Shown: positions 1 through 64,000 of the stretch, piece after piece
Layout: every line of letters begins with the position of its first letter
How positions within the stretch are numbered: position 1 is the stretch's first letter
Assembly (NCBI GenBank): GCA_031272515.1
Contig: JAISTR010000034.1
Span: 1 to 64,000, forward strand
DNA from: Erysipelotrichaceae bacterium
Lineage (GTDB): Bacteria > Bacillota_I > Bacilli_A > Erysipelotrichales > Erysipelotrichaceae
Direction: 5' to 3'
Length of the DNA: 64,000 nucleotides
Program-made: the position numbers and the translations under genes
Notes under the pieces: model-generated
Seen by the model: only the letters and a program-made list of their open reading frames with translations
Databases searched by the model: none
Told to the model about the DNA's origin: nothing

Positions 1-123
1 GGCTTGGGTACAATTACATGTCTTTCAAGTGCAGAAAAGAAGAATGGCTGTAGTTGTTTTTCTGGTTTGCCTTATATCCCCATGCCTAAAGGCAGGGGTT
101 TTACGGCGATGTTTGATAAATAG
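1..123 (+). other. Left-edge open frame ending over a hairpin that resembles an IS200/IS605 right end
   Basis: A frame is open from the window edge to a TAG at 121-123 (41 codons, no start seen) and could be the tail of a gene outside the window. Inside it, CCCC-A-TGCC-TAAA-GGCA-GGGG (78-98) forms a strong hairpin followed by TTTT. It could act as a plus-strand terminator. It also resembles the right-end hairpin of IS200/IS605 (tnpB) elements, where short frames often run through the element end. No transposase motif is visible in the 41 codons, so neither reading is secure. Confidence 0.3.
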
Positions 124-442
124 TGTTCGCGTACGGATTATATTGACCATCCCAATTCCCGACTAATTCTCTTATGCGAGGAATAGGGTTTTTGTTCGGC
201 GTAAGTTTTAATAACTTTGAGTCTTCATTTTCATCAGTGCGAAAAACAATTTCGTTTAAATATGGTGAAAATCTGTCATAGAAATCCTCCTGAACACTTA
301 ACAGGTTTAATATCAGGTTTTCTATACTAGCCGGTTCAATGAATAATTCCATACCCAAGCCAATACATGAGATAATCTCGCCTTTTGGGGTATTAACAAT
401 TTTATGATGAAGCATTTCGTATTCTGACGAATTTACGGTCAT
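101..442 (-). CDS. Hypothetical protein, 113 aa, divergent from the radical SAM operon
   Basis: An unrecognised small acidic protein without signal peptide or membrane segment. The ATG at 442 is preferred over an upstream in-frame TTG at 448 because AGGAGG (complement of 451-456) lies 8 nt from the ATG but only 2 nt from the TTG. The sequence has a hydrophobic middle (ENLILNLLSV) and a Tyr/Asn-rich C-terminus (GNWDGQYNPYANTIY). It is transcribed away from the operon starting at 696 and shares a 253-bp intergenic region with it, so a regulatory or immunity role is conceivable but not shown. Its stop lies 3 bp from the hairpin at 78-98. Confidence 0.6.
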   Translation of the reverse strand: MTVNSSEYEMLHHKIVNTPKGEIISCIGLGMELFIEPASIENLILNLLSVQEDFYDRFSPYLNEIVFRTDENEDSKLLKLTPNKNPIPRIRELVGNWDGQYNPYANTIYQTSP

Positions 443-582
443 GAACAAATCCTCCTGGTCTTAGTCTGATAGGTGAGGTTTTCCATCAGTATCATGGACG
501 ATTGAATCTACTTCATGCCAGACTACCATGATATACGATTTATTGCAAGCGCAGAAGCCTGTACACCGATACTCAGCGACTC

Positions 583-630
583 GATTGCCTGCAATCAGGC
601 TTCAGGTTGTTTCCAGCAGTCGATTGCAGG
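583..630. repeat. Inverted and direct repeats upstream of the radical SAM operon
   Basis: GATTGC-CT-GCAATC (583-596) is a perfect 6-bp inverted repeat, and its half CGATTGC recurs as TCGATTGCAGG at 620-630, 39 bp away. The repeats lie just upstream of the -35 at 636. They could be an operator shared by the divergent 113-aa gene and the operon; this is inference. Confidence 0.35.
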
Positions 631-635
631 GCTGA

Positions 636-664
636 TTGTTTTTGTTTTTCATTCATGATATAAG
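636..664 (+). promoter_or_regulatory. Promoter of the radical SAM operon
   Basis: TTGTTT (636-641), a 17-nt spacer and TATAAG (659-664) preceded by TGA (extended -10). The predicted start near 671 leaves a leader of about 25 nt with the ribosome-binding site AAGGGAGGG before the ATG at 696. Confidence 0.6.
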
Positions 665-695
665 GTAAGTGAAGAAGCACAAGGGAGGGAATATT

Positions 696-1415
696 ATGCC
701 GCTATTAAAACCATGGTTAAGCAAAGATCATGCGAAAGCTTTGGAGGCCGTGTCCAAGGCAGATAAACAAGTCGTCTTTTCAGAAGTGTTGCTTCAGGGA
801 GAACGATACAGCGAAGCCTGGAAACTGGCTCTGCAGCGTACAGAGCAGCAGGATGTTCTCGAGCAGATTGCAGCCGACAATACCATAAAGAGCTACTGGC
901 GCGAAGAAGCCGCAAAGAAAATGATGGACCAAAGCAAAGCCCAGTCAATACTGGAATCGATTGCCCATAATCCACAAGCCTCAAACAGTGATCGGGTATC
1001 CGCTGCCAAACTGCTTAATAGTCCCGAAACTGCCCAGGAAATACTGGCAGACCTGGTAATCCCGAAAACACCTGAAGAAAAAGGCTACAGCTATTATGCA
1101 TTGGGGGTTTTAGCTGATTTGTATCCTGACTCCAAAGCCTTCAAAGACATCATCCATAAGCTGGGGGAAGAATTGAAAGCCACCAAATCAGAAGAAATCG
1201 CGAACCTGCTGTTAAAGACTTACCAACAAACCAAGCAGGACAGTGCGAAAGCGGAGATTGCGGCATATAACGGCACCAGCTACACCCGGATTCAATCCCA
1301 TACCGAAAGCGAAACTGTGGAGGACCCCAACTGCAACTCCGTCGATGATATCTGCTCGCCAACCACAACATTCACCTCATGGGATGAAGAAGTGGAGGAA
1401 GTGTTTCAGGTTTAA
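696..1415 (+). CDS. Helical-repeat protein with Cys-containing C-terminal tail, putative radical SAM substrate A
   Basis: 239 aa, unrecognised family. The ATG at 696 follows AAGGGAGGG; an in-frame GTG at 669 lies upstream of that site and is rejected. Residues 1-10 contain the KPWLSK motif shared with the next gene. Residues 11-185 are alternating amphipathic helices resembling HEAT/TPR-like repeats. The last 50 residues change character: YNG at 191-193, a second Tyr at 196, an acidic stretch, Cys213 and Cys220 (CX6C) and a terminal FQV. Cys213-Asn-Ser-Val-Asp217 is a CX3D pattern, which in ranthipeptides marks Cys-to-Asp thioether sites. There is no signal peptide. Its gene is 26 nt upstream of substrate B and in the same operon as the radical SAM enzyme, so a modified tail on a folded carrier is inferred. 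Confidence 0.7.
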   Translation: MPLLKPWLSKDHAKALEAVSKADKQVVFSEVLLQGERYSEAWKLALQRTEQQDVLEQIAADNTIKSYWREEAAKKMMDQSKAQSILESIAHNPQASNSDRVSAAKLLNSPETAQEILADLVIPKTPEEKGYSYYALGVLADLYPDSKAFKDIIHKLGEELKATKSEEIANLLLKTYQQTKQDSAKAEIAAYNGTSYTRIQSHTESETVEDPNCNSVDDICSPTTTFTSWDEEVEEVFQV

Positions 1416-1441
1416 CAGTAAACAAACAGGAGGATGTTATT

Positions 1442-2497
1442 ATGTCATTCTTCAAACCATGGTTAAGCAAAAACCCAGATCGGGCGATAGATGCACTCCG
1501 CAAAAACAATAAGCCCAAGAATTTTGTTGAGGTATTGAGCCATCCGGATACCCCGGATAAAGTCTTTGACTATGCACTGAAGTATACAGATGATTTTTCG
1601 CGAACACTGTATATTCAGGAAAAATCGCGTCCTTTGTCCAGACGGCTGCAGGCAATTAAGCATATCAGTAAAGAGAGCCAGCGGCTGGATGTCTTATTGC
1701 TGTTTATCATGCAAGGAAACGAAGAAGAGCGGCAAAAGGCTTTGCCACTTCTTTTGGGAAATTGTACGGATATAGATAAAATCAAGGAACTCCATTATCC
1801 TGATGAAACATTGATTGCCTATGCGAACTCTACAGGCAATTCAAAAGCTACGAGAATTTTGGCCACTATGTGTATCAATGAGCAGGACAAAGCTTTGGAA
1901 ATACTCAAGAATTTCGCCACAAATGGTACTGTAGAAGATCGGACAGCTGCTTTGGCTGCCTTGGAGTCAAAACCAAACCAAGAAGGTTTTCTGGCAGAAA
2001 TTGTTCACTCCTTAATTCAAGCCCTTCAGAAAGAACATGAATACGATTCTGCTTCCATCCTGTATCGGTTCTATCAAAACACTAAAAATTCAAAGCTCAA
2101 AGATGAAATAGCAGTACATCTGCCCAAGATTCTGATTAAGCTTTCCAAGAACAACAGTGAATCCAAGCAAAAAGAAGCGCTGTTGGAACTTTTGGAAATG
2201 CCGGATCAAAGGGAAGCGATTCTGGAAATCATTCGCCTTCATGGAACACAGCTTAAAACGAATCATAGCACTGATGCCGCGCAGCTTTTATATTGGCTTA
2301 ATAAAACTGCCAAAGATGAAGAAATCAGAAAGGCAATCTCCCTCTATAACGGCGCTATCTATAATCTTAAGACAATAAAAAGAGAAATCGAAGTAGAGGA
2401 AGTCACGGATTGCTATGCACCGGAGAACGCTTGCGGCGGTAATGTAATTCGCAAAGAAATCATTACAGAAACCACAAATGATACGTTTCACGTGTAA
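1442..2497 (+). CDS. Helical-repeat protein with Cys-containing C-terminal tail, putative radical SAM substrate B
   Basis: 351 aa, related in design to the preceding protein but longer. AGGAGG lies upstream of the ATG at 1442. It begins with FKPWLSKNPDRAI, matching the first protein, followed by about 285 residues of short alpha-helical repeats (ALEILKNFA, ALLELLEM, AILEIIRL). The tail repeats the pattern of protein A: YNG at 302-304, Tyr307, an acidic stretch, Cys324, Cys331 (CX6C), 20 further residues and a terminal FHV. Cys324-Tyr-Ala-Pro-Glu328 is CX3E. Tyr302-to-Cys324 spacing is 22, exactly as in protein A. Cys108 and Cys144 in the body have no counterpart. The radical SAM gene starts 20 nt downstream. 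Function is unknown; substrate status is inference from conserved tail geometry and operon context. Confidence 0.7.
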   Translation: MSFFKPWLSKNPDRAIDALRKNNKPKNFVEVLSHPDTPDKVFDYALKYTDDFSRTLYIQEKSRPLSRRLQAIKHISKESQRLDVLLLFIMQGNEEERQKALPLLLGNCTDIDKIKELHYPDETLIAYANSTGNSKATRILATMCINEQDKALEILKNFATNGTVEDRTAALAALESKPNQEGFLAEIVHSLIQALQKEHEYDSASILYRFYQNTKNSKLKDEIAVHLPKILIKLSKNNSESKQKEALLELLEMPDQREAILEIIRLHGTQLKTNHSTDAAQLLYWLNKTAKDEEIRKAISLYNGAIYNLKTIKREIEVEEVTDCYAPENACGGNVIRKEIITETTNDTFHV

Positions 2498-2517
2498 TCA
2501 TATGGGAGCTGATCAAC

Positions 2518-4638
2518 ATGTTTGAACCTGGTTTGGCAACCCTGATACTGGATAAAAATCAAATCATGGATGAGCGAGTGCTAAGCGCGACCAGTGAGTT
2601 TTTATCGTGCTTATGGTTAAACAATACCGGAACAATCCGGTTTGGCGGCGAAGACCCGCTTTCTGCCGGCTTTGCGTGGTACAATCATGCTTTAATAAAA
2701 CTCTCGCAAGCCCTCTGCCACCGGACTGTTTTCACCCTGCAAGGACCGCTGCATCATTTGGATGACAGTTTCATTTCCTTGTTGGCAAGATATCATGTAC
2801 AAATTTCAGCTGTACTTTCAGTAAATCAAGATGCTCTTGATAAACCCGATGCCGCATTTCAAGCATCCTTAGCTGGCATACACCAGCTCAAAGACGCTGG
2901 ATTGCCGGTATTCCCGGTTGTCATAATAGAGAAAAACGCACTTTCGCGCGTTTCTGAAATCATTGCGCTTTTTGCGAAGGAAGAAGTCCCCTTTACCCTG
3001 CGCACAGCGCTGGATAAAGCGAACCATCAGGAAAGCCTCGAATTGCATCAAGAAGTCTTAGGGTACTTTAAAGAAACTCCTGTCCCCTGCCATATTATCG
3101 AGAGCGAGGCTTTGGTGAAAGGTGTCTTTCACCAAAGACCAGCGACTTGTCTTTATACAAACTGCCTGGGCAATTACCTGGCGATTGATTTTGAGGGAAA
3201 CCTCTACCCCTGTCACCGCTTCGCCAGTCTACCGCAATACCGTGTTGGAACAATTTGGGATAACCCGCAGACAATAGAACAAAATCCGGTTTATCAAGAA
3301 CTTCTGAAACAACAAAATACCAAGGACGCCAACTGTGAAGCCTGCACGCACTTTGGCTACTGTCATGGCGGCTGTTTGTTTGACTATTTGACAACACCAA
3401 AAGAGAAACACCCCTATACTGCCTGCATGAAAGAACAAGCCGGTCTTTCCCTGAAGACGCTTTTTTCCGGCATCCGTCAATCGCTTGCCAAAGAAGAATC
3501 CTCTGTCCTTCTTAAAGAGCACAAGCCTACCCCTTTCCTTTCCATTTCGAAGGACCGTCCTCATCCCTATGATGAATACCTGAATCTGAAACGGGTATTG
3601 AAAGCCTACCAGTGGGGTCAAAACGGTGCACCAGGCAAAGCCTTTGCCTATCGCCAGCATGCCCAGCAGGTCTATTTGAACATCACCAACAACTGTCCGC
3701 TGCGCTGTGCGCACTGCAGTGTCAGTGCCTCCTCCGGGCACAAGGATATGCCATTAAAGACCGCAATGAAAATTATCACAGATGCCTATGACCTGGGCTT
3801 TTTGGAGGTGTCCTTAAACGGTGGTGAACCCTTCGCCTATAAATGGTTTAAAGAGTTACTGCAAAAAATGAAAGCCCAAAAGAAACCCGGATTGCGCTTT
3901 GCCTTATACACCAACCTCTATTTGGATTTTGATTGGGAACTCTCTGATTTGTTATTAAGTGCTTTGGACCGCATCTGCGTGAGCATAGATGGGGATGAAG
4001 CAGAACACGATAAGCGCCGGGGCAAAGGCAGCTATGTGAAGACTACTGCCAATATCACAAAGCTTCTCACACACCGGCAACAACTGAAGTCCGACTGTGC
4101 CATCTGGGTAAGGGCGACCCTGACCAAAGAGCAGACAGAGAACCATCTCGATCAAATCATCAAAGACAACATGACAAAGCTGGGGGTGGACCATACCGAA
4201 ATCACCCGGGTTTTGCCCATCGGAAGGGCCAAAACCCTGGAGCCTTTCGTATTATCCCGCCGTAAACCTGTGACCCGGCTGTCGTTTCAAACCCCCTTCT
4301 ATCCGCGCTATTCCTGCAGTCTGGGCGCCAATCTGCACATTACCCCAGACGCAGACATCTATCCCTGCTGGGCATATGCAGAGGATTCAAACCCCATTGG
4401 TAATGCCAACACCGGACTTGCCTCTGTCTATGACTATCTCTGGGAAGAAGGCAGTGCTTTTTATAGTGTTTCCCAAAACCCCAAGTGCAAGGATTGTGAA
4501 GTGAAATATCTCTGCGGGGGCATCTGTTACGGACATCGCAACAGCGACTGTACAGTCGTGAAACAGTATTACCTGGAGATGGTCGATTTGGCTGGAAAGC
4601 TGCTGGAAGCGGAGTATGGTGTGAATGATGTTTCCTGA
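2518..4638 (+). CDS. Tandem radical SAM/SPASM protein (N-terminal half lacks the SAM cluster motif)
   Basis: 706 aa with two radical SAM/SPASM-like halves. The C-terminal half has the cluster motif CPLRCAHC (Cys393, 397, 400), the SAM-binding GGEP (435-438) and a SPASM Cys set (600, 617, 657, 660, 666, 670, 678), as in peptide-modifying enzymes. The N-terminal half keeps a barrel-like pattern with GGEDPL (43-48) and a SPASM-like Cys set (211, 216, 232, 273, 276, 282, 286, 303), but no CX3CX2C where it should start. It is thus probably a catalytically dead radical SAM domain that still binds auxiliary clusters. GGGAG lies 9 nt before the ATG. The position directly after two tail-bearing proteins suggests it modifies them in the cytoplasm. 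No separate RRE domain, protease or exporter gene is adjacent. A quinone-cofactor or enzyme-activating role is an alternative. Confidence 0.85.
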   Translation: MFEPGLATLILDKNQIMDERVLSATSEFLSCLWLNNTGTIRFGGEDPLSAGFAWYNHALIKLSQALCHRTVFTLQGPLHHLDDSFISLLARYHVQISAVLSVNQDALDKPDAAFQASLAGIHQLKDAGLPVFPVVIIEKNALSRVSEIIALFAKEEVPFTLRTALDKANHQESLELHQEVLGYFKETPVPCHIIESEALVKGVFHQRPATCLYTNCLGNYLAIDFEGNLYPCHRFASLPQYRVGTIWDNPQTIEQNPVYQELLKQQNTKDANCEACTHFGYCHGGCLFDYLTTPKEKHPYTACMKEQAGLSLKTLFSGIRQSLAKEESSVLLKEHKPTPFLSISKDRPHPYDEYLNLKRVLKAYQWGQNGAPGKAFAYRQHAQQVYLNITNNCPLRCAHCSVSASSGHKDMPLKTAMKIITDAYDLGFLEVSLNGGEPFAYKWFKELLQKMKAQKKPGLRFALYTNLYLDFDWELSDLLLSALDRICVSIDGDEAEHDKRRGKGSYVKTTANITKLLTHRQQLKSDCAIWVRATLTKEQTENHLDQIIKDNMTKLGVDHTEITRVLPIGRAKTLEPFVLSRRKPVTRLSFQTPFYPRYSCSLGANLHITPDADIYPCWAYAEDSNPIGNANTGLASVYDYLWEEGSAFYSVSQNPKCKDCEVKYLCGGICYGHRNSDCTVVKQYYLEMVDLAGKLLEAEYGVNDVS

Positions 4639-4697
4639 TTGATGTATTGTCTGTTGTGTTCTTTGTTACGAAGCATCTGGAGTCAACCATGTACTCA

Positions 4698-4706
4698 TGG
4701 TAGAAT
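4698..4706 (+). promoter_or_regulatory. Extended -10 element (TGGTAGAAT)
   Basis: TGG followed by TAGAAT 17 nt before the ATG at 4724, with no clear -35. The same nonamer precedes glgP (5951-5959) and, on the minus strand, the phosphoesterase gene (13593-13585). The surface-protein gene may therefore have its own promoter in addition to read-through. Confidence 0.45.
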
Positions 4707-4723
4707 GAGACTGAGGGGATAGA

Positions 4724-5692
4724 ATGAACAAATTTATCAAAACAAACAAAAAGAAAGTGCTGATTGTTGTTTCTTGTCTAACAGTGGTTGCCTTGGTGAC
4801 CAGTGTGTCTTTTTATTACATAAACCAAAGCCAGGCAGCAGCGAAGGCAGAGCAAATCGCAGCACTGCGGCAATCGGAAGAAACAAACCTGAACATCACG
4901 TTTGTGAAATCCATTCCGGATCTTGAGTATGGTTCGAGTTTCGACAGCGAAAGGCTGGTGCTCTCCACAAATGGCGTAAAGGTCTCTGCAGATCCTAAAG
5001 AGATTGATACTTCAACTTTGGGAGAGAAAGTAATCCTCTTCACGGTACAAAGCCGATACTTCAGTGATATTACCAAGACCTTTGAAGTGAAACTCAATGT
5101 AGTGGATACAACGCCGCCGGAGATAAGCGGCGCTAAGGATATCACTATTAAGCAGGACGGGGATTTGGATCTGTGGGAAGGAATTGCAGCTATTGATAAC
5201 TATGATGGGGATGTGACTGAGAATATTGTTACCGAGGGAGAATACAATACTTCAAAAGTCGGTGTGTATAACATCACTTACAAAGTCACTGATTCATCGG
5301 GAAATGAAACCGCTGCAGCCATTACTTTAACCGTAGAGAAGAAGAATTCTCCTACCCCAAGTCCTAGTCCAAACAAAACCGGAGACACTGGAACAGGTAC
5401 GGGAAGTACAGGGACAAGTGATAGTGGGACGAATTCCGGGACAGACAGTGGAAGCACTGGAACTGGTAGTTCTAGCCAAGCATGCCCGGGAGGATACCGT
5501 CCTGATTTACCATGTGACTACATCATGCAAGCGGACTACTACTTATTCATTTTTCCGACGCTTGCAGCCTGTGATGCTTATGGGGATGATTGGAGCCATG
5601 CACCAGAGGAGGCAATAAGTTATACTTGCCAGGAGATGCATCATAACGACACAACCTATGCTGGTTGGGGCTTTCAATACAACTACCATTAA
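4724..5692 (+). CDS. Membrane-anchored surface protein with DUF5011 Ig-like domain and Cys-containing C-terminal module
   Basis: 322 aa. An N-terminal KTNKKK stretch and a hydrophobic segment (about 12-32) form a signal anchor. Residues about 45-125 are a beta-rich region. Residues about 128-205 are a typical DUF5011 Ig-like domain (DTTPPEISG start, DNYDGDVT, VTDSSGN). A low-complexity Pro/Ser then Gly/Thr/Ser linker spans about 208-252. The last 70 residues hold Cys254, 264, 283 and 302 and many aromatics (WGFQYNYH end), probably a disulfide-stabilised binding module. No LPXTG is present. It follows the radical SAM gene by 85 bp in the same direction. A functional link is possible but its own -10 element argues for partial independence. 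Ligand unknown. Confidence 0.75.
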   Translation: MNKFIKTNKKKVLIVVSCLTVVALVTSVSFYYINQSQAAAKAEQIAALRQSEETNLNITFVKSIPDLEYGSSFDSERLVLSTNGVKVSADPKEIDTSTLGEKVILFTVQSRYFSDITKTFEVKLNVVDTTPPEISGAKDITIKQDGDLDLWEGIAAIDNYDGDVTENIVTEGEYNTSKVGVYNITYKVTDSSGNETAAAITLTVEKKNSPTPSPSPNKTGDTGTGTGSTGTSDSGTNSGTDSGSTGTGSSSQACPGGYRPDLPCDYIMQADYYLFIFPTLAACDAYGDDWSHAPEEAISYTCQEMHHNDTTYAGWGFQYNYH

Positions 5693-5717
5693 GAATTAAT
5701 AAAGGGGGCACAAAAAC

Positions 5718-5840
5718 ATGAGAAAGAGTATTATCAAGCTGGCACTTGTGCTGGCTTTTTTATTGCAGTTAACTGCACATTTTACGATACCAGTAAAAGC
5801 AGATAATGAGATGGCAATACTCAATGGATTGCTGAATTGA
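5718..5840 (+). CDS. 40-residue secreted peptide or truncated signal-peptide gene
   Basis: Too short for a standard gene screen. AAAGGGGGC lies 8-9 nt before the ATG at 5718. The product starts MRKSIIK, then a hydrophobic core (LALVLAFLLQL), a plausible signal-peptidase site after PVKA (residue 28) and only 12 further residues (DNEMAILNGLLN) before TGA. It could be a small exported peptide released by signal cleavage, or the 5' stub of a larger exported protein whose remainder is lost. It lies 25 bp after the surface-protein gene and probably shares its transcript. Confidence 0.5.
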   Translation: MRKSIIKLALVLAFLLQLTAHFTIPVKADNEMAILNGLLN

Positions 5841-5950
5841 AATAACATGGACATTTTTAGGATAAGGCACAGCCTGACAAACAAACAGTTCTTTTTTTGA
5901 CATTCCCCATCACATATCCCCTGTTATGGTTTTTTCTTTTTAGTAAAAAA

Positions 5951-5959
5951 TGGTAGAAT
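5951..5959 (+). promoter_or_regulatory. Extended -10 element upstream of glgP
   Basis: TGGTAGAAT, identical to the element at 4698-4706. A start near 5966 would give a leader of roughly 19 nt that includes the AGGAGG before glgP. No good -35 lies at 17 nt. Confidence 0.45.
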
Positions 5960-5984
5960 GTGACTATGTTTGACAGGAGGCTTT

Positions 5985-8387
5985 ATGTTTACGAATAAGA
6001 ATGAGTTTATTAAGGACTTTAAACGGAAGATGGAAGAGGAATACGGACGGGAATTAGGATATGCCCATCCGAGTGAGAAATATATCGTACTGGGAAAGAT
6101 GGTGCGCGAGTTTGCGTCCAAGCACTGGCGCCAAACCAAACAGGAAGTCTCCGGACAGAAGCAGAAACAAATGTACTACTTCTCGATGGAGTTTTTAATT
6201 GGCCGTTTACTGACCAACAACCTGATGAATCTGGGGATTTACAATGTCGTCAAGGAAGGCCTGGATGAGCTGGGCATCGACATCAATGAACTCGAAGAGC
6301 TGGAAAGCGATGCCGGGCTGGGAAATGGCGGCCTGGGCCGCCTGGCAGCTTGTTTCCTGGATTCCCTGGCCTCTTTATCCCTGCCGGGCAATGGCAACTG
6401 CATCCGCTATGAATACGGGCTGTTTCGCCAGAAGATTGTCGAAGGCAGACAAACCGAAGTCCCGGATCAATGGCTGGCATTGGGCAATGTCTGGGAAGTC
6501 CGAAAACCCAAGCACGCAGTGGAAGTCCCCTTCTGGGGGAGAGTGGAAGTACACCGCAATGAGGATGGCACCATGAGCTTTGAACATGTCGACTGCGAAT
6601 ATGTAAAGGCGGTGCCCTACGACGTTCCCGTCGTAGGCCGCAAGACCGTACAGACCAACACCCTGCGCCTTTGGAGTGCGGAGGCTTCCGAAAACCTGCC
6701 GGTAAACAAGGACTTCAGGACTTATATCCAGGATGTCCATGAAATCTGCCAAAACGTCTATCCGGATGATTCAACCGAGCATGGCCGCTATCTGCGTTTA
6801 AAGCAGGAATACTTCTTTGTGGCATCTGGCTTAAAGGCCTTAATCAAAGCCCATTTAAGGGTTTATCCCTCTTTGGATAACTTTGCTGAAAAGATTGTCA
6901 TTCAGCTCAACGATACCCATCCGGTGCTCTGTATTCCCGAATTGATGCGGATTTTGATGGATGAGTACCACTACCTGTGGGAGGATGCCTGGAAGATTAC
7001 TTCCAGCTGCATGGCCTATACCAACCACACCGTCATGGCGGAGGCGCTGGAGCGCTGGCCGGTCGATATGGTGCAGTCCTTATTGCCAAGGGTATACATG
7101 ATCATTGAGGAAATCCACAACCGCTTTTTGATTGAAGTGCGCGACCGCTTCGCAGACAGCGCCTTGCAATACCAGGTTTCCATCATCCGCGACGGGCAGG
7201 TGCACATGGCGCACCTGGCAGTTGTCGGTGCCTTCAGTGTCAACGGCGTCGCGAAAATTCATACCGAAATCCTTAAGAACGACGTCATGGCGCCTTTCTA
7301 TAAAGTGTTCCCGGAGAAATTCTCCAACAAGACCAACGGTATTACCCACCGTCGCTGGCTGGTGTATTCCAACCCGCAATTGCGGGCTCTATTGGCAGAT
7401 ACGATTGGTGAGGATTATATCAAGGATCCCTTGAAGCTGGATGAATTGCGGAAGTTCGCGAAAGACAAAGAGATTCAAAAGCGCTTTATGCAAGTCAAGC
7501 GCGAGCGCAAGATTATCCTGGCTGACTATATCAAGAAGAACCTGGATATAGAGGTTTCCCCCGATTTTATCTTTGATGTCCAGGCCAAGCGGCTTCATGC
7601 CTACAAGCGGCAGCTCTTGAATGTGCTGCACATCATCTATCTGTATCAAAAAATGAAGGCGGACCCAAGCTTCCGTATTGTTCCCAGAGCCTATCTGTTT
7701 GCGGCCAAAGCTGCTCCTGCCTACTACTTTGCGAAAGCGGTCATCAAGCTGATCAATGATGTCAGTGTGAAAGTAAACAGTGACCCGGATACCAAGGATT
7801 ACCTGAAGGTGGTGTTCTTGCCCAACTACAGCGTCTCATTGGCTGAGATTTTAATGAATGCGGCGGATGTGAGTGAACAGATTTCCACCGCCGGTAAGGA
7901 AGCCAGCGGTACCGGCAACATGAAGTTCATGATGAACGGGGCTTTGACATTGGGCACTTTGGATGGTGCCAATGTAGAGATTGATGCCCTGGTAGGCAGG
8001 GACAATGATGTCATCTTCGGTTATACCGTTGAGGAGCTGGCAGCATTGAGGGAAAGCTATGATGTCTGGAAGATCTTTGGGGAAAACAAGGAACTGGCCA
8101 ATGCCATTGATGCTTTGGTGGACGGGACCTTCAATGAGAACCGCGAGGAGTTCAAGGTCATCTATGATGAGCTGATGTACAAGAATGATGAATACTTTGT
8201 CCTGGGTGATTTTGAAGCCTACCGCAAAGCCCAAAGTGAGACGCAAAGCCGATATCAGGATTCTGCTAAGTGGGCGGAATCAATGTTAATCAATATTGCC
8301 TGTTCCGGTTACTTCTCCAGTGACCGCACCGTACAGGAATATGTGCGTGATATCTGGCACATCGGGACGATGAAGAAACGTGATTAA
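5985..8387 (+). CDS. glgP: Glycogen/maltodextrin phosphorylase
   Basis: 800 aa, full length for the GT35 family. It releases glucose-1-phosphate from alpha-1,4-glucans by phosphorolysis with pyridoxal phosphate. Visible family signatures include GNGGLGRLAACFLDSLASL near residue 110, QLNDTHPVL, NGITHRRWL, AKRLHAYKRQLLN and the PLP-lysine region EASGTGNMKFMMNGALTLGTLDGANVEI region near residue 640. The ATG at 5985 is chosen because AGGAGG sits 5 nt upstream; a TTG at 5970 precedes that site. No other glycogen genes are next to it, so it may degrade imported maltodextrins or unlinked glycogen stores. It overlaps the next gene by 8 nt and is transcribed against replication. Confidence 0.95.
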   Translation: MFTNKNEFIKDFKRKMEEEYGRELGYAHPSEKYIVLGKMVREFASKHWRQTKQEVSGQKQKQMYYFSMEFLIGRLLTNNLMNLGIYNVVKEGLDELGIDINELEELESDAGLGNGGLGRLAACFLDSLASLSLPGNGNCIRYEYGLFRQKIVEGRQTEVPDQWLALGNVWEVRKPKHAVEVPFWGRVEVHRNEDGTMSFEHVDCEYVKAVPYDVPVVGRKTVQTNTLRLWSAEASENLPVNKDFRTYIQDVHEICQNVYPDDSTEHGRYLRLKQEYFFVASGLKALIKAHLRVYPSLDNFAEKIVIQLNDTHPVLCIPELMRILMDEYHYLWEDAWKITSSCMAYTNHTVMAEALERWPVDMVQSLLPRVYMIIEEIHNRFLIEVRDRFADSALQYQVSIIRDGQVHMAHLAVVGAFSVNGVAKIHTEILKNDVMAPFYKVFPEKFSNKTNGITHRRWLVYSNPQLRALLADTIGEDYIKDPLKLDELRKFAKDKEIQKRFMQVKRERKIILADYIKKNLDIEVSPDFIFDVQAKRLHAYKRQLLNVLHIIYLYQKMKADPSFRIVPRAYLFAAKAAPAYYFAKAVIKLINDVSVKVNSDPDTKDYLKVVFLPNYSVSLAEILMNAADVSEQISTAGKEASGTGNMKFMMNGALTLGTLDGANVEIDALVGRDNDVIFGYTVEELAALRESYDVWKIFGENKELANAIDALVDGTFNENREEFKVIYDELMYKNDEYFVLGDFEAYRKAQSETQSRYQDSAKWAESMLINIACSGYFSSDRTVQEYVRDIWHIGTMKKRD

Positions 8388-8835
8388 GAACAATACCCTG
8401 TACCGGATGGTGTTTGTGGTTTGGGCCTTTCTATTGATGTTGGGTGAGGTCTTTATTGTGCTGGGACTGACCAACTGGTTTACCCCCGCAGACAGCAGTT
8501 TGTGGTCGGGCATGCAGACATACTATACCGCAGCTTTCTGTGCCTTTGCGGCGCTGGTAGTATGGACGCCTTTACTAAGGCGCTTTGACAACAAAGCCGC
8601 CCTGATTGCGGGCTTTGTGCTTCCGGTGCTGGTGCTGGTTACCTGTTTGACCTGCGGCCTGATTGTGTTTGCGATTTTGAAGGATTTGAAGGGTGTGGCA
8701 ATCTCTGATTATGAACTCTTTGACCGGGTGATCTGGCCCTGGATTTTGATGCAGGCCTGTATTGCCGGGGCGCTGTTTGCCTGTGTCCCGTTAATCAAAC
8801 TGACGAAAAAGGAAAAACCGGTCACTGAAAACTGA
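8380..8835 (+). CDS. Four-helix membrane protein whose stop lies in an IS-like terminal repeat
   Basis: 151 aa, GTG start overlapping the end of glgP by 8 nt, so translation is probably coupled. Hydrophobic segments lie at about 10-30, 48-66, 72-98 and 118-140, followed by a basic tail (KLTKKEKPVTEN). No family was recognised. The TGA stop (8833-8835) is the first triplet of TGAACCCAAAAAGTTGGAC, which looks like the terminal inverted repeat of an IS3-family (IS150 group) element. The reading frame may therefore have been cut short by a past insertion and the native C-terminus lost. Function unknown. Confidence 0.65.
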   Translation: MIKNNTLYRMVFVVWAFLLMLGEVFIVLGLTNWFTPADSSLWSGMQTYYTAAFCAFAALVVWTPLLRRFDNKAALIAGFVLPVLVLVTCLTCGLIVFAILKDLKGVAISDYELFDRVIWPWILMQACIAGALFACVPLIKLTKKEKPVTEN

Positions 8836-8854
8836 ACCCAAAAAGTTGGACAAT
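8833..8854 (+). repeat. Solo IS3/IS150-type terminal inverted repeat
   Basis: TGAACCCAAAAAGTTGGAC matches the general form of IS150-group ends and resembles the left end of the deleted element at 34171. No transposase frame adjoins it, so it is a scar or a coincidental match that ends the membrane-protein gene. Confidence 0.45.
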
Positions 8855-8898
8855 GATTTTGACGTAGTAAAATAACAACAATTCAAGGAGGGGTTTTT

Positions 8899-9417
8899 AT
8901 GGATTTCTTAACATTAGCCAAAGAGCGCTATTCTGTCCGCAGATTCAGCCAAAAGCCGGTTGAGCAGGAAAAGATTGATGCGATTCTGGAGGCCGCAAGA
9001 CTTGCACCTACAGCGGCGAATGCCCAGCCGCAGCGGGTACTGGTGATACAGTCACCAGAGGCATTAGCCAAATTGAAGGACTGTACGCCCTATCACTTTA
9101 ATGCACCGCTGGCCTTTCTTGTTTGCTATGACACGCAAACCGTTTGGCGCCGGAAATATGATGGCCATAACAGCGGTGATGTGGATGCCAGCATTGTTGG
9201 AACCCACATGATGATGGAAGCTATGGATCTTGGCATTGGCAGCACCTGGGTCATGGCCTTTGATCCTGCTGCTACAAAAACAGCTTACAACCTTCCCGAC
9301 CATATTGTTCCGGTTGCTTTTTTTACGATGGGCTACCCGGCAGAAGACTCAGTGCCAAGTCCCATGCATGATAAAAGCCTAGGTATTGAAGAGATTGTTT
9401 TCTATAACAAGTTTTGA
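8899..9417 (+). CDS. Nitroreductase family flavoprotein
   Basis: 172 aa, a short nitroreductase-fold protein expected to bind FMN as a dimer and use NAD(P)H. It has the N-terminal signature ERYSVRRFSQKPVEQEKI, the APTAANAQPQR flavin/nicotinamide segment near residue 36, and a C-terminal GYPAED motif. AAGGAGG lies upstream of the ATG at 8899. It stands alone, downstream of an IS-like end that may contribute promoter elements (TTGGAC, TTGACG). Physiological substrate unknown. A 7-bp hairpin without a T-run (9424-9446) follows the stop. Confidence 0.9.
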   Translation: MDFLTLAKERYSVRRFSQKPVEQEKIDAILEAARLAPTAANAQPQRVLVIQSPEALAKLKDCTPYHFNAPLAFLVCYDTQTVWRRKYDGHNSGDVDASIVGTHMMMEAMDLGIGSTWVMAFDPAATKTAYNLPDHIVPVAFFTMGYPAEDSVPSPMHDKSLGIEEIVFYNKF

Positions 9418-9426
9418 AGGAATGGT

Positions 9427-9550
9427 TTACTGTTCTTTTGTAAACCCTAATGTTGCTTCGACCTCTTCTGCTGACAGCCAGCCTTCTTCTCTAGCTGACT
9501 GTTCGCCTTTTTTATTATTCAGCAGCTGGCAGTGTATCCCAAATCTTCCC
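9427..9550 (-). pseudogene. Possible C-terminal remnant of an unidentified gene
   Basis: After the ABC permease stop, a minus-strand frame stays open for about 38 codons to TAA at 9429-9427 and reads like a protein C-terminus (EEGWLSAEEVEATLGFTKEQ). It has no start codon or ribosome-binding site and begins right behind a TAG. It may be the tail of a lost gene, or of the permease operon. Short length limits confidence. Confidence 0.25.
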
Positions 9551-9553
9551 TAA

Positions 9554-10354
9554 TCACCAGGCATTTTTCTTGCTGAGGTAAAGGGATATCAGAAAACAGA
9601 TGGTTCCCCCGCCCAATAAGACTGCCCAGCTTAGCCAATATTGGCTGAGACTTTGATTTTGCGTGATTCCGTTTAATAGATCCACGGTATGGGTCAGGGG
9701 AAACAGCTTCGCAATCCGGTTGATGCTGTCCGGTAATATTTCCCGGGGCAGCGAACAGCCGGAGATAAACATCATGCCAAAGTAAAGGGTGTAACAAATC
9801 GCATTGGTAATCTTCAGATTCGGGCTGGCAGCCGCAATCAGATAACCCATAGAAAACAATGAGTACATCGCTGCACAAACGCCAATAAACAGCAGCCAGA
9901 GATGCGAGATTTGTACCCGGTAAAGCATCCATCCCACTCCCAGTTGCAAGAACACTCCGATTACTGTCACCGCAACCTGAACCAGGATTTGGATCAATAT
10001 GACCCGCTCTTTGCCCGCCGGGGTCGCATCAAAGCGCTTGTATACCCTGTTGTCCTTGTTTTCACCCAAGGTAAGGGGCAGGCCCATAAAAGCGGAAACA
10101 CAGAGGATCAAGGCGATGTTGCCGGGCATCATCACATCCATCGATCCCCTCCCGCCATAAAACGGCGTGGGTTCATTGCCATAGATGCTGCCAAATAAAA
10201 CCAGCATCAAAAGCGGAAACACCAGGGCGAAGAAAGGTCCGTAGAAACTGCGCAGGTACAGCTTGAATTCAGTGAGAAAGAGGGTTGTGTTCATCCTTGT
10301 CCTGTCTTTTTTTAATACGCTTTTTTGCTTTGTAAAGATTTCATCACTCATCAT
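9554..10354 (-). CDS. ABC-2 type transporter permease
   Basis: 266 aa. A cytoplasmic N-terminus of about 35 residues is followed by about six hydrophobic segments (for example ALVFPLLMLVLFG, IALILCVSAFMG, LLFIGVCAAMYSLF, ICYTLYFGMMFISG, and a final segment before LSKKNAW). The motif YFGMMFISGCSLPREILPD region is typical of ABC-2 exporters of the drug/lantibiotic/polysaccharide type. GGAGG lies 8 nt before the ATG at 10354. It forms a pair with the ATPase gene 3 bp upstream. The substrate cannot be told. The divergent LytTR/DUF3021 pair suggests LytTR control of this exporter. Confidence 0.88.
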   Translation of the reverse strand: MMSDEIFTKQKSVLKKDRTRMNTTLFLTEFKLYLRSFYGPFFALVFPLLMLVLFGSIYGNEPTPFYGGRGSMDVMMPGNIALILCVSAFMGLPLTLGENKDNRVYKRFDATPAGKERVILIQILVQVAVTVIGVFLQLGVGWMLYRVQISHLWLLFIGVCAAMYSLFSMGYLIAAASPNLKITNAICYTLYFGMMFISGCSLPREILPDSINRIAKLFPLTHTVDLLNGITQNQSLSQYWLSWAVLLGGGTICFLISLYLSKKNAW

Positions 10355-10357
10355 TGT

Positions 10358-11104
10358 CTAATCCTCCCACCCGGCTTCTGTAAGCCGTAAATATAAATCT
10401 TCCAGTGATGCTTCATGGGTATCACACTTCAGGGTGTGTTGCGCGTATTGCGCAAAGCCTTCCAGGCTTCCCTGATACGCGATTTCACCGCTTTTTAAAA
10501 ACAGCAGACGGTCTGCCAAAGCCTCCACCTCTTCCAGGTAATGGGAAACCAGTACAGTGGTCACTCCCTGCTCTCTGCTTTTTTTCAAAATATTCCAGAT
10601 TCCCCTTCTGCCAGCCGGATCCAGACCGGTGGTGACCTCATCCAGAATCAGCAGTTTGGGATTTCCCATCAAGGCGATGGCGATGCTCAAGCGCTGGCGC
10701 TCCCCTCCGGAAAGCTTGGAAACCGTGTGCTTTTTTTTGCCGGATAAGCCCAATAATGCAAGCAGCCTTTGCGGGTCTTGGGGAGTTGGATAAAGATTGT
10801 AATAAAGCTTTAAAAGCTCCTTCACCCTGATCTGCAGCGGCCAGTTGGAGCTTTGCAGCTGAACCCCAACCTGGCGATACATCGCCTCTTTTTCTTTCTG
10901 CGGGTCATAGCCAAGGACCCTGATCTGTCCCTTTGCCGGATGTATCAATCCTTCCATACTCTCAACGGTGGAGGTTTTGCCAGAGCCATTGGGTCCGATG
11001 ATGGCAAAGATCTCCCCTGCTTTTACAGAAAAGCTGATGTTTTTGACGGCTTGAATGTGCCGGTAGTGCACACTCAGGTTCTCTACTTGAATTACAGCAT
11101 TCAT
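10358..11104 (-). CDS. ABC transporter ATP-binding protein
   Basis: 248 aa nucleotide-binding subunit. Walker A is GPNGSGKTS (about residues 38-46), the signature is LSGGERQRL, Walker B is LLILDEVTTGLDP, and the switch histidine lies in LVSHYLEEVEAL. AGGAGG precedes the ATG. The C-terminal extension after the H-loop is short, as in ABC-2 exporters. It is first in a two-gene minus-strand operon with the permease and faces the LytTR gene across a 145-bp region that contains a 21-bp-period direct repeat. Confidence 0.92.
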   Translation of the reverse strand: MNAVIQVENLSVHYRHIQAVKNISFSVKAGEIFAIIGPNGSGKTSTVESMEGLIHPAKGQIRVLGYDPQKEKEAMYRQVGVQLQSSNWPLQIRVKELLKLYYNLYPTPQDPQRLLALLGLSGKKKHTVSKLSGGERQRLSIAIALMGNPKLLILDEVTTGLDPAGRRGIWNILKKSREQGVTTVLVSHYLEEVEALADRLLFLKSGEIAYQGSLEGFAQYAQHTLKCDTHEASLEDLYLRLTEAGWED

Positions 11105-11169
11105 AACAACCTCCTGGTTTTGACTTTTTCATCGTAGAGAAAAAAAGGGTTTCTGTCCCTGCTTTATTA

Positions 11170-11200
11170 ACAAGCGGTCGGTTTTATGATACAAGCGGTC
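11170..11200. promoter_or_regulatory. LytTR-type direct repeat operator between divergent operons
   Basis: ACAAGCGGTC occurs at 11170-11179 and 11191-11200, a 21-bp period (two helical turns) with matching downstream bases. LytTR-domain regulators typically bind short direct repeats with this phasing. The repeats end about 24 bp before TATAAT (11224-11229) of the LytTR gene, fitting class-II-like activation or autoregulation; their effect on the ABC genes is inferred. Confidence 0.6.
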
Positions 11201-11249
11201 ATTTTTGCCTGTTTTTTTGATTGTATAATGGAATTGCAAGAGGTCCGTT

Positions 11250-11699
11250 ATGAAAGTTGATGTGAAGATTGAACAAGATCTGAAACAGCCCTATGCCGTC
11301 GTCTACACTTCGGTATTGACCCCGGATTTGCTGATGGTGATTGAGCTCTTGGAGAATGCCGGAGAGGTGCGCAGTGATGTCATCACCGGCAAACAAAACG
11401 ACCGGGTTTTTATCCTGGAAGCCAAAAACATCGAAATGATTCGGGCTGAGGGCAAAGAAATCGCGGTCTATGATACCAAGGGTGTGCGCTACCAGAGTAC
11501 TAAGCGCATCTATGAGTTGGAGAGCAGCCTGGGTCCTGATTTCATTCGCATCTCCAAGAGCGCACTTGTCAACCTCAAACGGATTGACCATGTGGATGTC
11601 GGCTTCGGCGGTGCTTTGGATCTGGTCATGAAAAACCAAATCCACGAATACATTTCCCGGCGCTTTGTCGCCGCTTTCAAGAAACGTTTGGGGTTATGA
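11250..11699 (+). CDS. LytTR-domain DNA-binding transcriptional regulator
   Basis: 149 aa without a receiver domain. The N-terminal ~50 residues are uncharacterised and the C-terminal ~95 form a LytTR domain (RVFILEAKNIEMIRAEGKEI region, then RISKSALVNLKRI and FGGALDLVMKN). AGAGG lies 5 nt before the ATG at 11250 and TATAAT 20 nt upstream. It is directly followed by a DUF3021 membrane protein, a common pairing with ABC exporters in Bacillota in which the membrane partner modulates the regulator. Likely targets are its own promoter and the divergent ABC operon through the repeats at 11170-11200. Confidence 0.88.
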   Translation: MKVDVKIEQDLKQPYAVVYTSVLTPDLLMVIELLENAGEVRSDVITGKQNDRVFILEAKNIEMIRAEGKEIAVYDTKGVRYQSTKRIYELESSLGPDFIRISKSALVNLKRIDHVDVGFGGALDLVMKNQIHEYISRRFVAAFKKRLGL

Positions 11700-11708
11700 G
11701 AGGTGCAT

Positions 11709-12164
11709 ATGGAAACACAAAAAAGCATTTACAAGAAAATTTTTGAACTGATCTTCTTTGGCATCACCTGGGGCAGTTTTTGGATGGTGCTGACCGCTAT
11801 CATTATTGATAACACGACCCCGGGCGGGCTGATCAGCCTGTCATCAGATTTCAACTTCACCAAAAACGCCCTGCTGAGCATGCTGATTGGGGTTGGCTGG
11901 AGTCTGCCTACCCTGATTTATGATGTGGACCGGCTGCCCATGCTGGTGAAGTCCCTGTTGCATTTTGCCATCGGCAGCACAGTCTTCTTTATTGTGGCTT
12001 TTTATCTGGGCTGGATTCCGGTTGATTTCAGATGGACAGCCATCCTGCAGTTTGTCGTCGTATATCTTCTGATCTTTCTGGCAATCTGGTTTCTGTTCTA
12101 TCTTTACTACCGCGGGCAGCGGGATAAAATCAACCGCAAGCTTCGTGAAATCAATCAAGAATAA
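11709..12164 (+). CDS. DUF3021 family membrane protein
   Basis: 151 aa with four predicted transmembrane helices (about 12-32, 58-76, 84-104, 112-134) and a basic, probably cytoplasmic C-terminus (YRGQRDKINRKLREINQE). The domain length and arrangement fit DUF3021. GAGAGGTG lies upstream of the ATG at 11709, which is preferred over an in-frame GTG at 11703. It begins 9 bp after the LytTR stop, so the two are co-expressed. In such pairs the membrane protein is thought to act as sensor or anti-activator, which is an inference here. Confidence 0.8.
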   Translation: METQKSIYKKIFELIFFGITWGSFWMVLTAIIIDNTTPGGLISLSSDFNFTKNALLSMLIGVGWSLPTLIYDVDRLPMLVKSLLHFAIGSTVFFIVAFYLGWIPVDFRWTAILQFVVVYLLIFLAIWFLFYLYYRGQRDKINRKLREINQE

Positions 12165-12202
12165 CATTAAAAAAAGCCGTTGATAAACGGCTTTTTTTAA
12201 TG
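12165..12202. terminator. Bidirectional terminator between DUF3021 gene and phosphoesterase gene
   Basis: CATTAAAAAAAGCCGTT, loop GATA and its complement give a long symmetric stem with T-runs on both strands, serving the convergent genes on each side. Confidence 0.9.
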
Positions 12203-12204
12203 TT

Positions 12205-13575
12205 TTAAGGAATTTCAATCACAACCCGCCAGGGGTCGGTTGTGGGCTCGACAAACATATTGAGAAAGTTGTCGCGCTGGGGTATTTCCGTATGCTCCTT
12301 CCAGAGGAAGTAGCCCGGCATCAGTCTTACCTCCGGCCTGATTTCCATCGGCATCCCGGCAAAATAGTAGGTGTTCATTAACGCCTGGGCTTCTGCCATC
12401 TGCGTCTTTTCCAGCTCTGTCAATTGCTCATAGGCTGCCAAATTGTTCATGCTGCGCTGATAGGCCAAAAGATAGTAGAAGGCATAGGAGTACTTAAAAA
12501 AATCATCCATCTCCCCTTCATAGCGGTCCGTGCCGAAGCTTGGTAGATAGCGGTCGACATCCAGGGGAATAAAGTCATATACAAAGCTCTGCTTGGGGGT
12601 ATATACCAGCTGGCCATACCCCTGCACATAGGTGACCAGCGAGGAATTGGCAACATCCGTGAGCAGTACATCATTGTAGCTGCGCTGGGTGATGCGCTGC
12701 ATGTGGATGTGCCCGGAAAAGCTCAGGGTATAACCGTATTCCACCATCAGGTTCTTTAGCAATTCCGAGTTCTTGATGGTGTAGTCGCTGTTGTGCACCA
12801 CGCTTTGGTCCAGCACATTCTGATGCACAAAGATGACGACCTGGGCATCTTCTGCCTTGGCTTTTTCAAAGCAGTCCTTGATCCACAATACGGTGGAATC
12901 CTTGAGCTTGCCTGAGGGATCAGAGCTCAAGGCCATGTTTTTTTCGTATTGGTTTACATCCAGCATCAAAAGATACAGGGAAGGGCTCAGGGGAAAGAAA
13001 TAACTCAGGGTCTCCTCGTCGTAGGAAATGTTGTAGTCATAGCCAAAGTCCTTGTAGATCTCTTTGAACTGCTGGGCACTGATCGTGCTTGCATAATAGA
13101 CCTGTCCCTCTCTGAATTCACGGGCAAAGGGGTTGTTGATATCATGGTTGCCGGGTAAAACCAGCACGGTAATCCCGGCCTCCTTCAAAACCTGGAGCTT
13201 CTTGGCGAGCACTTCGTGGGAAAGCGTTTCTCCGTTGAAGGTAATATCCCCGTTTAAGACCAGGGCCTGCGGCTTTTCTTCCAGTACCTGCAAAATGAAG
13301 GCATCCGTAAGCTCTTCTATATCCACCATCATCTTGCCGTCATTGAGGGCAAAGTCAAAGAAGAGGTCATGGTCGCTGTATAATTCGGGGGCAATGTAGT
13401 GAATATCGTTGGCAATCAGGATTTTCATGGGTCCATCCTCATCATAGGCATAAGCAAACGGCGGTGTTTCTTCCGCTTTTTTTTGGCAGGCAAAGAAAAA
13501 GGTGAGACCAAGACAGCACAAAAGCAGGATAATCAGGTGTTGGCAGTGCTTTTGGTTTCGCCCGTTTGTTTTCAT
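12205..13575 (-). CDS. Calcineurin-like metallophosphoesterase lipoprotein
   Basis: 456 aa. The N-terminus has a basic stretch, a hydrophobic core and a lipobox FFAC (Cys about residue 30), so it is probably an outer-face lipoprotein. The metallophosphoesterase core carries the metal-ligand motifs ANDIHYI (near 55), LNGDIT, GNHDI (near 142) and SGHIHMQ (near 276). A roughly 150-residue C-terminal extension follows. Substrate unknown; nucleotides or cell-wall phosphodiesters are plausible. TGGTAGAAT (13593-13585) lies only 9 nt before the ATG and no Shine-Dalgarno is visible, so the mRNA may be nearly leaderless. Confidence 0.85.
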   Translation of the reverse strand: MKTNGRNQKHCQHLIILLLCCLGLTFFFACQKKAEETPPFAYAYDEDGPMKILIANDIHYIAPELYSDHDLFFDFALNDGKMMVDIEELTDAFILQVLEEKPQALVLNGDITFNGETLSHEVLAKKLQVLKEAGITVLVLPGNHDINNPFAREFREGQVYYASTISAQQFKEIYKDFGYDYNISYDEETLSYFFPLSPSLYLLMLDVNQYEKNMALSSDPSGKLKDSTVLWIKDCFEKAKAEDAQVVIFVHQNVLDQSVVHNSDYTIKNSELLKNLMVEYGYTLSFSGHIHMQRITQRSYNDVLLTDVANSSLVTYVQGYGQLVYTPKQSFVYDFIPLDVDRYLPSFGTDRYEGEMDDFFKYSYAFYYLLAYQRSMNNLAAYEQLTELEKTQMAEAQALMNTYYFAGMPMEIRPEVRLMPGYFLWKEHTEIPQRDNFLNMFVEPTTDPWRVVIEIP

Positions 13576-13584
13576 ACTAACGGT

Positions 13585-13593
13585 ATTCTACCA
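13585..13593 (-). promoter_or_regulatory. Extended -10 element directly before the phosphoesterase start
   Basis: Minus-strand TGGTAGAAT; only 9 nt separate its last base from the ATG at 13575. A start 6-8 nt after the element leaves 1-4 nt of leader and no ribosome-binding site. Confidence 0.55.
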
Positions 13594-13669
13594 CGAAACC
13601 ATTTTTGACTTTGTCTTCCCCCTGCCCTTTTTTTGTATTAGAATAGAATTAATTGGAGGATCCCCGTCT

Positions 13670-13840
13670 TTGTCTAACATCTTACACCCTACCAGTTTTT
13701 TGGATTCTCTCTCTGCCGTCCGTTCTGATTTGTGGATCTGGCTGATGGTTGCTTCCAGTGCCGGCGTGATTTTCTGCCTGCTGCTGCTGTATCTGAAAAA
13801 TCCGAAAAAGAAAGTGCGTCACAAGGCAAAAGCCAAATGA
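13670..13840 (+). CDS. Small single-pass membrane protein, 56 aa
   Basis: TTG start with GGAGGA 9 nt upstream (13655-13660), giving a 56-residue product: a polar N-terminus, one hydrophobic helix (about residues 22-42, LWIWLMVASSAGVIFCLLLLY) is trimmed by a strongly basic tail (KNPKKKVRHKAKAK). A TAGAAT hexamer at 13639-13644 lies upstream. It ends at a bidirectional terminator facing gltX. No family recognised; the layout resembles small regulatory membrane proteins or secretion accessory peptides. Confidence 0.55.
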   Translation: MSNILHPTSFLDSLSAVRSDLWIWLMVASSAGVIFCLLLLYLKNPKKKVRHKAKAK

Positions 13841-13860
13841 AAACCGCGAATCGCGGTTTT
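13840..13860. terminator. Bidirectional terminator between small membrane gene and gltX
   Basis: AAAACCGCG-AAT-CGCGGTTTT forms a 9-bp stem with a 3-nt loop. It starts on the last base of one gene's stop codon and touches the other's. Confidence 0.8.
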
Positions 13861-15301
13861 AAATTGCCTTATTTAATCGTTCAAGGACCTCATCTTTCCC
13901 CAATAATACCAGGGTACTGGCCAAATCCGGACCATGCTGATAACCGGAGGCTGCGACCCGAATCCCCATATACAGGGGTTTTCCCTTGATTCCTGAATCA
14001 TTCATGGTTTCCTTGAGTATTTTCCTTACTTCATCCGTATTCCACTCTAAAACGGCTTCTGCGCGCTTTAGGAAGGCTTTTACGACGATTGGTGTGGTTT
14101 CCCAGGTCAATACCTCCATAGCCTCTTCTTCCACGTGAAACGGCTTAAAAAACTGCTCAGCAAGCCCTACCAGTTCACTGCCGCAGGATAACTGTTCCTG
14201 ATATAGGCTGACCAAAGTGTTCAGCCAGTCTTCGCTTTTGTCTTTGAGGTCATAGGCTTTAGCAAGGTAGGGATAACAGAGTTTTGTCAAATCAGGCAAG
14301 GACATTTCCCGCAGATAGCGGTTGTTCACCCAGGCCAGCTTGCCTTTGTCAAACATCGAGGGTGATTTGGACAGGCGGCCCTCATCAAAGATTTCAATCA
14401 GCTGCTCTTTGGTGAAGATCTCCTGCTCGCCTGGCGGCGACCACCCCAGCAAAGCCATGAAGTTGAACATCGCCTGCGGCAAATACCCCAGTTCTTTGTA
14501 CTGGCTCATGTACTGCAGGATGCTGTTGTCGCGTTTGGAGAGCTTTTTGTGCTGCTCATTCACAATCAGGGTCATGTGTCCAAACTTCGGGGCCTCCCAC
14601 CCCAGCATTTCATAGAGCATCAGCTGTTTGGGGGTGTTGGAGAGGTGCTCCTCCCCTCTTAAGACATGGCTGATCTCCATGCTGTGGTCATCAATGACCA
14701 CAGCGAAGTTGTAGGTGGGGATGCCATTGGCCTTCATTAGCACCCAGTCGCCGATGTCCTTGGATTCAAAAGAGACATGGCCGCGAATCAAATCATCAAA
14801 CTGATAGGTCTTATGGTCGGGGACACGGCAGCGGATGGTGTAGGGCAGGCCGGCTGCCTCCTTTTCTTGTACCTCTTGCGGGCTCAGATGCAGGCACTTG
14901 CGGTTGTAGCGGGTGCTGGCAATGCCGGCTTCGGTTTGTTTTTTGTAGTCTTCCTCCAGTTCTTCCGGTGTGCAGAAGCACTTGTAGGCAAAACCCTTTT
15001 TTAAGAGCTGATTGGCGATTTCGTGGTAAAGATCCAGGCGTTCCATCTGCCGGTAAGGGGCATATTGGGGCTTGGGGTTTTGCGGTGATTCGTCGGGGTC
15101 AATGCCCAGCCAGTGCAGGTAGTAAAGCTGGGATTCTTCACCGCCCTCAACATTGCGCTCGATATCGGTGTCCTCAATTCTCAATACAAAATCACCATTG
15201 TAGTGCTTCGCAAACAGATAGTTAAACAGCGCCGTCCTGGCATTGCCGATATGCAGATGCCCGGTCGGGCTGGGGGCATAGCGTACTCTGACTTTTTTCA
15301 T
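13859..15301 (-). CDS. gltX: Glutamyl-tRNA synthetase
   Basis: 480 aa class I aminoacyl-tRNA synthetase that charges tRNA-Glu (and tRNA-Gln in bacteria using the amidotransferase route). It has the HIGH-type motif HLHIGNA at about 15-21, the KMSKS-type KLSKRD near 257, and the catalytic segment RIEDTD. Length is normal for Bacillota. Its start codon overlaps the ispF stop by 4 nt, so ispF and gltX form an operon in that order, as in several Bacillota. Confidence 0.96.
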
Positions 15302-15771
15302 TCTTCCTCCAACAGGCAGATTGCCTGGGCAACCACGCCTTCTTTTCTGCCGACAAAGCCCAAGCCTTCACCGCGGGTGGCTTTGATGTTCACCTGCGTC
15401 GGGCTGATTTGTAAGGCGTCGGCAATATTTTTTTTCATTTGTTTGATATAGGGCGCCAGTTTGGGCTCTTCTATCAATACCAGGGAATCAATGTTTTGAA
15501 TCTGAAAGTGATAATCCAAAAGCAGCTGTCGGCAGTGCTGTAAGAACAACAGCGAACAAATATCCTTGTATTTGGGATCTTTGTCACTGAAGTGACTTCC
15601 CAAATCTCCCAAGCCCAAAGCCCCGAGAATGCTCTCGGCGATGGCGTGGGTTAGGGCATCGGCGTCCGAGTGTCCGGCCAGACCCTTGTCATATTCGATT
15701 TCCACACCCCCCAGAATCAGTTTGCGGTTGGGGGCAAAGGGATGAATGTCTGTCGATTGTCCGATTCTCAT
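15298..15771 (-). CDS. ispF: 2-C-methyl-D-erythritol 2,4-cyclodiphosphate synthase
   Basis: 157 aa, typical length. It makes MEcPP in the non-mevalonate isoprenoid pathway. It begins [11 protein letters not shown] where most homologues have RIGxGxDvHxF, keeping the Asp and His metal ligands. [12 protein letters not shown] and the C-terminal [15 protein letters not shown] are diagnostic. GGAGG lies just before the ATG at 15771. It is the upstream partner of gltX and implies that the organism makes isoprenoids by the MEP route. Confidence 0.96.
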
Positions 15772-15809
15772 GCGACCTCCTGGTGCCTATTCATTATACG
15801 GTTTCAGGT

Positions 15810-15838
15810 CAAAAAAGAGAAGGCAAAAACGCCTTCCC
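15810..15838 (-). terminator. Terminator after the 236-aa membrane protein gene
   Basis: On the minus strand GAAGGC-GTTTTT-GCCTTC followed by TCTTTTTT, between the membrane protein stop and ispF. Confidence 0.85.
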
Positions 15839-15855
15839 TTTGGGTTGTGATGCTC

Positions 15856-15869
15856 ATATCCCGGGAAAT
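15856..15869. promoter_or_regulatory. Noc-binding-like palindrome (1 mismatch)
   Basis: ATATCCCGGGAAAT differs at one base from the B. subtilis Noc site ATTTCCCGGGAAAT. It lies in the short gap before the membrane protein stop. Confidence 0.5.
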
Positions 15870-15871
15870 AT

Positions 15872-16582
15872 TCACTTTTTGCGCACAAAGATTCCGGTGA
15901 AGTCCTTGCCAAATATGCCGGGGCCTATGATCAGGTAGATTCCCAGCACCAATACCGGCAGCATAAAGACAATCTGTTCATCCTTGAGAAATTCCACCCC
16001 TACCCCAAAGGCAGCACAGCACAGCATCCCAATAATAAACCAGCTCCAATAGCTTTTGGATTCCTTGACCGGGGTACCGTCATCCACCGCAAAGCCAACT
16101 GTGGTGCCGTTTGTGAGGATGTTGATTTTCCCGGTCTGCCCTTCTTGAATGTTGAAGACAAACTGTTGATGGGTGTCCTTGCATAAAAACATCACCGTGT
16201 TCTTTTTGACGCGGGTTGTAAAGGTCTTTTCTTTTTTGTAGCCGATTTTCCCTGCCGGCTCGCCATTGAAATAGAGTTCCATATCATCCACGAAGAAACC
16301 CGAACCTTCCAAATAGGCCGCATGGCGCTTGACAATCACCTGTGAGGGCGCTGCCAAGATGTCGCCTGCTGCAATCTGTTCATCTACGGATTCCTTGATT
16401 TCCGCATTGATAGCCTCGATTTCCGCATTGATGGATTTTGACTTGGACTTCAGCACATAGGCATTGTAACAAAAGCCCAGGCCGATAAAGATGATTGCGA
16501 AAACACGATAGTCGCGCAGGCCTACCGCAAAGGCTCCAATCCCCAATAGCGTAAATCCAATTCCCAGTATCATTTGTTTCAT
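15872..16582 (-). CDS. Membrane protein with coiled and beta-rich cytoplasmic region, function unknown
   Basis: 236 aa. Two helices at the N-terminus (about 2-22 and 26-44), a charged central region with a small internal repeat (INAEIEAINAEIKE) then beta-type sequence up to about residue 170, and two C-terminal helices (about 178-196 and 202-224). A GxPAGKIGY segment and a run of alternating hydrophobics suggest a beta-sandwich domain like those following PEGA-type modules. No family was assigned. It forms a single-gene transcript ended by the terminator at 15810-15838. Confidence 0.6.
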   Translation of the reverse strand: MKQMILGIGFTLLGIGAFAVGLRDYRVFAIIFIGLGFCYNAYVLKSKSKSINAEIEAINAEIKESVDEQIAAGDILAAPSQVIVKRHAAYLEGSGFFVDDMELYFNGEPAGKIGYKKEKTFTTRVKKNTVMFLCKDTHQQFVFNIQEGQTGKINILTNGTTVGFAVDDGTPVKESKSYWSWFIIGMLCCAAFGVGVEFLKDEQIVFMLPVLVLGIYLIIGPGIFGKDFTGIFVRKK

Positions 16583-16649
16583 TGTTTATATCCCCTCTTC
16601 ACAGGTTTATTCTATTAGAGTTGAGGGCAAAAGGAAAGCGGAATCATAT

Positions 16650-16678
16650 TAAAAAAAGCAGGAACTTTGGTTCCTGCT
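16650..16678 (-). terminator. Terminator after darA
   Basis: Minus-strand GCAGGAAC-CAAA-GTTCCTGC followed by TTTTTTT, just past the darA stop. Confidence 0.9.
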
Positions 16679-16687
16679 GCTCTAAGC

Positions 16688-17011
16688 TTAAATTTTTAGG
16701 AATTGCTGCACATCAATGACAAAGATGGTAGCACCGCCAACCTGTACTTCTACCGGAAAGGAAGCATAGCGGCCGATGTCATAGGACGCGGTTGAGGGCA
16801 CGATTTCCGTGCGCCGCTTGCTTTCCTGGCCAATCAGTTCAATGGCGTGGTCAACTTTTTCGTCGTCTGTACCAATGATAATCGTCGTATTTCCCGTTTT
16901 TAAGAAGCCGCCGGTGGTCGCCAGTTTTGTCACCTGATAATTCGCTTTGTTCAAAACGGAAATCACGCTGGAACTATCATCATTGGAAACAATGGCAAGG
17001 ATCAGTTTCAT
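16688..17011 (-). CDS. darA: Cyclic-di-AMP receptor, PII-like (DarA/PstA)
   Basis: 107 aa. The ATG at 17011 follows AGGAGGTGCCT; a longer frame to 17038 lacks a site. The motif TGGFLKTGNTT (near residue 36) with the following IIIGTDDEKV is the signature of the DarA family, PII-fold homotrimers that bind c-di-AMP in Bacillota. Downstream effectors are unknown even in better-studied relatives. The gene stands alone between ychF and a membrane-protein gene and has its own terminator. Its presence implies c-di-AMP signalling in this organism. Confidence 0.9.
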   Translation of the reverse strand: MKLILAIVSNDDSSSVISVLNKANYQVTKLATTGGFLKTGNTTIIIGTDDEKVDHAIELIGQESKRRTEIVPSTASYDIGRYASFPVEVQVGGATIFVIDVQQFLKI

Positions 17012-17102
17012 AGGCACCTCCTGCTTAGATTTTACCATAATCCAAGGCTCTTGCCGGTTGTTTACTAAAAATATTCCGGATTTTTACACAATCTTTGTAA
17101 TT

Positions 17103-18203
17103 TTATACATGAAAGCGGAAGTGCATGACATCGCCGTCCTGTACCAGGTAGTCTTTTCCCTCCAAACGCAGCTTGCCGGCATCCTTGAGTGCCTGCTCGC
17201 TGCCATAGGTGATTAAATCATCGTAGGAATAGACTTCCGCCTTGATAAAGCCTTTTTCAAAGTCTGTATGAATGATACCGGCAGCCTGCGGGGCTTTGGT
17301 ACCCTTGCGGTAGGTCCAGGCATGGACCTCCGGTTCGCCGGCGGTGAAATAAGTGCATAATCCCAAGCGGTCATATACGGTCCGGATTAATCGTTCCAAT
17401 CCGCTGGTAGCAATGCCTAAATCGGCCAGGAAGCTGTTTTTCTCTTCGGTCGATAAATCAGACAGCTCTGCCTCAATTTGGGCGCTGATGGCCACTACGG
17501 GGGCATTCTGGGCCTTTGCGTGGGCTTCTACCGTCTGATAGTGTTTGTTGTTTTGGTAATCGGTGATTTCATCCTCTGCCAGGTTGGCGATGAAGATGAC
17601 CGGTTTGCTTGTTAAAAGCGAGAGCTCCGCCAGGATTTTTTCCTCACTCTTGCTGGGGGTATAGAGGATGGCAGGTTTGCCTGCCAGCAGGAGTTCCTTG
17701 AGGTTTTTGAGCAGATTGATCTCAGTGATCGCCTCCGGATCCTGGGACTTGGCTTTGCGTTCGCTTTTACTCATGCGGTTTTCAATCGTTGCCAAATCGG
17801 CAAAGATCAGCTCCAATTCGATAATTTCCATGTCTCTTTGCGGATCGACATTGCCTTCCACATGGGTAATCGAGGCATTTTCAAAGCAGCGCACGACATG
17901 GCAGATGGCATCGACTTCGCGGATATGCGACAAAAAGCGGTTTCCCAGGCCTTCGCCCTGGGATGCCCCTTTTACCAGTCCGGCGATGTCGGTGAACTCG
18001 ATGGTGGTGTAGATTTTTTTCTTCGGATGGAAGATCTCGCTGAGCCCTTCGATACGGGCATCCGCCACCTCCACGACGCCAACATTGGGGTCGATGGTCG
18101 CAAACGGATAATTGGCAGCTTCCACCGCAGAATTGGTGATGGCGTTGAACAGGGTGGACTTGCCTACATTCGGCAATCCGACAATTCCAGAAGTTAGCGG
18201 CAT
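17103..18203 (-). CDS. ychF: Redox/ribosome-associated GTPase (Obg family) YchF
   Basis: 366 aa, normal length. P-loop GLPNVGKSTLFNA at 8-20, DIAGLVKGASQGEGLGNRFL as G3 and the NLAE variant at the G4 position, which gives this family preference for ATP over GTP. A coiled-coil insert (about 130-160) and the C-terminal TGS domain (TYRKGTKAPQAAGIIHTDFEKGFIKAE region) follow. It is the last gene of the dtd-folD-DUF951-ychF operon. Confidence 0.96.
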   Translation of the reverse strand: MPLTSGIVGLPNVGKSTLFNAITNSAVEAANYPFATIDPNVGVVEVADARIEGLSEIFHPKKKIYTTIEFTDIAGLVKGASQGEGLGNRFLSHIREVDAICHVVRCFENASITHVEGNVDPQRDMEIIELELIFADLATIENRMSKSERKAKSQDPEAITEINLLKNLKELLLAGKPAILYTPSKSEEKILAELSLLTSKPVIFIANLAEDEITDYQNNKHYQTVEAHAKAQNAPVVAISAQIEAELSDLSTEEKNSFLADLGIATSGLERLIRTVYDRLGLCTYFTAGEPEVHAWTYRKGTKAPQAAGIIHTDFEKGFIKAEVYSYDDLITYGSEQALKDAGKLRLEGKDYLVQDGDVMHFRFHV

Positions 18204-18210
18204 GAAACTT

Positions 18211-18411
18211 TTACCCCTGTCCTTCTGCAGCGCGTTTCACTACTTTTTTTAATTTTTTTTCGAAGTCCGGACGCTCCAGCATAACCACATTGCCGCAGCC
18301 CAGGCACTTGATTTTAATATCGACACCCATCCGCACGATTTCCCATTCAAAGGATTTGCGGCACGGGTGCTGTTTTTTCATGATGACGATGTCATGCAGT
18401 CCGTATTCCAT
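18211..18411 (-). CDS. DUF951 family protein
   Basis: 66 aa. It fits DUF951 of Bacillota, with conserved KKxHPC, an EWEIVRMGVDIK strand and CLGCG (a probable metal or redox Cys pair) followed by RPDFEKKLKKV. GGAGG precedes the ATG at 18411. The family is often next to ychF, as here (7-nt gap), and its start overlaps the end of folD by 20 nt. Function unknown; nucleic-acid binding has been suggested from the fold. Confidence 0.9.
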   Translation of the reverse strand: MEYGLHDIVIMKKQHPCRKSFEWEIVRMGVDIKIKCLGCGNVVMLERPDFEKKLKKVVKRAAEGQG

Positions 18412-19261
18412 TGGTCCTCCTGTTATAGTAAGCCGTCAGCGTGTTTTTCAATAACATGGCAACGGTCATGGGTCCTACCCCACCGGGTACCGGTGTAATC
18501 CAGGAAGCATGTTTAACCGCTTCCGAAAACTCCACATCCCCTGTCAGCTTGCCATCGGCTTGGCGGTTGATGCCGACATCAATCACAATCGCACCTTCCT
18601 TGATCCAGTCACCTTTGATTAGCTGGGGCACGCCTACGGCGGCAACGACGACATCTGCCTGCCTGATAACAGCCCCCAAGTCCTGGGTTTTGGAATGACA
18701 GATGGTAACCGTTGCATTTTGGTTGAGCAACAGCTTGGCTGCCGGTGTTCCCACCAGCATGCTGCGTCCAACAACAACCGCATGCTTGCCAGTTAGGTTA
18801 ACATTTGTGTGCTTGAGCAGCTCCATCACACCCAAGGGTGTGCAGGGAACCATTCCTGTCTCCCCCAGGTATAGTTTTCCGACATTGACCGGATGGAAGC
18901 CATCCACATCCTTCAGCGGATCGATTAAAGCCAGCAGTTCACGGTCTGCCAAACCTTTTGGCAAAGGCAATTGCAAGAGGATGCCGTCTGTGTCCGGATC
19001 TTTGTTCAAAGCGGTGATGGTCTCTATTAATGTTTCACGGGAAACATTTTCGGGGAATTTTATCGTTTCAACACGGATTCCCGCCTCCTGGCAGGCTTTT
19101 TCCTTGCCCTTGACATAAGAGGCGCTAGCCGGGTCATCCCCGGCCAGAATGACCTTTAAAGTGGGAATAGGCAAGCCTTTGGCTGCCAGGTCATCGACAG
19201 TCTTGCGTATTTTGGCGCGTATTTGGGGCGCAATGTCTTTTCCTGATAAAATCTCAGCCAT
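18392..19261 (-). CDS. folD: Bifunctional methylenetetrahydrofolate dehydrogenase/cyclohydrolase
   Basis: 289 aa, standard length. It interconverts methylene-, methenyl- and 10-formyl-THF with NADP. Motifs: YVKGKEKACQEAGI with the catalytic Lys, LLQLPLPKGL, GFHPVNVGKL, VVGRSMLVGTPAAKLL and PVPGGVGPMT near the C-terminus. It overlaps dtd by 8 nt upstream and DUF951 by 20 nt downstream. Together with fhs (23745-25409) it completes one-carbon flux between formate and THF. A parS-like site lies inside the gene. Confidence 0.97.
   Translation of the reverse strand: MAEILSGKDIAPQIRAKIRKTVDDLAAKGLPIPTLKVILAGDDPASASYVKGKEKACQEAGIRVETIKFPENVSRETLIETITALNKDPDTDGILLQLPLPKGLADRELLALIDPLKDVDGFHPVNVGKLYLGETGMVPCTPLGVMELLKHTNVNLTGKHAVVVGRSMLVGTPAAKLLLNQNATVTICHSKTQDLGAVIRQADVVVAAVGVPQLIKGDWIKEGAIVIDVGINRQADGKLTGDVEFSEAVKHASWITPVPGGVGPMTVAMLLKNTLTAYYNRRTNGIRTA
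19031..19046. promoter_or_regulatory. parS-like site inside folD (1 mismatch)
   Basis: TGTTTCACGGGAAACA differs by one base from the B. subtilis parS consensus TGTTTCACGTGAAACA. It sits about 26 kb from the origin region and may bind ParB/Spo0J. Confidence 0.6.
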
Positions 19262-19706
19262 GGCTCAGTTCCTCGCTGTCAATCAGAATCGTGACCGGAC
19301 CGTCATTGATCAGCTGTACCTTCATATCAGCACCAAATACCCCGGTCTGTACTTCATATTCATTTTTCAATATCTGGTTGAAATAGTCATAGAGGTCGCT
19401 GGCCAGAGGCGGCTTGGCAGCCGGTTCAAAGCCCGGACGGCGGCCTTTGCGGTAATCCGCGTACAAGGTGAACTGGGAAACGCTCAGGATGCTTCCCTGG
19501 ACATCTTTCAGATCCAGATTCATCTTTCCCTGCGCATCTTCAAAGATCCGCAAACCGGCCACTTTCTGGGCTACCGCTTCCACGATTGCTTTGGTGTCGG
19601 TATGCGTGATACCCACCAAAAGCAAAAGACCTTTGCCTATTTCAGCAGTCTTTTGATGATCAATGGTTACACTGGCTTCGCTGACTCTTTGTAACAATAC
19701 TCTCAT
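19254..19706 (-). CDS. dtd: D-aminoacyl-tRNA deacylase
   Basis: 150 aa, standard DTD length. It hydrolyses D-amino acids from mischarged tRNAs (and Gly from tRNA-Ala). The signature SVSQFTLYADYRKGRRPGF region (near 76-94) and the Gly-cisPro motif in NDGPVTILID (near 135) are present. AAGG lies about 9 nt upstream of the ATG. It starts 19 bp after the PTS permease gene and overlaps folD, so it leads or joins the downstream operon. Confidence 0.95.
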   Translation of the reverse strand: MRVLLQRVSEASVTIDHQKTAEIGKGLLLLVGITHTDTKAIVEAVAQKVAGLRIFEDAQGKMNLDLKDVQGSILSVSQFTLYADYRKGRRPGFEPAAKPPLASDLYDYFNQILKNEYEVQTGVFGADMKVQLINDGPVTILIDSEELSHG

Positions 19707-19725
19707 TTATTGATACCTTTTCTTA

Positions 19726-21282
19726 TTAAAGAACCATCATGGCGGATTCTTCCTGTTTCGCCATCTTTTCCACACGGTCGCGGATCATGCGTGAGGAGGA
19801 ACCGTAGTACACAGAGAATCCGGTTCGTGTCTCCACCAGCTTGTAGGCGCCGCTGAAGCGGACCTTGTCAAAGTCCACAAGCATTGGGTCGTGTACATAG
19901 ACAATTACTTTGATAATGCTGGAACTGATTAAACGGATATTTCTGATTCCGCCCATTGCTTCCACAAAGGCGTTGACCTGGCGGGTCCCCTTTCCGGTTT
20001 GTAAACCATCCAGTGCCCACAAGCGATAGTAGAATATCCTGCCGACAATGAAGTAAATCACAAACACCACGACGCCGACAATTGCCAGCAGAATCAGCAT
20101 ATCCTGTACGACTGGCGTGCGCACATTCAAGAACAGATCAAATATTCCTCCCGGGGAGGCAACAGCGGTATCACCAGTGAAATTAAAGCTGATCCAGATG
20201 CGCAGCAGATGACAGGCGGAAAACAGCAATCCGGTCATAAACAGATGGAAAATATAATAGGTCGGCATCAACAGCAGCAGCATCCATTCAATCGGCAGCA
20301 AAATCGCACCGCTGTAAGACAATAAGATTGTAATAATCAGCAGAGACAGGAACTTGCTGCGCTCGATTGCATCCGTAATATTGGTATAAATCATGGTGAT
20401 GATTGCCGGCAAGGCAAACAGGTTCAAAAGGTAATACGGAGTGATTAATTTCCCGGCACCGCTGGTAAACAGGCCTTCCTTCACCTGGGCTACCCAAATA
20501 TTCACATCGCCATAGAAATTCACATTCGAACTGTTGAGCCAGGAACCGCCCATATCGCCAAACCAGAACGGATTGCGAATCAGCGGGCTCAGATTCAAAA
20601 GGCCCAGGACTCTGTCCAGAATTCCATATAAGAACAGGCTCACGGGATTTCCCGTGTCATAAGCGATGAACTGCAAAACGGATGTTCCGGTTTTAATTAC
20701 AAATGGCCAGATATAGCTGAATACCAATCCGAGGATGGCACAGCCTATCAAGGTCAGAGCCGTACACCAGGTATCACGGTCAATGTACGGCAAAAAGCCA
20801 TATTTGGAACGCTTGCGGGCCTGGCGCATTGCCAGGTGCGTTAAGTAGCCAACTACCAAAGCACCGATGACTCCGGTTTGAATCGGATAAAGGACAACCG
20901 GTGCTCCGTTGATTGTTGCACTGTGGTGAATTCCCAAAACCGAAAAGCGTTGGTAATCAAGAACATGGGCAGCACCGAAATACGTGGTTACAACATTGAA
21001 CAGGAAATAACCGAAGAACCCAATCAGCGCTGCGGCTGTTCCTTCGTTCTTGCGATAAAGTACCCGCATCATTAGTATCAACGGAAAGTGCATGATGATT
21101 TCCGTACTGAAGTTTTGCAATAAGCTGGCAACCGAATACAACAAAGTCGAATCTGCGACATTGACGACTTTCGCCAGACTGGGGCTGATAATAAAACTAC
21201 CTAGACTGTTTAGAGAATAGGCAATCAGCAGAATGATGAGGGGGAATTGCAGGATATCCATTAAGGAGTTCCATCGTTTCAT
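19726..21282 (-). CDS. PTS-type EIIC permease with C-terminal EIIB-like domain lacking the phospho-Cys
   Basis: 518 aa. About ten hydrophobic helices fill residues 1-425 in an EIIC arrangement (GINGAPVVLYPIQTGVIGALVVG-like segment near 115, TDAIERSKFLS and PIEWMLLLLMPTYYIFH further on). Residues about 435-510 align with EIIB of the glucose family (FVEAMGGIRNIRLISSSIIKV region, GAYKLVETRTGFSVYYGSSS region), but the active-site Cys-x-T-R is replaced by Ser-Ile-Ile-Lys. The domain therefore cannot be phosphorylated on Cys. The protein may be a transporter fed by another EIIB, or a sugar sensor. No EIIA lies nearby. Confidence 0.8.
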   Translation of the reverse strand: MKRWNSLMDILQFPLIILLIAYSLNSLGSFIISPSLAKVVNVADSTLLYSVASLLQNFSTEIIMHFPLILMMRVLYRKNEGTAAALIGFFGYFLFNVVTTYFGAAHVLDYQRFSVLGIHHSATINGAPVVLYPIQTGVIGALVVGYLTHLAMRQARKRSKYGFLPYIDRDTWCTALTLIGCAILGLVFSYIWPFVIKTGTSVLQFIAYDTGNPVSLFLYGILDRVLGLLNLSPLIRNPFWFGDMGGSWLNSSNVNFYGDVNIWVAQVKEGLFTSGAGKLITPYYLLNLFALPAIITMIYTNITDAIERSKFLSLLIITILLSYSGAILLPIEWMLLLLMPTYYIFHLFMTGLLFSACHLLRIWISFNFTGDTAVASPGGIFDLFLNVRTPVVQDMLILLAIVGVVVFVIYFIVGRIFYYRLWALDGLQTGKGTRQVNAFVEAMGGIRNIRLISSSIIKVIVYVHDPMLVDFDKVRFSGAYKLVETRTGFSVYYGSSSRMIRDRVEKMAKQEESAMMVL

Positions 21283-21383
21283 TGAATCACCTCGACCTTA
21301 TTCATGATAGCACAGAATGCCCTTCCTGTCTGGAAACGGCAGGGCCAGAAAAAACAATCTTCCGGTATGGAGATTGCTTATTT

Positions 21384-22151
21384 TCAAAACAGATTTTTAA
21401 GCCGCTTGACATAATCATAGGGGCGATAATCCAGAAACCGGATCGTCTTGTCCGCCAGCTTTGCTTTGATTTCCCGCTGGTCATTCAATTCCAGGGAAAG
21501 GTGATCATAACAAAGCTGGGCTCCGGCAAAATTGGCGCTCAGGGTAATCTGCGCTTTTTCACTTAATACTAACGGAGCCTGCAATGACTCAAAGAGCCGG
21601 TGATGGATTCCGGTTACTTCTGTCAGCTGCAGGATTTCCAAATCCGGATGAATGACCGCTCCGTGGTTGGAACGGTTGTAGGCAGTGGAGCCAAGCTGGG
21701 TGCTGATGCAAAGTCCGGTACCGCGGAAGGTCTCCATCTTTTCCTTTCCGACCTGGACATCAATGAGCTGCGTCTTCAAAGGATTCTCCACCCGCACTTC
21801 ATTGACCGCATATAGTTTCCTGTCCCCCACTTCCACCTCCAATAACCTGCGTTCTCTTTGCTTCGGTTTTTTGGTGGTAAGGTCTTTGATCAGCCTGTCG
21901 ATTTCCTTGCCGGCATATTGGGTGAAGAAGCCGAGTGTGCCGGTGTGAATTCCAATAAATCCGACAGTTTCACACAAGCCCAAAAATTGATGGACTCCGG
22001 CCAAAAAACAGCCGTCTCCCCCGATGCAGAAAATTATTTCCGGGGAAATAAAATCCGGCTTGAATCCGGCCTTTTTTAATTTTTTATTCAATTCTTCCGC
22101 CACCTCTTTTGAGTGGTCATCTTCGCGAATTACGATTTGATATTTCGTCAT
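21384..22151 (-). CDS. nadK: NAD kinase
   Basis: 255 aa, the shorter Bacillota form; makes NADP from NAD and ATP. Motifs: CIGGDGCFLAGVHQF (GGDG at about 50), GIHTGTLGFFTQY, and the conserved ST-box here as STQLGSTAYNRSNHGAVI, with QL replacing the common PT. ATG at 22151 follows GGGAAGA; a TTG at 22166 is less likely. A TGA-TAAAAT extended -10 (22187-22179) lies upstream. It is divergent from a CYTH-domain gene, a neighbourhood also common in other Bacillota. Confidence 0.93.
   Translation of the reverse strand: MTKYQIVIREDDHSKEVAEELNKKLKKAGFKPDFISPEIIFCIGGDGCFLAGVHQFLGLCETVGFIGIHTGTLGFFTQYAGKEIDRLIKDLTTKKPKQRERRLLEVEVGDRKLYAVNEVRVENPLKTQLIDVQVGKEKMETFRGTGLCISTQLGSTAYNRSNHGAVIHPDLEILQLTEVTGIHHRLFESLQAPLVLSEKAQITLSANFAGAQLCYDHLSLELNDQREIKAKLADKTIRFLDYRPYDYVKRLKNLF
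22036..22049. promoter_or_regulatory. Noc-binding-like palindrome in nadK (1 mismatch)
   Basis: ATTTCCGGGGAAAT, one base from ATTTCCCGGGAAAT, within the coding sequence. Confidence 0.45.
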
Positions 22152-22178
22152 GTTTTTTCTTCCCAATTCTGCACTCTT

Positions 22179-22187
22179 ATTTTATCA
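22179..22187 (-). promoter_or_regulatory. Extended -10 element of nadK
   Basis: Minus-strand TGATAAAAT, about 28 nt before the nadK ATG. The -35 region (TAGGCT at 17 nt) is poor, as expected for an extended -10 promoter. Confidence 0.45.
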
Positions 22188-22209
22188 TAGTTCTGAAAGC
22201 GAGCCTATC

Positions 22210-22761
22210 ATGAAAGACAGTTATGAGTGTGAATACAAATGCCTGATCACTTACGAGCAATTCCAGTTGCTTAAAAACATATATCCAGGTGGCACTACCT
22301 TCCGTCAGGTGAATCACTATTACGACAATGCCGAGCTGATCCTGCGCCAGCGCAAAATCTCCCTGCGCATCCGTCAAGTAAACCACCGTTGGATTTTCAC
22401 TTTGAAAGTGAATGATGATGACGGCGTGCGTGAAATTGAGTTTGCGGTAGCCCGCAACAGTTTGAGCACCAAGAAGATCGCAAAGCTTCGTCAGGAATTT
22501 TCACTGCCTGAAGATCTTGAAGAGTTGGGGACTTTGGAAACTGTGCGCACGGAAGTCCCTTTGGTGTATGGGGTCCTGTGTATTGATGAAAACCATTATC
22601 TGGGACAAACAGACTATGAGCTGGAATTTGAATGCCCTGACTTCAGTGAAGCAACGTTTCATGAGTTTGGCACAATCCTGCAAAGAATTGACGCCTGCTA
22701 TAAGCAGGCGCCAGGTAAATATCATCGGTTTACAAAAGCGTTTAAGAAACTCAAGCGGTAA
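22210..22761 (+). CDS. CYTH-domain protein (triphosphate tunnel metalloenzyme family)
   Basis: 183 aa. The N-terminus EYECEYKCL-like segment (ECEYKCLITYEQFQLL) corresponds to the family ExExK motif in degenerate form; YYDN, LRIRQVN and FTLKVND follow in order, and ELEFECPDF lies near 140. These line the tunnel that binds triphosphate and metal ions. Bacillota members include inorganic triphosphatases and thiamine triphosphatases. The ATG at 22210 has only a weak GAAAGCGAG upstream. It is divergent from nadK and overlaps the convergent EVE-like gene by 11 nt. Confidence 0.85.
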   Translation: MKDSYECEYKCLITYEQFQLLKNIYPGGTTFRQVNHYYDNAELILRQRKISLRIRQVNHRWIFTLKVNDDDGVREIEFAVARNSLSTKKIAKLRQEFSLPEDLEELGTLETVRTEVPLVYGVLCIDENHYLGQTDYELEFECPDFSEATFHEFGTILQRIDACYKQAPGKYHRFTKAFKKLKR

Positions 22762-23677
22762 GTACTTCAAAATCTGTTTGCAAGAGGTCGTATAGTTCCT
22801 GTTCCCCTTCCGGTAGCACATAACAGACAGCGACCTCTTTTGTTGTCAGTGCGCGCATTTCTTTATTTACCAGTAAGAGCCATAGGGCGCCAATCCCCAG
22901 GATGTTTATAATTTCCTCGGTTTTGAGCTTGGGATGATTCAATACGGGGATGAATATGCGGACTTTATCTTTTTCGATACTGCAGCCCAGATATTTTATT
23001 TCCCGGCAAAATGCGAACGAGTTGATGTCCTTTTGGCTTGCCGCTTCCAGCAAAGCTGCTGCTGTCGTAGCTTTTCTGCGCGTATAGATGACTGGTAATT
23101 GGGATGCCGCTTTGGAAACGATATGGTAAGCCTGTTGGCGGAATATATCCGGCTTTTGGGCATTATCAGCGGTGCTGCTCCATAAATCTGCACCGATTTC
23201 AGTGCCCAGAGCCAATAATTTCATGGTGGTCCCTTCCTGCAGTTTATCCAGGTAGGTATAGCTTTCCAGCAAGTTGGATACCTTTATTCCCAATTCACTG
23301 AGATAAATCGGATGGGAGAAGAAGGTTACCTCCTGCAAAAGCAGGCAATTGAAATATGTCGGCAGCGTTTCCGCTTTATTCACGCTCAGCATTTCCTGCT
23401 TTAATGCCGCCTTTGTCGCAAAGCCGTTTAACTCCCCGTACTTTGTCCACATTCCGTTAAGACTCAGCCGTTCATCCTTTTCCATCACTCCATACCCGAT
23501 AATCCCCTTCTCTTTGTTGCGGGCACCGATTTTGGTCAGGAAAAAGACAAAGTCGCCGTATTGCAAATCAGCAATCTTCTTTTTGGCGGTTAAACGCCAA
23601 AAATTAACCGTTGTGTGGCCATGTAAGCGATGGAATTCCATCATATTGGAATCTGTTACATACGCAATAGACGCCAT
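22751..23677 (-). CDS. EVE/PUA-like domain protein, function unknown
   Basis: 308 aa. Residues about 1-110 look like an EVE/PUA-like fold (VNFWRLTAKKKIADLQYGDFVFFLTK region, then KGIIGYGVMEKDERLS), a type that binds modified bases in DNA or RNA. Residues 120-305 have no recognised domain; they include GTTMKLLALGTEIGADLW, RRKATTAAALLEAASQ and a hydrophobic C-terminal stretch. AGAGGAAC lies 6 nt before the ATG at 23677. It stands between fhs and nadK regions without an operon partner. EVE proteins often accompany restriction systems, but none is in this window. Confidence 0.6.
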   Translation of the reverse strand: MASIAYVTDSNMMEFHRLHGHTTVNFWRLTAKKKIADLQYGDFVFFLTKIGARNKEKGIIGYGVMEKDERLSLNGMWTKYGELNGFATKAALKQEMLSVNKAETLPTYFNCLLLQEVTFFSHPIYLSELGIKVSNLLESYTYLDKLQEGTTMKLLALGTEIGADLWSSTADNAQKPDIFRQQAYHIVSKAASQLPVIYTRRKATTAAALLEAASQKDINSFAFCREIKYLGCSIEKDKVRIFIPVLNHPKLKTEEIINILGIGALWLLLVNKEMRALTTKEVAVCYVLPEGEQELYDLLQTDFEVLTA

Positions 23678-23744
23678 GAATGTTCCTCTGGGAATATTAT
23701 ATCACGGCGTCTTAATTTGCTTTTATTATGTTGTGAGGATTGTT

Positions 23745-25409
23745 TCAGAATATTCCATAGGCATTTCCCTCTTCATCAATGCCCATATCCAGGGCTGCCG
23801 GATGCTTTGGCAAGCCTGGCATTGTCATAATACTCCCTGCTAAGGCAACAATGAATCCAGCCCCGGCAGAAACGGTTAATTCCTTGACATGCAGCAGGAA
23901 ATCCTTCGGTCTTCCCGGCAGTTTCGGGTCATCACTCAGCGATAATGGCGTCTTTGCAACGCAAACAGGCAGGGATCCATACCCGGATTCCTCCAGCTTT
24001 TTCAGCTGTATCTTCGCCTTTTCTGATAATTCAATGCCCGAACCGCCATATATCTTGCGGGTAATTGCGGTCAGTTTATCCTCAATGGAGTCGTTAAGAT
24101 CGTAAGTGTAGTGCAGTGTCGATTCCTGCTGGCATAGATCCACCACCTTTTGTGCCAAATCCTTGGTACCGGCGCTTCCCTTTGCCCAGCCTTCGCAAAG
24201 CGAGATCGGGTATTGGTGCTGTTTGCACCAGGATAATATCGCCTCCAATTCCGCTGGGGTATCTGATTCAAAGCGATTCAAAGCAATCACAAAGGGAATT
24301 CCGAACCCTTCCAGGGTTTCGATATGTTTTTTCAGGTTCTCTATCCCCGCCAGCAAGGCTGGTGTATTTTCTTCTTTCAAATCCGCATATAACGCCCCGC
24401 CATGAAGCTTTAAAGCACGGATTGTGGCTACAAGGACGATTGCAGATGGCTTTAAACCTGCGATTCGGCACTTGATATCCAGGAACTTTTCCGCACCCAA
24501 GTCGGCCCCAAACCCTGCTTCAGTCACCACATAATCGGCCATTTTCAAAGCTAAACGCGTAGCCAGGATGGAATTACAGCCGTGCGCTATATTTGCGAAT
24601 GGTCCGCCATGTATCAATACCGGGTTATTCTCCAGGGTTTGGACCAGATTTGGCTTCAAGGCATCCTTGATTAACAGCGCCAAAGCGCCGGATATACCCA
24701 AGTCTTTTACTGTTACCGGAGTTCCTTCATGGGTATACGCCACGATTACCCGTTCTACTTTTTCCTGGAAATCTGTTACAGATTTCGACAGGCAGAAGAT
24801 TGCCATAACCTCAGATGCAACTGTAATCAGGAAGTGATCCACCCGTTTTATCCCGTTTTTCTCACCTTCCCCTATCTCTATATCCCGCAAAGCACGGTCA
24901 TTCATATCCATACAGCGCTTCCAAACCACCTGTGTTGGATCTATATTCAAGGGGTTTCCCTGGAATAAGGAATTATCCAAGACCGCGCTGATCAGATTAT
25001 TGACCGTAGTAATGGCATGCATATCACCGGTAAAGTGCAGATTAATATCCTCCATTGGCGTCACTTGTGCATAACCGCCGCCGGTCGCACCGCCTTTTAA
25101 ACCGAATACCGGCCCCAAAGACGGTTCCCGCAGAGCCCCGATGACGCGTTTGCCGATTGCTGCCAATCCATCCATCAAGCCGATAGAGGTTGTAGTCTTG
25201 CCTTCCCCTGCTTTTGTAGGGTTAATTGCTGTGACCAGGATTAACTTACCATCCGGGTTTGATAAAGACTCTTCGTACTGTTCCAGATGGATTTTTGCCT
25301 TATAATCCCCGTATAAATCTAAATATTTCCTCGGAAATAATGCTTTTTTCGCCACTTCTTCAATCGGCAGCATCACCGCTTCCCTGGCTATTTCTATATC
25401 CGTCTTCAT
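23745..25409 (-). CDS. fhs: Formate-tetrahydrofolate ligase
   Basis: 554 aa, full length. It makes 10-formyl-THF from formate, THF and ATP. Motifs include the P-loop TKAGEGKTTTSIGL (near 65), LREPSLGPVFGLKGGATGGGYAQV region, FTGDMHAI and the C-terminal GFIVALAGSIMTMPGLPKHPAA region. Its start codon overlaps the recR stop by 4 nt, so it is the last gene of dnaX-recR-fhs. With folD it supplies one-carbon units for purines and formyl-methionine. Confidence 0.97.
   Translation of the reverse strand: MKTDIEIAREAVMLPIEEVAKKALFPRKYLDLYGDYKAKIHLEQYEESLSNPDGKLILVTAINPTKAGEGKTTTSIGLMDGLAAIGKRVIGALREPSLGPVFGLKGGATGGGYAQVTPMEDINLHFTGDMHAITTVNNLISAVLDNSLFQGNPLNIDPTQVVWKRCMDMNDRALRDIEIGEGEKNGIKRVDHFLITVASEVMAIFCLSKSVTDFQEKVERVIVAYTHEGTPVTVKDLGISGALALLIKDALKPNLVQTLENNPVLIHGGPFANIAHGCNSILATRLALKMADYVVTEAGFGADLGAEKFLDIKCRIAGLKPSAIVLVATIRALKLHGGALYADLKEENTPALLAGIENLKKHIETLEGFGIPFVIALNRFESDTPAELEAILSWCKQHQYPISLCEGWAKGSAGTKDLAQKVVDLCQQESTLHYTYDLNDSIEDKLTAITRKIYGGSGIELSEKAKIQLKKLEESGYGSLPVCVAKTPLSLSDDPKLPGRPKDFLLHVKELTVSAGAGFIVALAGSIMTMPGLPKHPAALDMGIDEEGNAYGIF
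25325..25338. promoter_or_regulatory. Weak Noc-binding-like site in fhs (2 mismatches)
   Basis: ATTTCCTCGGAAAT; both half-sites match and only the central bases differ. Confidence 0.3.
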
Positions 25410-26002
25410 TGAATCGCTTTTCTCCCTTCCAACGCTTTGATTAATGTAAGTTCATCTACATACTCCAACTGCCCGCCCATTGGCAGGCCTTGGGCAATCC
25501 TGGTGACTTTAACTCCTGTTGGCTGCAGCCTTTTATCCAGATACAGGGAGGTCGTTTCCCCATCAATTGTCAGGCTGGTAGCCAGAATCACCTCGGAGAT
25601 TTCCTCCCGATTCACTCTAGTTAAGAGCGATTCAATCGATAAGTCATCAGGAAGTATCCCCTTTTTGGCAGATATCAATCCACCGAGGACATGGTACAGA
25701 CCTTTATATTGGCCGGTTTTCTCCATAACTGCTACATCTTTCGCACTTTCTACCACGCAAATAGTCTTGTGATCCCGGGTTTCATCCATGCAGATTGGAC
25801 ACAATACCCCTTCCGAAAAGTTGCCGCAACGTTCGCAGGTTTTGATTCCGTCCCTGGCTTCAAACAGTACTTCCGCCCAATTTTCTATCTCTTCTTTGGA
25901 AAGAGACAACAAAAAGAACGCATATCGCTCTGCGGTCTTTTGTCCTACGCCGGGAAGCGCCTGAAATTTCTCGATGATGCGTTCTAGTAGTGCTGGATAC
26001 AT
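25406..26002 (-). CDS. recR: Recombination protein RecR
   Basis: 198 aa, normal length. It works with RecF and RecO to load RecA at gaps. It has the N-terminal helix-hairpin-helix (LPGVGQKTAERYAFFLL), the four-Cys zinc finger CERCGNFSEGVLCPIC (near 57-72), and a Toprim domain (CVVESAKDVAVMEKT, GGLISAKKGI). It follows dnaX, from which it is separated by 40 bp holding a perfect parS site, and overlaps fhs downstream. Confidence 0.97.
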   Translation of the reverse strand: MYPALLERIIEKFQALPGVGQKTAERYAFFLLSLSKEEIENWAEVLFEARDGIKTCERCGNFSEGVLCPICMDETRDHKTICVVESAKDVAVMEKTGQYKGLYHVLGGLISAKKGILPDDLSIESLLTRVNREEISEVILATSLTIDGETTSLYLDKRLQPTGVKVTRIAQGLPMGGQLEYVDELTLIKALEGRKAIQ

Positions 26003-26020
26003 ATTGATTTTCCTCGGTTT

Positions 26021-26036
26021 TGTTTCACGTGAAACA
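26021..26036. promoter_or_regulatory. Perfect parS site between dnaX and recR
   Basis: TGTTTCACGTGAAACA matches the B. subtilis parS consensus exactly, in the 40-bp gap between dnaX and recR, about 19 kb from oriC. Confidence 0.85.
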
Positions 26037-26042
26037 TTCTTT

Positions 26043-28184
26043 CTATTCCGGCTTGTTTATCGTTTCAAATCCATCTTCCCCAAACAAGCTAATCATCTTT
26101 TTTTCGAGCTGATCACGCTCGTCATTTGTTTCTGTAACTGCTGGTATCTCGGGTTGAGCGAATTTAATGGGTTTTGGCAGAGTGTTATTCTCTTTCCGTT
26201 CCTGGTAAAGCTCTACAATCCTCTTGAATTGGTCAACATCAACTGCATATATGCTGTATCCGCTCCCCAGTTCTTTAGCGATTAAAGCTTCGATTTTCTT
26301 TCTGTTTTCTTCTTCGTTGATGTCGTTTGCCAGCATTTGACTGGTAACACGAAGGATCATGTACCCTTCCCCTACTGCAGCCAGGGTGCTTTGCCCTACT
26401 CTACTCGCAGCAGCAGCATGTTCCAGGTCTGCAGAATAGTCTTTGAACTTAAACCAGGTACGGGAAAGCTCTTGCCGCTTGTTTTTGTTGGCTCCTACAA
26501 GCAAAGAAAGTATAAATTCTTCGTCTAATTCGGCTGCTTGTTCCGGTTTGGCGGAAACAGCTTCTGATTCTGGTTCAATAACAGGCTCCGAAGCTGGTTC
26601 TGAAGCTCTAGAAACAGGTATGTCCGCAGCTTCCGGTTTGGCCAACGGTAACACTGGCTCTTCTTCCTGTGTAAACAGCGTAGGTGCAGGTTTTTCATCC
26701 TTGACAACAGGTTTTACTTCAATTGCTTGAGTTACAGGTTCTGTATCGACAATCTGCTCGGTAATTACTTCTGCATTTATGTTATGTTCGGCATCCAAGG
26801 CAAACAAACCGGTTTCGAACGGATCCTGTTTTGCTTCGCGGCGAGATTTTACGGGTTCTACTGGTTTGATTGGCTTAGGAGACGGTGTTGGTGATGCTGG
26901 AACTGCCCCCGGTTCTGAGGTCTTTTGTGCCAATTGTTCGATCACGGCTGCTACTGTAGTTTCTTGAACAATAGGCGGTTCAGGCGGGGTTTCAGGCTTT
27001 AAAACCGCTGATTTTGCGGGTTGAACTGCTGGTGTTTCAAACACAGGTTCCTCTTTATGTGAAACTGGTGTTTTGGGGCTTTCTTGGCTGACTTCAGTCT
27101 TGCTTACATAGCCAATATCAGCCAGCTTCAACAAACCCAATTCCAAATATGATTGAACATTGGAAGTGTTTCGGTATTGGTTTGAGGTTTCCAAAAGCAC
27201 ATCAATCATTTGTAAGAGCTCTGTAGGAGTGCGCTGCTGGTTGATTTCGTCCGCATGTGCTGCTGTCAGTTTCGTCAAAAACTCAGGGGTTTTCGTATAA
27301 GCATAAATAACGCATTCTTTGAAGATATCCATCAAATCCTGTGTCAACCTTTTCAAATCAAGGCCCTTCTCGGCAATGGCATCCAATTGTTGGAGCAGCG
27401 ATGAAATCTCTGCATTCAGAATACTGTTGATCAGCTTAACTTTTTCTTCACTGGTGGTGATGCCGTAAATCTGGTGAACATGTTCGACGGTGATCTCACC
27501 CTGCGCATAAGAGATACATTGATCCAGGATACTCTCTGCATCACGCAATCCGCCTTCCGCCAAATTAGCGACCAGCTTAACTGCATCCGCAGAAATTTGA
27601 ATTCCTTCTTTTTCGACAATCCTTAAAAGCTTCTCTTCGATGTCCGTCGCTTTTACTCTGGTGAAATCAAAACGCTGACAGCGGGAGATGATGGTTGGCA
27701 AAAGCTTGTGGGCTTCTGTCGTTGCCAAAACAAAAATGACATGTGATGGCGGTTCTTCCAATGTCTTCAGCAAAGCATTGGAAGCTCCTGCACTTAACAT
27801 ATGAACTTCGTCGATGATGTATACTTTGTACTTCCCTTGAATGGGAGCGTACTTAACTTTCTCAATCAGATCACGGATTTCATCCACGCCATTGTTGCTC
27901 GCGGCGTCGATCTCGATGACATCCGGATGGTTACCCAGCGAGATCTCTTTGCAGTTGGTGCACTCGTCACAAATCAATTTGTCCTTGGATGTGCAGTTCA
28001 CTGCTTTGGCCAACAGTTTGGCGATGCTTGTCTTTCCGGTTCCACGTGGACCGCAGAATAAATAAGCATGCGCAAGCTTGTTGTTTTGAATCGCGTTTTT
28101 CAGCGTCAACACAACGTGAGATTGTCCAGCAATTTCTTCAAAGGTTGACGGACGATAAGTTCTGTATAACGCTTTATATGCCAT
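26043..28184 (-). CDS. dnaX: DNA polymerase III subunit gamma/tau
   Basis: 713 aa clamp-loader ATPase. Walker A GPRGTGKTSIAKLLAKAVNC (near 45), a zinc-binding Cys set (ICDECTNCKEI with the earlier NC), Walker B YIIDEVHML and SRC sensor SRCQRFDF. Residues about 375-590 are a Pro/Glu/Ala-rich linker, followed by a tau-type C-terminal region that contacts the polymerase. No clear slippery-stem frameshift signal was found, so tau alone may be made, as in other Bacillota. It belongs to the serS-tadA-SRP RNA-dnaX-recR neighbourhood. Confidence 0.96.
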   Translation of the reverse strand: MAYKALYRTYRPSTFEEIAGQSHVVLTLKNAIQNNKLAHAYLFCGPRGTGKTSIAKLLAKAVNCTSKDKLICDECTNCKEISLGNHPDVIEIDAASNNGVDEIRDLIEKVKYAPIQGKYKVYIIDEVHMLSAGASNALLKTLEEPPSHVIFVLATTEAHKLLPTIISRCQRFDFTRVKATDIEEKLLRIVEKEGIQISADAVKLVANLAEGGLRDAESILDQCISYAQGEITVEHVHQIYGITTSEEKVKLINSILNAEISSLLQQLDAIAEKGLDLKRLTQDLMDIFKECVIYAYTKTPEFLTKLTAAHADEINQQRTPTELLQMIDVLLETSNQYRNTSNVQSYLELGLLKLADIGYVSKTEVSQESPKTPVSHKEEPVFETPAVQPAKSAVLKPETPPEPPIVQETTVAAVIEQLAQKTSEPGAVPASPTPSPKPIKPVEPVKSRREAKQDPFETGLFALDAEHNINAEVITEQIVDTEPVTQAIEVKPVVKDEKPAPTLFTQEEEPVLPLAKPEAADIPVSRASEPASEPVIEPESEAVSAKPEQAAELDEEFILSLLVGANKNKRQELSRTWFKFKDYSADLEHAAAASRVGQSTLAAVGEGYMILRVTSQMLANDINEEENRKKIEALIAKELGSGYSIYAVDVDQFKRIVELYQERKENNTLPKPIKFAQPEIPAVTETNDERDQLEKKMISLFGEDGFETINKPE

Positions 28185-28224
28185 GGGATCTCCTTATTAC
28201 TAACTGTACTTTTATTATATCAAA

Positions 28225-28698
28225 TCAGTCATAGGAATTCTTTCCTGATCCCCTCTTATTTTGAAAGAATGAAGTTAAAAGTGATGTGCACTCCTCTTGG
28301 CACAACCCCTCATACCAGGAGGGGTAATGTTGGAAGCCTTTGATCTCAAAGAGTGGAACCACACTCACCAGGCATCCGCCTTTGGGATCTCTCGCCCCGA
28401 AGTACACAGTTTTAATCCGGGACTGCATAATAGCTCCTGAGCACATCATGCAGGGCTCCAGGGTGACATAGATGTCACAGTCATTTAAAAACCAAGTGCC
28501 AAGACTAGCTGCTGCTTCGGCGATGGCGTTCATCTCCGCATGGCCTGCCGGGTCGTTGTCTCTCTCTCGGGTGTTATGTCCTCTACCGATGATTGTCTTG
28601 TCCTTGACAACCACCGCACCAACCGGGACGTCATTATGACCCAAAGCTTTCTTCGCTTCTGTGATCGCTTCCTGCATGTAAATTTCCTTCTGGTTCAT
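28225..28698 (-). CDS. tadA: tRNA-specific adenosine deaminase
   Basis: 157 aa. Converts A34 to inosine in tRNA-Arg(ACG). The active site is visible as PAGHAEMNAIAEAA (HAE) and LEPCMMCSGAI (PCxxC), and FGARDPKGG follows. ATG at 28698 comes after GGAGGCACCCCC; an upstream frame to 28731 lies before the site. It is immediately downstream of the SRP RNA gene and upstream of dnaX, a conserved Bacillota order. Confidence 0.95.
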   Translation of the reverse strand: MNQKEIYMQEAITEAKKALGHNDVPVGAVVVKDKTIIGRGHNTRERDNDPAGHAEMNAIAEAAASLGTWFLNDCDIYVTLEPCMMCSGAIMQSRIKTVYFGARDPKGGCLVSVVPLFEIKGFQHYPSWYEGLCQEECTSLLTSFFQNKRGSGKNSYD

Positions 28699-28722
28699 GG
28701 GGGTGCCTCCGGCTAAATAAAA

Positions 28723-28795
28723 GGTACACACAAACAGGGATTTCTAAGGTTGCTTCCTTCCGGACCTAGCCTGGTTCAAATATGTTTGTTGTACC
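28723..28795 (-). ncRNA. ffs: Signal recognition particle RNA, short (4.5S-like) form
   Basis: The minus strand begins GGTACAACAAACATA and ends complementary TGTGTGTACC. At the tip it holds the universally conserved SRP54/Ffh-binding elements: the symmetric loop CAGG...AGCA and the GGAA tetraloop in TCCGGAAGGA. The hairpin is about 73 nt without an Alu domain, unlike the long B. subtilis form but like Mollicutes and Erysipelotrichia. It lies between serS and tadA. Confidence 0.9.
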
Positions 28796-28878
28796 TCTGT
28801 CATTATACTAAAGATTAGCAGGCTCCGCAATTGCGGGCTGTTTGTCCTGTACTGTCGCCTTGAGTTTTGCCTCGGGAA

Positions 28879-28918
28879 ATATCCTGGGAAATGTTATTTC
28901 CAATATTTCCCAGGAAAT
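28879..28918. promoter_or_regulatory. Pair of Noc-binding-like sites upstream of the SRP RNA gene
   Basis: ATATCCTGGGAAAT (28879-28892, two mismatches) and ATTTCCCAGGAAAT (28905-28918, one mismatch) are close to ATTTCCCGGGAAAT. They fall in the serS-SRP RNA gap beside a parS-like site. Confidence 0.45.
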
Positions 28919-28947
28919 AAAAATCCGGCTTGATCAAGCCGGATTTT
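28919..28947 (-). terminator. Terminator after serS
   Basis: AAATCCGGCTTGATCAAGCC plus its mirror gives a 12-bp perfect palindrome stem with T/A runs on both sides, directly after the serS stop. Confidence 0.8.
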
Positions 28948-28949
28948 GA

Positions 28950-28965
28950 TGTTTCACGTGGAACT
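28950..28965. promoter_or_regulatory. parS-like site at the serS stop codon (2 mismatches)
   Basis: TGTTTCACGTGGAACT has the full parS core CACGTG and left half; two right-half bases differ. It overlaps the serS stop. Confidence 0.5.
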
Positions 28966-30244
28966 ATTTCTTGATGATTGTCTGGCCGCCAAGGTATGGC
29001 TGCAGAGCTTTCGGGATCAGGATGCTTCCGTCTTTTTGTACATTGTTTTCGACGAAGGCGATCAGAGCCCTGGGGGCAGCGACCACTGTGTTGTTGAGGG
29101 TGTGCGCGAAGTACTTCCCCTTTTCCCCGTTCACCCGGATCTTTAATCTCCTGGCTTGAGCATCCCCGAGGTTTGAACAGCTGCCGACCTCGAAGTATTT
29201 TTCCTGGCGCGGGCTCCAGGCTTCCACGTCGATACTCTTAACTTTCAAGTCCGCCAAGTCTCCGGAGCAGCATTCCAAGGCGCGGCATGGGATGTCCAGA
29301 CTGAGGAAGAATTCGACCGTGAGCTTGTACATGATATCGAACCACTTCATGCTGTCTTCCGGTTTACAGACGACAATCATTTCCTGCTTCTCAAATTGGT
29401 GGACCCGGTATACACCTCTTTCCTCGATTCCGTGTGCGCCAACTTCTTTGCGGAAACACGGGGAATAACTCGTCAGTGTAATCGGGAGTTCTTTTTCATC
29501 TACAATCTTGTTAATGAATTTCCCAATCATGGAGTGTTCGCTGGTGCCGATCAAGAAGAGATCTTCCCCTTCGATTTTGTACATCATGTTCTCCATCTCC
29601 GCAAAGCTCATAACTCCATTGACTACGGCGCTGTGGATCATGAAGGGAGGTACAAAATAGGTGAACCCTTTGGAGATCATAAAATCCCGGGCGTATGAGA
29701 AGATTGCAGAATACAGCCTGGCTATCTCCCCAGAGAGATAATAGAATCCATTGCCGCTGGTTTCCCGTGCGCTGTCCAGGTCAACCCCGTTGACGGCTTC
29801 CATGATGTCTATGTGGTATGGAATCTCGAAATCTTTTTTAATGATTTCTCCGTATTTTTCTACTTCCACATTTTCGGTGTCATCATGTCCAATCGGTACA
29901 GAATCATCAATCAAGTTCGGGATTACATACATAATCTTTTGAACCTTTTCTTCCAGCTCTGCCTCTTTTTCACCGAGGTGAATCAGCTGATCACCGATGT
30001 CCTGAACTTTCTTTTTCTCTGCTTCCGCTTCCTCTTTTTTTCCTTGGCCGATTAATCCGCCGATGAGCTTGCTGGCAGAATTGCGCAGCGCCCGCAGATT
30101 GTCCCCTTCGGTCTTAACAGCCCTCAGGTCTTTATCCAGTTGGATTACTTCGTCTACCAGAGGAATCTTAGCATCCTGGAATTTCTTCCTTAAATTCTCT
30201 TTTACCCGTTCCGGTTCTTCTCGAATTAAATTAATGTCAATCAT
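28964..30244 (-). CDS. serS: Seryl-tRNA synthetase
   Basis: 426 aa class II synthetase. The N-terminal coiled-coil arm (about 30-105, rich in Glu/Lys) reaches the tRNA variable arm. Motif 2 is CFRKEVGAHGIEERGVYRVHQFEKQE, given here only by its ends FRKE and QFEKQE, and motif 3 is in the NNTVVAAPRALIAFVE region. A serine T-box leader precedes it and a terminator follows it. The stop is TAG. Confidence 0.97.
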   Translation of the reverse strand: MIDINLIREEPERVKENLRKKFQDAKIPLVDEVIQLDKDLRAVKTEGDNLRALRNSASKLIGGLIGQGKKEEAEAEKKKVQDIGDQLIHLGEKEAELEEKVQKIMYVIPNLIDDSVPIGHDDTENVEVEKYGEIIKKDFEIPYHIDIMEAVNGVDLDSARETSGNGFYYLSGEIARLYSAIFSYARDFMISKGFTYFVPPFMIHSAVVNGVMSFAEMENMMYKIEGEDLFLIGTSEHSMIGKFINKIVDEKELPITLTSYSPCFRKEVGAHGIEERGVYRVHQFEKQEMIVVCKPEDSMKWFDIMYKLTVEFFLSLDIPCRALECCSGDLADLKVKSIDVEAWSPRQEKYFEVGSCSNLGDAQARRLKIRVNGEKGKYFAHTLNNTVVAAPRALIAFVENNVQKDGSILIPKALQPYLGGQTIIKK

Positions 30245-30479
30245 AGATGTATCCTTTCCCTTTCAATAAAAAAGCACCCGATTTGGGACGATGAATTGTT
30301 CACCGCGGTGCCACCCACTTTCTGCAGTTCTGCAGAGCTCGACCAGATAACGGCTGGCTCCGGAGAACTGGGTTCTCTTGCTCAGAGTTGGAATTCAGGC
30401 TGGGCTTGTACGACTTCCACCAAAGCATCGTATCTCTATCTTTCAAGCAAAACCCTACTAGACTCATCATTGCTTTATC
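30245..30479 (-). promoter_or_regulatory. T-box leader controlling serS
   Basis: The minus strand holds the T-box sequence GGGTGGCACCGCGG (complement of about 30298-30312), whose TGGCACCGCGG pairs with uncharged tRNA 3' ends. It is followed by a competing strand GGGTGC and TTTTTT (about 30270-30280) as the terminator. About 160 nt of structured leader precede it. The downstream gene implies tRNA-Ser as effector; the specifier codon was not assigned with confidence. Confidence 0.88.
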
Positions 30480-30485
30480 CCCTTC

Positions 30486-30514
30486 ATTTTATTGTTTTAT
30501 TAGTGTAACGTCAA
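30486..30514 (-). promoter_or_regulatory. Promoter of the serS T-box transcript
   Basis: Minus-strand TTGACG (30514-30509), 17-nt spacer, TAAAAT (30491-30486). The start is near 30479. Confidence 0.75.
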
Positions 30515-30773
30515 ATGAAAAGCTGCCTTTTATCGAGCCGGCAAAAGAAGATAATGAATCAGAAAAAACCCGGAAACAAAGGGGTGTTTTGGATTTAGAA
30601 AAGAGTAATGATCTTAAAAACTGCTTGATCGAATTTATAAATGTATCAAAGCTTCATCCCTGTGAATACCGATATCCTACAATGCTCAAAAACAATGGCA
30701 AACCAAGCTTATTATCCAGTTACCAGAAGCTTCTGGTAGATTAGATTTTTAAGCATTTTTCGGGTCGTGAATT

Positions 30774-31382
30774 CTAATTTGAATGGGAATTCGTTCGGTT
30801 TTGAGCCGGTTGAAAAATCTGCATCTGCATGGTTTTTTTCTTTACTTTCAAAAGTAATTCCTCATCGAACGAATCATATGGGGTGTATATATGTGCTGGA
30901 AGGATTTCTCTACGCACCGGATTCCCTTGGCGCTCTTCATTTTTCCCTGAAGCTGCCAGCAGCATCCCGTCGGTAAAGCGCCATTCCTAGGCGGTTGAAG
31001 ACCATTCAAGACACTCCACAGGTTTCGTAAGCCAGGTCTTTATCCATCGCAAAGCGCTGGCAGCCTGCTCTCTCATTGGTCCATCAAACTCGAGGGAAGC
31101 AACCTTATCATCCTCTTTCAGAAGACTGAATTTCTGATTTTCCAGGCGTCCGACTGTAGTACTTATTCCGTCAAAATACGCGCCGAGCGTAAGCAGTACT
31201 CCAGCATCCTAAACCATTACAAAGAGCCAGCTAAGGCATCGTCCATGCGTGCTGTATTCAGCCATATAGGGATACCAGTAATCAGGCGCATACTCTGGAT
31301 AAATATCCGCAGCTGCAGCGTCTTTTAGAAATGCCTGGACCCAAATGCGTTCCTATTCATTCAGTTCTCCCTTATTATCCAT
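30774..31382 (-). pseudogene. Pseudogene with three internal TAG codons in an otherwise intact frame
   Basis: From an ATG at 31382 (AGAGG upstream) one frame runs 203 codons to a terminal TAG at 30776-30774. It is interrupted only by TAG at 31355-31353, 31211-31209 and 30989-30987; no frameshift is seen. The product would be soluble and mixed alpha/beta, with segments such as ADIYPEYAPDYWYPYMAEYS and EILPAHIYTPYDSFDEELLL. No family was recognised. All three internal stops are one C-to-T change from CAG (Gln), which fits early decay by transition mutation. TAG is used as an ordinary stop elsewhere in the window (serS, argS, murA), so readthrough is unlikely but not excluded. Confidence 0.6.
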
Positions 31383-31518
31383 ACCTCTTTGCCCTCTCAA
31401 CAACAAAATCACAGTACATGGAATATGCCTCTTTTGCGGTGATAACATAAGAACTAAATTTTAGCACCTGAGTAATTGTTGATCTTTGTTTTGTAACACC
31501 CTTATATAGGGCTATCAA
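31375..31518 (-). pseudogene. C-terminal remnant of an upstream gene coupled to the TAG pseudogene
   Basis: A minus-strand frame of 48 codons runs from behind a TGA (31521-31519) to TAA (31377-31375), overlapping the ATG of the pseudogene at 31382 by 8 nt as in coupled operons. It reads like a helical protein C-terminus (VITAKEAYSMYCDFVVERAK). No start codon with a ribosome-binding site is seen, so it is probably the tail of a decayed partner gene. Confidence 0.4.
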
Positions 31519-33315
31519 TCACTATTACAACCGCCCTCTGCAGCTTAATCAATGAGTTATTTCCCGGGTCATAACTGCTTCACATCAACTGTATAAGTGG
31601 AGGATTATCCAGTCAAGAAACACTCAGCGCTTGGGCATTTCTCTTTCTGAAATATGCTGGAGACTTTTTAGTTCAATGTAACATCACATTTATAAACCAT
31701 ATCCCTATTCTTTCGGGTGCAACACTCGAACAAACTCATTAAATTGCCGTTGTTTAAGGCTCTCTTGAAGCCTTCTCTAAATTAATCTTATTAGTCCCTT
31801 TTCATATTCAACCAAGATCCTTTTGAACTCTTCGACCCAAGAATTTTCTCAGTAAATCAATAAACCCCAACTCCGAACAAGTCTTTGCAATTGCGGAGCT
31901 CCCGGCTAAACCCCACAAACTTCACCTGAATAATAAGGTTTTTCGTTTCGTTCTCATTCGATTTTGCGATATCAAAATAATGTTATTTTTGTCTGGATTT
32001 GATGTGTGTTACCTCCGTATTTTTAAAGACTAGTACACCGTTAAAATCGCCTTTTTCCCTTGATTCCCCCTGCCTTTTCCATACCAAGAAACCTGGTGTG
32101 GGAGATATTGCGGACTTTGGCCGAGGATTTTAAGAGTTACCTGGTTAGGTCTCATTTCAGTAAGTGGAGAAAGCATCAGATCCGATATCCCAGTGGGTGA
32201 AGAGCATCTCTCTGAATAACATGAAACACCGCTCTACTCTTGCTTTGATATAGATCACAAACTGGCCTTTAATAGCAGCAGTGTTTGGTGATTCAATGTG
32301 TTCAATCGCAGCAAAATCACAATTCTTACAACCCCCTCTTCCTTGTCTCGATTAAGGGCGCTATAAACCAAATCCGAACCTCAATAACTCAACGATCTGG
32401 AAACAACTTATACGCGCCGAGCTTCGTCTTATACTGGATAATTAACCAACTCGAAGCCAGGTATGACAGCACAGTTCAACAAGAACGCTATTGTTTGCCT
32501 CGCTCTATCATTCCCCTGCTCGCCTACTTCTGATAACTACTATAATCCGAAAGAGATTGTTTCTCCCCATCACTCCTCAATCATTTAAAGCGTCGTTTGT
32601 TTCCTTGCGCCTTTTTTAAGGAACTCATCTGATTGACATTATTGATTTTCGGCTTAGTCTTTCAAGCGTCTTTTTGACTTATTACGCCACCACAAGAACA
32701 GCAGGTACAAAATCACACTCAATAGTGTCATGATCAACGCAAAGCAAACACTGTTATTACCGATCTTCAACACTGTACAATCATCACCTCTTTTCGAAAC
32801 ACTTCCATAAATCCAGAAGCCGAAATCATCTCGATGGTCTCTGCGTCTCTGTTTCATCTTTTCATAGTTAGCCTTTTTTAGTCGCTGATTGTTTTGACTT
32901 GTGCCCTTTTGCACGCAGGCAAATACATCGTTACCACTAGCGACTAGACCTATAGCCTTTTAGATAAACGACAAGGCGAGGTAATACCACAACCCATCCA
33001 GTTCAAAGGAAACACCAAGGTTCAGACCACAAATTACAACATAAGAACAGCTGACAAATTATGAGTATTCCTTCGCATAGGCGCACCTTCAAAAAGATTG
33101 TTCCTGTTGCTCGTGAAACCAAGTCGCTTTAGATCCAACTGCTTTTTTGCCTACACCCTTCTTTCGGCATTAATCCCTTAGCTTTTTTAAATGACTGTGG
33201 ATTCATTCGAATACAACTTTCAGCCGTTTCGACAACATCCCGACTACTTACACAAAATCCTCTGTTTCATATCCGTATTTCTGCGTCACCTTTCACACAT
33301 ATATCCGCTAAAATT
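31519..33315. other. Gene desert, part 1
   Basis: About 1.8 kb with no convincing gene. All six frames are heavily interrupted. One minus-strand frame (32654-32914, GTG start, no ribosome-binding site) would encode 86 aa with a hydrophobic segment (VCFALIMTLLSVILYLLFLWW region cut short here) and a basic tail; it may be a relic of a small membrane protein. A degenerate Noc-like site (ATTTCCCGGGTCAT) is at 31559-31572. Confidence 0.6.
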
Positions 33316-33331
33316 TGTTTCACGTGAAACA
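33316..33331. promoter_or_regulatory. Perfect parS site in the gene desert
   Basis: TGTTTCACGTGAAACA, an exact consensus match, about 12 kb from oriC and outside any gene. Confidence 0.88.
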
Positions 33332-33364
33332 TTCAAAAAACGGCTTGATTTAGGCTTAATTCTT

Positions 33365-33378
33365 ATTTCCCGGGAAAT
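33365..33378. promoter_or_regulatory. Perfect Noc-binding site next to parS
   Basis: ATTTCCCGGGAAAT, exact match to the B. subtilis Noc site, 33 bp after the parS site and outside any gene. Confidence 0.8.
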
Positions 33379-34170
33379 GTGTGAATGTGGCTTTTATTTA
33401 TTGTTTTGAGGGGTTGAATAGACCTGGTTGTTTGGTTGGCAATGTGTGTTTGCGGCAGCAGCTTGTTCGTGATTTTGTGTGAGTATGTGGTGTTCTTTTG
33501 AGCTCTTTTCAAGTTGGTTGAGGGTGAAAGGATTGCTTAGAATAACGAGCGTGGTCGGTGGTGTTACTGCAAAGGTTGTGTGGTCGTTAGCTCTCCATGA
33601 GCGTGGAGTGTTGGGTTATGGGTGGTGGACGGAATTAAAAGATCGGTGGTTTGTTTTGTTGACGATAAACCTCAAGATCTGAATTTTGTTTTTGTGTTGT
33701 TGATTGGTGCCGGTTTGAGAAACAGAAGATGCAAAGCGGTCTGAGGAAAAGCGGCGTCATTGATGCTGGGGCTTTTTTGATTACAATCATCAATTGATGT
33801 GTTATCCGTGTAAAGCTGTGCTGCTCTATTTGTGGTTGTGTCTTTGGTGGCTTATTTCGCCGGCAGGCTTTCTGAACTTCAATAAACGACACACAAAACA
33901 CAGCTCAAGGTTTTTGCTCTTTTGATGCTTCTTTTAGTTGGTGTCTTCTTTATTGTGAATTTGTTTTGGTTTGTGACCAATTGCCTGGGCCCATTCGTTT
34001 TAAGCTGGTGCCTGTGAGCATCGCTCTTCTATCTGATCAAAGAGCTAATGCGTTTAGCGGTTTTTTTATTAGTGGATCTTTTGCTGCACATTGGTTTGGT
34101 GTTCTCTGTAAACAGGGAAGACCAATTCCTCCTAGACAATCAGATTTCCCTGCTGTCGTGCTTTAAAGAA
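33379..34170. other. Gene desert, part 2 (G/T-rich block)
   Basis: No gene recognised. From about 33410 to 33720 the plus strand is strikingly rich in G and T with few C, giving short frames only. The cause is unknown; it could be mutational skew in unselected DNA. Confidence 0.5.
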
Positions 34171-34719
34171 TGAACTGAGCCAAAAAGTTAGGCGATATTT
34201 TCGATTAAATTGTTATAAGGGCTTGTTGTCTTCTAGGTCGGTGGCAAGCCGGCCTCTTCAATCAACAGCGATATCTTGTGTTTATGCCTTAGTTCCCAGA
34301 TTACTTGTACTTTTTCTCTTGCTGGATTCTTTGTGAAACCAAGGCATTCAATTTTTTTAAGCAATCAATCTCTGCGCGCAACCGCTGATTCTCCGCAATT
34401 ACTTCTTCCTCCGTCATTTCGTCCAGTGGCTTTCGTTCCTTCTGTATGTTGTTGGATCACTGGTGCTGCCGCGCCGTATACAACCCTTCTATCCCTTCTT
34501 CCAAATAGATTTTCTCCCATCGAGACACACTCGCAGGATTTGGAATCTGGAATCTCTTTGCGGTTTCTTGAAAGCTGAGGTTTTCTTCCCGCATAGTTTC
34601 CACAACTTGCTGTTTAAATTCTCCTGTATACTTTTTCTTCGGGTTTCCTTTTGGTATAACAACACTCCCTTTTATTTTTCTCAGTATATCATGCTGCCTA
34701 ACAAATCCGGTTTTGTTCA
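34171..34719 (-). mobile_element. Internally deleted IS3-family (IS150 group) element
   Basis: Both ends are visible: TGAACTGAGCCAAAAAGTTA at 34171 and, inverted, an end starting TGAAC and containing GTTAGGC at 34719-34696. Between them, on the minus strand, is an orfA with helix-turn-helix (KKKYTGEFKQQVVETMREEN, NPASVSRWEKIYLEEGIEGLY). A single TGA interrupts it before its leucine-zipper end (ENQRLRAEIDCLKKLNALV), which stops at 34303-34301. OrfB survives only as about 25 N-terminal codons (VIWELRHKHKISLLIEEAGL) in the expected shifted frame. The catalytic DDE part is missing, so the copy is dead. No target duplication is evident. Confidence 0.8.
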
Positions 34720-34879
34720 ATCACCGTTTAAAGCGTAAAAACCAAGCAACAGCATAGAAAGAATCAGCCAGAGAGAAATCTCACATTCTGTTGTAAACAA
34801 TAGAATTTTACGGTTTTTATAAGTTCATAGCAGCCGATAAAGCTGGATACATCGGTTCATAGACCTGAAGCTGATACTG

Positions 34880-35930
34880 TAGTTTTAGGTGTTGCTGTAT
34901 AAAGCTATTGGAAAAGTATCAAAACAAATCCTGCACGAAGCTTGTCCAGTTCTCCTGCCCTTCTGCGTCTATGATGATTGTTCAACGTACAACTATTGTC
35001 GTAAACAAAGCCCTCAATCGGGCTAAAAGCAAGCGGACAAGCAATTCGAGGAGATTCTCTCTGATTCCCTTTCTGGTATCATGTAAAGCTTCGATAAGAC
35101 TCGAAAGCTCAGTCATTAACTTATTCCGGTGGCAAAAAGATAATCAACAGTTTTTTGGTATATCTGCACGATTCACAATCGGGGTCTCCGTTTCTTCCGA
35201 AGAACTTTATGCAACTGTGTGGATTAAGGAGTTCTCAGGAGTTTCGGTTTGGTCCGAAAAGCACGTTATTAAGGCATGAAAAACAAGAAAGCGGAGACTT
35301 GGCTGCGGACTAATCATTTTCGAAGGTAGCTGTTATGAGATTTGGCTGGTCTATATGCAAAGCAATAACATCACGGCTTTTATCGAGGTGGACAAAGCAG
35401 AGGGGAAAACAGAATCACTGAACCTGTGATTCTAACCATCACCTTTGTCCAGTCTTGTCTTGATGATTGGCTTCTTGCGAGAGCTTGGTTACCATAAGTC
35501 GGGTGTCACATTCTTTTGATGCACTGAAATCAATGCTGGCTAAAGATTTTCAAACAGATCATCCCGATTTTTGTAACTGGTAATGGCAGCGAAATAAGCG
35601 ATCCAAAACCCGGTATCTCCCCTTTACAAAGACACGCTGCACTGGTGTGTTTTACTGCCGCCATGCTTCATTACATGAAAAAGACGCGTCTCAGAATACC
35701 CACGAATTCTTTCGCCGAGTTGTATCAATCATCCATGAATATCTGATTTAACAGTAGACTGTTTTGGTCTTTGCGAGCTTCAAACAGCTACAAGCGAGCT
35801 AATCTTAAAAACGACAGTGCCTACGAGATTTTCAGTTTTTTCAATGACGGGGAACCCATATAAAAACTCGATCTTGTCCTTATCCAACCCAGCCCGATGA
35901 AGTGTTTTTGCCCTCGAATTTAATTCAGGT
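34880..35930 (+). pseudogene. Eroded IS30-family transposase gene
   Basis: Plus-strand pieces in changing frames match the order of an IS30 transposase: YKAIGKVSKQI, an HEACPVLLPFCVYDDC zinc-ribbon-like piece, ADKQFEEILSDSLSGI, a VSSEELYATVWIKEF piece, VTGNGSEISDPK (altered TDNGSEF catalytic motif), HEFFRRVVS and ANLKNDSAYEIFSFFNDGEP. Many stops and frameshifts make it inactive. Terminal repeats were not found. Confidence 0.65.
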
Positions 35931-36335
35931 GTTCTCTAAGAACTCTCTATAAAAAAGCTCATTTTACAACCCCCACCAAGAACCTGCAGTTCCTATTTCG
36001 AGAAGGCTTCTGTTCCTTTTTATTAGTGTTTTTTTGTTTATAGCTCTTTTGTAATCACTCATCTCTGTCATTCTTTTGAATAAACTTTGCGTCAGAACTG
36101 ATGACAAAACTCTTTTGAATCTGCAGTTCATTCTACCTCTTTAGTCACTCGAATCCAGCGTCTAAAAAACCTTTAGATCCTTTTCAATCGGCTTTTTCCT
36201 GACTGGGATTCAAAAACAACTGCTGCGCGTTTTTAAATAAAAAAACGACAAAACCACAAGACCTTTATATTACCCTTACCTTCCCCCCTACCGAAACAAA
36301 AACGAATTTTTATCATACTCGCTGAATCAACCCTA
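35931..36335. other. Gene desert, part 3
   Basis: About 400 bp, AT-rich, with no gene, RNA or repeat recognised. Confidence 0.5.
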
Positions 36336-36382
36336 ATATCGATATAATTGGTTATAATCGATTATAATTTAATAAATTTATT
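36336..36382. repeat. Cluster of AT-rich palindromes downstream of gyrA
   Basis: Three perfect palindromes lie in 47 bp: ATATCGATAT (36336-36345), TTATAATCGATTATAA (36352-36367) and AATAAATTTATT (36371-36382). The first two share the ATCGAT centre 19 bp apart. They could be a protein-binding array or an easily melted element. Confidence 0.5.
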
Positions 36383-36456
36383 CCTTTATTAGTCTTATTC
36401 TTCCATTTGGCCGCTACAATCGATTTAGAAGACAAGAACCTTAGTCTACCAGGTTT

Positions 36457-36480
36457 AAAACGCTCTGAGAGGCGTTTTTT
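36457..36480 (+). terminator. Terminator-like hairpin in the desert
   Basis: AAAACGC-TCTGAGAG-GCGTTTT followed by TT on the plus strand; the gene it would serve is not evident and may be lost. Confidence 0.45.
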
Positions 36481-36628
36481 AAGCGTTTTAAGCCTGCTTT
36501 TCATTGGGCCTAATTCAAGCTAATAACCCCTTTAACCTCCGTGTAATTGGCGTTTTTTGTTGATGTGGTTGTCTTTTGTGTTTCACATACATCTGTGTTT
36601 GTTTCGATAAAAAAACAACCCAATAAAA

Positions 36629-36651
36629 AAGCTTCGGTTATTCCGAAGCTT
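36629..36651 (-). terminator. Terminator overlapping the end of gyrA
   Basis: Minus-strand AAGCTTCGG-AATAA-CCGAAGCTT followed by TTTTTATTG. The stem includes the last codons and stop of gyrA. Confidence 0.88.
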
Positions 36652-39178
36652 CTTCACTTTCTTCTGTTACATTTTCCTCTTGGTTCGTCTTTGGTTGTCT
36701 GCTTTCAACATCACTCGGATGATCCTCTCCCTCAACGTCCTCATCGTTTTCGCTCTTGGCAACTACGGCGACGGTTGCCACCAGGTTCCCTTCATCCAGG
36801 TTGATGAGTTTCACACCCTGGGTATTCCGGCTTTGAATCGAAACACTTTCCAGGTCAATCCGTATGACCACCCCTTCTGTGGAAATGATCATCAAATCCT
36901 CATCGCCATTTACAGCTTTCAGGGTTTGCAATGCTCCGTTTTTCTCCGTGATGTTAATCGTCTTAACACCTTTGGTTCCGCGGTTGGTCAAACGGTATTC
37001 TGACAGCAGCGATTTCTTTCCATAGCCTTTTTCTGTCACAGACAGTATGTAGCTGCCCATGCGGTCATTGGCCATGCCGACGACATAAGATCCATCGACG
37101 TTAAATCCTTTCACACCGCTGGCGGTTCTGCCGGTCGGCCGAACATCGTTTTCATTGAAGCGCACGGCCTTGCCGTTGCTGCCGCCGATGATGATTTCGT
37201 TTTCGCCTGTCGTTGCGGAAACGGCGACCAGTTCATCCCCTTCCCGCAGTCCGATTGCGATTTTTCCGTTTTGGCGGATGGAATCAAATTCAGTGACCTT
37301 CACTCTCTTCACCAATCCGTTCCTGGTGACAAAGAACAGATACTGTGCTTCTGTCCCTTGCGGAATAATCGCTTTGACCTTTTCCTCTTTATCCAGTTTC
37401 AAAAGGTTGACGACTGGGATTCCCTTGGCGGTTCTTGAACCGCTTTGGATCTGGTACCCTTTGATCCGGTATACTTTGCCATAGTTGGTAAAGAAGAGAA
37501 TGTAGTTGTGGGTCGAGGTCTTGATGAATTGATCAATGATATCATCCTCATTGACCGTCATGCCCTTGATGCCGCGGCCGCCGCGATTTTGCGTGCGGTA
37601 GGTATCGGTGGTGATTCGTTTGATGTAGCCATTGGCGGTCATCGTCACAAAGATTTCTTCCACCGGAATCAGGTCCTCGTCTTCCAGATCCAAAGCACCT
37701 TCGATAATCTCAGTGCGGCGCGGGTCGCCGAAGCGCTTGCGCATCTCTGTAAGATCATTGATGATGATGTCAAAGACTTTTTGGCGGTCCGAAAGAATTT
37801 CCTTGTATTCCGCAATCCTTGCTTCAATCTCCTGATACTCTTCTTCCAGTTTGTTGCGCTGCAAGCCGGTCAATCTTCTCAGCTGCATGTCCAGGATTGC
37901 CTTGGATTGAACCTCGGACAAGCCGAAGTGCTCCATCAAAGCATTCTGGGCGGCTGCATCATCATCCGACTCGCGGATGATGCGGATGATCTCATCAATG
38001 TGGTCCAGAGCAATCCGCAGCCCTTCCAGGATATGGGCGCGCTCTTCTGCTTTGCGCAGATCAAAGCGCGTCGCCCGCTCGACAACATCCACCTGGTGTT
38101 CCAGGTAATATTGCAGCATCTGTTTGATATTCAAGGTGCGCGGTTCATAATTAACCAGCGCCAACATATTTACACCGAAGGTCGTCTGCAGGGAAGTCGT
38201 GTGGTAAAGCTGGTTCAGCAGCACCTCTTCCTGCACATCCTTCTTGATTTCAATCACGATGCGGATTCCTTCGCGGTTGGACTCATCCCGCATGTTGGTA
38301 ATGCCTTCCACTACCTTCTCTCTGGCCAGGCCCGCAATCCGCTCAAACATCACCGCTTTGTTTACCTGATAAGGAATTTCCTTGATGATGATGGCACGCT
38401 TGCCAGACTCGTATTCCTCTATCTCGGTCTTGCCGCGGCAGACAATCGAACCCCGTCCGGTTTCATAAGCCTGCTTTATGCCTGAGCGTCCCAGGATATA
38501 GCCTCCGGTCGGAAAGTCCGGGCCCGGCAGATAATCCATCAGTTCCACCACGGAAATATCCGGATTCTTGGTCAGTTCGATGATGGCATCCACGCTTTCC
38601 CCGAAGTTATGGGGCGGGATGTTGGTTGCCATACCAACCGCAATGCCGGTCGCTCCGTTGACCAAAAGATTGGGGAAACGGGACGGCAGTACGACCGGTT
38701 CCTTTTCCTCCCCGTCGTAGTTGTCCATAAAGTCGACAGTGTCCTTGTTGAGGTCCCGCAGCAGTTCCATGGAAATTTTCGACATCCGGGCTTCAGTGTA
38801 CCGCATCGCGGCAGGACTGTCGCCATCGATGGAGCCGAAGTTGCCATGCCCGTCCACCAGCATATACCGATAGGAGAAATCCTGGGCCATCCGCACCATC
38901 GTTTCATAGACCGCCACATCCCCGTGGGGGTGGTACTTACCGATGACATCGCCGACAATCCTTGCGGATTTTTTGAAAGGCCGGTCAGCGTACATCCCCT
39001 GCTCATTCATCGAGAAAAGGATCCGCCGGTGGACCGGTTTCATGCCATCGCGAACATCCGGGAGAGCCCGGGAAACGATGACCGACATCGAGTATTCGAG
39101 AAACGATTTGCGCATTTCCCGGGAAATGTCAATATTTGAAATATTGCCGTGATTATGGGGCTTTTCTGTGTTTGTCAT
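36638..39178 (-). CDS. gyrA: DNA gyrase subunit A
   Basis: 846 aa. Carries the breakage-reunion domain with the catalytic Tyr in AARYTEAR-type context ([13 protein letters not shown] near residue 124) and the quinolone-determining stretch [20 protein letters not shown] region near 82-101. The C-terminal beta-pinwheel holds the GyrA-box-like [10 protein letters not shown] near residue 557, followed by an acidic tail. It lies 20 bp downstream of gyrB. A perfect Noc-type site is inside its N-terminal coding region. Confidence 0.97.
39114..39127. promoter_or_regulatory. Perfect Noc-binding site within the 5' part of gyrA
   Basis: ATTTCCCGGGAAAT, exact match, in codons for the N-terminal Arg/Lys region of GyrA. 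Exact palindrome retention inside coding DNA supports selection for binding. Confidence 0.75.
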
Positions 39179-39198
39179 AGTTGCTTACCCTTCTGTCT

Positions 39199-42213
<3,015 letters not shown>

Positions 42214-42217
<4 letters not shown>

Positions 42218-42417
42218 GTTTCAATCCGGAATTCTGTGCCGTTGATATTCACTATGTCACCAGGATAGAGCTTGCGGCCCCGCCGGTTTTCTTTTTCGTT
42301 GTTGACGCTGATTTCGTTTTCCTGCAGGAAGGCTTTTGCTTCGCCGCCGCTGCCTGTAAAACTCTTTAATTTCAACCATTGTCCCAACGTGATGTAATCA
42401 GTTGCCAAACGAATCAA
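42214..42417 (-). CDS. yaaA: S4-domain RNA-binding protein (YaaA/RlbA type)
   Basis: About 67 aa as called. An S4 domain fills it: ITLGQWLKLKSFTGSGGEAK, NNEKENRRGRKLYPGD and IVNINGTEFRIE. A TTG start at 42417 with GAGGT 4 nt upstream is chosen because the open frame further upstream (to 42483) runs through the promoter at 42454-42483, and the length before ITLGQ then matches B. subtilis YaaA. The gene is always between dnaN and recF in Bacillota; a role in ribosome assembly has been proposed. The exact start remains uncertain. Confidence 0.85.
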
Positions 42418-42453
42418 ATGTACCTCGGTTTCATAGTTGGAAAGGTCATATTC

Positions 42454-42483
42454 AGTATACCATAAAAACTTCAAAAAGCCCAA
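42454..42483 (-). promoter_or_regulatory. Promoter of the S4-recF-gyrB-gyrA operon
   Basis: Minus-strand TTGGGC (42483-42478), 18-nt spacer, TATACT (42459-42454) with TGG just upstream (extended -10). Start near 42447. Together with the dnaN terminator it separates this operon from dnaA-dnaN. Confidence 0.65.
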
Positions 42484-42504
42484 TAAAACAAGCCAAAAAA
42501 CGCA

Positions 42505-42536
42505 AAAAAACAGAGGTGTTTTTCAACCTCTGTTTT
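42505..42536 (-). terminator. Terminator after dnaN
   Basis: AACAGAGGT, 8-nt loop, ACCTCTGTT flanked by A- and T-runs on both sides, between dnaN and the S4 gene. Confidence 0.88.
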
Positions 42537-42559
42537 GTTTTGCATTTTTTTGGAAAAAA

Positions 42560-43678
42560 TCAGTTGTAGGTGCGCACCGGCAGAACCAGCTGCAGGACGC
42601 TGTCGTCCTCTTTGGAGAAAATCACGAAGGGACGCATCTCTCCCGAAAACTTAATCAGGATCTGGGCGCTCTCCAGGGCCCTTATCGCTTCGTAGACATA
42701 GTGTCCGCTGAAGGAAATCTCCATCGCTTCACCGCGATAGGTGAAATTGGAGAGTTCCTCCTTGGAGGAGCCGACCTCCTGGGATTTGGAGGAGATGATC
42801 ATCTGCTGTCCGGAGATCTGCAGGCGGATGATGGAAATTCCATCGCTTTTGATGAAGGAGGCCCGGTCGATCGCATTCAGCAAATCGCGGGAATCCATTT
42901 CGATTTCGTTGGTGTATTCTGCCGGCAACAGGCGGCTGGTTTCCGGATAGACGCCGTCAATCAAACGGGTTTGAATAAGGGTATCCCCCAATAAGAACTG
43001 CGCTTTCTTGTCGTTTACCGCAATTTCCACTTCGTTGACTTTATCCACCGTTTTCGCGATTTCATTCAAGCTTTTGGCGGGAATTGTGATATTGAAGCTT
43101 CCATCAAATGAGCAGGGGAGATTCTTTTTGGCTAAGCGGAAGCTGTCGGTTGCGACACATTCCAGCACGCCGTTTTCATTGCGCATATTTACACCGTTGA
43201 GTACCGGGCGGGTTTCCCGGTCGCTGGTGGCGAAGGTGGTTTGGACCACCATTTTCAAGAACAGGTCGGAGGCGAGTGTGAAGGAAGATTCCGGCTTGGA
43301 AAAGTCAATGTCCGGATAATCGGAGCTTTTGGTTCCGTTGATTTTGAATTCCGAAGCGTTGCCTTTAAACAGCGTCAGGGAACCGTCGACATTGTCCACT
43401 TCAATTTCCTGGGCGTCAATCTTACGGACGATTTCCAGAATATACTTGGCTTCAATTACGATTGATCCGGGATCAAATATTTCAAAGTCCTTGTCTTCGC
43501 TCTGGTTGATTTTCAACCGGATGGAGATATCCGCATCACTGGCTGTCAGTGAGATGGAATCGAAATTCGCTTCAATCAGAATTCCAGAAAGGGCAGGAAT
43601 CGGACTGTTCGCAGAAATGGCTCTGGCTGCTGTCGATAGGGCCTGATAGAACCGTCTTTTGGAAATCTTGAAACGCAT
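42560..43678 (-). CDS. dnaN: DNA polymerase III sliding clamp (beta)
   Basis: 372 aa, three beta-clamp domains. The N-terminus MRFKISKRRFYQALSTAARA, the central DSFRLAKK loop and the terminal QLVLPVRTYN are characteristic; the latter forms the partner-binding cleft edge (usual ending is PxR/MR). ATG at 43678 follows AGGAGGTCCC; a longer frame to 43744 would run into the DnaA-box region. It follows dnaA and ends in its own terminator. Confidence 0.97.
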   Translation of the reverse strand: MRFKISKRRFYQALSTAARAISANSPIPALSGILIEANFDSISLTASDADISIRLKINQSEDKDFEIFDPGSIVIEAKYILEIVRKIDAQEIEVDNVDGSLTLFKGNASEFKINGTKSSDYPDIDFSKPESSFTLASDLFLKMVVQTTFATSDRETRPVLNGVNMRNENGVLECVATDSFRLAKKNLPCSFDGSFNITIPAKSLNEIAKTVDKVNEVEIAVNDKKAQFLLGDTLIQTRLIDGVYPETSRLLPAEYTNEIEMDSRDLLNAIDRASFIKSDGISIIRLQISGQQMIISSKSQEVGSSKEELSNFTYRGEAMEISFSGHYVYEAIRALESAQILIKFSGEMRPFVIFSKEDDSVLQLVLPVRTYN

Positions 43679-43694
43679 GGGACCTCCTGTTTTT

Positions 43695-43809
43695 TTTTTA
43701 AGACTAATAATAATAAGGGCTGTGGATTTGTGGATAAGAAGCAAATTCTCCCTTACTTCCTACCCATTTTAACATTTTTTATTGTGGAAATAAAGAAGAG
43801 TTATCCACA
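43695..43809. other. oriC: Origin of replication, dnaA-dnaN part, with DnaA boxes and DnaA-trio-like unwinding element
   Basis: DnaA boxes TGTGGATTT (43721-43729), TGTGGATAA (43729-43737) and TTATCCACA (43801-43809) lie between dnaN and dnaA. Next to the first two, CTAATAATAATAAGGG (43705-43720) gives a run of AAT triplets read 3' to 5', followed by a G-rich spacer. This is the order described for the B. subtilis basal unwinding system (trios, GC-rich stretch, boxes). Unwinding probably starts here. Confidence 0.75.
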
Positions 43810-43813
43810 AGTT

Positions 43814-45169
43814 TCAGTTGTCAAACTTTTTTTCGATGTCGCGCAGTGCCGAGCGCAGCATTTCATCTTTCTTGAGGTTTTTCTCCAGCTTCTCGATGGC
43901 GTTCATCACGGTTGAGTGATCGCGCTTGCCAAATTCCTCGCCGATGCGGGAGAAGGGCATATCCAGGTATTTCCGGCACAGATACATGGCGATTTTGCGC
44001 GCCACATCCAGGTTTTTGACCCGGGTTTTGGATATCAGCTGACTGCGTGTGATTCCATAGTAGTCACAGACCGCTTTTTTAATCGTGTTGAAGGACATTT
44101 CCGCCTTCGCAAAGGAGGTTTGGCCCTGGAAGGCCTTAAACATCACCACTTCGTCAATCTTGTTTTCGCCTGAGAAGTCGATGGCATAGAAGATGACGCG
44201 GTTGAGTGCCCCGACCAGGTTGCGGATGTCACTGGAACAGTTTTTGGCGATGTAATAGAGCACATCCTGTTCAAAAATCGTTGGATCCGGGCACTTTTCC
44301 TCGATGCGCTGCTTCAGGATTGCCAGCGCGGTATCGAATTCCGGACTGTCGATTCCCACCGATAAACCGGAGGTGAAGCGGCTGATCAAGCGCTGCTCCA
44401 AACCGTTGATTTCGCTGGGATGGCGGTCGCAGGTGAAGACCAGCTGCTTGCGGTTGTTGACCAGAGCGTTGAAGAGGTGGAAGAAAATCTCCGAAATCTT
44501 GTCGGTCCCGGCCAGAAACTGCACATCATCCATCAACAGAACATCCAGGTTCAATAGTTTTTGCTTGTATTGCTCGATCGTTTTATCGCGCAGCGCACTG
44601 ACGGTTTGGGTCACAAAGTCCGTCGTGGAAAGAAGCAGAATCTCTTTATCCGGCAAACGGTTCTTCACGTAGTTGCCCACCGCATGAAGCAGGTGGGTTT
44701 TCCCCAAACCGGAGTTGCCGAAAATAAACAGCGGCGTATAGAATTGGCCGGGGTTGATGGCACAGGCCAAGGCCGCGGAATGGCTTTCGCGATTGGAGTT
44801 GCCTACGATGAAGTTTTCGAATGTATAGGAAGGAAGAACGTTGTCTTCACTGATGATTTCTTCTTTTTGAATCGGGAAGGTGGGGGTTTTTGAGATGCCC
44901 TCTTTATCAAAAACCACTTCGCATTCCACCGGCTGCTGCAGGATCTGGGATAGGCAATCGTTGACGTGGGAGATTTCCGACTCAAAGACCAGCTTGGCCA
45001 TCTTCGTCGGAACCACAATCGTTGCCCGGTTATCAGGACCGACCTCATAGAGTGTCGACTCACTGAAGTAGGTCCGGTAGACAACGTCGTCGAAGTAGTC
45101 TCCGCTGCGGATCTGGTTGAGAACTTCCGTCCAGATGTTCTTTAGATTGAAAGGTGTTACAACTGTCAT
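43814..45169 (-). CDS. dnaA: Chromosomal replication initiator DnaA
   Basis: 451 aa. Domain I (1-80), short linker, AAA+ domain with Walker A GNSGLGKTHLLHAVGN (near 155), Walker B LLMDDVQFLAG, and domain IV with the box-binding signature KRDHSTVMNAIEKL at the C-terminus. ATG at 45169 follows GAAGGAT; longer frames to 45259 lack a site and extend into the origin. DnaA boxes lie on both sides of the gene, fitting autoregulation and a bipartite origin. Confidence 0.97.
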   Translation of the reverse strand: MTVVTPFNLKNIWTEVLNQIRSGDYFDDVVYRTYFSESTLYEVGPDNRATIVVPTKMAKLVFESEISHVNDCLSQILQQPVECEVVFDKEGISKTPTFPIQKEEIISEDNVLPSYTFENFIVGNSNRESHSAALACAINPGQFYTPLFIFGNSGLGKTHLLHAVGNYVKNRLPDKEILLLSTTDFVTQTVSALRDKTIEQYKQKLLNLDVLLMDDVQFLAGTDKISEIFFHLFNALVNNRKQLVFTCDRHPSEINGLEQRLISRFTSGLSVGIDSPEFDTALAILKQRIEEKCPDPTIFEQDVLYYIAKNCSSDIRNLVGALNRVIFYAIDFSGENKIDEVVMFKAFQGQTSFAKAEMSFNTIKKAVCDYYGITRSQLISKTRVKNLDVARKIAMYLCRKYLDMPFSRIGEEFGKRDHSTVMNAIEKLEKNLKKDEMLRSALRDIEKKFDN

Positions 45170-45251
45170 TTTTTTATCCTTCATCCTTACAGGTGTTTTC
45201 ATCATACACGAAATACCACCAAAAAAAAAGGAAAATTTTGCGCCGATTTTT

Positions 45252-45577
45252 TTATCCACATTTCAATTTTTCCGCAAACCCTTTTTAACAAGCGCTTTGC
45301 GGACTTATCCACAGTTATCCACAACTTTTTATTGTGGATAACTTTTCCACAGAAAACCGCCTTTTAAATTTTGTGGATGATTGTGGATATCTTTTTTCCG
45401 TACACAGCTTATCCTCATTAAAAAAGTATTAAAAAAAGCGTTAAAACAAGGTTTTTTTGAGATATCCACATTACGAGAATGCGGTGTATATCTGATAAAA
45501 ACGGTTGTGGATAAGTCGGGTGAAACAAGATTGAAAATTTTCATTTTCAAGCTTTGGAAAATGAAAAGTTATCCACA
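45252..45577. other. oriC: Origin of replication, part upstream of dnaA, with DnaA-box cluster
   Basis: Perfect boxes TTATCCACA at 45252-45260, 45305-45313, 45315-45323 and 45569-45577, and TGTGGATAA at 45333-45341 and 45506-45514. Near matches are at 45343-45351, 45372-45380, 45382-45390 and 45462-45470. An AT-rich stretch (about 45415-45460, runs of A and T) lies between two box groups. The dnaA-purA gap holds no gene and marks the strand switch in gene direction. Confidence 0.93.
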
Positions 45578-45771
45578 ATTCTTTGAGATGTTTGAACAAC
45601 CGCAAAAATTTCCGTTTTGTGAAGAAAATTTCATCTTTTTTTGGCAGGTTTTAAGGTGAGTTCCAAGCACCCCTCGACAGGCAATTGTGTGAAGCTCTAC
45701 GCGTCAGGGAATGTGTGCTAAAATGAGATGTACCAGCATTTGTTTGGTATTGGATCAAGGAGAAATGAAAT

Positions 45772-47061
45772 ATGATAACAGCCATCGTCGGCGCCAACTG
45801 GGGGGACGAAGGAAAGGGGAAGATCACGGATACCTTTGCCGCAAAAAGTGATCTGGTCATCCGTTTTCAGGGCGGCTCCAATGCCGGCCACACCATCCTC
45901 AACCAGCACGGCCGCTTTGCCCTGCATCAACTGCCCTCGGGAATCTTCTATCCCAAGGTGCTCAATCTGATTGCTAACGGCTGCGCCCTCAATGTCGATT
46001 ACCTGATCAAGGAAATTGCCGAAGTAAAAAAGCAGAATGTGGATTTTTCTCTGTACGTCAGCGAGAAGGTACAGATCTTGTTACCAATCCATGTGCTTTT
46101 GGATACCTACCAGGAGGAATATTTGAAAGAGGAGAAGTTCGGTTCCACCAAAAGCGGCATCGGGCCCTTCTTTGCGGATAAATACGCCAAGGCTGGCATC
46201 CAGCTCTGGCAATTGTATGAGGACCCGCAGCTGAAACAAAAAGCGGTTCACCTCTTAAAAAAAATCAACACACTTTTTGTGCATCTCTATCATAAACCGG
46301 CCTATCCGCTGGAAATGTTGCTGGAAGATTTAGAAAGATATAAGAAGGCGATGGCTTTCTACAGGGTCAACAGCGATGCCTTATTGAGAGATGCTATAAA
46401 AGAGCACAAAAAAATCCTCTTGGAAGGGCAGCTGGGGGCCTTGAAGGATTCGGACCATGGTATCTATCCCTATGTGACCTCCTCCTCCACCTTGGCTGGC
46501 TATGCCAGTGTTGGTGCCGGGGTGCCGCCTTATCTGATACAAAACATCATCGCCGTCACCAAGGCCTACAGCTCGGCTGTCGGGGAGGGCCCCTTTGTCA
46601 GCGAGATTTTCGGTGAGGAAGCAGAAGAATTAAGGAAACGCGGTGGCGACCGCGGGGAATACGGGGCCACCACCGGCCGGCCCAGAAGGGTGGGCTGGTT
46701 TGACGCGGTGGCAACCCGGCAGGGCGCTTTTTTGCAAGGGGCAACCGCCCTGGCAGTGACCTGCCTGGATGTCTTGAGCTATTTGAAGGAAATTCCGATG
46801 TGTACCGGCTATCAGCTTGATGGGCAGGTTACAGATGAATTCGGGGTAACCTCCGCTTTGTATAAGGCAAAGCCCGTCTGGCAGGTGTTTGAGGGCTGGC
46901 AAAGCGATATCAAAGGCATTACCGACTATCAAAAACTGCCGCCGCAGGCAAAAACATACCTCAAAGCAATTGAAGCGTTCTGTAAAGTCCCGGTGCGCTA
47001 TATCTCCACCGGACCCCGGCGCGAGGATTTGATTGAAGTGGATTCTTTGGGAGAGATATAA
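45772..47061 (+). CDS. purA: Adenylosuccinate synthetase
   Basis: 429 aa. First step from IMP to AMP using GTP and aspartate. Motifs: GANWGDEGKGKITD (GTP loop, 6-19), GSNAGHTI, the TxxGIGP-type segment as TKSGIGPFFADK, GQLGALKDSDHGIYP, and GEYGATTGRPRRVGWFD region. AAGGAG lies 8 nt upstream of the ATG, and TGC-TAAAAT at about 45716-45723 is a probable -10. It forms an operon with the adenine deaminase gene by a 1-nt TAATG overlap and is the first gene on the right arm of the origin. Confidence 0.96.
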   Translation: MITAIVGANWGDEGKGKITDTFAAKSDLVIRFQGGSNAGHTILNQHGRFALHQLPSGIFYPKVLNLIANGCALNVDYLIKEIAEVKKQNVDFSLYVSEKVQILLPIHVLLDTYQEEYLKEEKFGSTKSGIGPFFADKYAKAGIQLWQLYEDPQLKQKAVHLLKKINTLFVHLYHKPAYPLEMLLEDLERYKKAMAFYRVNSDALLRDAIKEHKKILLEGQLGALKDSDHGIYPYVTSSSTLAGYASVGAGVPPYLIQNIIAVTKAYSSAVGEGPFVSEIFGEEAEELRKRGGDRGEYGATTGRPRRVGWFDAVATRQGAFLQGATALAVTCLDVLSYLKEIPMCTGYQLDGQVTDEFGVTSALYKAKPVWQVFEGWQSDIKGITDYQKLPPQAKTYLKAIEAFCKVPVRYISTGPRREDLIEVDSLGEI

Positions 47062-48770
47062 TGAGCTCTTTTGTCATAGAGAACGTATGGATTTACAAGA
47101 CCCCGCAGCGGACTTTTGAAAAAGGCTCGCTGCGGGTTGTGGATGAGTGTATCTGGGGCTTTGATGAAAAAAAGGAAGGGGACCTTGTCATCGATGGCCA
47201 GGGCGGATATCTGATTCCCGGGCTCATCGACATCCACATGCACATCGAGAGCACCATGACCACCCCGCCCTTGTTTTCGGATGCGGTTTTGGAACACGGA
47301 ACGACCTGCGTGGTGGCAGACCCCCATGAGATTGCCAATGTATTCGGGGTAGAGGGGGTCATCGATTACATGGACCACAAGCAGGATTTGGATGTCTATT
47401 ATGCGATTCCCTCCTGTGTGCCCTCCACCAATGAAATGCTGGAGACCACTGGCGGCAAAATCGGGGTAGAGGAAGTACGGATCCTGGCTAAACACCCCAA
47501 GGTCATCGCCCTGGGGGAAGTCATGAACAACAAGGACGCGACTGCCCAGGAAGAGACATTAACTAAAGCGATTATCAAAGCCTTTCAACAGTCAAAACCG
47601 CAGGCCCCGCTGGAAGGGCATTGCATTGCCAAAACGGAGGCAGAGTGTGCTGCCTATGTGCGTGCAGGGGTGGACTCGGATCACTGCCTGCAGACCCCGG
47701 AATTGATCAAGATGCGAAGCGAAGCCGGAATCTTTCTGGAAATCCAGGAAAAAAGTATTACCCGGGAAAACATCAGAACCCTGACAAAAGGCAACCTGTT
47801 TCCTTTCTTCTGCTTTGTCACGGATGATGTGATGCCGGACCATTTGGTAGAAAATGGTCATTTGGATTATCTTTTGAAGCTGGCCATGGCAGAGTCGATG
47901 CGCTTTGAGGATGCCCTGTATTGTGCAACCTGGACACCAGCGCAACGGATGCAGCTCAAAGAGCGGGGAGCACTGATGCCGGGAAGACTGGCGGATATGG
48001 TACTTCTCTCAGATAAGGAAAACTTCAAAATCGAAAGCGTGTTTAAAAGCGGCAGGCAGGTGGTGGCCAAAGGCAAACTGATAAAGCCAAGCCCCACCCT
48101 GAACTATCCCCAAGAGCGCTGTTTGACCCTGAAAAGAAAACCGGTACAAAAAGAGGATTTTATCCCCAAAGCCAAAGGAACAAAGGTGATATTGCGGGTG
48201 GCGGACCGCAATCCCATCACCACCTACACCAGCGAAGCCGAGGTTGAGGTGACAATTAAAGACGGTGTCATCGACTACCAAAGTGCCGGCCTCAACTTAA
48301 TGGCGGTAGCGGAGCGCTATGGCCACGAAAGCCCGCTGGCCATCGGTTATTTGAAAAACGGCTTGAGCAAAGACAGTGCCGCCGCAACCTCTTGGGCGCA
48401 CGACCACCATAATATCTTAGTCATCGGCAATAACCCCGATAAAATGGCACAGGCGGTGAACCTGCTATTAAAAGAGCAGGGGGGTATTGTCTGTATTGAT
48501 GAGAACAACCACGGGCATTTCTGTCCGCTGCCCTATGGCGGCATCGTCTCCCTTAAGCCAATCAAACAACTGGCGAAAGAGCTTTTGGAAGTACGAAGCG
48601 CGATGCGGTGCTGCGGCTTTGAGGCGGCCAACGAAATCATGTCGCTGGCGACGCTGTCACTGCCGGTTTCCCCGGCTCTCAAGATTACCGACAAGGGGCT
48701 TATCCGGGTGGACACTCAGGCATTGGTCAGTGCGGTTGTAGAAACCAGCCAGGACAAAGAGACAGGTTGA
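47061..48770 (+). CDS. ade: Adenine deaminase
   Basis: 569 aa amidohydrolase that converts adenine to hypoxanthine. The metal-binding DIHMHIEST (near 62), ADPHEIANV, GEVMNN, and EGHCIAKTEAECAAYVRAGVDSDH region are present, as is the C-terminal Ade-type domain (TSWAHDHHNILVIG, GGIVCIDENN). Coupled to purA, it lets the cell balance adenine and hypoxanthine salvage against AMP synthesis from IMP. Confidence 0.95.
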   Translation: MSSFVIENVWIYKTPQRTFEKGSLRVVDECIWGFDEKKEGDLVIDGQGGYLIPGLIDIHMHIESTMTTPPLFSDAVLEHGTTCVVADPHEIANVFGVEGVIDYMDHKQDLDVYYAIPSCVPSTNEMLETTGGKIGVEEVRILAKHPKVIALGEVMNNKDATAQEETLTKAIIKAFQQSKPQAPLEGHCIAKTEAECAAYVRAGVDSDHCLQTPELIKMRSEAGIFLEIQEKSITRENIRTLTKGNLFPFFCFVTDDVMPDHLVENGHLDYLLKLAMAESMRFEDALYCATWTPAQRMQLKERGALMPGRLADMVLLSDKENFKIESVFKSGRQVVAKGKLIKPSPTLNYPQERCLTLKRKPVQKEDFIPKAKGTKVILRVADRNPITTYTSEAEVEVTIKDGVIDYQSAGLNLMAVAERYGHESPLAIGYLKNGLSKDSAAATSWAHDHHNILVIGNNPDKMAQAVNLLLKEQGGIVCIDENNHGHFCPLPYGGIVSLKPIKQLAKELLEVRSAMRCCGFEAANEIMSLATLSLPVSPALKITDKGLIRVDTQALVSAVVETSQDKETG

Positions 48771-48811
48771 AATAAGCGGTTGAATCCGGCAGATTCCCGC
48801 GGATTTTCTGT

Positions 48812-48840
48812 TTGACAAAGCCAGAGCGAGAGACTATTAT
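48812..48840 (+). promoter_or_regulatory. Promoter of tRNA-Pro
   Basis: TTGACA (48812-48817), 17-nt spacer, TATTAT (48835-48840); near-consensus and 20 bp before the tRNA 5' end. Confidence 0.88.
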
Positions 48841-48859
48841 AGAAATGCACCAAAAAAAT

Positions 48860-48936
48860 CGGGGTGTAGCTCAGCTTGGTAGAGCGCTTGGTTCGGGATC
48901 AAGAGGCCGCATGTTCAAATCCTGTCACCCCGACCA
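48860..48936 (+). tRNA. tRNA-Pro (anticodon CGG)
   Basis: 77 nt with encoded CCA. Acceptor CGGGGTG/CACCCCG, D-arm GCTCAGCTTGGTAGAGC, anticodon stem CTTGG/TCAAG around loop TTCGGGA (CGG at its centre), and T-loop TTCAAAT. The T-stem GCATG/CCTGT contains one T-C mismatch where relatives have a G-C pair. It stands alone between ade and a YhhN gene, with its own promoter and terminator. CGG reads only CCG codons, so another proline tRNA must exist. Confidence 0.93.
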
Positions 48937-48948
48937 TTAGAGAGACAG

Positions 48949-48971
48949 ACACAGGATTCCCTGTGTTTTTT
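48949..48971 (+). terminator. Terminator after tRNA-Pro
   Basis: ACACAGG-ATTC-CCTGTGT followed by TTTTT, 12 bp past the CCA end. Confidence 0.85.
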
Positions 48972-48991
48972 CTTCCCGGGAAGGAGCCGTT

Positions 48992-49648
48992 ATGTTAGTA
49001 GCTCTGTGTGTATTGGAAGCAGTTGCGGTATTCTGGTTGGTTCACGCCAGTGTCAATCAGCACTACCACCGTTTATGGGTGAAGCTTTTAGCCTGTTCTG
49101 GCTTTGTGCTGATTGCCATCTACACCATCAACCAACATACACCCCTGATTACCTCCTGGCTGATGTTATTGGGCTTATTATTGAGCTGGTTTGGGGACAT
49201 GCTTTTGGGTTCCTACCGCATCATCCGCCGTTTCCGTATCTATATCATGGGCGTCATCTGTTTCTTCTTCGCCCAGTGTACCTATATTGCCGGGTTCTCC
49301 ACGATTGAGGATCCATTCATCCTGCCGTTTCTGTTTGCGGCTTTGTGCATTGCCTATCTGATCAGCCAGCGCCACCAATTGACAGGAAACTATGTCAACC
49401 TTTATCCAATCATCTATTTCTATGGCTTTTCTTTGGGCTTTGCGGGCGGTTATGGCGTGCAGCTGCTTTTTAACCAGAGTATTACCTGGGTATTACCGGC
49501 AGGCATCATCCTGTTTCTGGCTTCTGACTGCATCCTGTTTCAGCGCTTTCGCAAAAGCGGCAGGCAGAAATGGCATGAGCCGGCTTACCTGATTCTCTAC
49601 AACCTGGGACAAAGCCTGATTGCCCTGAGCCTGTTGTGGTTTCGTTGA
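48992..49648 (+). CDS. YhhN family membrane protein (lysoplasmalogenase-like)
   Basis: 218 aa with about eight hydrophobic helices. Family features are the GDMLL segment (near residue 68), a tyrosine-rich YPIIYFYGFSLGF helix, the SDCILFQRFRKS motif (near 178) and the C-terminal YLILYNLGQSLIALSLLWFR helix. Eukaryotic and some bacterial members hydrolyse lysoplasmalogens; plasmalogens occur in anaerobic bacteria, so such a role is plausible but inferred. AAGGAG precedes the ATG. It shares no operon with the tRNA. Confidence 0.8.
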   Translation: MLVALCVLEAVAVFWLVHASVNQHYHRLWVKLLACSGFVLIAIYTINQHTPLITSWLMLLGLLLSWFGDMLLGSYRIIRRFRIYIMGVICFFFAQCTYIAGFSTIEDPFILPFLFAALCIAYLISQRHQLTGNYVNLYPIIYFYGFSLGFAGGYGVQLLFNQSITWVLPAGIILFLASDCILFQRFRKSGRQKWHEPAYLILYNLGQSLIALSLLWFR

Positions 49649-49672
49649 TTTTTTTAGTGAAACAGCTATAAT
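49645..49672 (+). promoter_or_regulatory. Promoter of the DivIC/FtsB-like gene
   Basis: TTGATT (49645-49650), 16-nt spacer, TATAAT (49667-49672), overlapping the stop of the YhhN gene. AAGGAGG follows before the ATG at 49700. Confidence 0.75.
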
Positions 49673-49699
49673 GAGGTTACCAACCAAGGAGGTGCAGCA

Positions 49700-50047
49700 A
49701 TGGCAAAGAAGGTAAAAACCGTCAAAGTCAAAAAAAAGCGGAAGCTCAATGTGCGTTCGCTGTTTACCAAGTTATTCAGCGTTGCCCTGCTGGCCTTGTC
49801 CGGTTTTCTGATTTATCTGATTGTCAATGAAGTCAAGGACACCCTGCGGCTGTCCCAGGAATATGATTTGGCCAAGGAAAAACTGGCGCTGGTCCAGCTG
49901 GAGAACCAGCAGCTCACCGAGCAGGTGGAAAAGCTGCAGGACCCCGATTATATCCGTAACTATGTCCGGGGAGAGTACTTCTTCTCCAATCCCGGGGAAC
50001 AGGTGTTTCACCTGCCCGGGCTCAATGATGAAGAAAGTGAGCCCTGA
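49700..50047 (+). CDS. Septum formation initiator, DivIC/FtsB family
   Basis: 115 aa. A basic N-terminus (AKKVKTVKVKKKRK) precedes one transmembrane helix (about 28-48) and a leucine-rich coiled coil (about 52-90, LALVQLENQQLTEQVEKL), then the family segment DPDYIRNYVRGEYFFSNPGE. This bitopic topology is that of DivIC/FtsB, which forms the FtsLBQ-type divisome complex. It is followed by a terminator and the HD-domain gene, as in other Bacillota. Confidence 0.85.
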   Translation: MAKKVKTVKVKKKRKLNVRSLFTKLFSVALLALSGFLIYLIVNEVKDTLRLSQEYDLAKEKLALVQLENQQLTEQVEKLQDPDYIRNYVRGEYFFSNPGEQVFHLPGLNDEESEP

Positions 50048-50049
50048 CC

Positions 50050-50075
50050 AAAGCAGGTTTGACCTGCTTTTTTTT
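50050..50075 (+). terminator. Terminator after the DivIC-like gene
   Basis: AAAGCAGG-TTTGA-CCTGCTTT followed by TTTTT, just past the stop. Confidence 0.85.
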
Positions 50076-50085
50076 GAGGTAACCC

Positions 50086-51303
50086 ATGTTCACCCGTCTG
50101 CCTGAAGAAAAAGTCATCCGCGATCCCATCCATGAGTACATCCATGTGGAGTACCAGATTATCTGGGACTGCATCAATGCCTGTGAATTTCAGCGTCTGC
50201 GCCACATCCGCCAGCTGGGCTCGGCGGTGATGGTGTACCCGACCGCCGAGCACTCGCGCTTTTCGCACAGCCTTGGCGCCTATGAGATCTGCCGCCGGCT
50301 GTTAAAGGAAGTCAAGGGTTTACAGGTAAGCAGCTATGATGAGGTTGCGGTGCTTTTGGCGGCGCTTTTGCATGACCTTGGACACGGACCTTTCTCCCAC
50401 TCCTTTGAAGCCATCTCCCGCATCCATCATGAAGAGATGACCAAACGGCTGCTGCTTGGCCCCAGTGAAATCTTTGATATTTTAAAAAAAGGGGACAAGG
50501 ATTTACCGCAGGCCGTCGCGGCCATCATCGACCACAGCCATGCCAATCCGCTTTTGACACAACTGATCAGCTCCCAGCTGGATGTCGACCGCATGGACTA
50601 CCTGTTAAGGGATGCCTACTGTACCGGTACCACCTATGGTGACTTTGATTTGGAGCGCATCATCCGCACCCTGCGCACCAGCGACAACAAGCTGGTGATC
50701 AAACAAAGCGGCATGCACGCCATTGAGGACTACATCATGGCCAGGTATCACATGTACTGGCAGGTCTATTATCATCCGGTTTCCCGCAGCTATGAAATCT
50801 TACTTTCCAAGCTCTTTGAGCGGTTATTTCATAACAGCCGCCAGGATCCGTTTCTGGTATCCCGTTATCCGATGTTTGGCTGGCTGTTTCAAAAGGAGGA
50901 ACCCTCCTTGAAAGAGTTCATCAAGCTGCAGGACGCCGCGTGCCTGTATGGCTTTGGCGAACTTTGCGAGGATGAAGACCCGATCCTGCGGGATCTGGCA
51001 GACCGCTTGTTGAACCGCCGGCTCTTTGGCTACCAGGATTACATCAATGAGCAGCAACAAAAACAGATTACAAAAAAGGTGGAGGCTGCCGGCTATGATG
51101 TCCGCTATTACCTGGCCACTGACAGCTACAGCCAAACCCCCTATACGCCCTACAAGGAATCCGGGGCTTCGGTCATCTGGGTTTTGGGCAATGACAACAA
51201 GGTCCACGAGCTCTCCGAGGTTTCACTGTTGGTAAAAGCGATCATCCATGGCGAGGTCAAGCAGGACCATAAAATCTACTACCCCAAGGAGGTAAAACCA
51301 TGA
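50086..51303 (+). CDS. HD-domain phosphohydrolase (YwfO/dNTPase-like)
   Basis: 405 aa. HD motif in LLHDLGHGPFSHSFE (near 98), upstream RLRHIRQLGSAVMVYPTAEHSRFSHSLG region and downstream DVDRMDYLLRDAY, all typical of the SAMHD1/YwfO group of (d)NTP triphosphohydrolases. The protein is soluble. GAGGTAACCC precedes the ATG. It overlaps the peptidase gene by 4 nt and opens a four-gene run (HD, peptidase, NusG-II, then DUF1934 under its own promoter). Confidence 0.9.
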   Translation: MFTRLPEEKVIRDPIHEYIHVEYQIIWDCINACEFQRLRHIRQLGSAVMVYPTAEHSRFSHSLGAYEICRRLLKEVKGLQVSSYDEVAVLLAALLHDLGHGPFSHSFEAISRIHHEEMTKRLLLGPSEIFDILKKGDKDLPQAVAAIIDHSHANPLLTQLISSQLDVDRMDYLLRDAYCTGTTYGDFDLERIIRTLRTSDNKLVIKQSGMHAIEDYIMARYHMYWQVYYHPVSRSYEILLSKLFERLFHNSRQDPFLVSRYPMFGWLFQKEEPSLKEFIKLQDAACLYGFGELCEDEDPILRDLADRLLNRRLFGYQDYINEQQQKQITKKVEAAGYDVRYYLATDSYSQTPYTPYKESGASVIWVLGNDNKVHELSEVSLLVKAIIHGEVKQDHKIYYPKEVKP

Positions 51304-52463
51304 ATCCCAAAATGCACCGCCAAGCTTTGAAAAAGCTGCTTCCAAACAAAGTGACAGCCGTGCTTTGTTCAGGATCACTGATTAACAGCACCGCCGACCT
51401 GTTTTATCCGTTTGAAGTCAACCGCAACTTCTATTATTTAACCGGCATCATCTGGCCGAATGTGGTTTTGACGATAGAAGAAAAAGGGGAGATTCTCTGG
51501 ATTGAAAAGACCGACCCCGTCAGGGCCAAATGGATTGGCGGCCTGTTAAACAAAAAGGAAGCGGCACTCACCTCCGGGATCAAGGATGTCCGCTATCTGG
51601 ATGACTTTGCGCTCTGGCTCAAGGACAAGCCCAATATTGTCATCGACCGCAAGGCCAAAAACCTGCGCGACGACATTCAACCCAACCCGGAGCTGGACTA
51701 TGACCTGTTCCCGGTGCTTGCCAAGCTGCGCTCGGTTAAATCCGAAGAAGAGATTGCGGAGATATCCAAGGCCATTAGGATCACCCATGAAGCCTTGGAC
51801 AATGTATTGGCACACATGAAGCCCGGCATGCATGAATATGAATACGCGGCCGACTTCCTTTATATCCTCAACCGCCACCAAAGCCCGGAGGCCTTTGAGA
51901 GCATCGTTGCCGGCGGCCCGCGGGCAACGATCCTGCACAATGTATTAAACAATTCGCTTGTCAAAGACGGGGAGCTCTGCCTCTTTGATGTGGGCGCAAC
52001 CGCAAAGCTGTACTGCGCGGACATCTCCCGGACCTATCCGGTCAACGGCAAGTTCACAAACCGCCAAAAGGAGATCTACCAGATCGTCCTGGATGGCCAG
52101 GACAAGGTCTTTGATGCCATAAGGCCGGGCATTACCACCGGCCAGCTCAACCAGATTCTTGTCAACCACTATGAAGACGCCCTCAAGCGGGCAAAGGTCA
52201 TTAAGCACAGTGACGAGGTCCGGGAGTACTACTACCATGGCGTCAGCCACTCGCTGGGACTGGATTGCCACGATGTCGGCATCACCAAGGAAACACCACT
52301 GGTCCCGGGGATGGTCATCACCGTCGAGCCCGGCTTATATCTGCGCAAAGAGGGCATTGGTATCCGCATTGAGGATGATGCCCTGGTGACAAAAACCGGC
52401 AGCCAAAACCTGTCTGAGGAAATACCCAAGCGGGCAGGGGAGATTGAGGAAAGGCTGGCATGA
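51300..52463 (+). CDS. Xaa-Pro aminopeptidase/dipeptidase (M24B)
   Basis: 387 aa. Creatinase-type N-terminal domain (1-170) and a pita-bread catalytic domain with the metal ligands Asp in FDVGATAKLYCADISRTYPV (two Asp), His in HGVSHSLGLDCHDVG, and two Glu in TVEPGLY and IRIEDD. It cleaves X-Pro bonds and probably recycles peptides in the cytoplasm. Coupled to genes on both sides by 4-nt overlaps. Aminopeptidase P and prolidase cannot be told apart here. Confidence 0.92.
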   Translation: MNPKMHRQALKKLLPNKVTAVLCSGSLINSTADLFYPFEVNRNFYYLTGIIWPNVVLTIEEKGEILWIEKTDPVRAKWIGGLLNKKEAALTSGIKDVRYLDDFALWLKDKPNIVIDRKAKNLRDDIQPNPELDYDLFPVLAKLRSVKSEEEIAEISKAIRITHEALDNVLAHMKPGMHEYEYAADFLYILNRHQSPEAFESIVAGGPRATILHNVLNNSLVKDGELCLFDVGATAKLYCADISRTYPVNGKFTNRQKEIYQIVLDGQDKVFDAIRPGITTGQLNQILVNHYEDALKRAKVIKHSDEVREYYYHGVSHSLGLDCHDVGITKETPLVPGMVITVEPGLYLRKEGIGIRIEDDALVTKTGSQNLSEEIPKRAGEIEERLA

Positions 52464-52795
52464 TTAAAAAAAAGGAATTGCTTTTTCTGTCAATCTTAGC
52501 GCTGGCCTTGTTATCAGGCTGGCTGTTTTTGTCCTCTATCAAAAAAGAAACCACGATTGTGGAAGTCCGCTACAAGGACGACTCGATTCTTTTGACCTTT
52601 GACATCGACAAGGATGCCACTTATGAGGTCTATGGCGATGTCGGGGTGGTGCATATCGAAGTAAAGGATGGCCGCTACCGGGTTTATGACGTGGACTGTC
52701 CCAATCACATCTGTGAAAAAATGGGTTGGATTGACAAGGGCAGCGTGAACGGCATTACCTGTTTGCCCAACGGAATTTACATATTCCAGAAATGA
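52460..52795 (+). CDS. Membrane-anchored NusG domain II protein
   Basis: 111 aa. An N-terminal helix (about 6-26) anchors a small beta domain with the NusG_II pattern (YEVYGDVGVVHIEVKDGRYRV, then DCPNHICEKMGWI and the end LPNGIYIFQK). Exported NusG_II proteins with a Cys pair (DCPNHIC) are common in Bacillota; function is unknown. It overlaps the peptidase gene by 4 nt. DUF1934 follows under a strong own promoter. Confidence 0.85.
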   Translation: MIKKKELLFLSILALALLSGWLFLSSIKKETTIVEVRYKDDSILLTFDIDKDATYEVYGDVGVVHIEVKDGRYRVYDVDCPNHICEKMGWIDKGSVNGITCLPNGIYIFQK

Positions 52796-52819
52796 TTTTT
52801 GAAGCGCATATCAATTTTC

Positions 52820-52847
52820 TTGACAAACCCTTTATTCTCGATATAAT
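52820..52847 (+). promoter_or_regulatory. Consensus promoter directly before the DUF1934 gene
   Basis: TTGACA (52820-52825), 16-nt spacer, TATAAT (52842-52847). The predicted start (near 52854) is 3 nt before the ATG at 52857, so the transcript would be nearly leaderless. Confidence 0.85.
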
Positions 52848-52856
52848 GCAATGGAA

Positions 52857-53279
52857 ATGGAAAGCTATAACAGGGATACCAAAACCGCCAGACTGGTGGT
52901 CCTGCAGCGAAACAATTCCGTCAATCAAAGCCTGATTCTTTTTGACGGCATTGCCCAGATTGCGACCAAAAACGGCTTGTTATTGGCCTATAAGGAGAGC
53001 GAGCAGCGCTCTGTGGAGGTTCTTCAGCTGTCTGCGGACACCCTGCAGATCATCTCCAGCAACAACGGCGAAAAGGTCACCACCCGCATCTTATGCGTAC
53101 GCCATGACCTGGCCCCGGTGGAGATCAGCCAGGCCTTCGGTACCCTGCATTTCAAAACCTACACCCACGCCCTGGACTTCGGCCAAAACGCCCTGCATGT
53201 GGCCTATGATGTCGTGGTCGATGAGGAGGTCGTGGATGGCTTCTCCATGGAATGGAAGTGGGAGGAGTGCAGTGCATGA
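52857..53279 (+). CDS. DUF1934 (YwiB-like) beta-barrel protein
   Basis: 140 aa from ATG 52857. The first ATG (52851) would lie upstream of the predicted transcription start. The protein is a calycin-like beta barrel with repeated beta strands (TARLVVLQR, QSLILFDGIAQIA, TTRILCVRHDL, THALDFGQNALHVAYDV). The family occurs beside argS in Bacillota, as here (4-nt overlap). Function unknown. No Shine-Dalgarno lies before either ATG. Confidence 0.85.
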   Translation: MESYNRDTKTARLVVLQRNNSVNQSLILFDGIAQIATKNGLLLAYKESEQRSVEVLQLSADTLQIISSNNGEKVTTRILCVRHDLAPVEISQAFGTLHFKTYTHALDFGQNALHVAYDVVVDEEVVDGFSMEWKWEECSA

Positions 53280-54922
53280 ACCAAATTGAAACAGCCTTAA
53301 AAGATACCATCGCCAAAGAAGTTTTGGCGTTATACAACTTAACATTGAGCCATGAGCAGATTATTGTGGAGATCCCCCGGGAGAAAAACCACGGGGACTA
53401 CTCCACCAACATCGCGATGCGATTAGCCAAGCAGATTGGCAAAAACCCCAGGGATATTGCGGCCGCACTGGCAGAGCGCTTTCTGGCGCATACGGATATC
53501 ATACGCAGTGTGGAAGTGGCCGGTCCCGGGTTTTTAAACTTTACCCTGGTCAAGACCGCTTTGGCGGATGTCATCACTCTGGTACTTAGTCAGGGCGATG
53601 ACTATGGCAATTCCAGTGCCGGGCAGGGGAAGAAGGTCAACCTGGAGTATGTCTCCGCCAACCCGACCGGGGATTTGCATCCGGGCCATGCCCGCGGGGC
53701 TGCCGCCGGCGACAGCGTCGCCCGATTGCAGAAGCGGGCTGGCTATGAGGTTTGCCGCGAGTACTACCTCAACGATGCCGGCAATCAGATCAACAACATG
53801 GCGGCTTCCCTGTATGCCCGCTATCAGCAGCAGTTTGGTTTAGAGGCTCTACTACCGGAGGACGGCTATTATGGGGCGGATTTGATTGCGATTGCTGCCA
53901 GCCTGAAGCAAGAGGTGGGCGAGAGCTTACTGGACATTGATAAAGAGGAGGCCTTGAAAGTATGCAAGGCCTATGGCTTAAAAGCCGAGAAGGAAAAGCT
54001 GGAAGAGGACCTGAAGCTGTTTCGGGTGGAGTTTGATGTCTGGAGCAGCGAACAGAGCCTCTACGACCAGGGACTAGTGGAAGAAGCCCTCAAAGCTTTA
54101 AGACAAAGGGATAAGACCTACGAGAGCGAAGGGGCCCTGTGGCTTAAGACCACTGAATACGGGGATGACAAGGATAGGGTGCTGCGCAAGAGTGATGGCA
54201 GCTATACCTACCTGGTGCCCGACATCGCCTACCATGTACAAAAGTTCGAGCGCGGCTTCACCCAGCTGGTCAATTTCTGGGGGGCCGACCACCATGGCTA
54301 TATCAAGCGTTTGAAGGCTTCTTTAGCCGCTTTGGGACATAATCCCGACATCCTGGAAGTGGATATCATCCAGATGGTAAGGATGATCAAGGACCAGGCG
54401 GAGTTCAAGCTGTCCAAGCGCTCTGGCAAGGCTTTGTCCCTAAAGGATCTGATTGAGGAAGCCGGGGTCGATGCCCTGCGCTATTTCTTCGCCTCCCGCC
54501 AATGCGACACCCACATGGATTTGGATTTGGACCTGGCCACCAAAGAGTCCAGTGAAAACCCGGTCTACTACGCCCAATACGCCCATGCCCGGATGTGCTC
54601 CATTCTCAAGGCGGCGGACCAACTGGCCAAGCCACAGGACTACGAGCGCTTGACACACGACAAAGAAATACTGCTGCTGAAGCAGCTGGCCTTATTTCCC
54701 AACCTGGTGGCGGACTGCGCCAGGGAGCGCACCCCGCACCGCATCTGTACATATATCCAGAAACTGGCCGCTGATTTTCACAGCTTCTATGGGGAATGCA
54801 AGGTCCTGGATCCAAATGACCCGGAGCTTTCCAGCCAGCGCAGTGACCTGGTACGGGCTGTACGGATTACGCTGAAAAATGCGTTGGACTGCATCGGTGT
54901 ATCCGCACCGGAAATGATGTAG
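53276..54922 (+). CDS. argS: Arginyl-tRNA synthetase
   Basis: 548 aa class I synthetase. The N-terminal Add1 domain is followed by the HIGH-type SANPTGDLHPGHARGAAAGD region (HPGH near residue 130), the FKLSKRSGKA segment in place of KMSKS, and the DALRB anticodon-binding C-terminus (ending SAPEMM). ATG at 53276 is used with a 4-nt overlap to DUF1934. The stop is TAG and rpoE starts 11 bp later. Confidence 0.96.
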   Translation: MNQIETALKDTIAKEVLALYNLTLSHEQIIVEIPREKNHGDYSTNIAMRLAKQIGKNPRDIAAALAERFLAHTDIIRSVEVAGPGFLNFTLVKTALADVITLVLSQGDDYGNSSAGQGKKVNLEYVSANPTGDLHPGHARGAAAGDSVARLQKRAGYEVCREYYLNDAGNQINNMAASLYARYQQQFGLEALLPEDGYYGADLIAIAASLKQEVGESLLDIDKEEALKVCKAYGLKAEKEKLEEDLKLFRVEFDVWSSEQSLYDQGLVEEALKALRQRDKTYESEGALWLKTTEYGDDKDRVLRKSDGSYTYLVPDIAYHVQKFERGFTQLVNFWGADHHGYIKRLKASLAALGHNPDILEVDIIQMVRMIKDQAEFKLSKRSGKALSLKDLIEEAGVDALRYFFASRQCDTHMDLDLDLATKESSENPVYYAQYAHARMCSILKAADQLAKPQDYERLTHDKEILLLKQLALFPNLVADCARERTPHRICTYIQKLAADFHSFYGECKVLDPNDPELSSQRSDLVRAVRITLKNALDCIGVSAPEMM

Positions 54923-54933
54923 GAGGCATGAGC

Positions 54934-55275
54934 ATGAAAGTACCGCTTTCGATGAGCGACCTGGCTTTTGAAATTCTGACCAAAAAACAGGACAAGGTCA
55001 GTTTTAATCAGCTGTGGCAGACGGTCAGTGACAAGATGGGCTTTACCCCATCTCAAACCCAAAACAAAATCGCTTCCTTTTATTCCGAATTGATGCTGGA
55101 CAACCGCTTCACGATGCTGCGCGACAACTTCTGGGACCTGCGCAGCCGGCACACCTACGACGAGACCCATGTCGACACCAGCAGCTTGCTGGTGGATGAC
55201 GAGGAGAGCGAGGAGGAGTTGGTGAAGGACTTGGAGGAAGACGAGGATTACAACGAAGACGAAGACGAGTTCTGA
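54934..55275 (+). CDS. rpoE: RNA polymerase delta subunit
   Basis: 113 aa. The N-terminal HARE-HTH domain (1-75, MSDLAFEILTKKQDKVSFNQLW region, FYSELMLDNRF) and an intrinsically acidic C-terminal tail (last 35 residues almost all Asp/Glu) are diagnostic. Delta speeds polymerase recycling in Bacillota. ATG at 54934 has AGGAGG at 7 nt; the ATG at 54928 is too close. argS, rpoE and murA are in one direction. Confidence 0.94.
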   Translation: MKVPLSMSDLAFEILTKKQDKVSFNQLWQTVSDKMGFTPSQTQNKIASFYSELMLDNRFTMLRDNFWDLRSRHTYDETHVDTSSLLVDDEESEEELVKDLEEDEDYNEDEDEF

Positions 55276-55337
55276 GTCTTTTTGGCGTCGTGCAAAAGAG
55301 AGTACTTTTTGATAGAATGTAAGCACGGAGGAACCCT

Positions 55338-56612
55338 ATGGCGGAAATATTCAGAATCAGCGGCGGCAATCCCCTGTCGGGAACCGTGCGGATCAGCGGC
55401 TCCAAAAACGCAACAGTAGCGCTGATACCGGCGGCGATTTTGGCTTATGATGGCACGGTGACCATCGGCGGGGTACCTTCCATTTCCGATGTCGGATTTC
55501 TGGCGGATTTATTGAAAGAACTGGGGGTCATGGTTGTTCAGAAGGCGGACACCCTGATCATTGACCCTACCCATATGAAGAATGCTCCCCTGGAGCATGA
55601 GAGCGTCACCAAACTGCGAGCGTCCTATTATTTCATGGGGGCGCTTTTGGGCAAGTATGGCGAAGTGCGGATGAAGATGCCGGGTGGCTGCTACCTGGGA
55701 CCCCGGCCGATTGATTTGCACTTGAAGGGCTTTGAAGCCCTGGGTGCCAGCGTCGACTATCAGCAGGGCTCCTATCATATCAGCGCCAAAAAGCTGACCG
55801 GCACCAACATCTATTTGGATATCTCTTCGGTCGGAGCCACCATCAACATCATGATGGCGGCGGTCTATGCCGAAGGCAAGACCACCATCAACAACGCTGC
55901 CAAGGAACCGGAAATCATCGATGTCGCCACCCTGTTGAATAAAATGGGGGCCAACATCCGCGGTGCCGGCACCGATGTCATCACCATCGAAGGGGTTACC
56001 CGCATGTACGGGTGCTACCATGAAATCATCCCGGACCGCATTGAAGCCGGAACCTTTTTGATCATTGCCGCGGCTGCTGCCAGCGAGCTTACCGTGGAGA
56101 ACATCATTCCCTTGCACTTGGAAGCGCTGATTTCCAAACTCAAGGAAATGAATGTGGATATGGATGTGGCGGTGGACCAGGTCACCATACGCAAGAGCAA
56201 TGGGCTCAAGCCGGTCGACGTGCAAACCCTGCCTTACCCGGGTTTTGCGACGGACTTGCAGCAGTTGTTGACGGTATTGTTGACCCAGGCCAATGGCCAG
56301 TCGCGCATCCGTGAAACAATCTATGCCGAGCGCTTCAAACACTGCGTGGAACTGCAGCGCATGGGCGCAGACATTGTGCTGGGGCAGGGCCAGGCCATCA
56401 TCAACGGACCGACGGTGCTCTATGGCGACCGCGTCAGCGCTACCGATTTGCGCTGCGGCGCCAGTCTGGTGGTTGCGGGCCTAATCGCCCAGGGGGAAAC
56501 CCTCATCAGCAAGATTCATCATATCGACCGGGGCTACGACAACCTTGACGGCAAGCTGCAGGCTTTGGGCGCAAAGATTGTCCGTGAGGATTTCCCGGAT
56601 GCAGAAGGGTAG
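55338..56612 (+). CDS. murA: UDP-N-acetylglucosamine 1-carboxyvinyltransferase
   Basis: 424 aa EPSP-synthase fold enzyme, first committed step of peptidoglycan synthesis. [13 protein letters not shown] near residue 22 and the active-site Cys in [24 protein letters not shown] region (near 118) are present, as is [15 protein letters not shown] near the end. The Cys implies fosfomycin sensitivity of the enzyme. TAGAAT (55313-55318) and GGAGG lie upstream. The stop is TAG. Confidence 0.96.
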
Positions 56613-56620
56613 GGATTTAT

Positions 56621-56998
56621 ATGACAGAATTGGATGACATCAAACGCCAACAGCTCCTGGATGATTTCGGTGCGAAAGTTGCCAAGGCCAGGGATTTGGC
56701 TTTGATGCGCGCCATGTGGGCGCTGGAGGGCAGCGGTTCCCATTCCCGCAACCGCGCAAAAGAGGAACTGGACAGCCTGGATGAATACCAAAGGGCGGCG
56801 GTGGCGCAGCTGGTGCGCGCCTCGGTCCAGGAAACCCTGGTCGCCTTTTTGAGCTTATTTGACAAGAACCGTGAATCCACCCGGATTGTGGTCAAGGCGG
56901 ACAATGTCTCCTATGACCTCAACTCCATCCGCTTGAAGATGAACCAGAGCTATGATGAGCTCTGCGAAGAATGGGTGCGCATTTTTTCTGAAGAATAG
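56621..56998 (+). CDS. Hypothetical alpha-helical protein, 125 aa
   Basis: Not recognised. Starts 8 bp after murA and is probably co-transcribed. Helical throughout: LDDIKRQQLLDDFGAKVAK, RAMWALEGSGSHSRNRAKEEL, then an amphipathic stretch AAVAQLVRASVQETLVAFLSLF and a C-terminal helix (YDELCEEWVRIFSEE). Cytoplasmic, no signal peptide. GGGATTTAT precedes the ATG weakly. Function unknown. Confidence 0.7.
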   Translation: MTELDDIKRQQLLDDFGAKVAKARDLALMRAMWALEGSGSHSRNRAKEELDSLDEYQRAAVAQLVRASVQETLVAFLSLFDKNRESTRIVVKADNVSYDLNSIRLKMNQSYDELCEEWVRIFSEE

Positions 56999-57044
56999 CC
57001 TTGCACTGTGTTTTGGTTTGTGATAGGATATTAAGGCACTTACT

Positions 57045-57066
57045 TTGTTCCCGCACTGTGGAACAA
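57045..57066 (+). promoter_or_regulatory. Hairpin leader upstream of rpmE
   Basis: TTGTTCC-CGCACTGT-GGAACAA, a 7-bp stem with 8-nt loop ending 17 nt before the rpmE ATG and just before the ribosome-binding site. It may be an L31 autoregulatory leader, a class known in several bacterial groups; untested here. Confidence 0.45.
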
Positions 57067-57083
57067 GGCGGAAGGAGAAAAAC

Positions 57084-57302
57084 ATGAAGGAAGGCATTCA
57101 TCCCAAGTACTATACCGCGAAGGTAGTCTGCTCCTCTTGCGGCGCAGAATTTGAAACCGGATCAACCAAGCAGGACATCCGCGTGGACTCCTGTTCCAAC
57201 TGCCACCCTTTCTATACCGGCAAGCAGCGCTTTGCCCAGGCTCAAGGAAGAGTGGAACGTTTCAACCGGAAATACGGTACACAACAAAAAGACGCAAAAT
57301 GA
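57084..57302 (+). CDS. rpmE: 50S ribosomal protein L31 (zinc-binding form)
   Basis: 72 aa. The C+ form with two Cys pairs, VCSSCG and [13 protein letters not shown], that bind zinc, so a zinc-independent paralogue may exist elsewhere for zinc limitation. GAAGGAG lies 6 nt before the ATG at 57084. A leader hairpin precedes it, and a terminator overlaps its last codons. Confidence 0.96.
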
Positions 57303-57313
57303 GCGTCTTTTCA
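57287..57313 (+). terminator. Terminator overlapping the end of rpmE
   Basis: AAAAGACGC-AAAATGA-GCGTCTTTT; the loop contains the stop codon TGA. Confidence 0.85.
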
Positions 57314-57450
57314 TTTGTGATTTTCCAATTATAGTTGACATATACTGAAATAAATTGGCTAAATCAAGAAATCCTACACTTTTTTCATACAAAAAATGAA
57401 AAATATCAAATATTTACTTAAAAAATGTTTTAAATCTTTGCTTCTTGTAT

Positions 57451-57456
57451 TATAAT
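57451..57456 (+). promoter_or_regulatory. -10 box of the DUF4438 gene
   Basis: TATAAT in a very AT-rich 180-bp gap, with TTTTAA at the -35 distance. GGAGG lies before the ATG at 57492. A second candidate is TTGACA near 57336. Confidence 0.5.
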
Positions 57457-57491
57457 GACAGGTAAGAATGGATGGAAAAGTGGAGGTCTGT

Positions 57492-58346
57492 ATGTTAAAA
57501 ACGAACAAAGCAAAAGTAGTCAGACAATCAGTTTGGGGGAGAGTGCACCATCCCACCATGCGTACTGCTTACTGGGTAGGCAGTGACGGGAAAGCCAGGA
57601 TACTGCCGATGATGGGCGGGATTACCTATGATTTCCAAATCGGAGATCCCTGTATGGGATTGATGGGTGATCACATCGAACCCGGAGTGAGCACCAAAAA
57701 CAAAGAACTCAATGAAGACATCGCCTACAACCACCTTGCCTGCATCGGCAACGAAGCGGTGGTTGTCAGCGGGGATGCGAAAGGCGCCAAGGGCTATGTC
57801 ACCGGCAAACACGGCGGCATTGAACACGTCATGATTTATTTTGACAAGGACACCTTGGAGAAGCTTTGCATCGATGACAATATCCTGGTGAAAGCCTGGG
57901 GTCAGGGTTTGACCCTGAACGATTATCCTTTGGTCAGTGTGATGAACATTGATCCGGGGCTTTTGGAAAAGCTGGATATCAAGGAAAAGGACGGACAGCT
58001 CTATGTGCCCGTCAAGACCGTAGTCCCGGCCAGATTAATGGGCTCGGGTTTGGGGTCGGCGGAAATGAAGTCCGGGGATTATGACATCATGACCCGGGAC
58101 AGAAAAGCCTTTAAGAAGTACAATCTGGGTTCCCTGTGCTTTGGGGATCTGGTGTTTATTGAAGACCATGCGAATGTTTATGGTCCGGATTTCAAGAAGG
58201 GCGCCGGTTCGGTGGGTGTCATCATCCATGGCGACAGCTTCCTCTCCGGGCATGGTCCGGGGGTTACGATTATTCTGACCGCAGAGAAGGATATCCTGCA
58301 GCCGATTATCGACCCGACCGCCAACATCGCGAAGTACATCAAATAA
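57492..58346 (+). CDS. DUF4438 domain-containing protein
   Basis: 284 aa, full-length single domain. ATG at 57492 follows GGAGG; an ATG at 57468 lies before it. Repeated beta-type segments (GRVHHPTMRTAYWVGSDGK, GGITYDFQIGDP, VVVSGDAKGAKGYVTGKHGGIEHV region) and conserved GDSFLSGHGPGVTIILT near the C-terminus fit DUF4438, known from structural genomics in Thermotoga. Enzymatic role unknown. It is a single gene with its own promoter and terminator. Confidence 0.88.
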   Translation: MLKTNKAKVVRQSVWGRVHHPTMRTAYWVGSDGKARILPMMGGITYDFQIGDPCMGLMGDHIEPGVSTKNKELNEDIAYNHLACIGNEAVVVSGDAKGAKGYVTGKHGGIEHVMIYFDKDTLEKLCIDDNILVKAWGQGLTLNDYPLVSVMNIDPGLLEKLDIKEKDGQLYVPVKTVVPARLMGSGLGSAEMKSGDYDIMTRDRKAFKKYNLGSLCFGDLVFIEDHANVYGPDFKKGAGSVGVIIHGDSFLSGHGPGVTIILTAEKDILQPIIDPTANIAKYIK

Positions 58347-58347
58347 A

Positions 58348-58372
58348 GAAACAGGTTCCGCCTGTTTTTTTT
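58348..58372 (+). terminator. Terminator after the DUF4438 gene
   Basis: AAACAGG-TTCCG-CCTGTTT followed by TTTTT. Confidence 0.85.
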
Positions 58373-58407
58373 AGCTCTGTGGTACACTAAAAAGCAGGAG
58401 AATGCCC

Positions 58408-59283
58408 ATGAGTGTCAATCAAAACCTGAATACCAAACTGCTGCGCTATCAACAAAACGAAATCACCGACCACCTGATCTATCTGCACTTGGCCAAACGG
58501 GTCAAACAGGCCAAGGACAAGGCTCTGTTAGAAAAGATTGCCAGTGACGAGGCGACCCACTATCAAATCTATAAAACCTTCACCAACCAGGATGTTAAAG
58601 CCAATCCGATTGCCGTTTTATGGGCAAAGGTTCTGGGCTTTATCTTCGGCTATACCTTTGTGCTGCAGTTGTCTGAGAAAAAGGAGGCTTCCTTTGAAGC
58701 GGACATCCTTTTGCACTCGCTGGATACACCAGAGATTGAAAGCATCCTGAAGCAGGAAAGCGAACATGAGCAGGCACTGATTGCCTTATTGGCAGAAGAG
58801 CGGCTGGACTATGTCGCCGACATGGTGCTGGGCTTAAATGACGCCCTGGTGGAATTGACCGGCACCATTGCCGGTCTGACCTTCGCTCTCACCAACACCA
58901 AACTTGTGGCGCTTTCGGCTTTGATTACCGGTATCTCCGCGACGCTTTCCATGGCGGCCTCCAACTACCTGGCCCAGAAGGCGGCAGACAACCCCAACGC
59001 CCTGAAGTCCTGCTTCTATACCGGGGCGGCTTATGTGGTGACGGTCGCGCTGATGGTAACCCCGTATCTGCTCTTCCCGGATGACATGTATCTTTGGGCC
59101 TTTGTGGTGATGATTACGATTGTGGTTTTAATCATCCTTTTATTCAACTACTATATTGCGACCGCCAAGGCTTTGTCCTTTAAAAAGCGCTTCTTGGAGA
59201 TGGTGACGATTTCCCTGTCGGTCGCTTTGGTTTCCTTCTTGATTGGTTTGATCGCAAAGCAGCTATTGGGCGTGGAGGTATAA
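58408..59283 (+). CDS. Ferritin-like (rubrerythrin type) protein fused to VIT1/CCC1-type membrane transporter domain
   Basis: 291 aa. Residues about 1-140 are a four-helix diiron-like domain with Glu/His pairs (DEATHYQIYK near 45, EADILLHSLDTPE, QESEHEQALIALLAEE near 115). Residues 145-291 are a VIT1-like transporter with DALVELTGTIAGLTFAL and AASNYLAQKA and five helices. Such fusions export Fe or Mn (MbfA-like). AGGAG lies 8 nt before ATG 58408; the ATG at 58402 is too close. The next gene overlaps its stop by 1 nt. Confidence 0.88.
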   Translation: MSVNQNLNTKLLRYQQNEITDHLIYLHLAKRVKQAKDKALLEKIASDEATHYQIYKTFTNQDVKANPIAVLWAKVLGFIFGYTFVLQLSEKKEASFEADILLHSLDTPEIESILKQESEHEQALIALLAEERLDYVADMVLGLNDALVELTGTIAGLTFALTNTKLVALSALITGISATLSMAASNYLAQKAADNPNALKSCFYTGAAYVVTVALMVTPYLLFPDDMYLWAFVVMITIVVLIILLFNYYIATAKALSFKKRFLEMVTISLSVALVSFLIGLIAKQLLGVEV

Positions 59284-60437
59284 TGCAATACCGCATGAAT
59301 CCCAAAAACGGGGACAAACTCTCCGCTTTGGCTTTTGGCTGCATGCGCTTACCCAAAAGCGAGGCGGAGTGCGAAGCCCAGATCTTACGGGCAATTGAGT
59401 TGGGTGTGAATTACTTTGACACCGCTTATATCTACAGCGGCAGCGAAGAGAAGCTGGGCCGGATTCTTGCGAAAAACCAGGTCCGGGACAAGGTGTTTCT
59501 GGCAACTAAACTGCCCCAGGCTTATGTGAATAAGGAAGCGGACTTTGAGCGCTACTTCGCTTTGGAGCTAAGCCATTTACAAACCACTTGGATTGACTAT
59601 TACCTGATGCACATTTTGACCAGCTATCTAAGATGGAACAAGCTTGTGGAGCTGGGGGTTTTGGACTTTATAAAAGCGAAGAAAGCCAGCGGTCAAATCA
59701 AAAACATCGGTTTTTCCTTTCATGGCTATAAAGAAGAATTCATCAAGATCCTGGATGCCTATGACTGGGACTTCTGCATGATCCAGTTCAACTACCTGGA
59801 TGAAAATGTGCAGGCTTCCAAAGAGGGCTTGCGCTATGCGGGCAAGAAGGGGATTCCGGTGATGGTGATGGAGCCACTAAGGGGAGGGACCTTGGTGAAC
59901 AAACTGCCGCCCAAGGCCAAAAAACTCTGGGATGAAGCCGGGACTTATTCCTATGCGGCCAGGGGGCTGCGCTTTGTGCTTCATCATAAAGAGGTGCTGA
60001 GTGTGCTGTCGGGCATGAATTCACTAGACATGATTGAGGAGAACGCAAAAACCGCAGAGGACGCCAAAATAAATGGTTTGAGTGACAAGGAACTGGCCCT
60101 GTACCAAAAGGCTGCCCAACTAATCCGTCAGGAGACCCTGGTGGGCTGCACCGGCTGCGGGTACTGTCTGCCCTGTCCGCAATCCGTGGATATTCCGGCT
60201 TGCTTTGCCTGCCTCAATGACACCAAGCTGCACTCCCACTCTTATGCTTTGAAGTGGTATGCGCTATTGGTCAAGGACAACAATGCCTCCCGCTGCGTGC
60301 GCTGCGGCTTGTGTGAAAGCAAGTGTCCCCAGCATATCGAAATACGCCAAAAGCTGGCTTTGACAAAAAAGAAACTGGAACGCTTTCCCTATAAACTGGT
60401 GCGCTACTTTGTGAGAAGGTTTATGGAGGCACACTGA
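59283..60437 (+). CDS. Aldo/keto reductase with C-terminal 4Fe-4S domain
   Basis: 384 aa. The AKR barrel carries LGVNYFDTAYIYSGSEE with the catalytic Asp and Tyr (near 43) and the Lys in the following TKLPQ strand. Two ferredoxin-type Cys groups follow, CTGCGYCLPCPQSVDIPACF (near 286) and CVRCGLCESKCPQHIEI (near 340). The domain order is that of a common anaerobe AKR subgroup, and electron transfer through the clusters is expected. Coupled by 1-nt overlap to the ferritin-like transporter, which suggests a link to iron or redox stress. Confidence 0.92.
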   Translation: MQYRMNPKNGDKLSALAFGCMRLPKSEAECEAQILRAIELGVNYFDTAYIYSGSEEKLGRILAKNQVRDKVFLATKLPQAYVNKEADFERYFALELSHLQTTWIDYYLMHILTSYLRWNKLVELGVLDFIKAKKASGQIKNIGFSFHGYKEEFIKILDAYDWDFCMIQFNYLDENVQASKEGLRYAGKKGIPVMVMEPLRGGTLVNKLPPKAKKLWDEAGTYSYAARGLRFVLHHKEVLSVLSGMNSLDMIEENAKTAEDAKINGLSDKELALYQKAAQLIRQETLVGCTGCGYCLPCPQSVDIPACFACLNDTKLHSHSYALKWYALLVKDNNASRCVRCGLCESKCPQHIEIRQKLALTKKKLERFPYKLVRYFVRRFMEAH

Positions 60438-60488
60438 GAGAGCATTGAGGGGAAAAGCGAATACGGTTTGAGTACCAAAACAATCATG

Positions 60489-60512
60489 AAACCCGTTGAT
60501 TGACGGGTTTTT
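60489..60512 (+). terminator. Terminator after the aldo/keto reductase gene
   Basis: AAACCCGT-TGATTG-ACGGGTTT followed by TT, before mutS. Confidence 0.85.
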
Positions 60513-60558
60513 GCGTTTTGTTATAAGCAGGACTGGATGGTTTTGATGACTTTAAATA

Positions 60559-60576
60559 ATTTTCCAAATGGAAAAT
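60559..60576. promoter_or_regulatory. Palindromic operator-like site upstream of mutS
   Basis: ATTTTCC-AAAT-GGAAAAT is a perfect 7-bp inverted repeat, extended by near matches (AATAATTTTCC). It lies 58 bp before the -10 of mutS, with no T-run, so it is more like a repressor or activator site than a terminator. Confidence 0.4.
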
Positions 60577-60633
60577 AATTTGGTTCCTGTTTGCGCGCGC
60601 CTTTTATTGCTGTTGTGTCATTCCCCTATGGTT

Positions 60634-60639
60634 TATAAT
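60634..60639 (+). promoter_or_regulatory. -10 box of mutS immediately before the start codon
   Basis: TATAAT ends 6 nt before the ATG at 60646; the start of transcription would fall on or next to the ATG. Upstream TGTTGT (17-nt spacer) is a weak -35. Confidence 0.55.
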
Positions 60640-60645
60640 AAAGCC

Positions 60646-63159
60646 ATGGATTCCTATACCCCGATGATGCAGCAATACCTGGCCATCAAAGAGAATCATC
60701 CCGATGCTCTTCTGTTTTATCGTCTCGGGGATTTTTATGAGATGTTTTTCGAGGATGCGAAAATCGGGGCCCGGGAATTGGACCTGGTCTTAACCGGACG
60801 CAACGGCGGCCAGCCGGAGCGCATCCCGATGTGCGGGGTTCCCTATCATGCCCTGAATTCCTATTTACAAAGACTGGTCTCACGCGGCTACAAGGTTGCC
60901 ATCGTTGAGCAGCTGGAAGACCCGGCAACGACCAAAGGCATGGTCAAGCGCGATGTCATCCGGGTGGTCACACCCGGAACCCTGAGCAGCGACTTAACCG
61001 ATGAGAGGGAGAATGTCTTTCTGGGGGCAGCCTTTGAATGCCAAAGCGGGATTGCCCTGGCTTTCTGTGATTTGTCCAGCGGTGACTGCGGGCTAAAACT
61101 TGTCGCCAAGTCCGGTTCCGCTTTATTACAGGAGCTGCTCAAGCAATCGGTAAAGGAACTGGTGGTCAGCGAGAGCTTCCCTGGCAAATACCTGGCAATC
61201 ATCCGCGAAAACGGCAGCATCGCCTTATCCTATCTGGAAAACGCCGCCATACCGCAGGAATATGCGGACTTGGCCAAAGATATCAGCGAACCCTACAACC
61301 AACAGGCCTTCGGGCTATTGGTCAATTACCTGATGGCTACCCAGCGCCAGTTTCTGGCGCATCTGTTGCCGCCGGAGAGCCAGGATGAAAAGCGCATCCT
61401 GCAGCTGGACTATGCGACCATCACCAACCTGGAATTGACCAAGCCGCTAAGACCCACAGGCAAAAATGACTGCCTGTGGTCCTTTCTCGACCACTCTCAA
61501 AGCGCTATGGGCAGCCGGCTGTTAAAAAAATGGATTGAAAAACCCCTGCGGGATTTAAAGGAAATACAGGACCGGCAGGACACCATCGCCTTTCTCTTGG
61601 CTTCGCAAGTGCGCAAGGATGACCTGAAGCTGGCTCTGCGCCAGATCTATGATCTGGAGCGCTTAACAACCCGCTTTGCCTTGTCCTCCGCCAATGGCCA
61701 GGACTGTATCCGTTTGACGAAAACCTTGCAGCAGGTGCCAATCATCCAAAAGCTGATGAATGGCGCAGCCGGCCGCTACAGCCTAATGGACGTTGACGGC
61801 TGCCAGGATTTGTTGGCAGAGCTGGATGGCTGCTTTGTAGAGGACCCGCCCGTCAATCCCAAGGATGGCGGCATCTTTGCGGATGGCTATCATAAAGAGC
61901 TGGATGAGCTGCGCCAGCTGCAGAAGGATGACCAGAAGTGGATCTTGGATTTGGAAGCCAGGATGCGTGAGGAAACCGGGATCAAGAACCTCAAGGTCGG
62001 CTATAACCGGGTCTTTGGCTATTACTTTGAAGTCTCCAAAGCCAATATCCCGATGCTACAAGGACGCGACTATATAAGAAAACAAACCCTCGCCAACGGC
62101 GAGCGCTTTGTGACCCCTGAGCTCAAGGAAAAGGAAGAGAGCATCCTGCACGCCAAGGAGAAATCCATCCGTTTGGAAAATCAGCTTTTCTCCGAGCTTT
62201 TGGACAAGGTGCGCGGGTATCTGGGTCGCTTGCAGAAGCTGGCCCAGGCCTTGGCAGCCATCGATGCGCTTTACAGCTTGAGCACAGTCAGCGAAGCGAA
62301 AGGATATCATAAGCCCAGCTTCAATAGCGAGGGCAGACTGGAAATCATAGATGGCCGCCATCCGGTTTTGGAGACGCTAAGAAAACAGCACTACATCCCC
62401 AACAGCCTGCAGATTGAAGGACAGAAGCGTTTATGCATCATCACCGGCCCCAACATGGGCGGCAAGAGCACCTTCATGCGCCAGGTCGCATTAATTGTGA
62501 TTCTGGCCCAGATTGGCTGTTATGTCCCGGCGAAAAGCTGCGACACGATTCTCTTTGACCGCTGCTTTACCCGCATCGGTGCCAGCGACGACATCCTCTC
62601 TGGCCAGTCCACCTTTATGGTGGAGATGCTGGAGGCCAACCAGGCGCTGCAGTATGCAACGAAAGACTCGCTGATCCTCTTTGATGAGATCGGCAGGGGG
62701 ACCTCCACCTATGATGGCATGGCTTTGGCACAGGCGATACTGGAATACATCGGCTCCGCCATCCAGGCCATTACCCTGTTTTCCACCCACTATCACGAAC
62801 TGACCGCGCTTTCGGATTCTTTGCCCTGCGTCTTCAATGTGCACGCGAGTGTGAAGGAAGACAAGGAGAATGTGGAGTTTCTCTATAAGATCAAACCGGG
62901 CAAAGCCGACCGTTCCTACGGGGTGCATGTCGCCAGACTGGCGAAGATCCCGGAAGCGGTGATTGAGCGGGCAAAGACATTACAAAAGGAACTGGAGTCC
63001 AAGAAGCGGGTGGTGCAGTCATCGCTGCAGATCATTGAAGCGATTCCCGCCAAGGAAAAGCGGATTTTAAATACCCTGAGTCAGGCGGACGCGGACGCGA
63101 TGAGTCCGCGTGACGCCTTGCAGTTTCTCTATGATTTGAAGAAGGAGATGGAAAAATGA
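60646..63159 (+). CDS. mutS: DNA mismatch repair protein MutS
   Basis: 837 aa. Begins MDSYTPMMQQYL with the mismatch-binding YRLGDFYEMFFEDA (Phe-x-Glu) motif at about 26-39, then the lever/clamp domains and the ATPase with Walker A GPNMGGKSTFMRQ (near 610) and DEIGRGTSTYDGMALAQA region. The ATG at 60646 is preferred on family alignment; upstream frame to 60568 has no homology and no ribosome-binding site. A TATAAT 6 nt away suggests a leaderless mRNA. Overlaps mutL by 4 nt. Confidence 0.95.
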   Translation: MDSYTPMMQQYLAIKENHPDALLFYRLGDFYEMFFEDAKIGARELDLVLTGRNGGQPERIPMCGVPYHALNSYLQRLVSRGYKVAIVEQLEDPATTKGMVKRDVIRVVTPGTLSSDLTDERENVFLGAAFECQSGIALAFCDLSSGDCGLKLVAKSGSALLQELLKQSVKELVVSESFPGKYLAIIRENGSIALSYLENAAIPQEYADLAKDISEPYNQQAFGLLVNYLMATQRQFLAHLLPPESQDEKRILQLDYATITNLELTKPLRPTGKNDCLWSFLDHSQSAMGSRLLKKWIEKPLRDLKEIQDRQDTIAFLLASQVRKDDLKLALRQIYDLERLTTRFALSSANGQDCIRLTKTLQQVPIIQKLMNGAAGRYSLMDVDGCQDLLAELDGCFVEDPPVNPKDGGIFADGYHKELDELRQLQKDDQKWILDLEARMREETGIKNLKVGYNRVFGYYFEVSKANIPMLQGRDYIRKQTLANGERFVTPELKEKEESILHAKEKSIRLENQLFSELLDKVRGYLGRLQKLAQALAAIDALYSLSTVSEAKGYHKPSFNSEGRLEIIDGRHPVLETLRKQHYIPNSLQIEGQKRLCIITGPNMGGKSTFMRQVALIVILAQIGCYVPAKSCDTILFDRCFTRIGASDDILSGQSTFMVEMLEANQALQYATKDSLILFDEIGRGTSTYDGMALAQAILEYIGSAIQAITLFSTHYHELTALSDSLPCVFNVHASVKEDKENVEFLYKIKPGKADRSYGVHVARLAKIPEAVIERAKTLQKELESKKRVVQSSLQIIEAIPAKEKRILNTLSQADADAMSPRDALQFLYDLKKEMEK

Positions 63160-64000
63160 GCATCATCCGTTTGGACAGCCATCTCACCAATATGATTGCT
63201 GCCGGCGAGGTCGTCGAGCGGCCCGCTGGCATCGTGAAGGAGCTGGTGGAAAACAGCCTGGATGCAAAGGCCAAACGGATTGATGTCGCCATTGAAGATG
63301 GCGGCATCACCAGCATCACTGTCAGTGATGATGGAACCGGGATGGATTCTGTTGATGCCGCCATGGCGTTTGAGCGCCATGCGACCTCCAAGATCTCCGG
63401 CATCGAGGACCTCTGGCGCATCAGCACCATGGGTTTTCGCGGGGAGGCTTTGCCTTCCATCGCTTCTGTCAGTGAAACCGAGCTTATCACCAGCAATGGC
63501 AGTGAGTGCACAAAAGTCATCGTCGACTATGGCGAGAAAAAAGTGGAGGAGTGCGAAATGTGCCCGCAGGGCACAACCGTCAAGGTCAAGGGATTGTTTT
63601 TGAAAACCCCGGCAAGGCTCAAGCACCTGCGCTCGCTCAACTATGAAAGTGGAGCAGTGGCCCAGGTTGTCGAGCGCTTTGCGCTCGCCCATCCCGACAT
63701 TGCCTTTTCCTTGACTTCCAACAATCAGCAGCTCTTACAAACCTCCGGCAACGGGTCAAGGATCGATGTCATCTTTCAGATTTATGGCCGTAGCACGGCC
63801 AAAGCCAGCGTGGAAGTAAATGGCAGTGACTACGATTACACCATTAACGGGGTGGCGGTCTTGCCATCCATCAACCGTGCCAACCGCAACTACATCACCT
63901 TGTTTGTCAATTCCCGATTGGTGCGAAGCCCCTCACTGACCAGTGCGGTGGCGGAGGCTTATGCCCCGTATTTACCTCCTGACCGCTATCCGATAGCGGT
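63156..64000 (+). CDS. mutL: DNA mismatch repair protein MutL (5' part; runs off the window)
   Basis: At least 281 codons. ATG at 63156 overlaps the mutS stop (ATGA). GHKL ATPase motifs: MIAAGEVVERPAGIVKELVENSLDA region (motif I), DDGTGM (motif II), FERHATSKI, GFRGEALPSIASVSE (motif III) and NSRLVRSPSL. Truncated only by the window edge. MutS-MutL coupling is standard in Bacillota. Confidence 0.97.
   Translation, partial: MSIIRLDSHLTNMIAAGEVVERPAGIVKELVENSLDAKAKRIDVAIEDGGITSITVSDDGTGMDSVDAAMAFERHATSKISGIEDLWRISTMGFRGEALPSIASVSETELITSNGSECTKVIVDYGEKKVEECEMCPQGTTVKVKGLFLKTPARLKHLRSLNYESGAVAQVVERFALAHPDIAFSLTSNNQQLLQTSGNGSRIDVIFQIYGRSTAKASVEVNGSDYDYTINGVAVLPSINRANRNYITLFVNSRLVRSPSLTSAVAEAYAPYLPPDRYPIA

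Follow-up and report, generated by a model that had tools for sequence, protein, structure and literature searches.

Short peptides are the best-known substrates of radical SAM/SPASM enzymes. In the window analysed here (the whole stretch of 64,000 nucleotides from an Erysipelotrichaceae bacterium), two genes encoding larger proteins, P1 and P2, are followed by a gene for a tandem radical SAM/SPASM-type enzyme, which raises the question of whether folded repeat proteins could be the substrates of such an enzyme and, if so, what is done to them.

Gene organization of the locus

The three genes are located on the same strand and span 696-4638 with gaps of 26 and 20 nt, and each of them is preceded by a purine-rich ribosome-binding sequence. 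The three genes, the lengths of 239 and 351 aa and the 20 bp between P2 and the enzyme, all given by an earlier reading made from the letters alone (the sequence-only reading), were borne out by the ORFs. The single promoter proposed in that reading is plausible from the gene spacing, but promoter-like sites occurred at chance level (11 found vs 8.5 expected). The features of the three genes are as follows.

696..1415, + strand: P1, ORF of 239 aa, helical-repeat protein, predicted substrate
708..725, + strand: KPWLSK start motif of P1, with related starts in homologues
1266..1412, + strand: P1 C-terminal tail from YNG, with Cys213 (CNSVD) and Cys220, 0 HxD triplets
1442..2497, + strand: P2, ORF of 351 aa, HEAT-like alpha-solenoid by model, predicted substrate
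1454..1471, + strand: KPWLSK start motif of P2, seen in the sequence
2345..2494, + strand: P2 C-terminal tail from YNG, predicted disordered, with Cys324 (CYAPE) and Cys331, 0 HxD triplets
2518..4638, + strand: enzyme, tandem radical SAM/SPASM-type, 706 aa, predicted maturase (Pfam and full-length homologues)

Elsewhere in the window, a gene 85 nt past the enzyme (4724-5692, + strand) encodes a signal-anchor-like protein with a Bact_surface_Ig-like domain (Pfam, E 9e-15) and a Cys-rich C-terminus, and it is followed by a short signal-peptide-like ORF with an early stop (5718-5840, + strand), possibly a gene remnant. A Small SRP RNA (28708-28805, - strand) and a tRNA (48860-48933, + strand) were also observed.

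Homology and predicted fold of P1 and P2

Both proteins open with M-x-x-[LF]-KPWLSK-[DN], KPWLSK beginning at residue 5, so the common start described in the sequence-only reading is present in both sequences. The different bodies claimed there turned out to be homologous instead, aligning over 230 aa (BLASTP E 2e-9), so that the two share an origin and are distinguished by their length and repeat content. The common tail was recovered as a BLASTP segment running from the last repeat through YNG to both Cys (E 9e-6), and the tails from YNG scored 33 when aligned, where shuffled sequences averaged 13.1 (p = 0.0175), with the two Cys at aligned positions. One copy of Cys-x3-Asp/Glu is found in each of the two tails, and the count of the triplet His-x-Asp (H-x-D) is zero in both.

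The model of P2 is a 20-helix alpha-solenoid (mean pLDDT 76) with a tail, residues 310-351, at pLDDT < 50, and the nearest PDB folds to the model were armadillo/HEAT-type or designed solenoids, with low TM-scores. No Pfam family, HEAT included, matched P1 or P2 above cut-off, so that the term 'HEAT-like' rests for these two proteins on the model and on the relatives.

Degenerate first half of the enzyme

The enzyme is divided into two halves, each with a barrel and a SPASM domain.

2518..3132, + strand: N-terminal barrel, predicted catalytically dead (alignment with homologues; TIGR04083 match of 134 bits)
3133..3447, + strand: N-terminal SPASM domain, Cys ligands retained
3673..4302, + strand: C-terminal radical SAM barrel with CPLRCAHC (3694-3717), GGEP and SIDG, predicted active
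4303..4617, + strand: C-terminal SPASM domain (Pfam and motif alignment)

Pfam detected a single Radical_SAM domain in the window enzyme, located in its second half, and two stretches of SPASM. In the alignment with relatives, the first half has undergone an in-frame loss of about 16 residues including CxxxCxxC, and GGEP, SLDG and RGxG are altered or lost while the SPASM Cys are retained; all motifs are present in the second half. CxxxCxxC and the SPASM Cys were present in the C-half of the window enzyme and in both halves of the relatives, and the window N-half failed the cluster motif. Judged by these motifs, the window enzyme is a tandem radical SAM by architecture only: the tandem arrangement named in the sequence-only reading stands, but not as two complete catalytic halves. 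The degenerate half was absent from that reading.

The identity of the window barrels to the three nearest homologues was 28-31% for the N-barrel vs 41-45% for the C-barrel; among the relatives, N-barrel identity was equal to or higher than C-barrel identity in 14 of 15 pairs. The first half of the window enzyme would survive as a pseudo-radical SAM/SPASM domain, perhaps with a function in substrate binding or electron transfer. The predicted structure of the whole enzyme (mean pLDDT 45.7) was too poor to use.

Homologous loci in Bacteroidales

Six homologous enzymes were found in five of the sampled genomes, all in the order Bacteroidales. A genome contig scan gave full-length homologues in two Tannerellaceae MAGs (35-36% identity, E 8e-143 and 3e-142), and further enzymes were found around them in G699, as a second copy in G682, and in G707, giving 4/125 positive genomes in all. 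The enzyme of G981 was found in a later genome search, and G981 alone was positive among 140 genomes of its family. The successful contig scan used an alignment with self-written synthetic guide rows, which steered the short patterns that were sought; several designs of these rows had first been tried on a viral set. The rows served no other purpose, and the matches were confirmed against the real enzyme. The searches covered samples of genomes, in which MAGs may be incomplete.

The third match of the contig scan, L054, was set aside with 22% identity and two separate single radical SAM genes. Sampling at family, class and phylum level around the window genome yielded no second enzyme. Plasmids gave no enzyme match and phages one 25% partial match only. 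In viral scans, whether run with the enzyme, P1/P2 or guided alignments, the sole confirmed matches were generic radical SAM ones, and a genome scan that started from KPWLSK gave no confirmed match. A reading as a defence system was dropped, the PADLOC matches being remote viperin-like scores.

In all six homologous loci, neighbouring proteins with a tryptophan-containing, KPWLSK-like start (e.g., FKPKWKHS, FKPAWQSK, FARWNSK) and a variable tail were observed. The putative substrates are helical-repeat proteins of 156-530 aa. Among the homologues tested with Pfam HEAT, both G981 proteins and U77_2, an unlinked G682 protein, scored above cut-off, G707_1 scored under cut-off and the second protein of L052 had no match; the remaining HEAT-like proteins were assigned by eye from start, spacing and repeat pattern, and genes in L053 and L081 are broken or cut by contig ends. 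Because homologous enzymes adjoin helical-repeat proteins with the same type of start and a variable tail, repeat-protein substrates with a modified tail, as first proposed from the sequence, are the best reading of the locus.

Several other features were seen in these genomes. In both MAGs the enzyme is followed by another radical SAM gene (L052, 8265-9545; L053, 3381-4661), and the L052 copy has a B12-binding match under cut-off. DUF6261 genes lie directly upstream of the enzyme (L081, 6525-7175) or of unlinked substrate-type genes (L078, 1955-2872). HEAT-like substrate-type gene pairs were also found in L077 (4554-6894) and L078 (3017-5495), with the enzyme elsewhere in the same genome and tails without HxD.

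In the sequence-only reading, the product may stay attached and work inside the cell. Alternatively, the HEAT-like protein could be an oversized leader whose tail is cut off as a core peptide and exported, giving a small cross-linked peptide like those of other RiPPs. Variable tails on more conserved N-terminal regions do resemble core and leader, and in G707 (L083, 1370-7142, - strand) genes for an ABC ATPase, two MacB-like permeases, HlyD and an outer-membrane efflux protein of the TolC type follow the enzyme on the same strand, in a separate or continuing transcription unit. The absence of an adjacent exporter, noted earlier for the window, is thus not supported as a general rule, though no exporter was seen in the other loci read. 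Against release of the tail, the G707 exporter genes begin about 190 nt past the enzyme, no protease gene was seen in the loci read, no cleavage site was identified, and the extreme C-terminus of many tails looks conserved (F-x-V/I-P types). A released peptide is considered rather unlikely, although it is the strongest of the competing explanations.

Enrichment of H-x-D triplets in the tails

The last 60 residues of 18 substrate-type proteins were taken as tails. H-x-D occurred 38 times in these tails compared with a shuffle mean of 6.1 (sd 2.4), and other His-Asp offsets gave 3-7, so that spacing 2 was the sole enriched His-Asp spacing. With close duplicates removed, 31 triplets were observed vs 4.9 expected, and H-x-D topped all residue pairs and spacings (z 13.2, next 6.1). 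These counts are partly post hoc, since His-Ser-Asp and His-Thr-Asp had first been spotted by eye in some tails; as an independent check, the two G981 tails, fetched after the triplet was noticed, hold four triplets each. At least two H-x-D were found in ten tails, all from relatives. At least three within 60 aa were found in 9/527 ORFs (the longest non-overlapping ORFs of the loci read and the window), all nine being HEAT-like substrate-type proteins; since the loci were chosen by enzyme similarity, the proportion should not be read as a genome-wide one.

Eight substrate-type proteins, P1 and P2 among them, are without H-x-D, and six of the eight come from genomes with both enzyme halves intact. 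Some HEAT-like proteins from such genomes are also without a tail Cys; the tails thus do not form a uniform substrate. Cys-x3-acidic over all tails was counted 8 times vs 3.0 (p 0.006 uncorrected, as one of seven offsets), a signal that is weak after allowing for the seven. Repeat-protein homologues with neither the radical SAM gene nor the tail had been taken in the sequence-only reading to speak against it. In a limited run, remote HEAT relatives in genomes without an enzyme match lacked the His-x-Asp tail where the C-terminus was readable; they are generic HEAT-repeat matches, and the closest is cut by a contig end, so that this result weighs neither for nor against the proposal.

His, Asp and Cys commonly serve as metal ligands and H-x-D sits beside Cys in several tails, so the tail residues might bind metal, with the enzyme modifying only some of them or a different partner. 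The His-Asp enrichment is however confined to i, i+2, the spacing of three-residue cyclophanes, and among the 527 ORFs clustered triplets were seen solely in proteins beside the tandem enzyme; metal binding is judged improbable. Still less probable is that the HEAT-like proteins serve as scaffolds or recognition partners, with another molecule as the true substrate. Protein binding is the usual role of HEAT solenoids, and no separate leader-recognition domain was found among the Pfam matches of the enzyme, but the repeated motif occurs in the tails adjoining the enzyme in six of six homologous loci and no other small gene was seen to recur beside the enzyme in the loci read.

Family scores of the two halves

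The halves of the relatives were scored separately, after the idea that the first half acts on H-x-D had been noted. For the first halves TIGR04083 ranked first, followed by DynA, sulfatase maturase, AmcB, PapB and YhhB, with OscB and FxsB also in the mixed list; for the second halves StsB and PapB ranked first. TIGR04083 (cut-off 300) gave 134 for the window N-half, 256-266 for the relatives and 305.5 for the relative on G682 contig 74, and the window C-half scored 74.9 bits with the PapB model, below its cut-off of 340. The first halves score well with sulfatase maturase and PapB too, and therefore the family rank does not fix the reaction.

G1253 also carries a single-domain radical SAM/SPASM gene (L107, 5988-7399), which is related to both DynA and TIGR04083 and adjoins a 74-aa peptide; this peptide ends EYSDYGNIYKYAFF, with Tyr-x-Asp near its terminus.

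Proposed mechanism

The best explanation, with a probability of about one half, is RiPP-like tail cross-linking on folded HEAT-like proteins with the labour divided between the fused enzyme halves. The disordered C-terminal tails of P1 and P2 would be the substrates of the adjacent enzyme, and in the wider family the enzyme would be a fusion of two radical SAM/SPASM maturases working on one tail. The first half probably joins His to the beta-carbon of Asp two residues on, giving His-x-Asp three-residue cyclophanes, and the second half probably forms a thioether between Cys and an acidic residue close by, frequently at +4. In the window, the catalytic motifs of the first half and the His-x-Asp triplets are both gone and the Cys remains; the Cys reaction alone is predicted there, from Cys213 to Asp217 in P1 and from Cys324 to Glu328 in P2. 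The gene architecture, the homologous loci, the enrichment of triplets and the loss of motifs are observed directly; modification of the tails as such, both types of link, the split of tasks between the halves, and the fate and function of the mature proteins are inferred.

In the tree of the C-halves, the window enzyme grouped with G699, G682a and G683, apart from G682b, G707 and G981 (100/98); the N-SPASM tree was too weak for use. Since H-x-D tails and intact first halves occur among relatives on both sides of the C-half tree, the two losses in the window are most plausibly derived. They coincide once, in a single lineage, which suggests, without proof, that the first half acts on H-x-D.

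A more specific version is put forward tentatively and is less probable than the general explanation: the mature products may be intact cellular HEAT-like solenoids in which a loop is locked by two radical-made links, a His-Asp cyclophane and a Cys thioether, made by one fused enzyme, with lineages shedding one reaction and its motif together. A fused double maturase working on the tails of folded repeat proteins would in any case widen the substrate range of radical SAM/SPASM enzymes, and the window would provide a natural example in which one catalytic half has disappeared along with the motif it presumably targets, which makes the roles of the halves testable.

Comparison with known systems

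No paper linking HEAT proteins to an enzyme of this kind turned up in the open-access literature searched, and the system is provisionally regarded as undescribed before. The co-mentions of HEAT repeats and radical SAM that were examined were unrelated; in a Clostridium case the two genes lie in different loci.

TIGR04083 (rSAM_pep_methan) is the best model for the first half and covers one half only. The first halves of the relatives also score with several models of triceptide or three-residue cyclophane formers (AmcB, YhhB, OscB, FxsB, XyeB; HaaB, YxdB). According to the part of PMC11002830 consulted, known His and Tyr cyclophane formers join Tyr to Asp, or His to Ala/Arg, at i+2, and the i, i+2 His/Asp tail motif of the relatives fits this His and Tyr chemistry. 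None of the cases in that part of PMC11002830 joins His to Asp, and the first half of the window enzyme is degenerate. This triceptide-type motif is present in ten tails of relatives and, at 0 HxD, missing from the window tails. The systems differ further in that the putative substrates here are helical-repeat proteins of the sizes given above and that two maturases are fused.

QhpD, which acts on a protein subunit, is compared here together with the ranthipeptide and sactipeptide maturases (PapB, SCIFF/CteB, StsB). StsB and PapB are the top-scoring models for the second halves of the relatives, at scores far below curated cut-offs. PapB has the spacing CX3D/E (cf. PMC9413430). The tail Cys with an acidic residue at +4 matches this spacing, as a weak spacing signal, but unlike those of ranthipeptides and sactipeptides the precursors here are not short peptides.

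Large, folded leader regions are described for the proteusins and nif11-type RiPP precursors in the part of PMC10858898 consulted. Neither P1 nor P2 matched a leader family of that kind, and the fold here, as modelled for P2, is a HEAT-like solenoid; if the proposed tail modification is true, a whole solenoid can act as leader.
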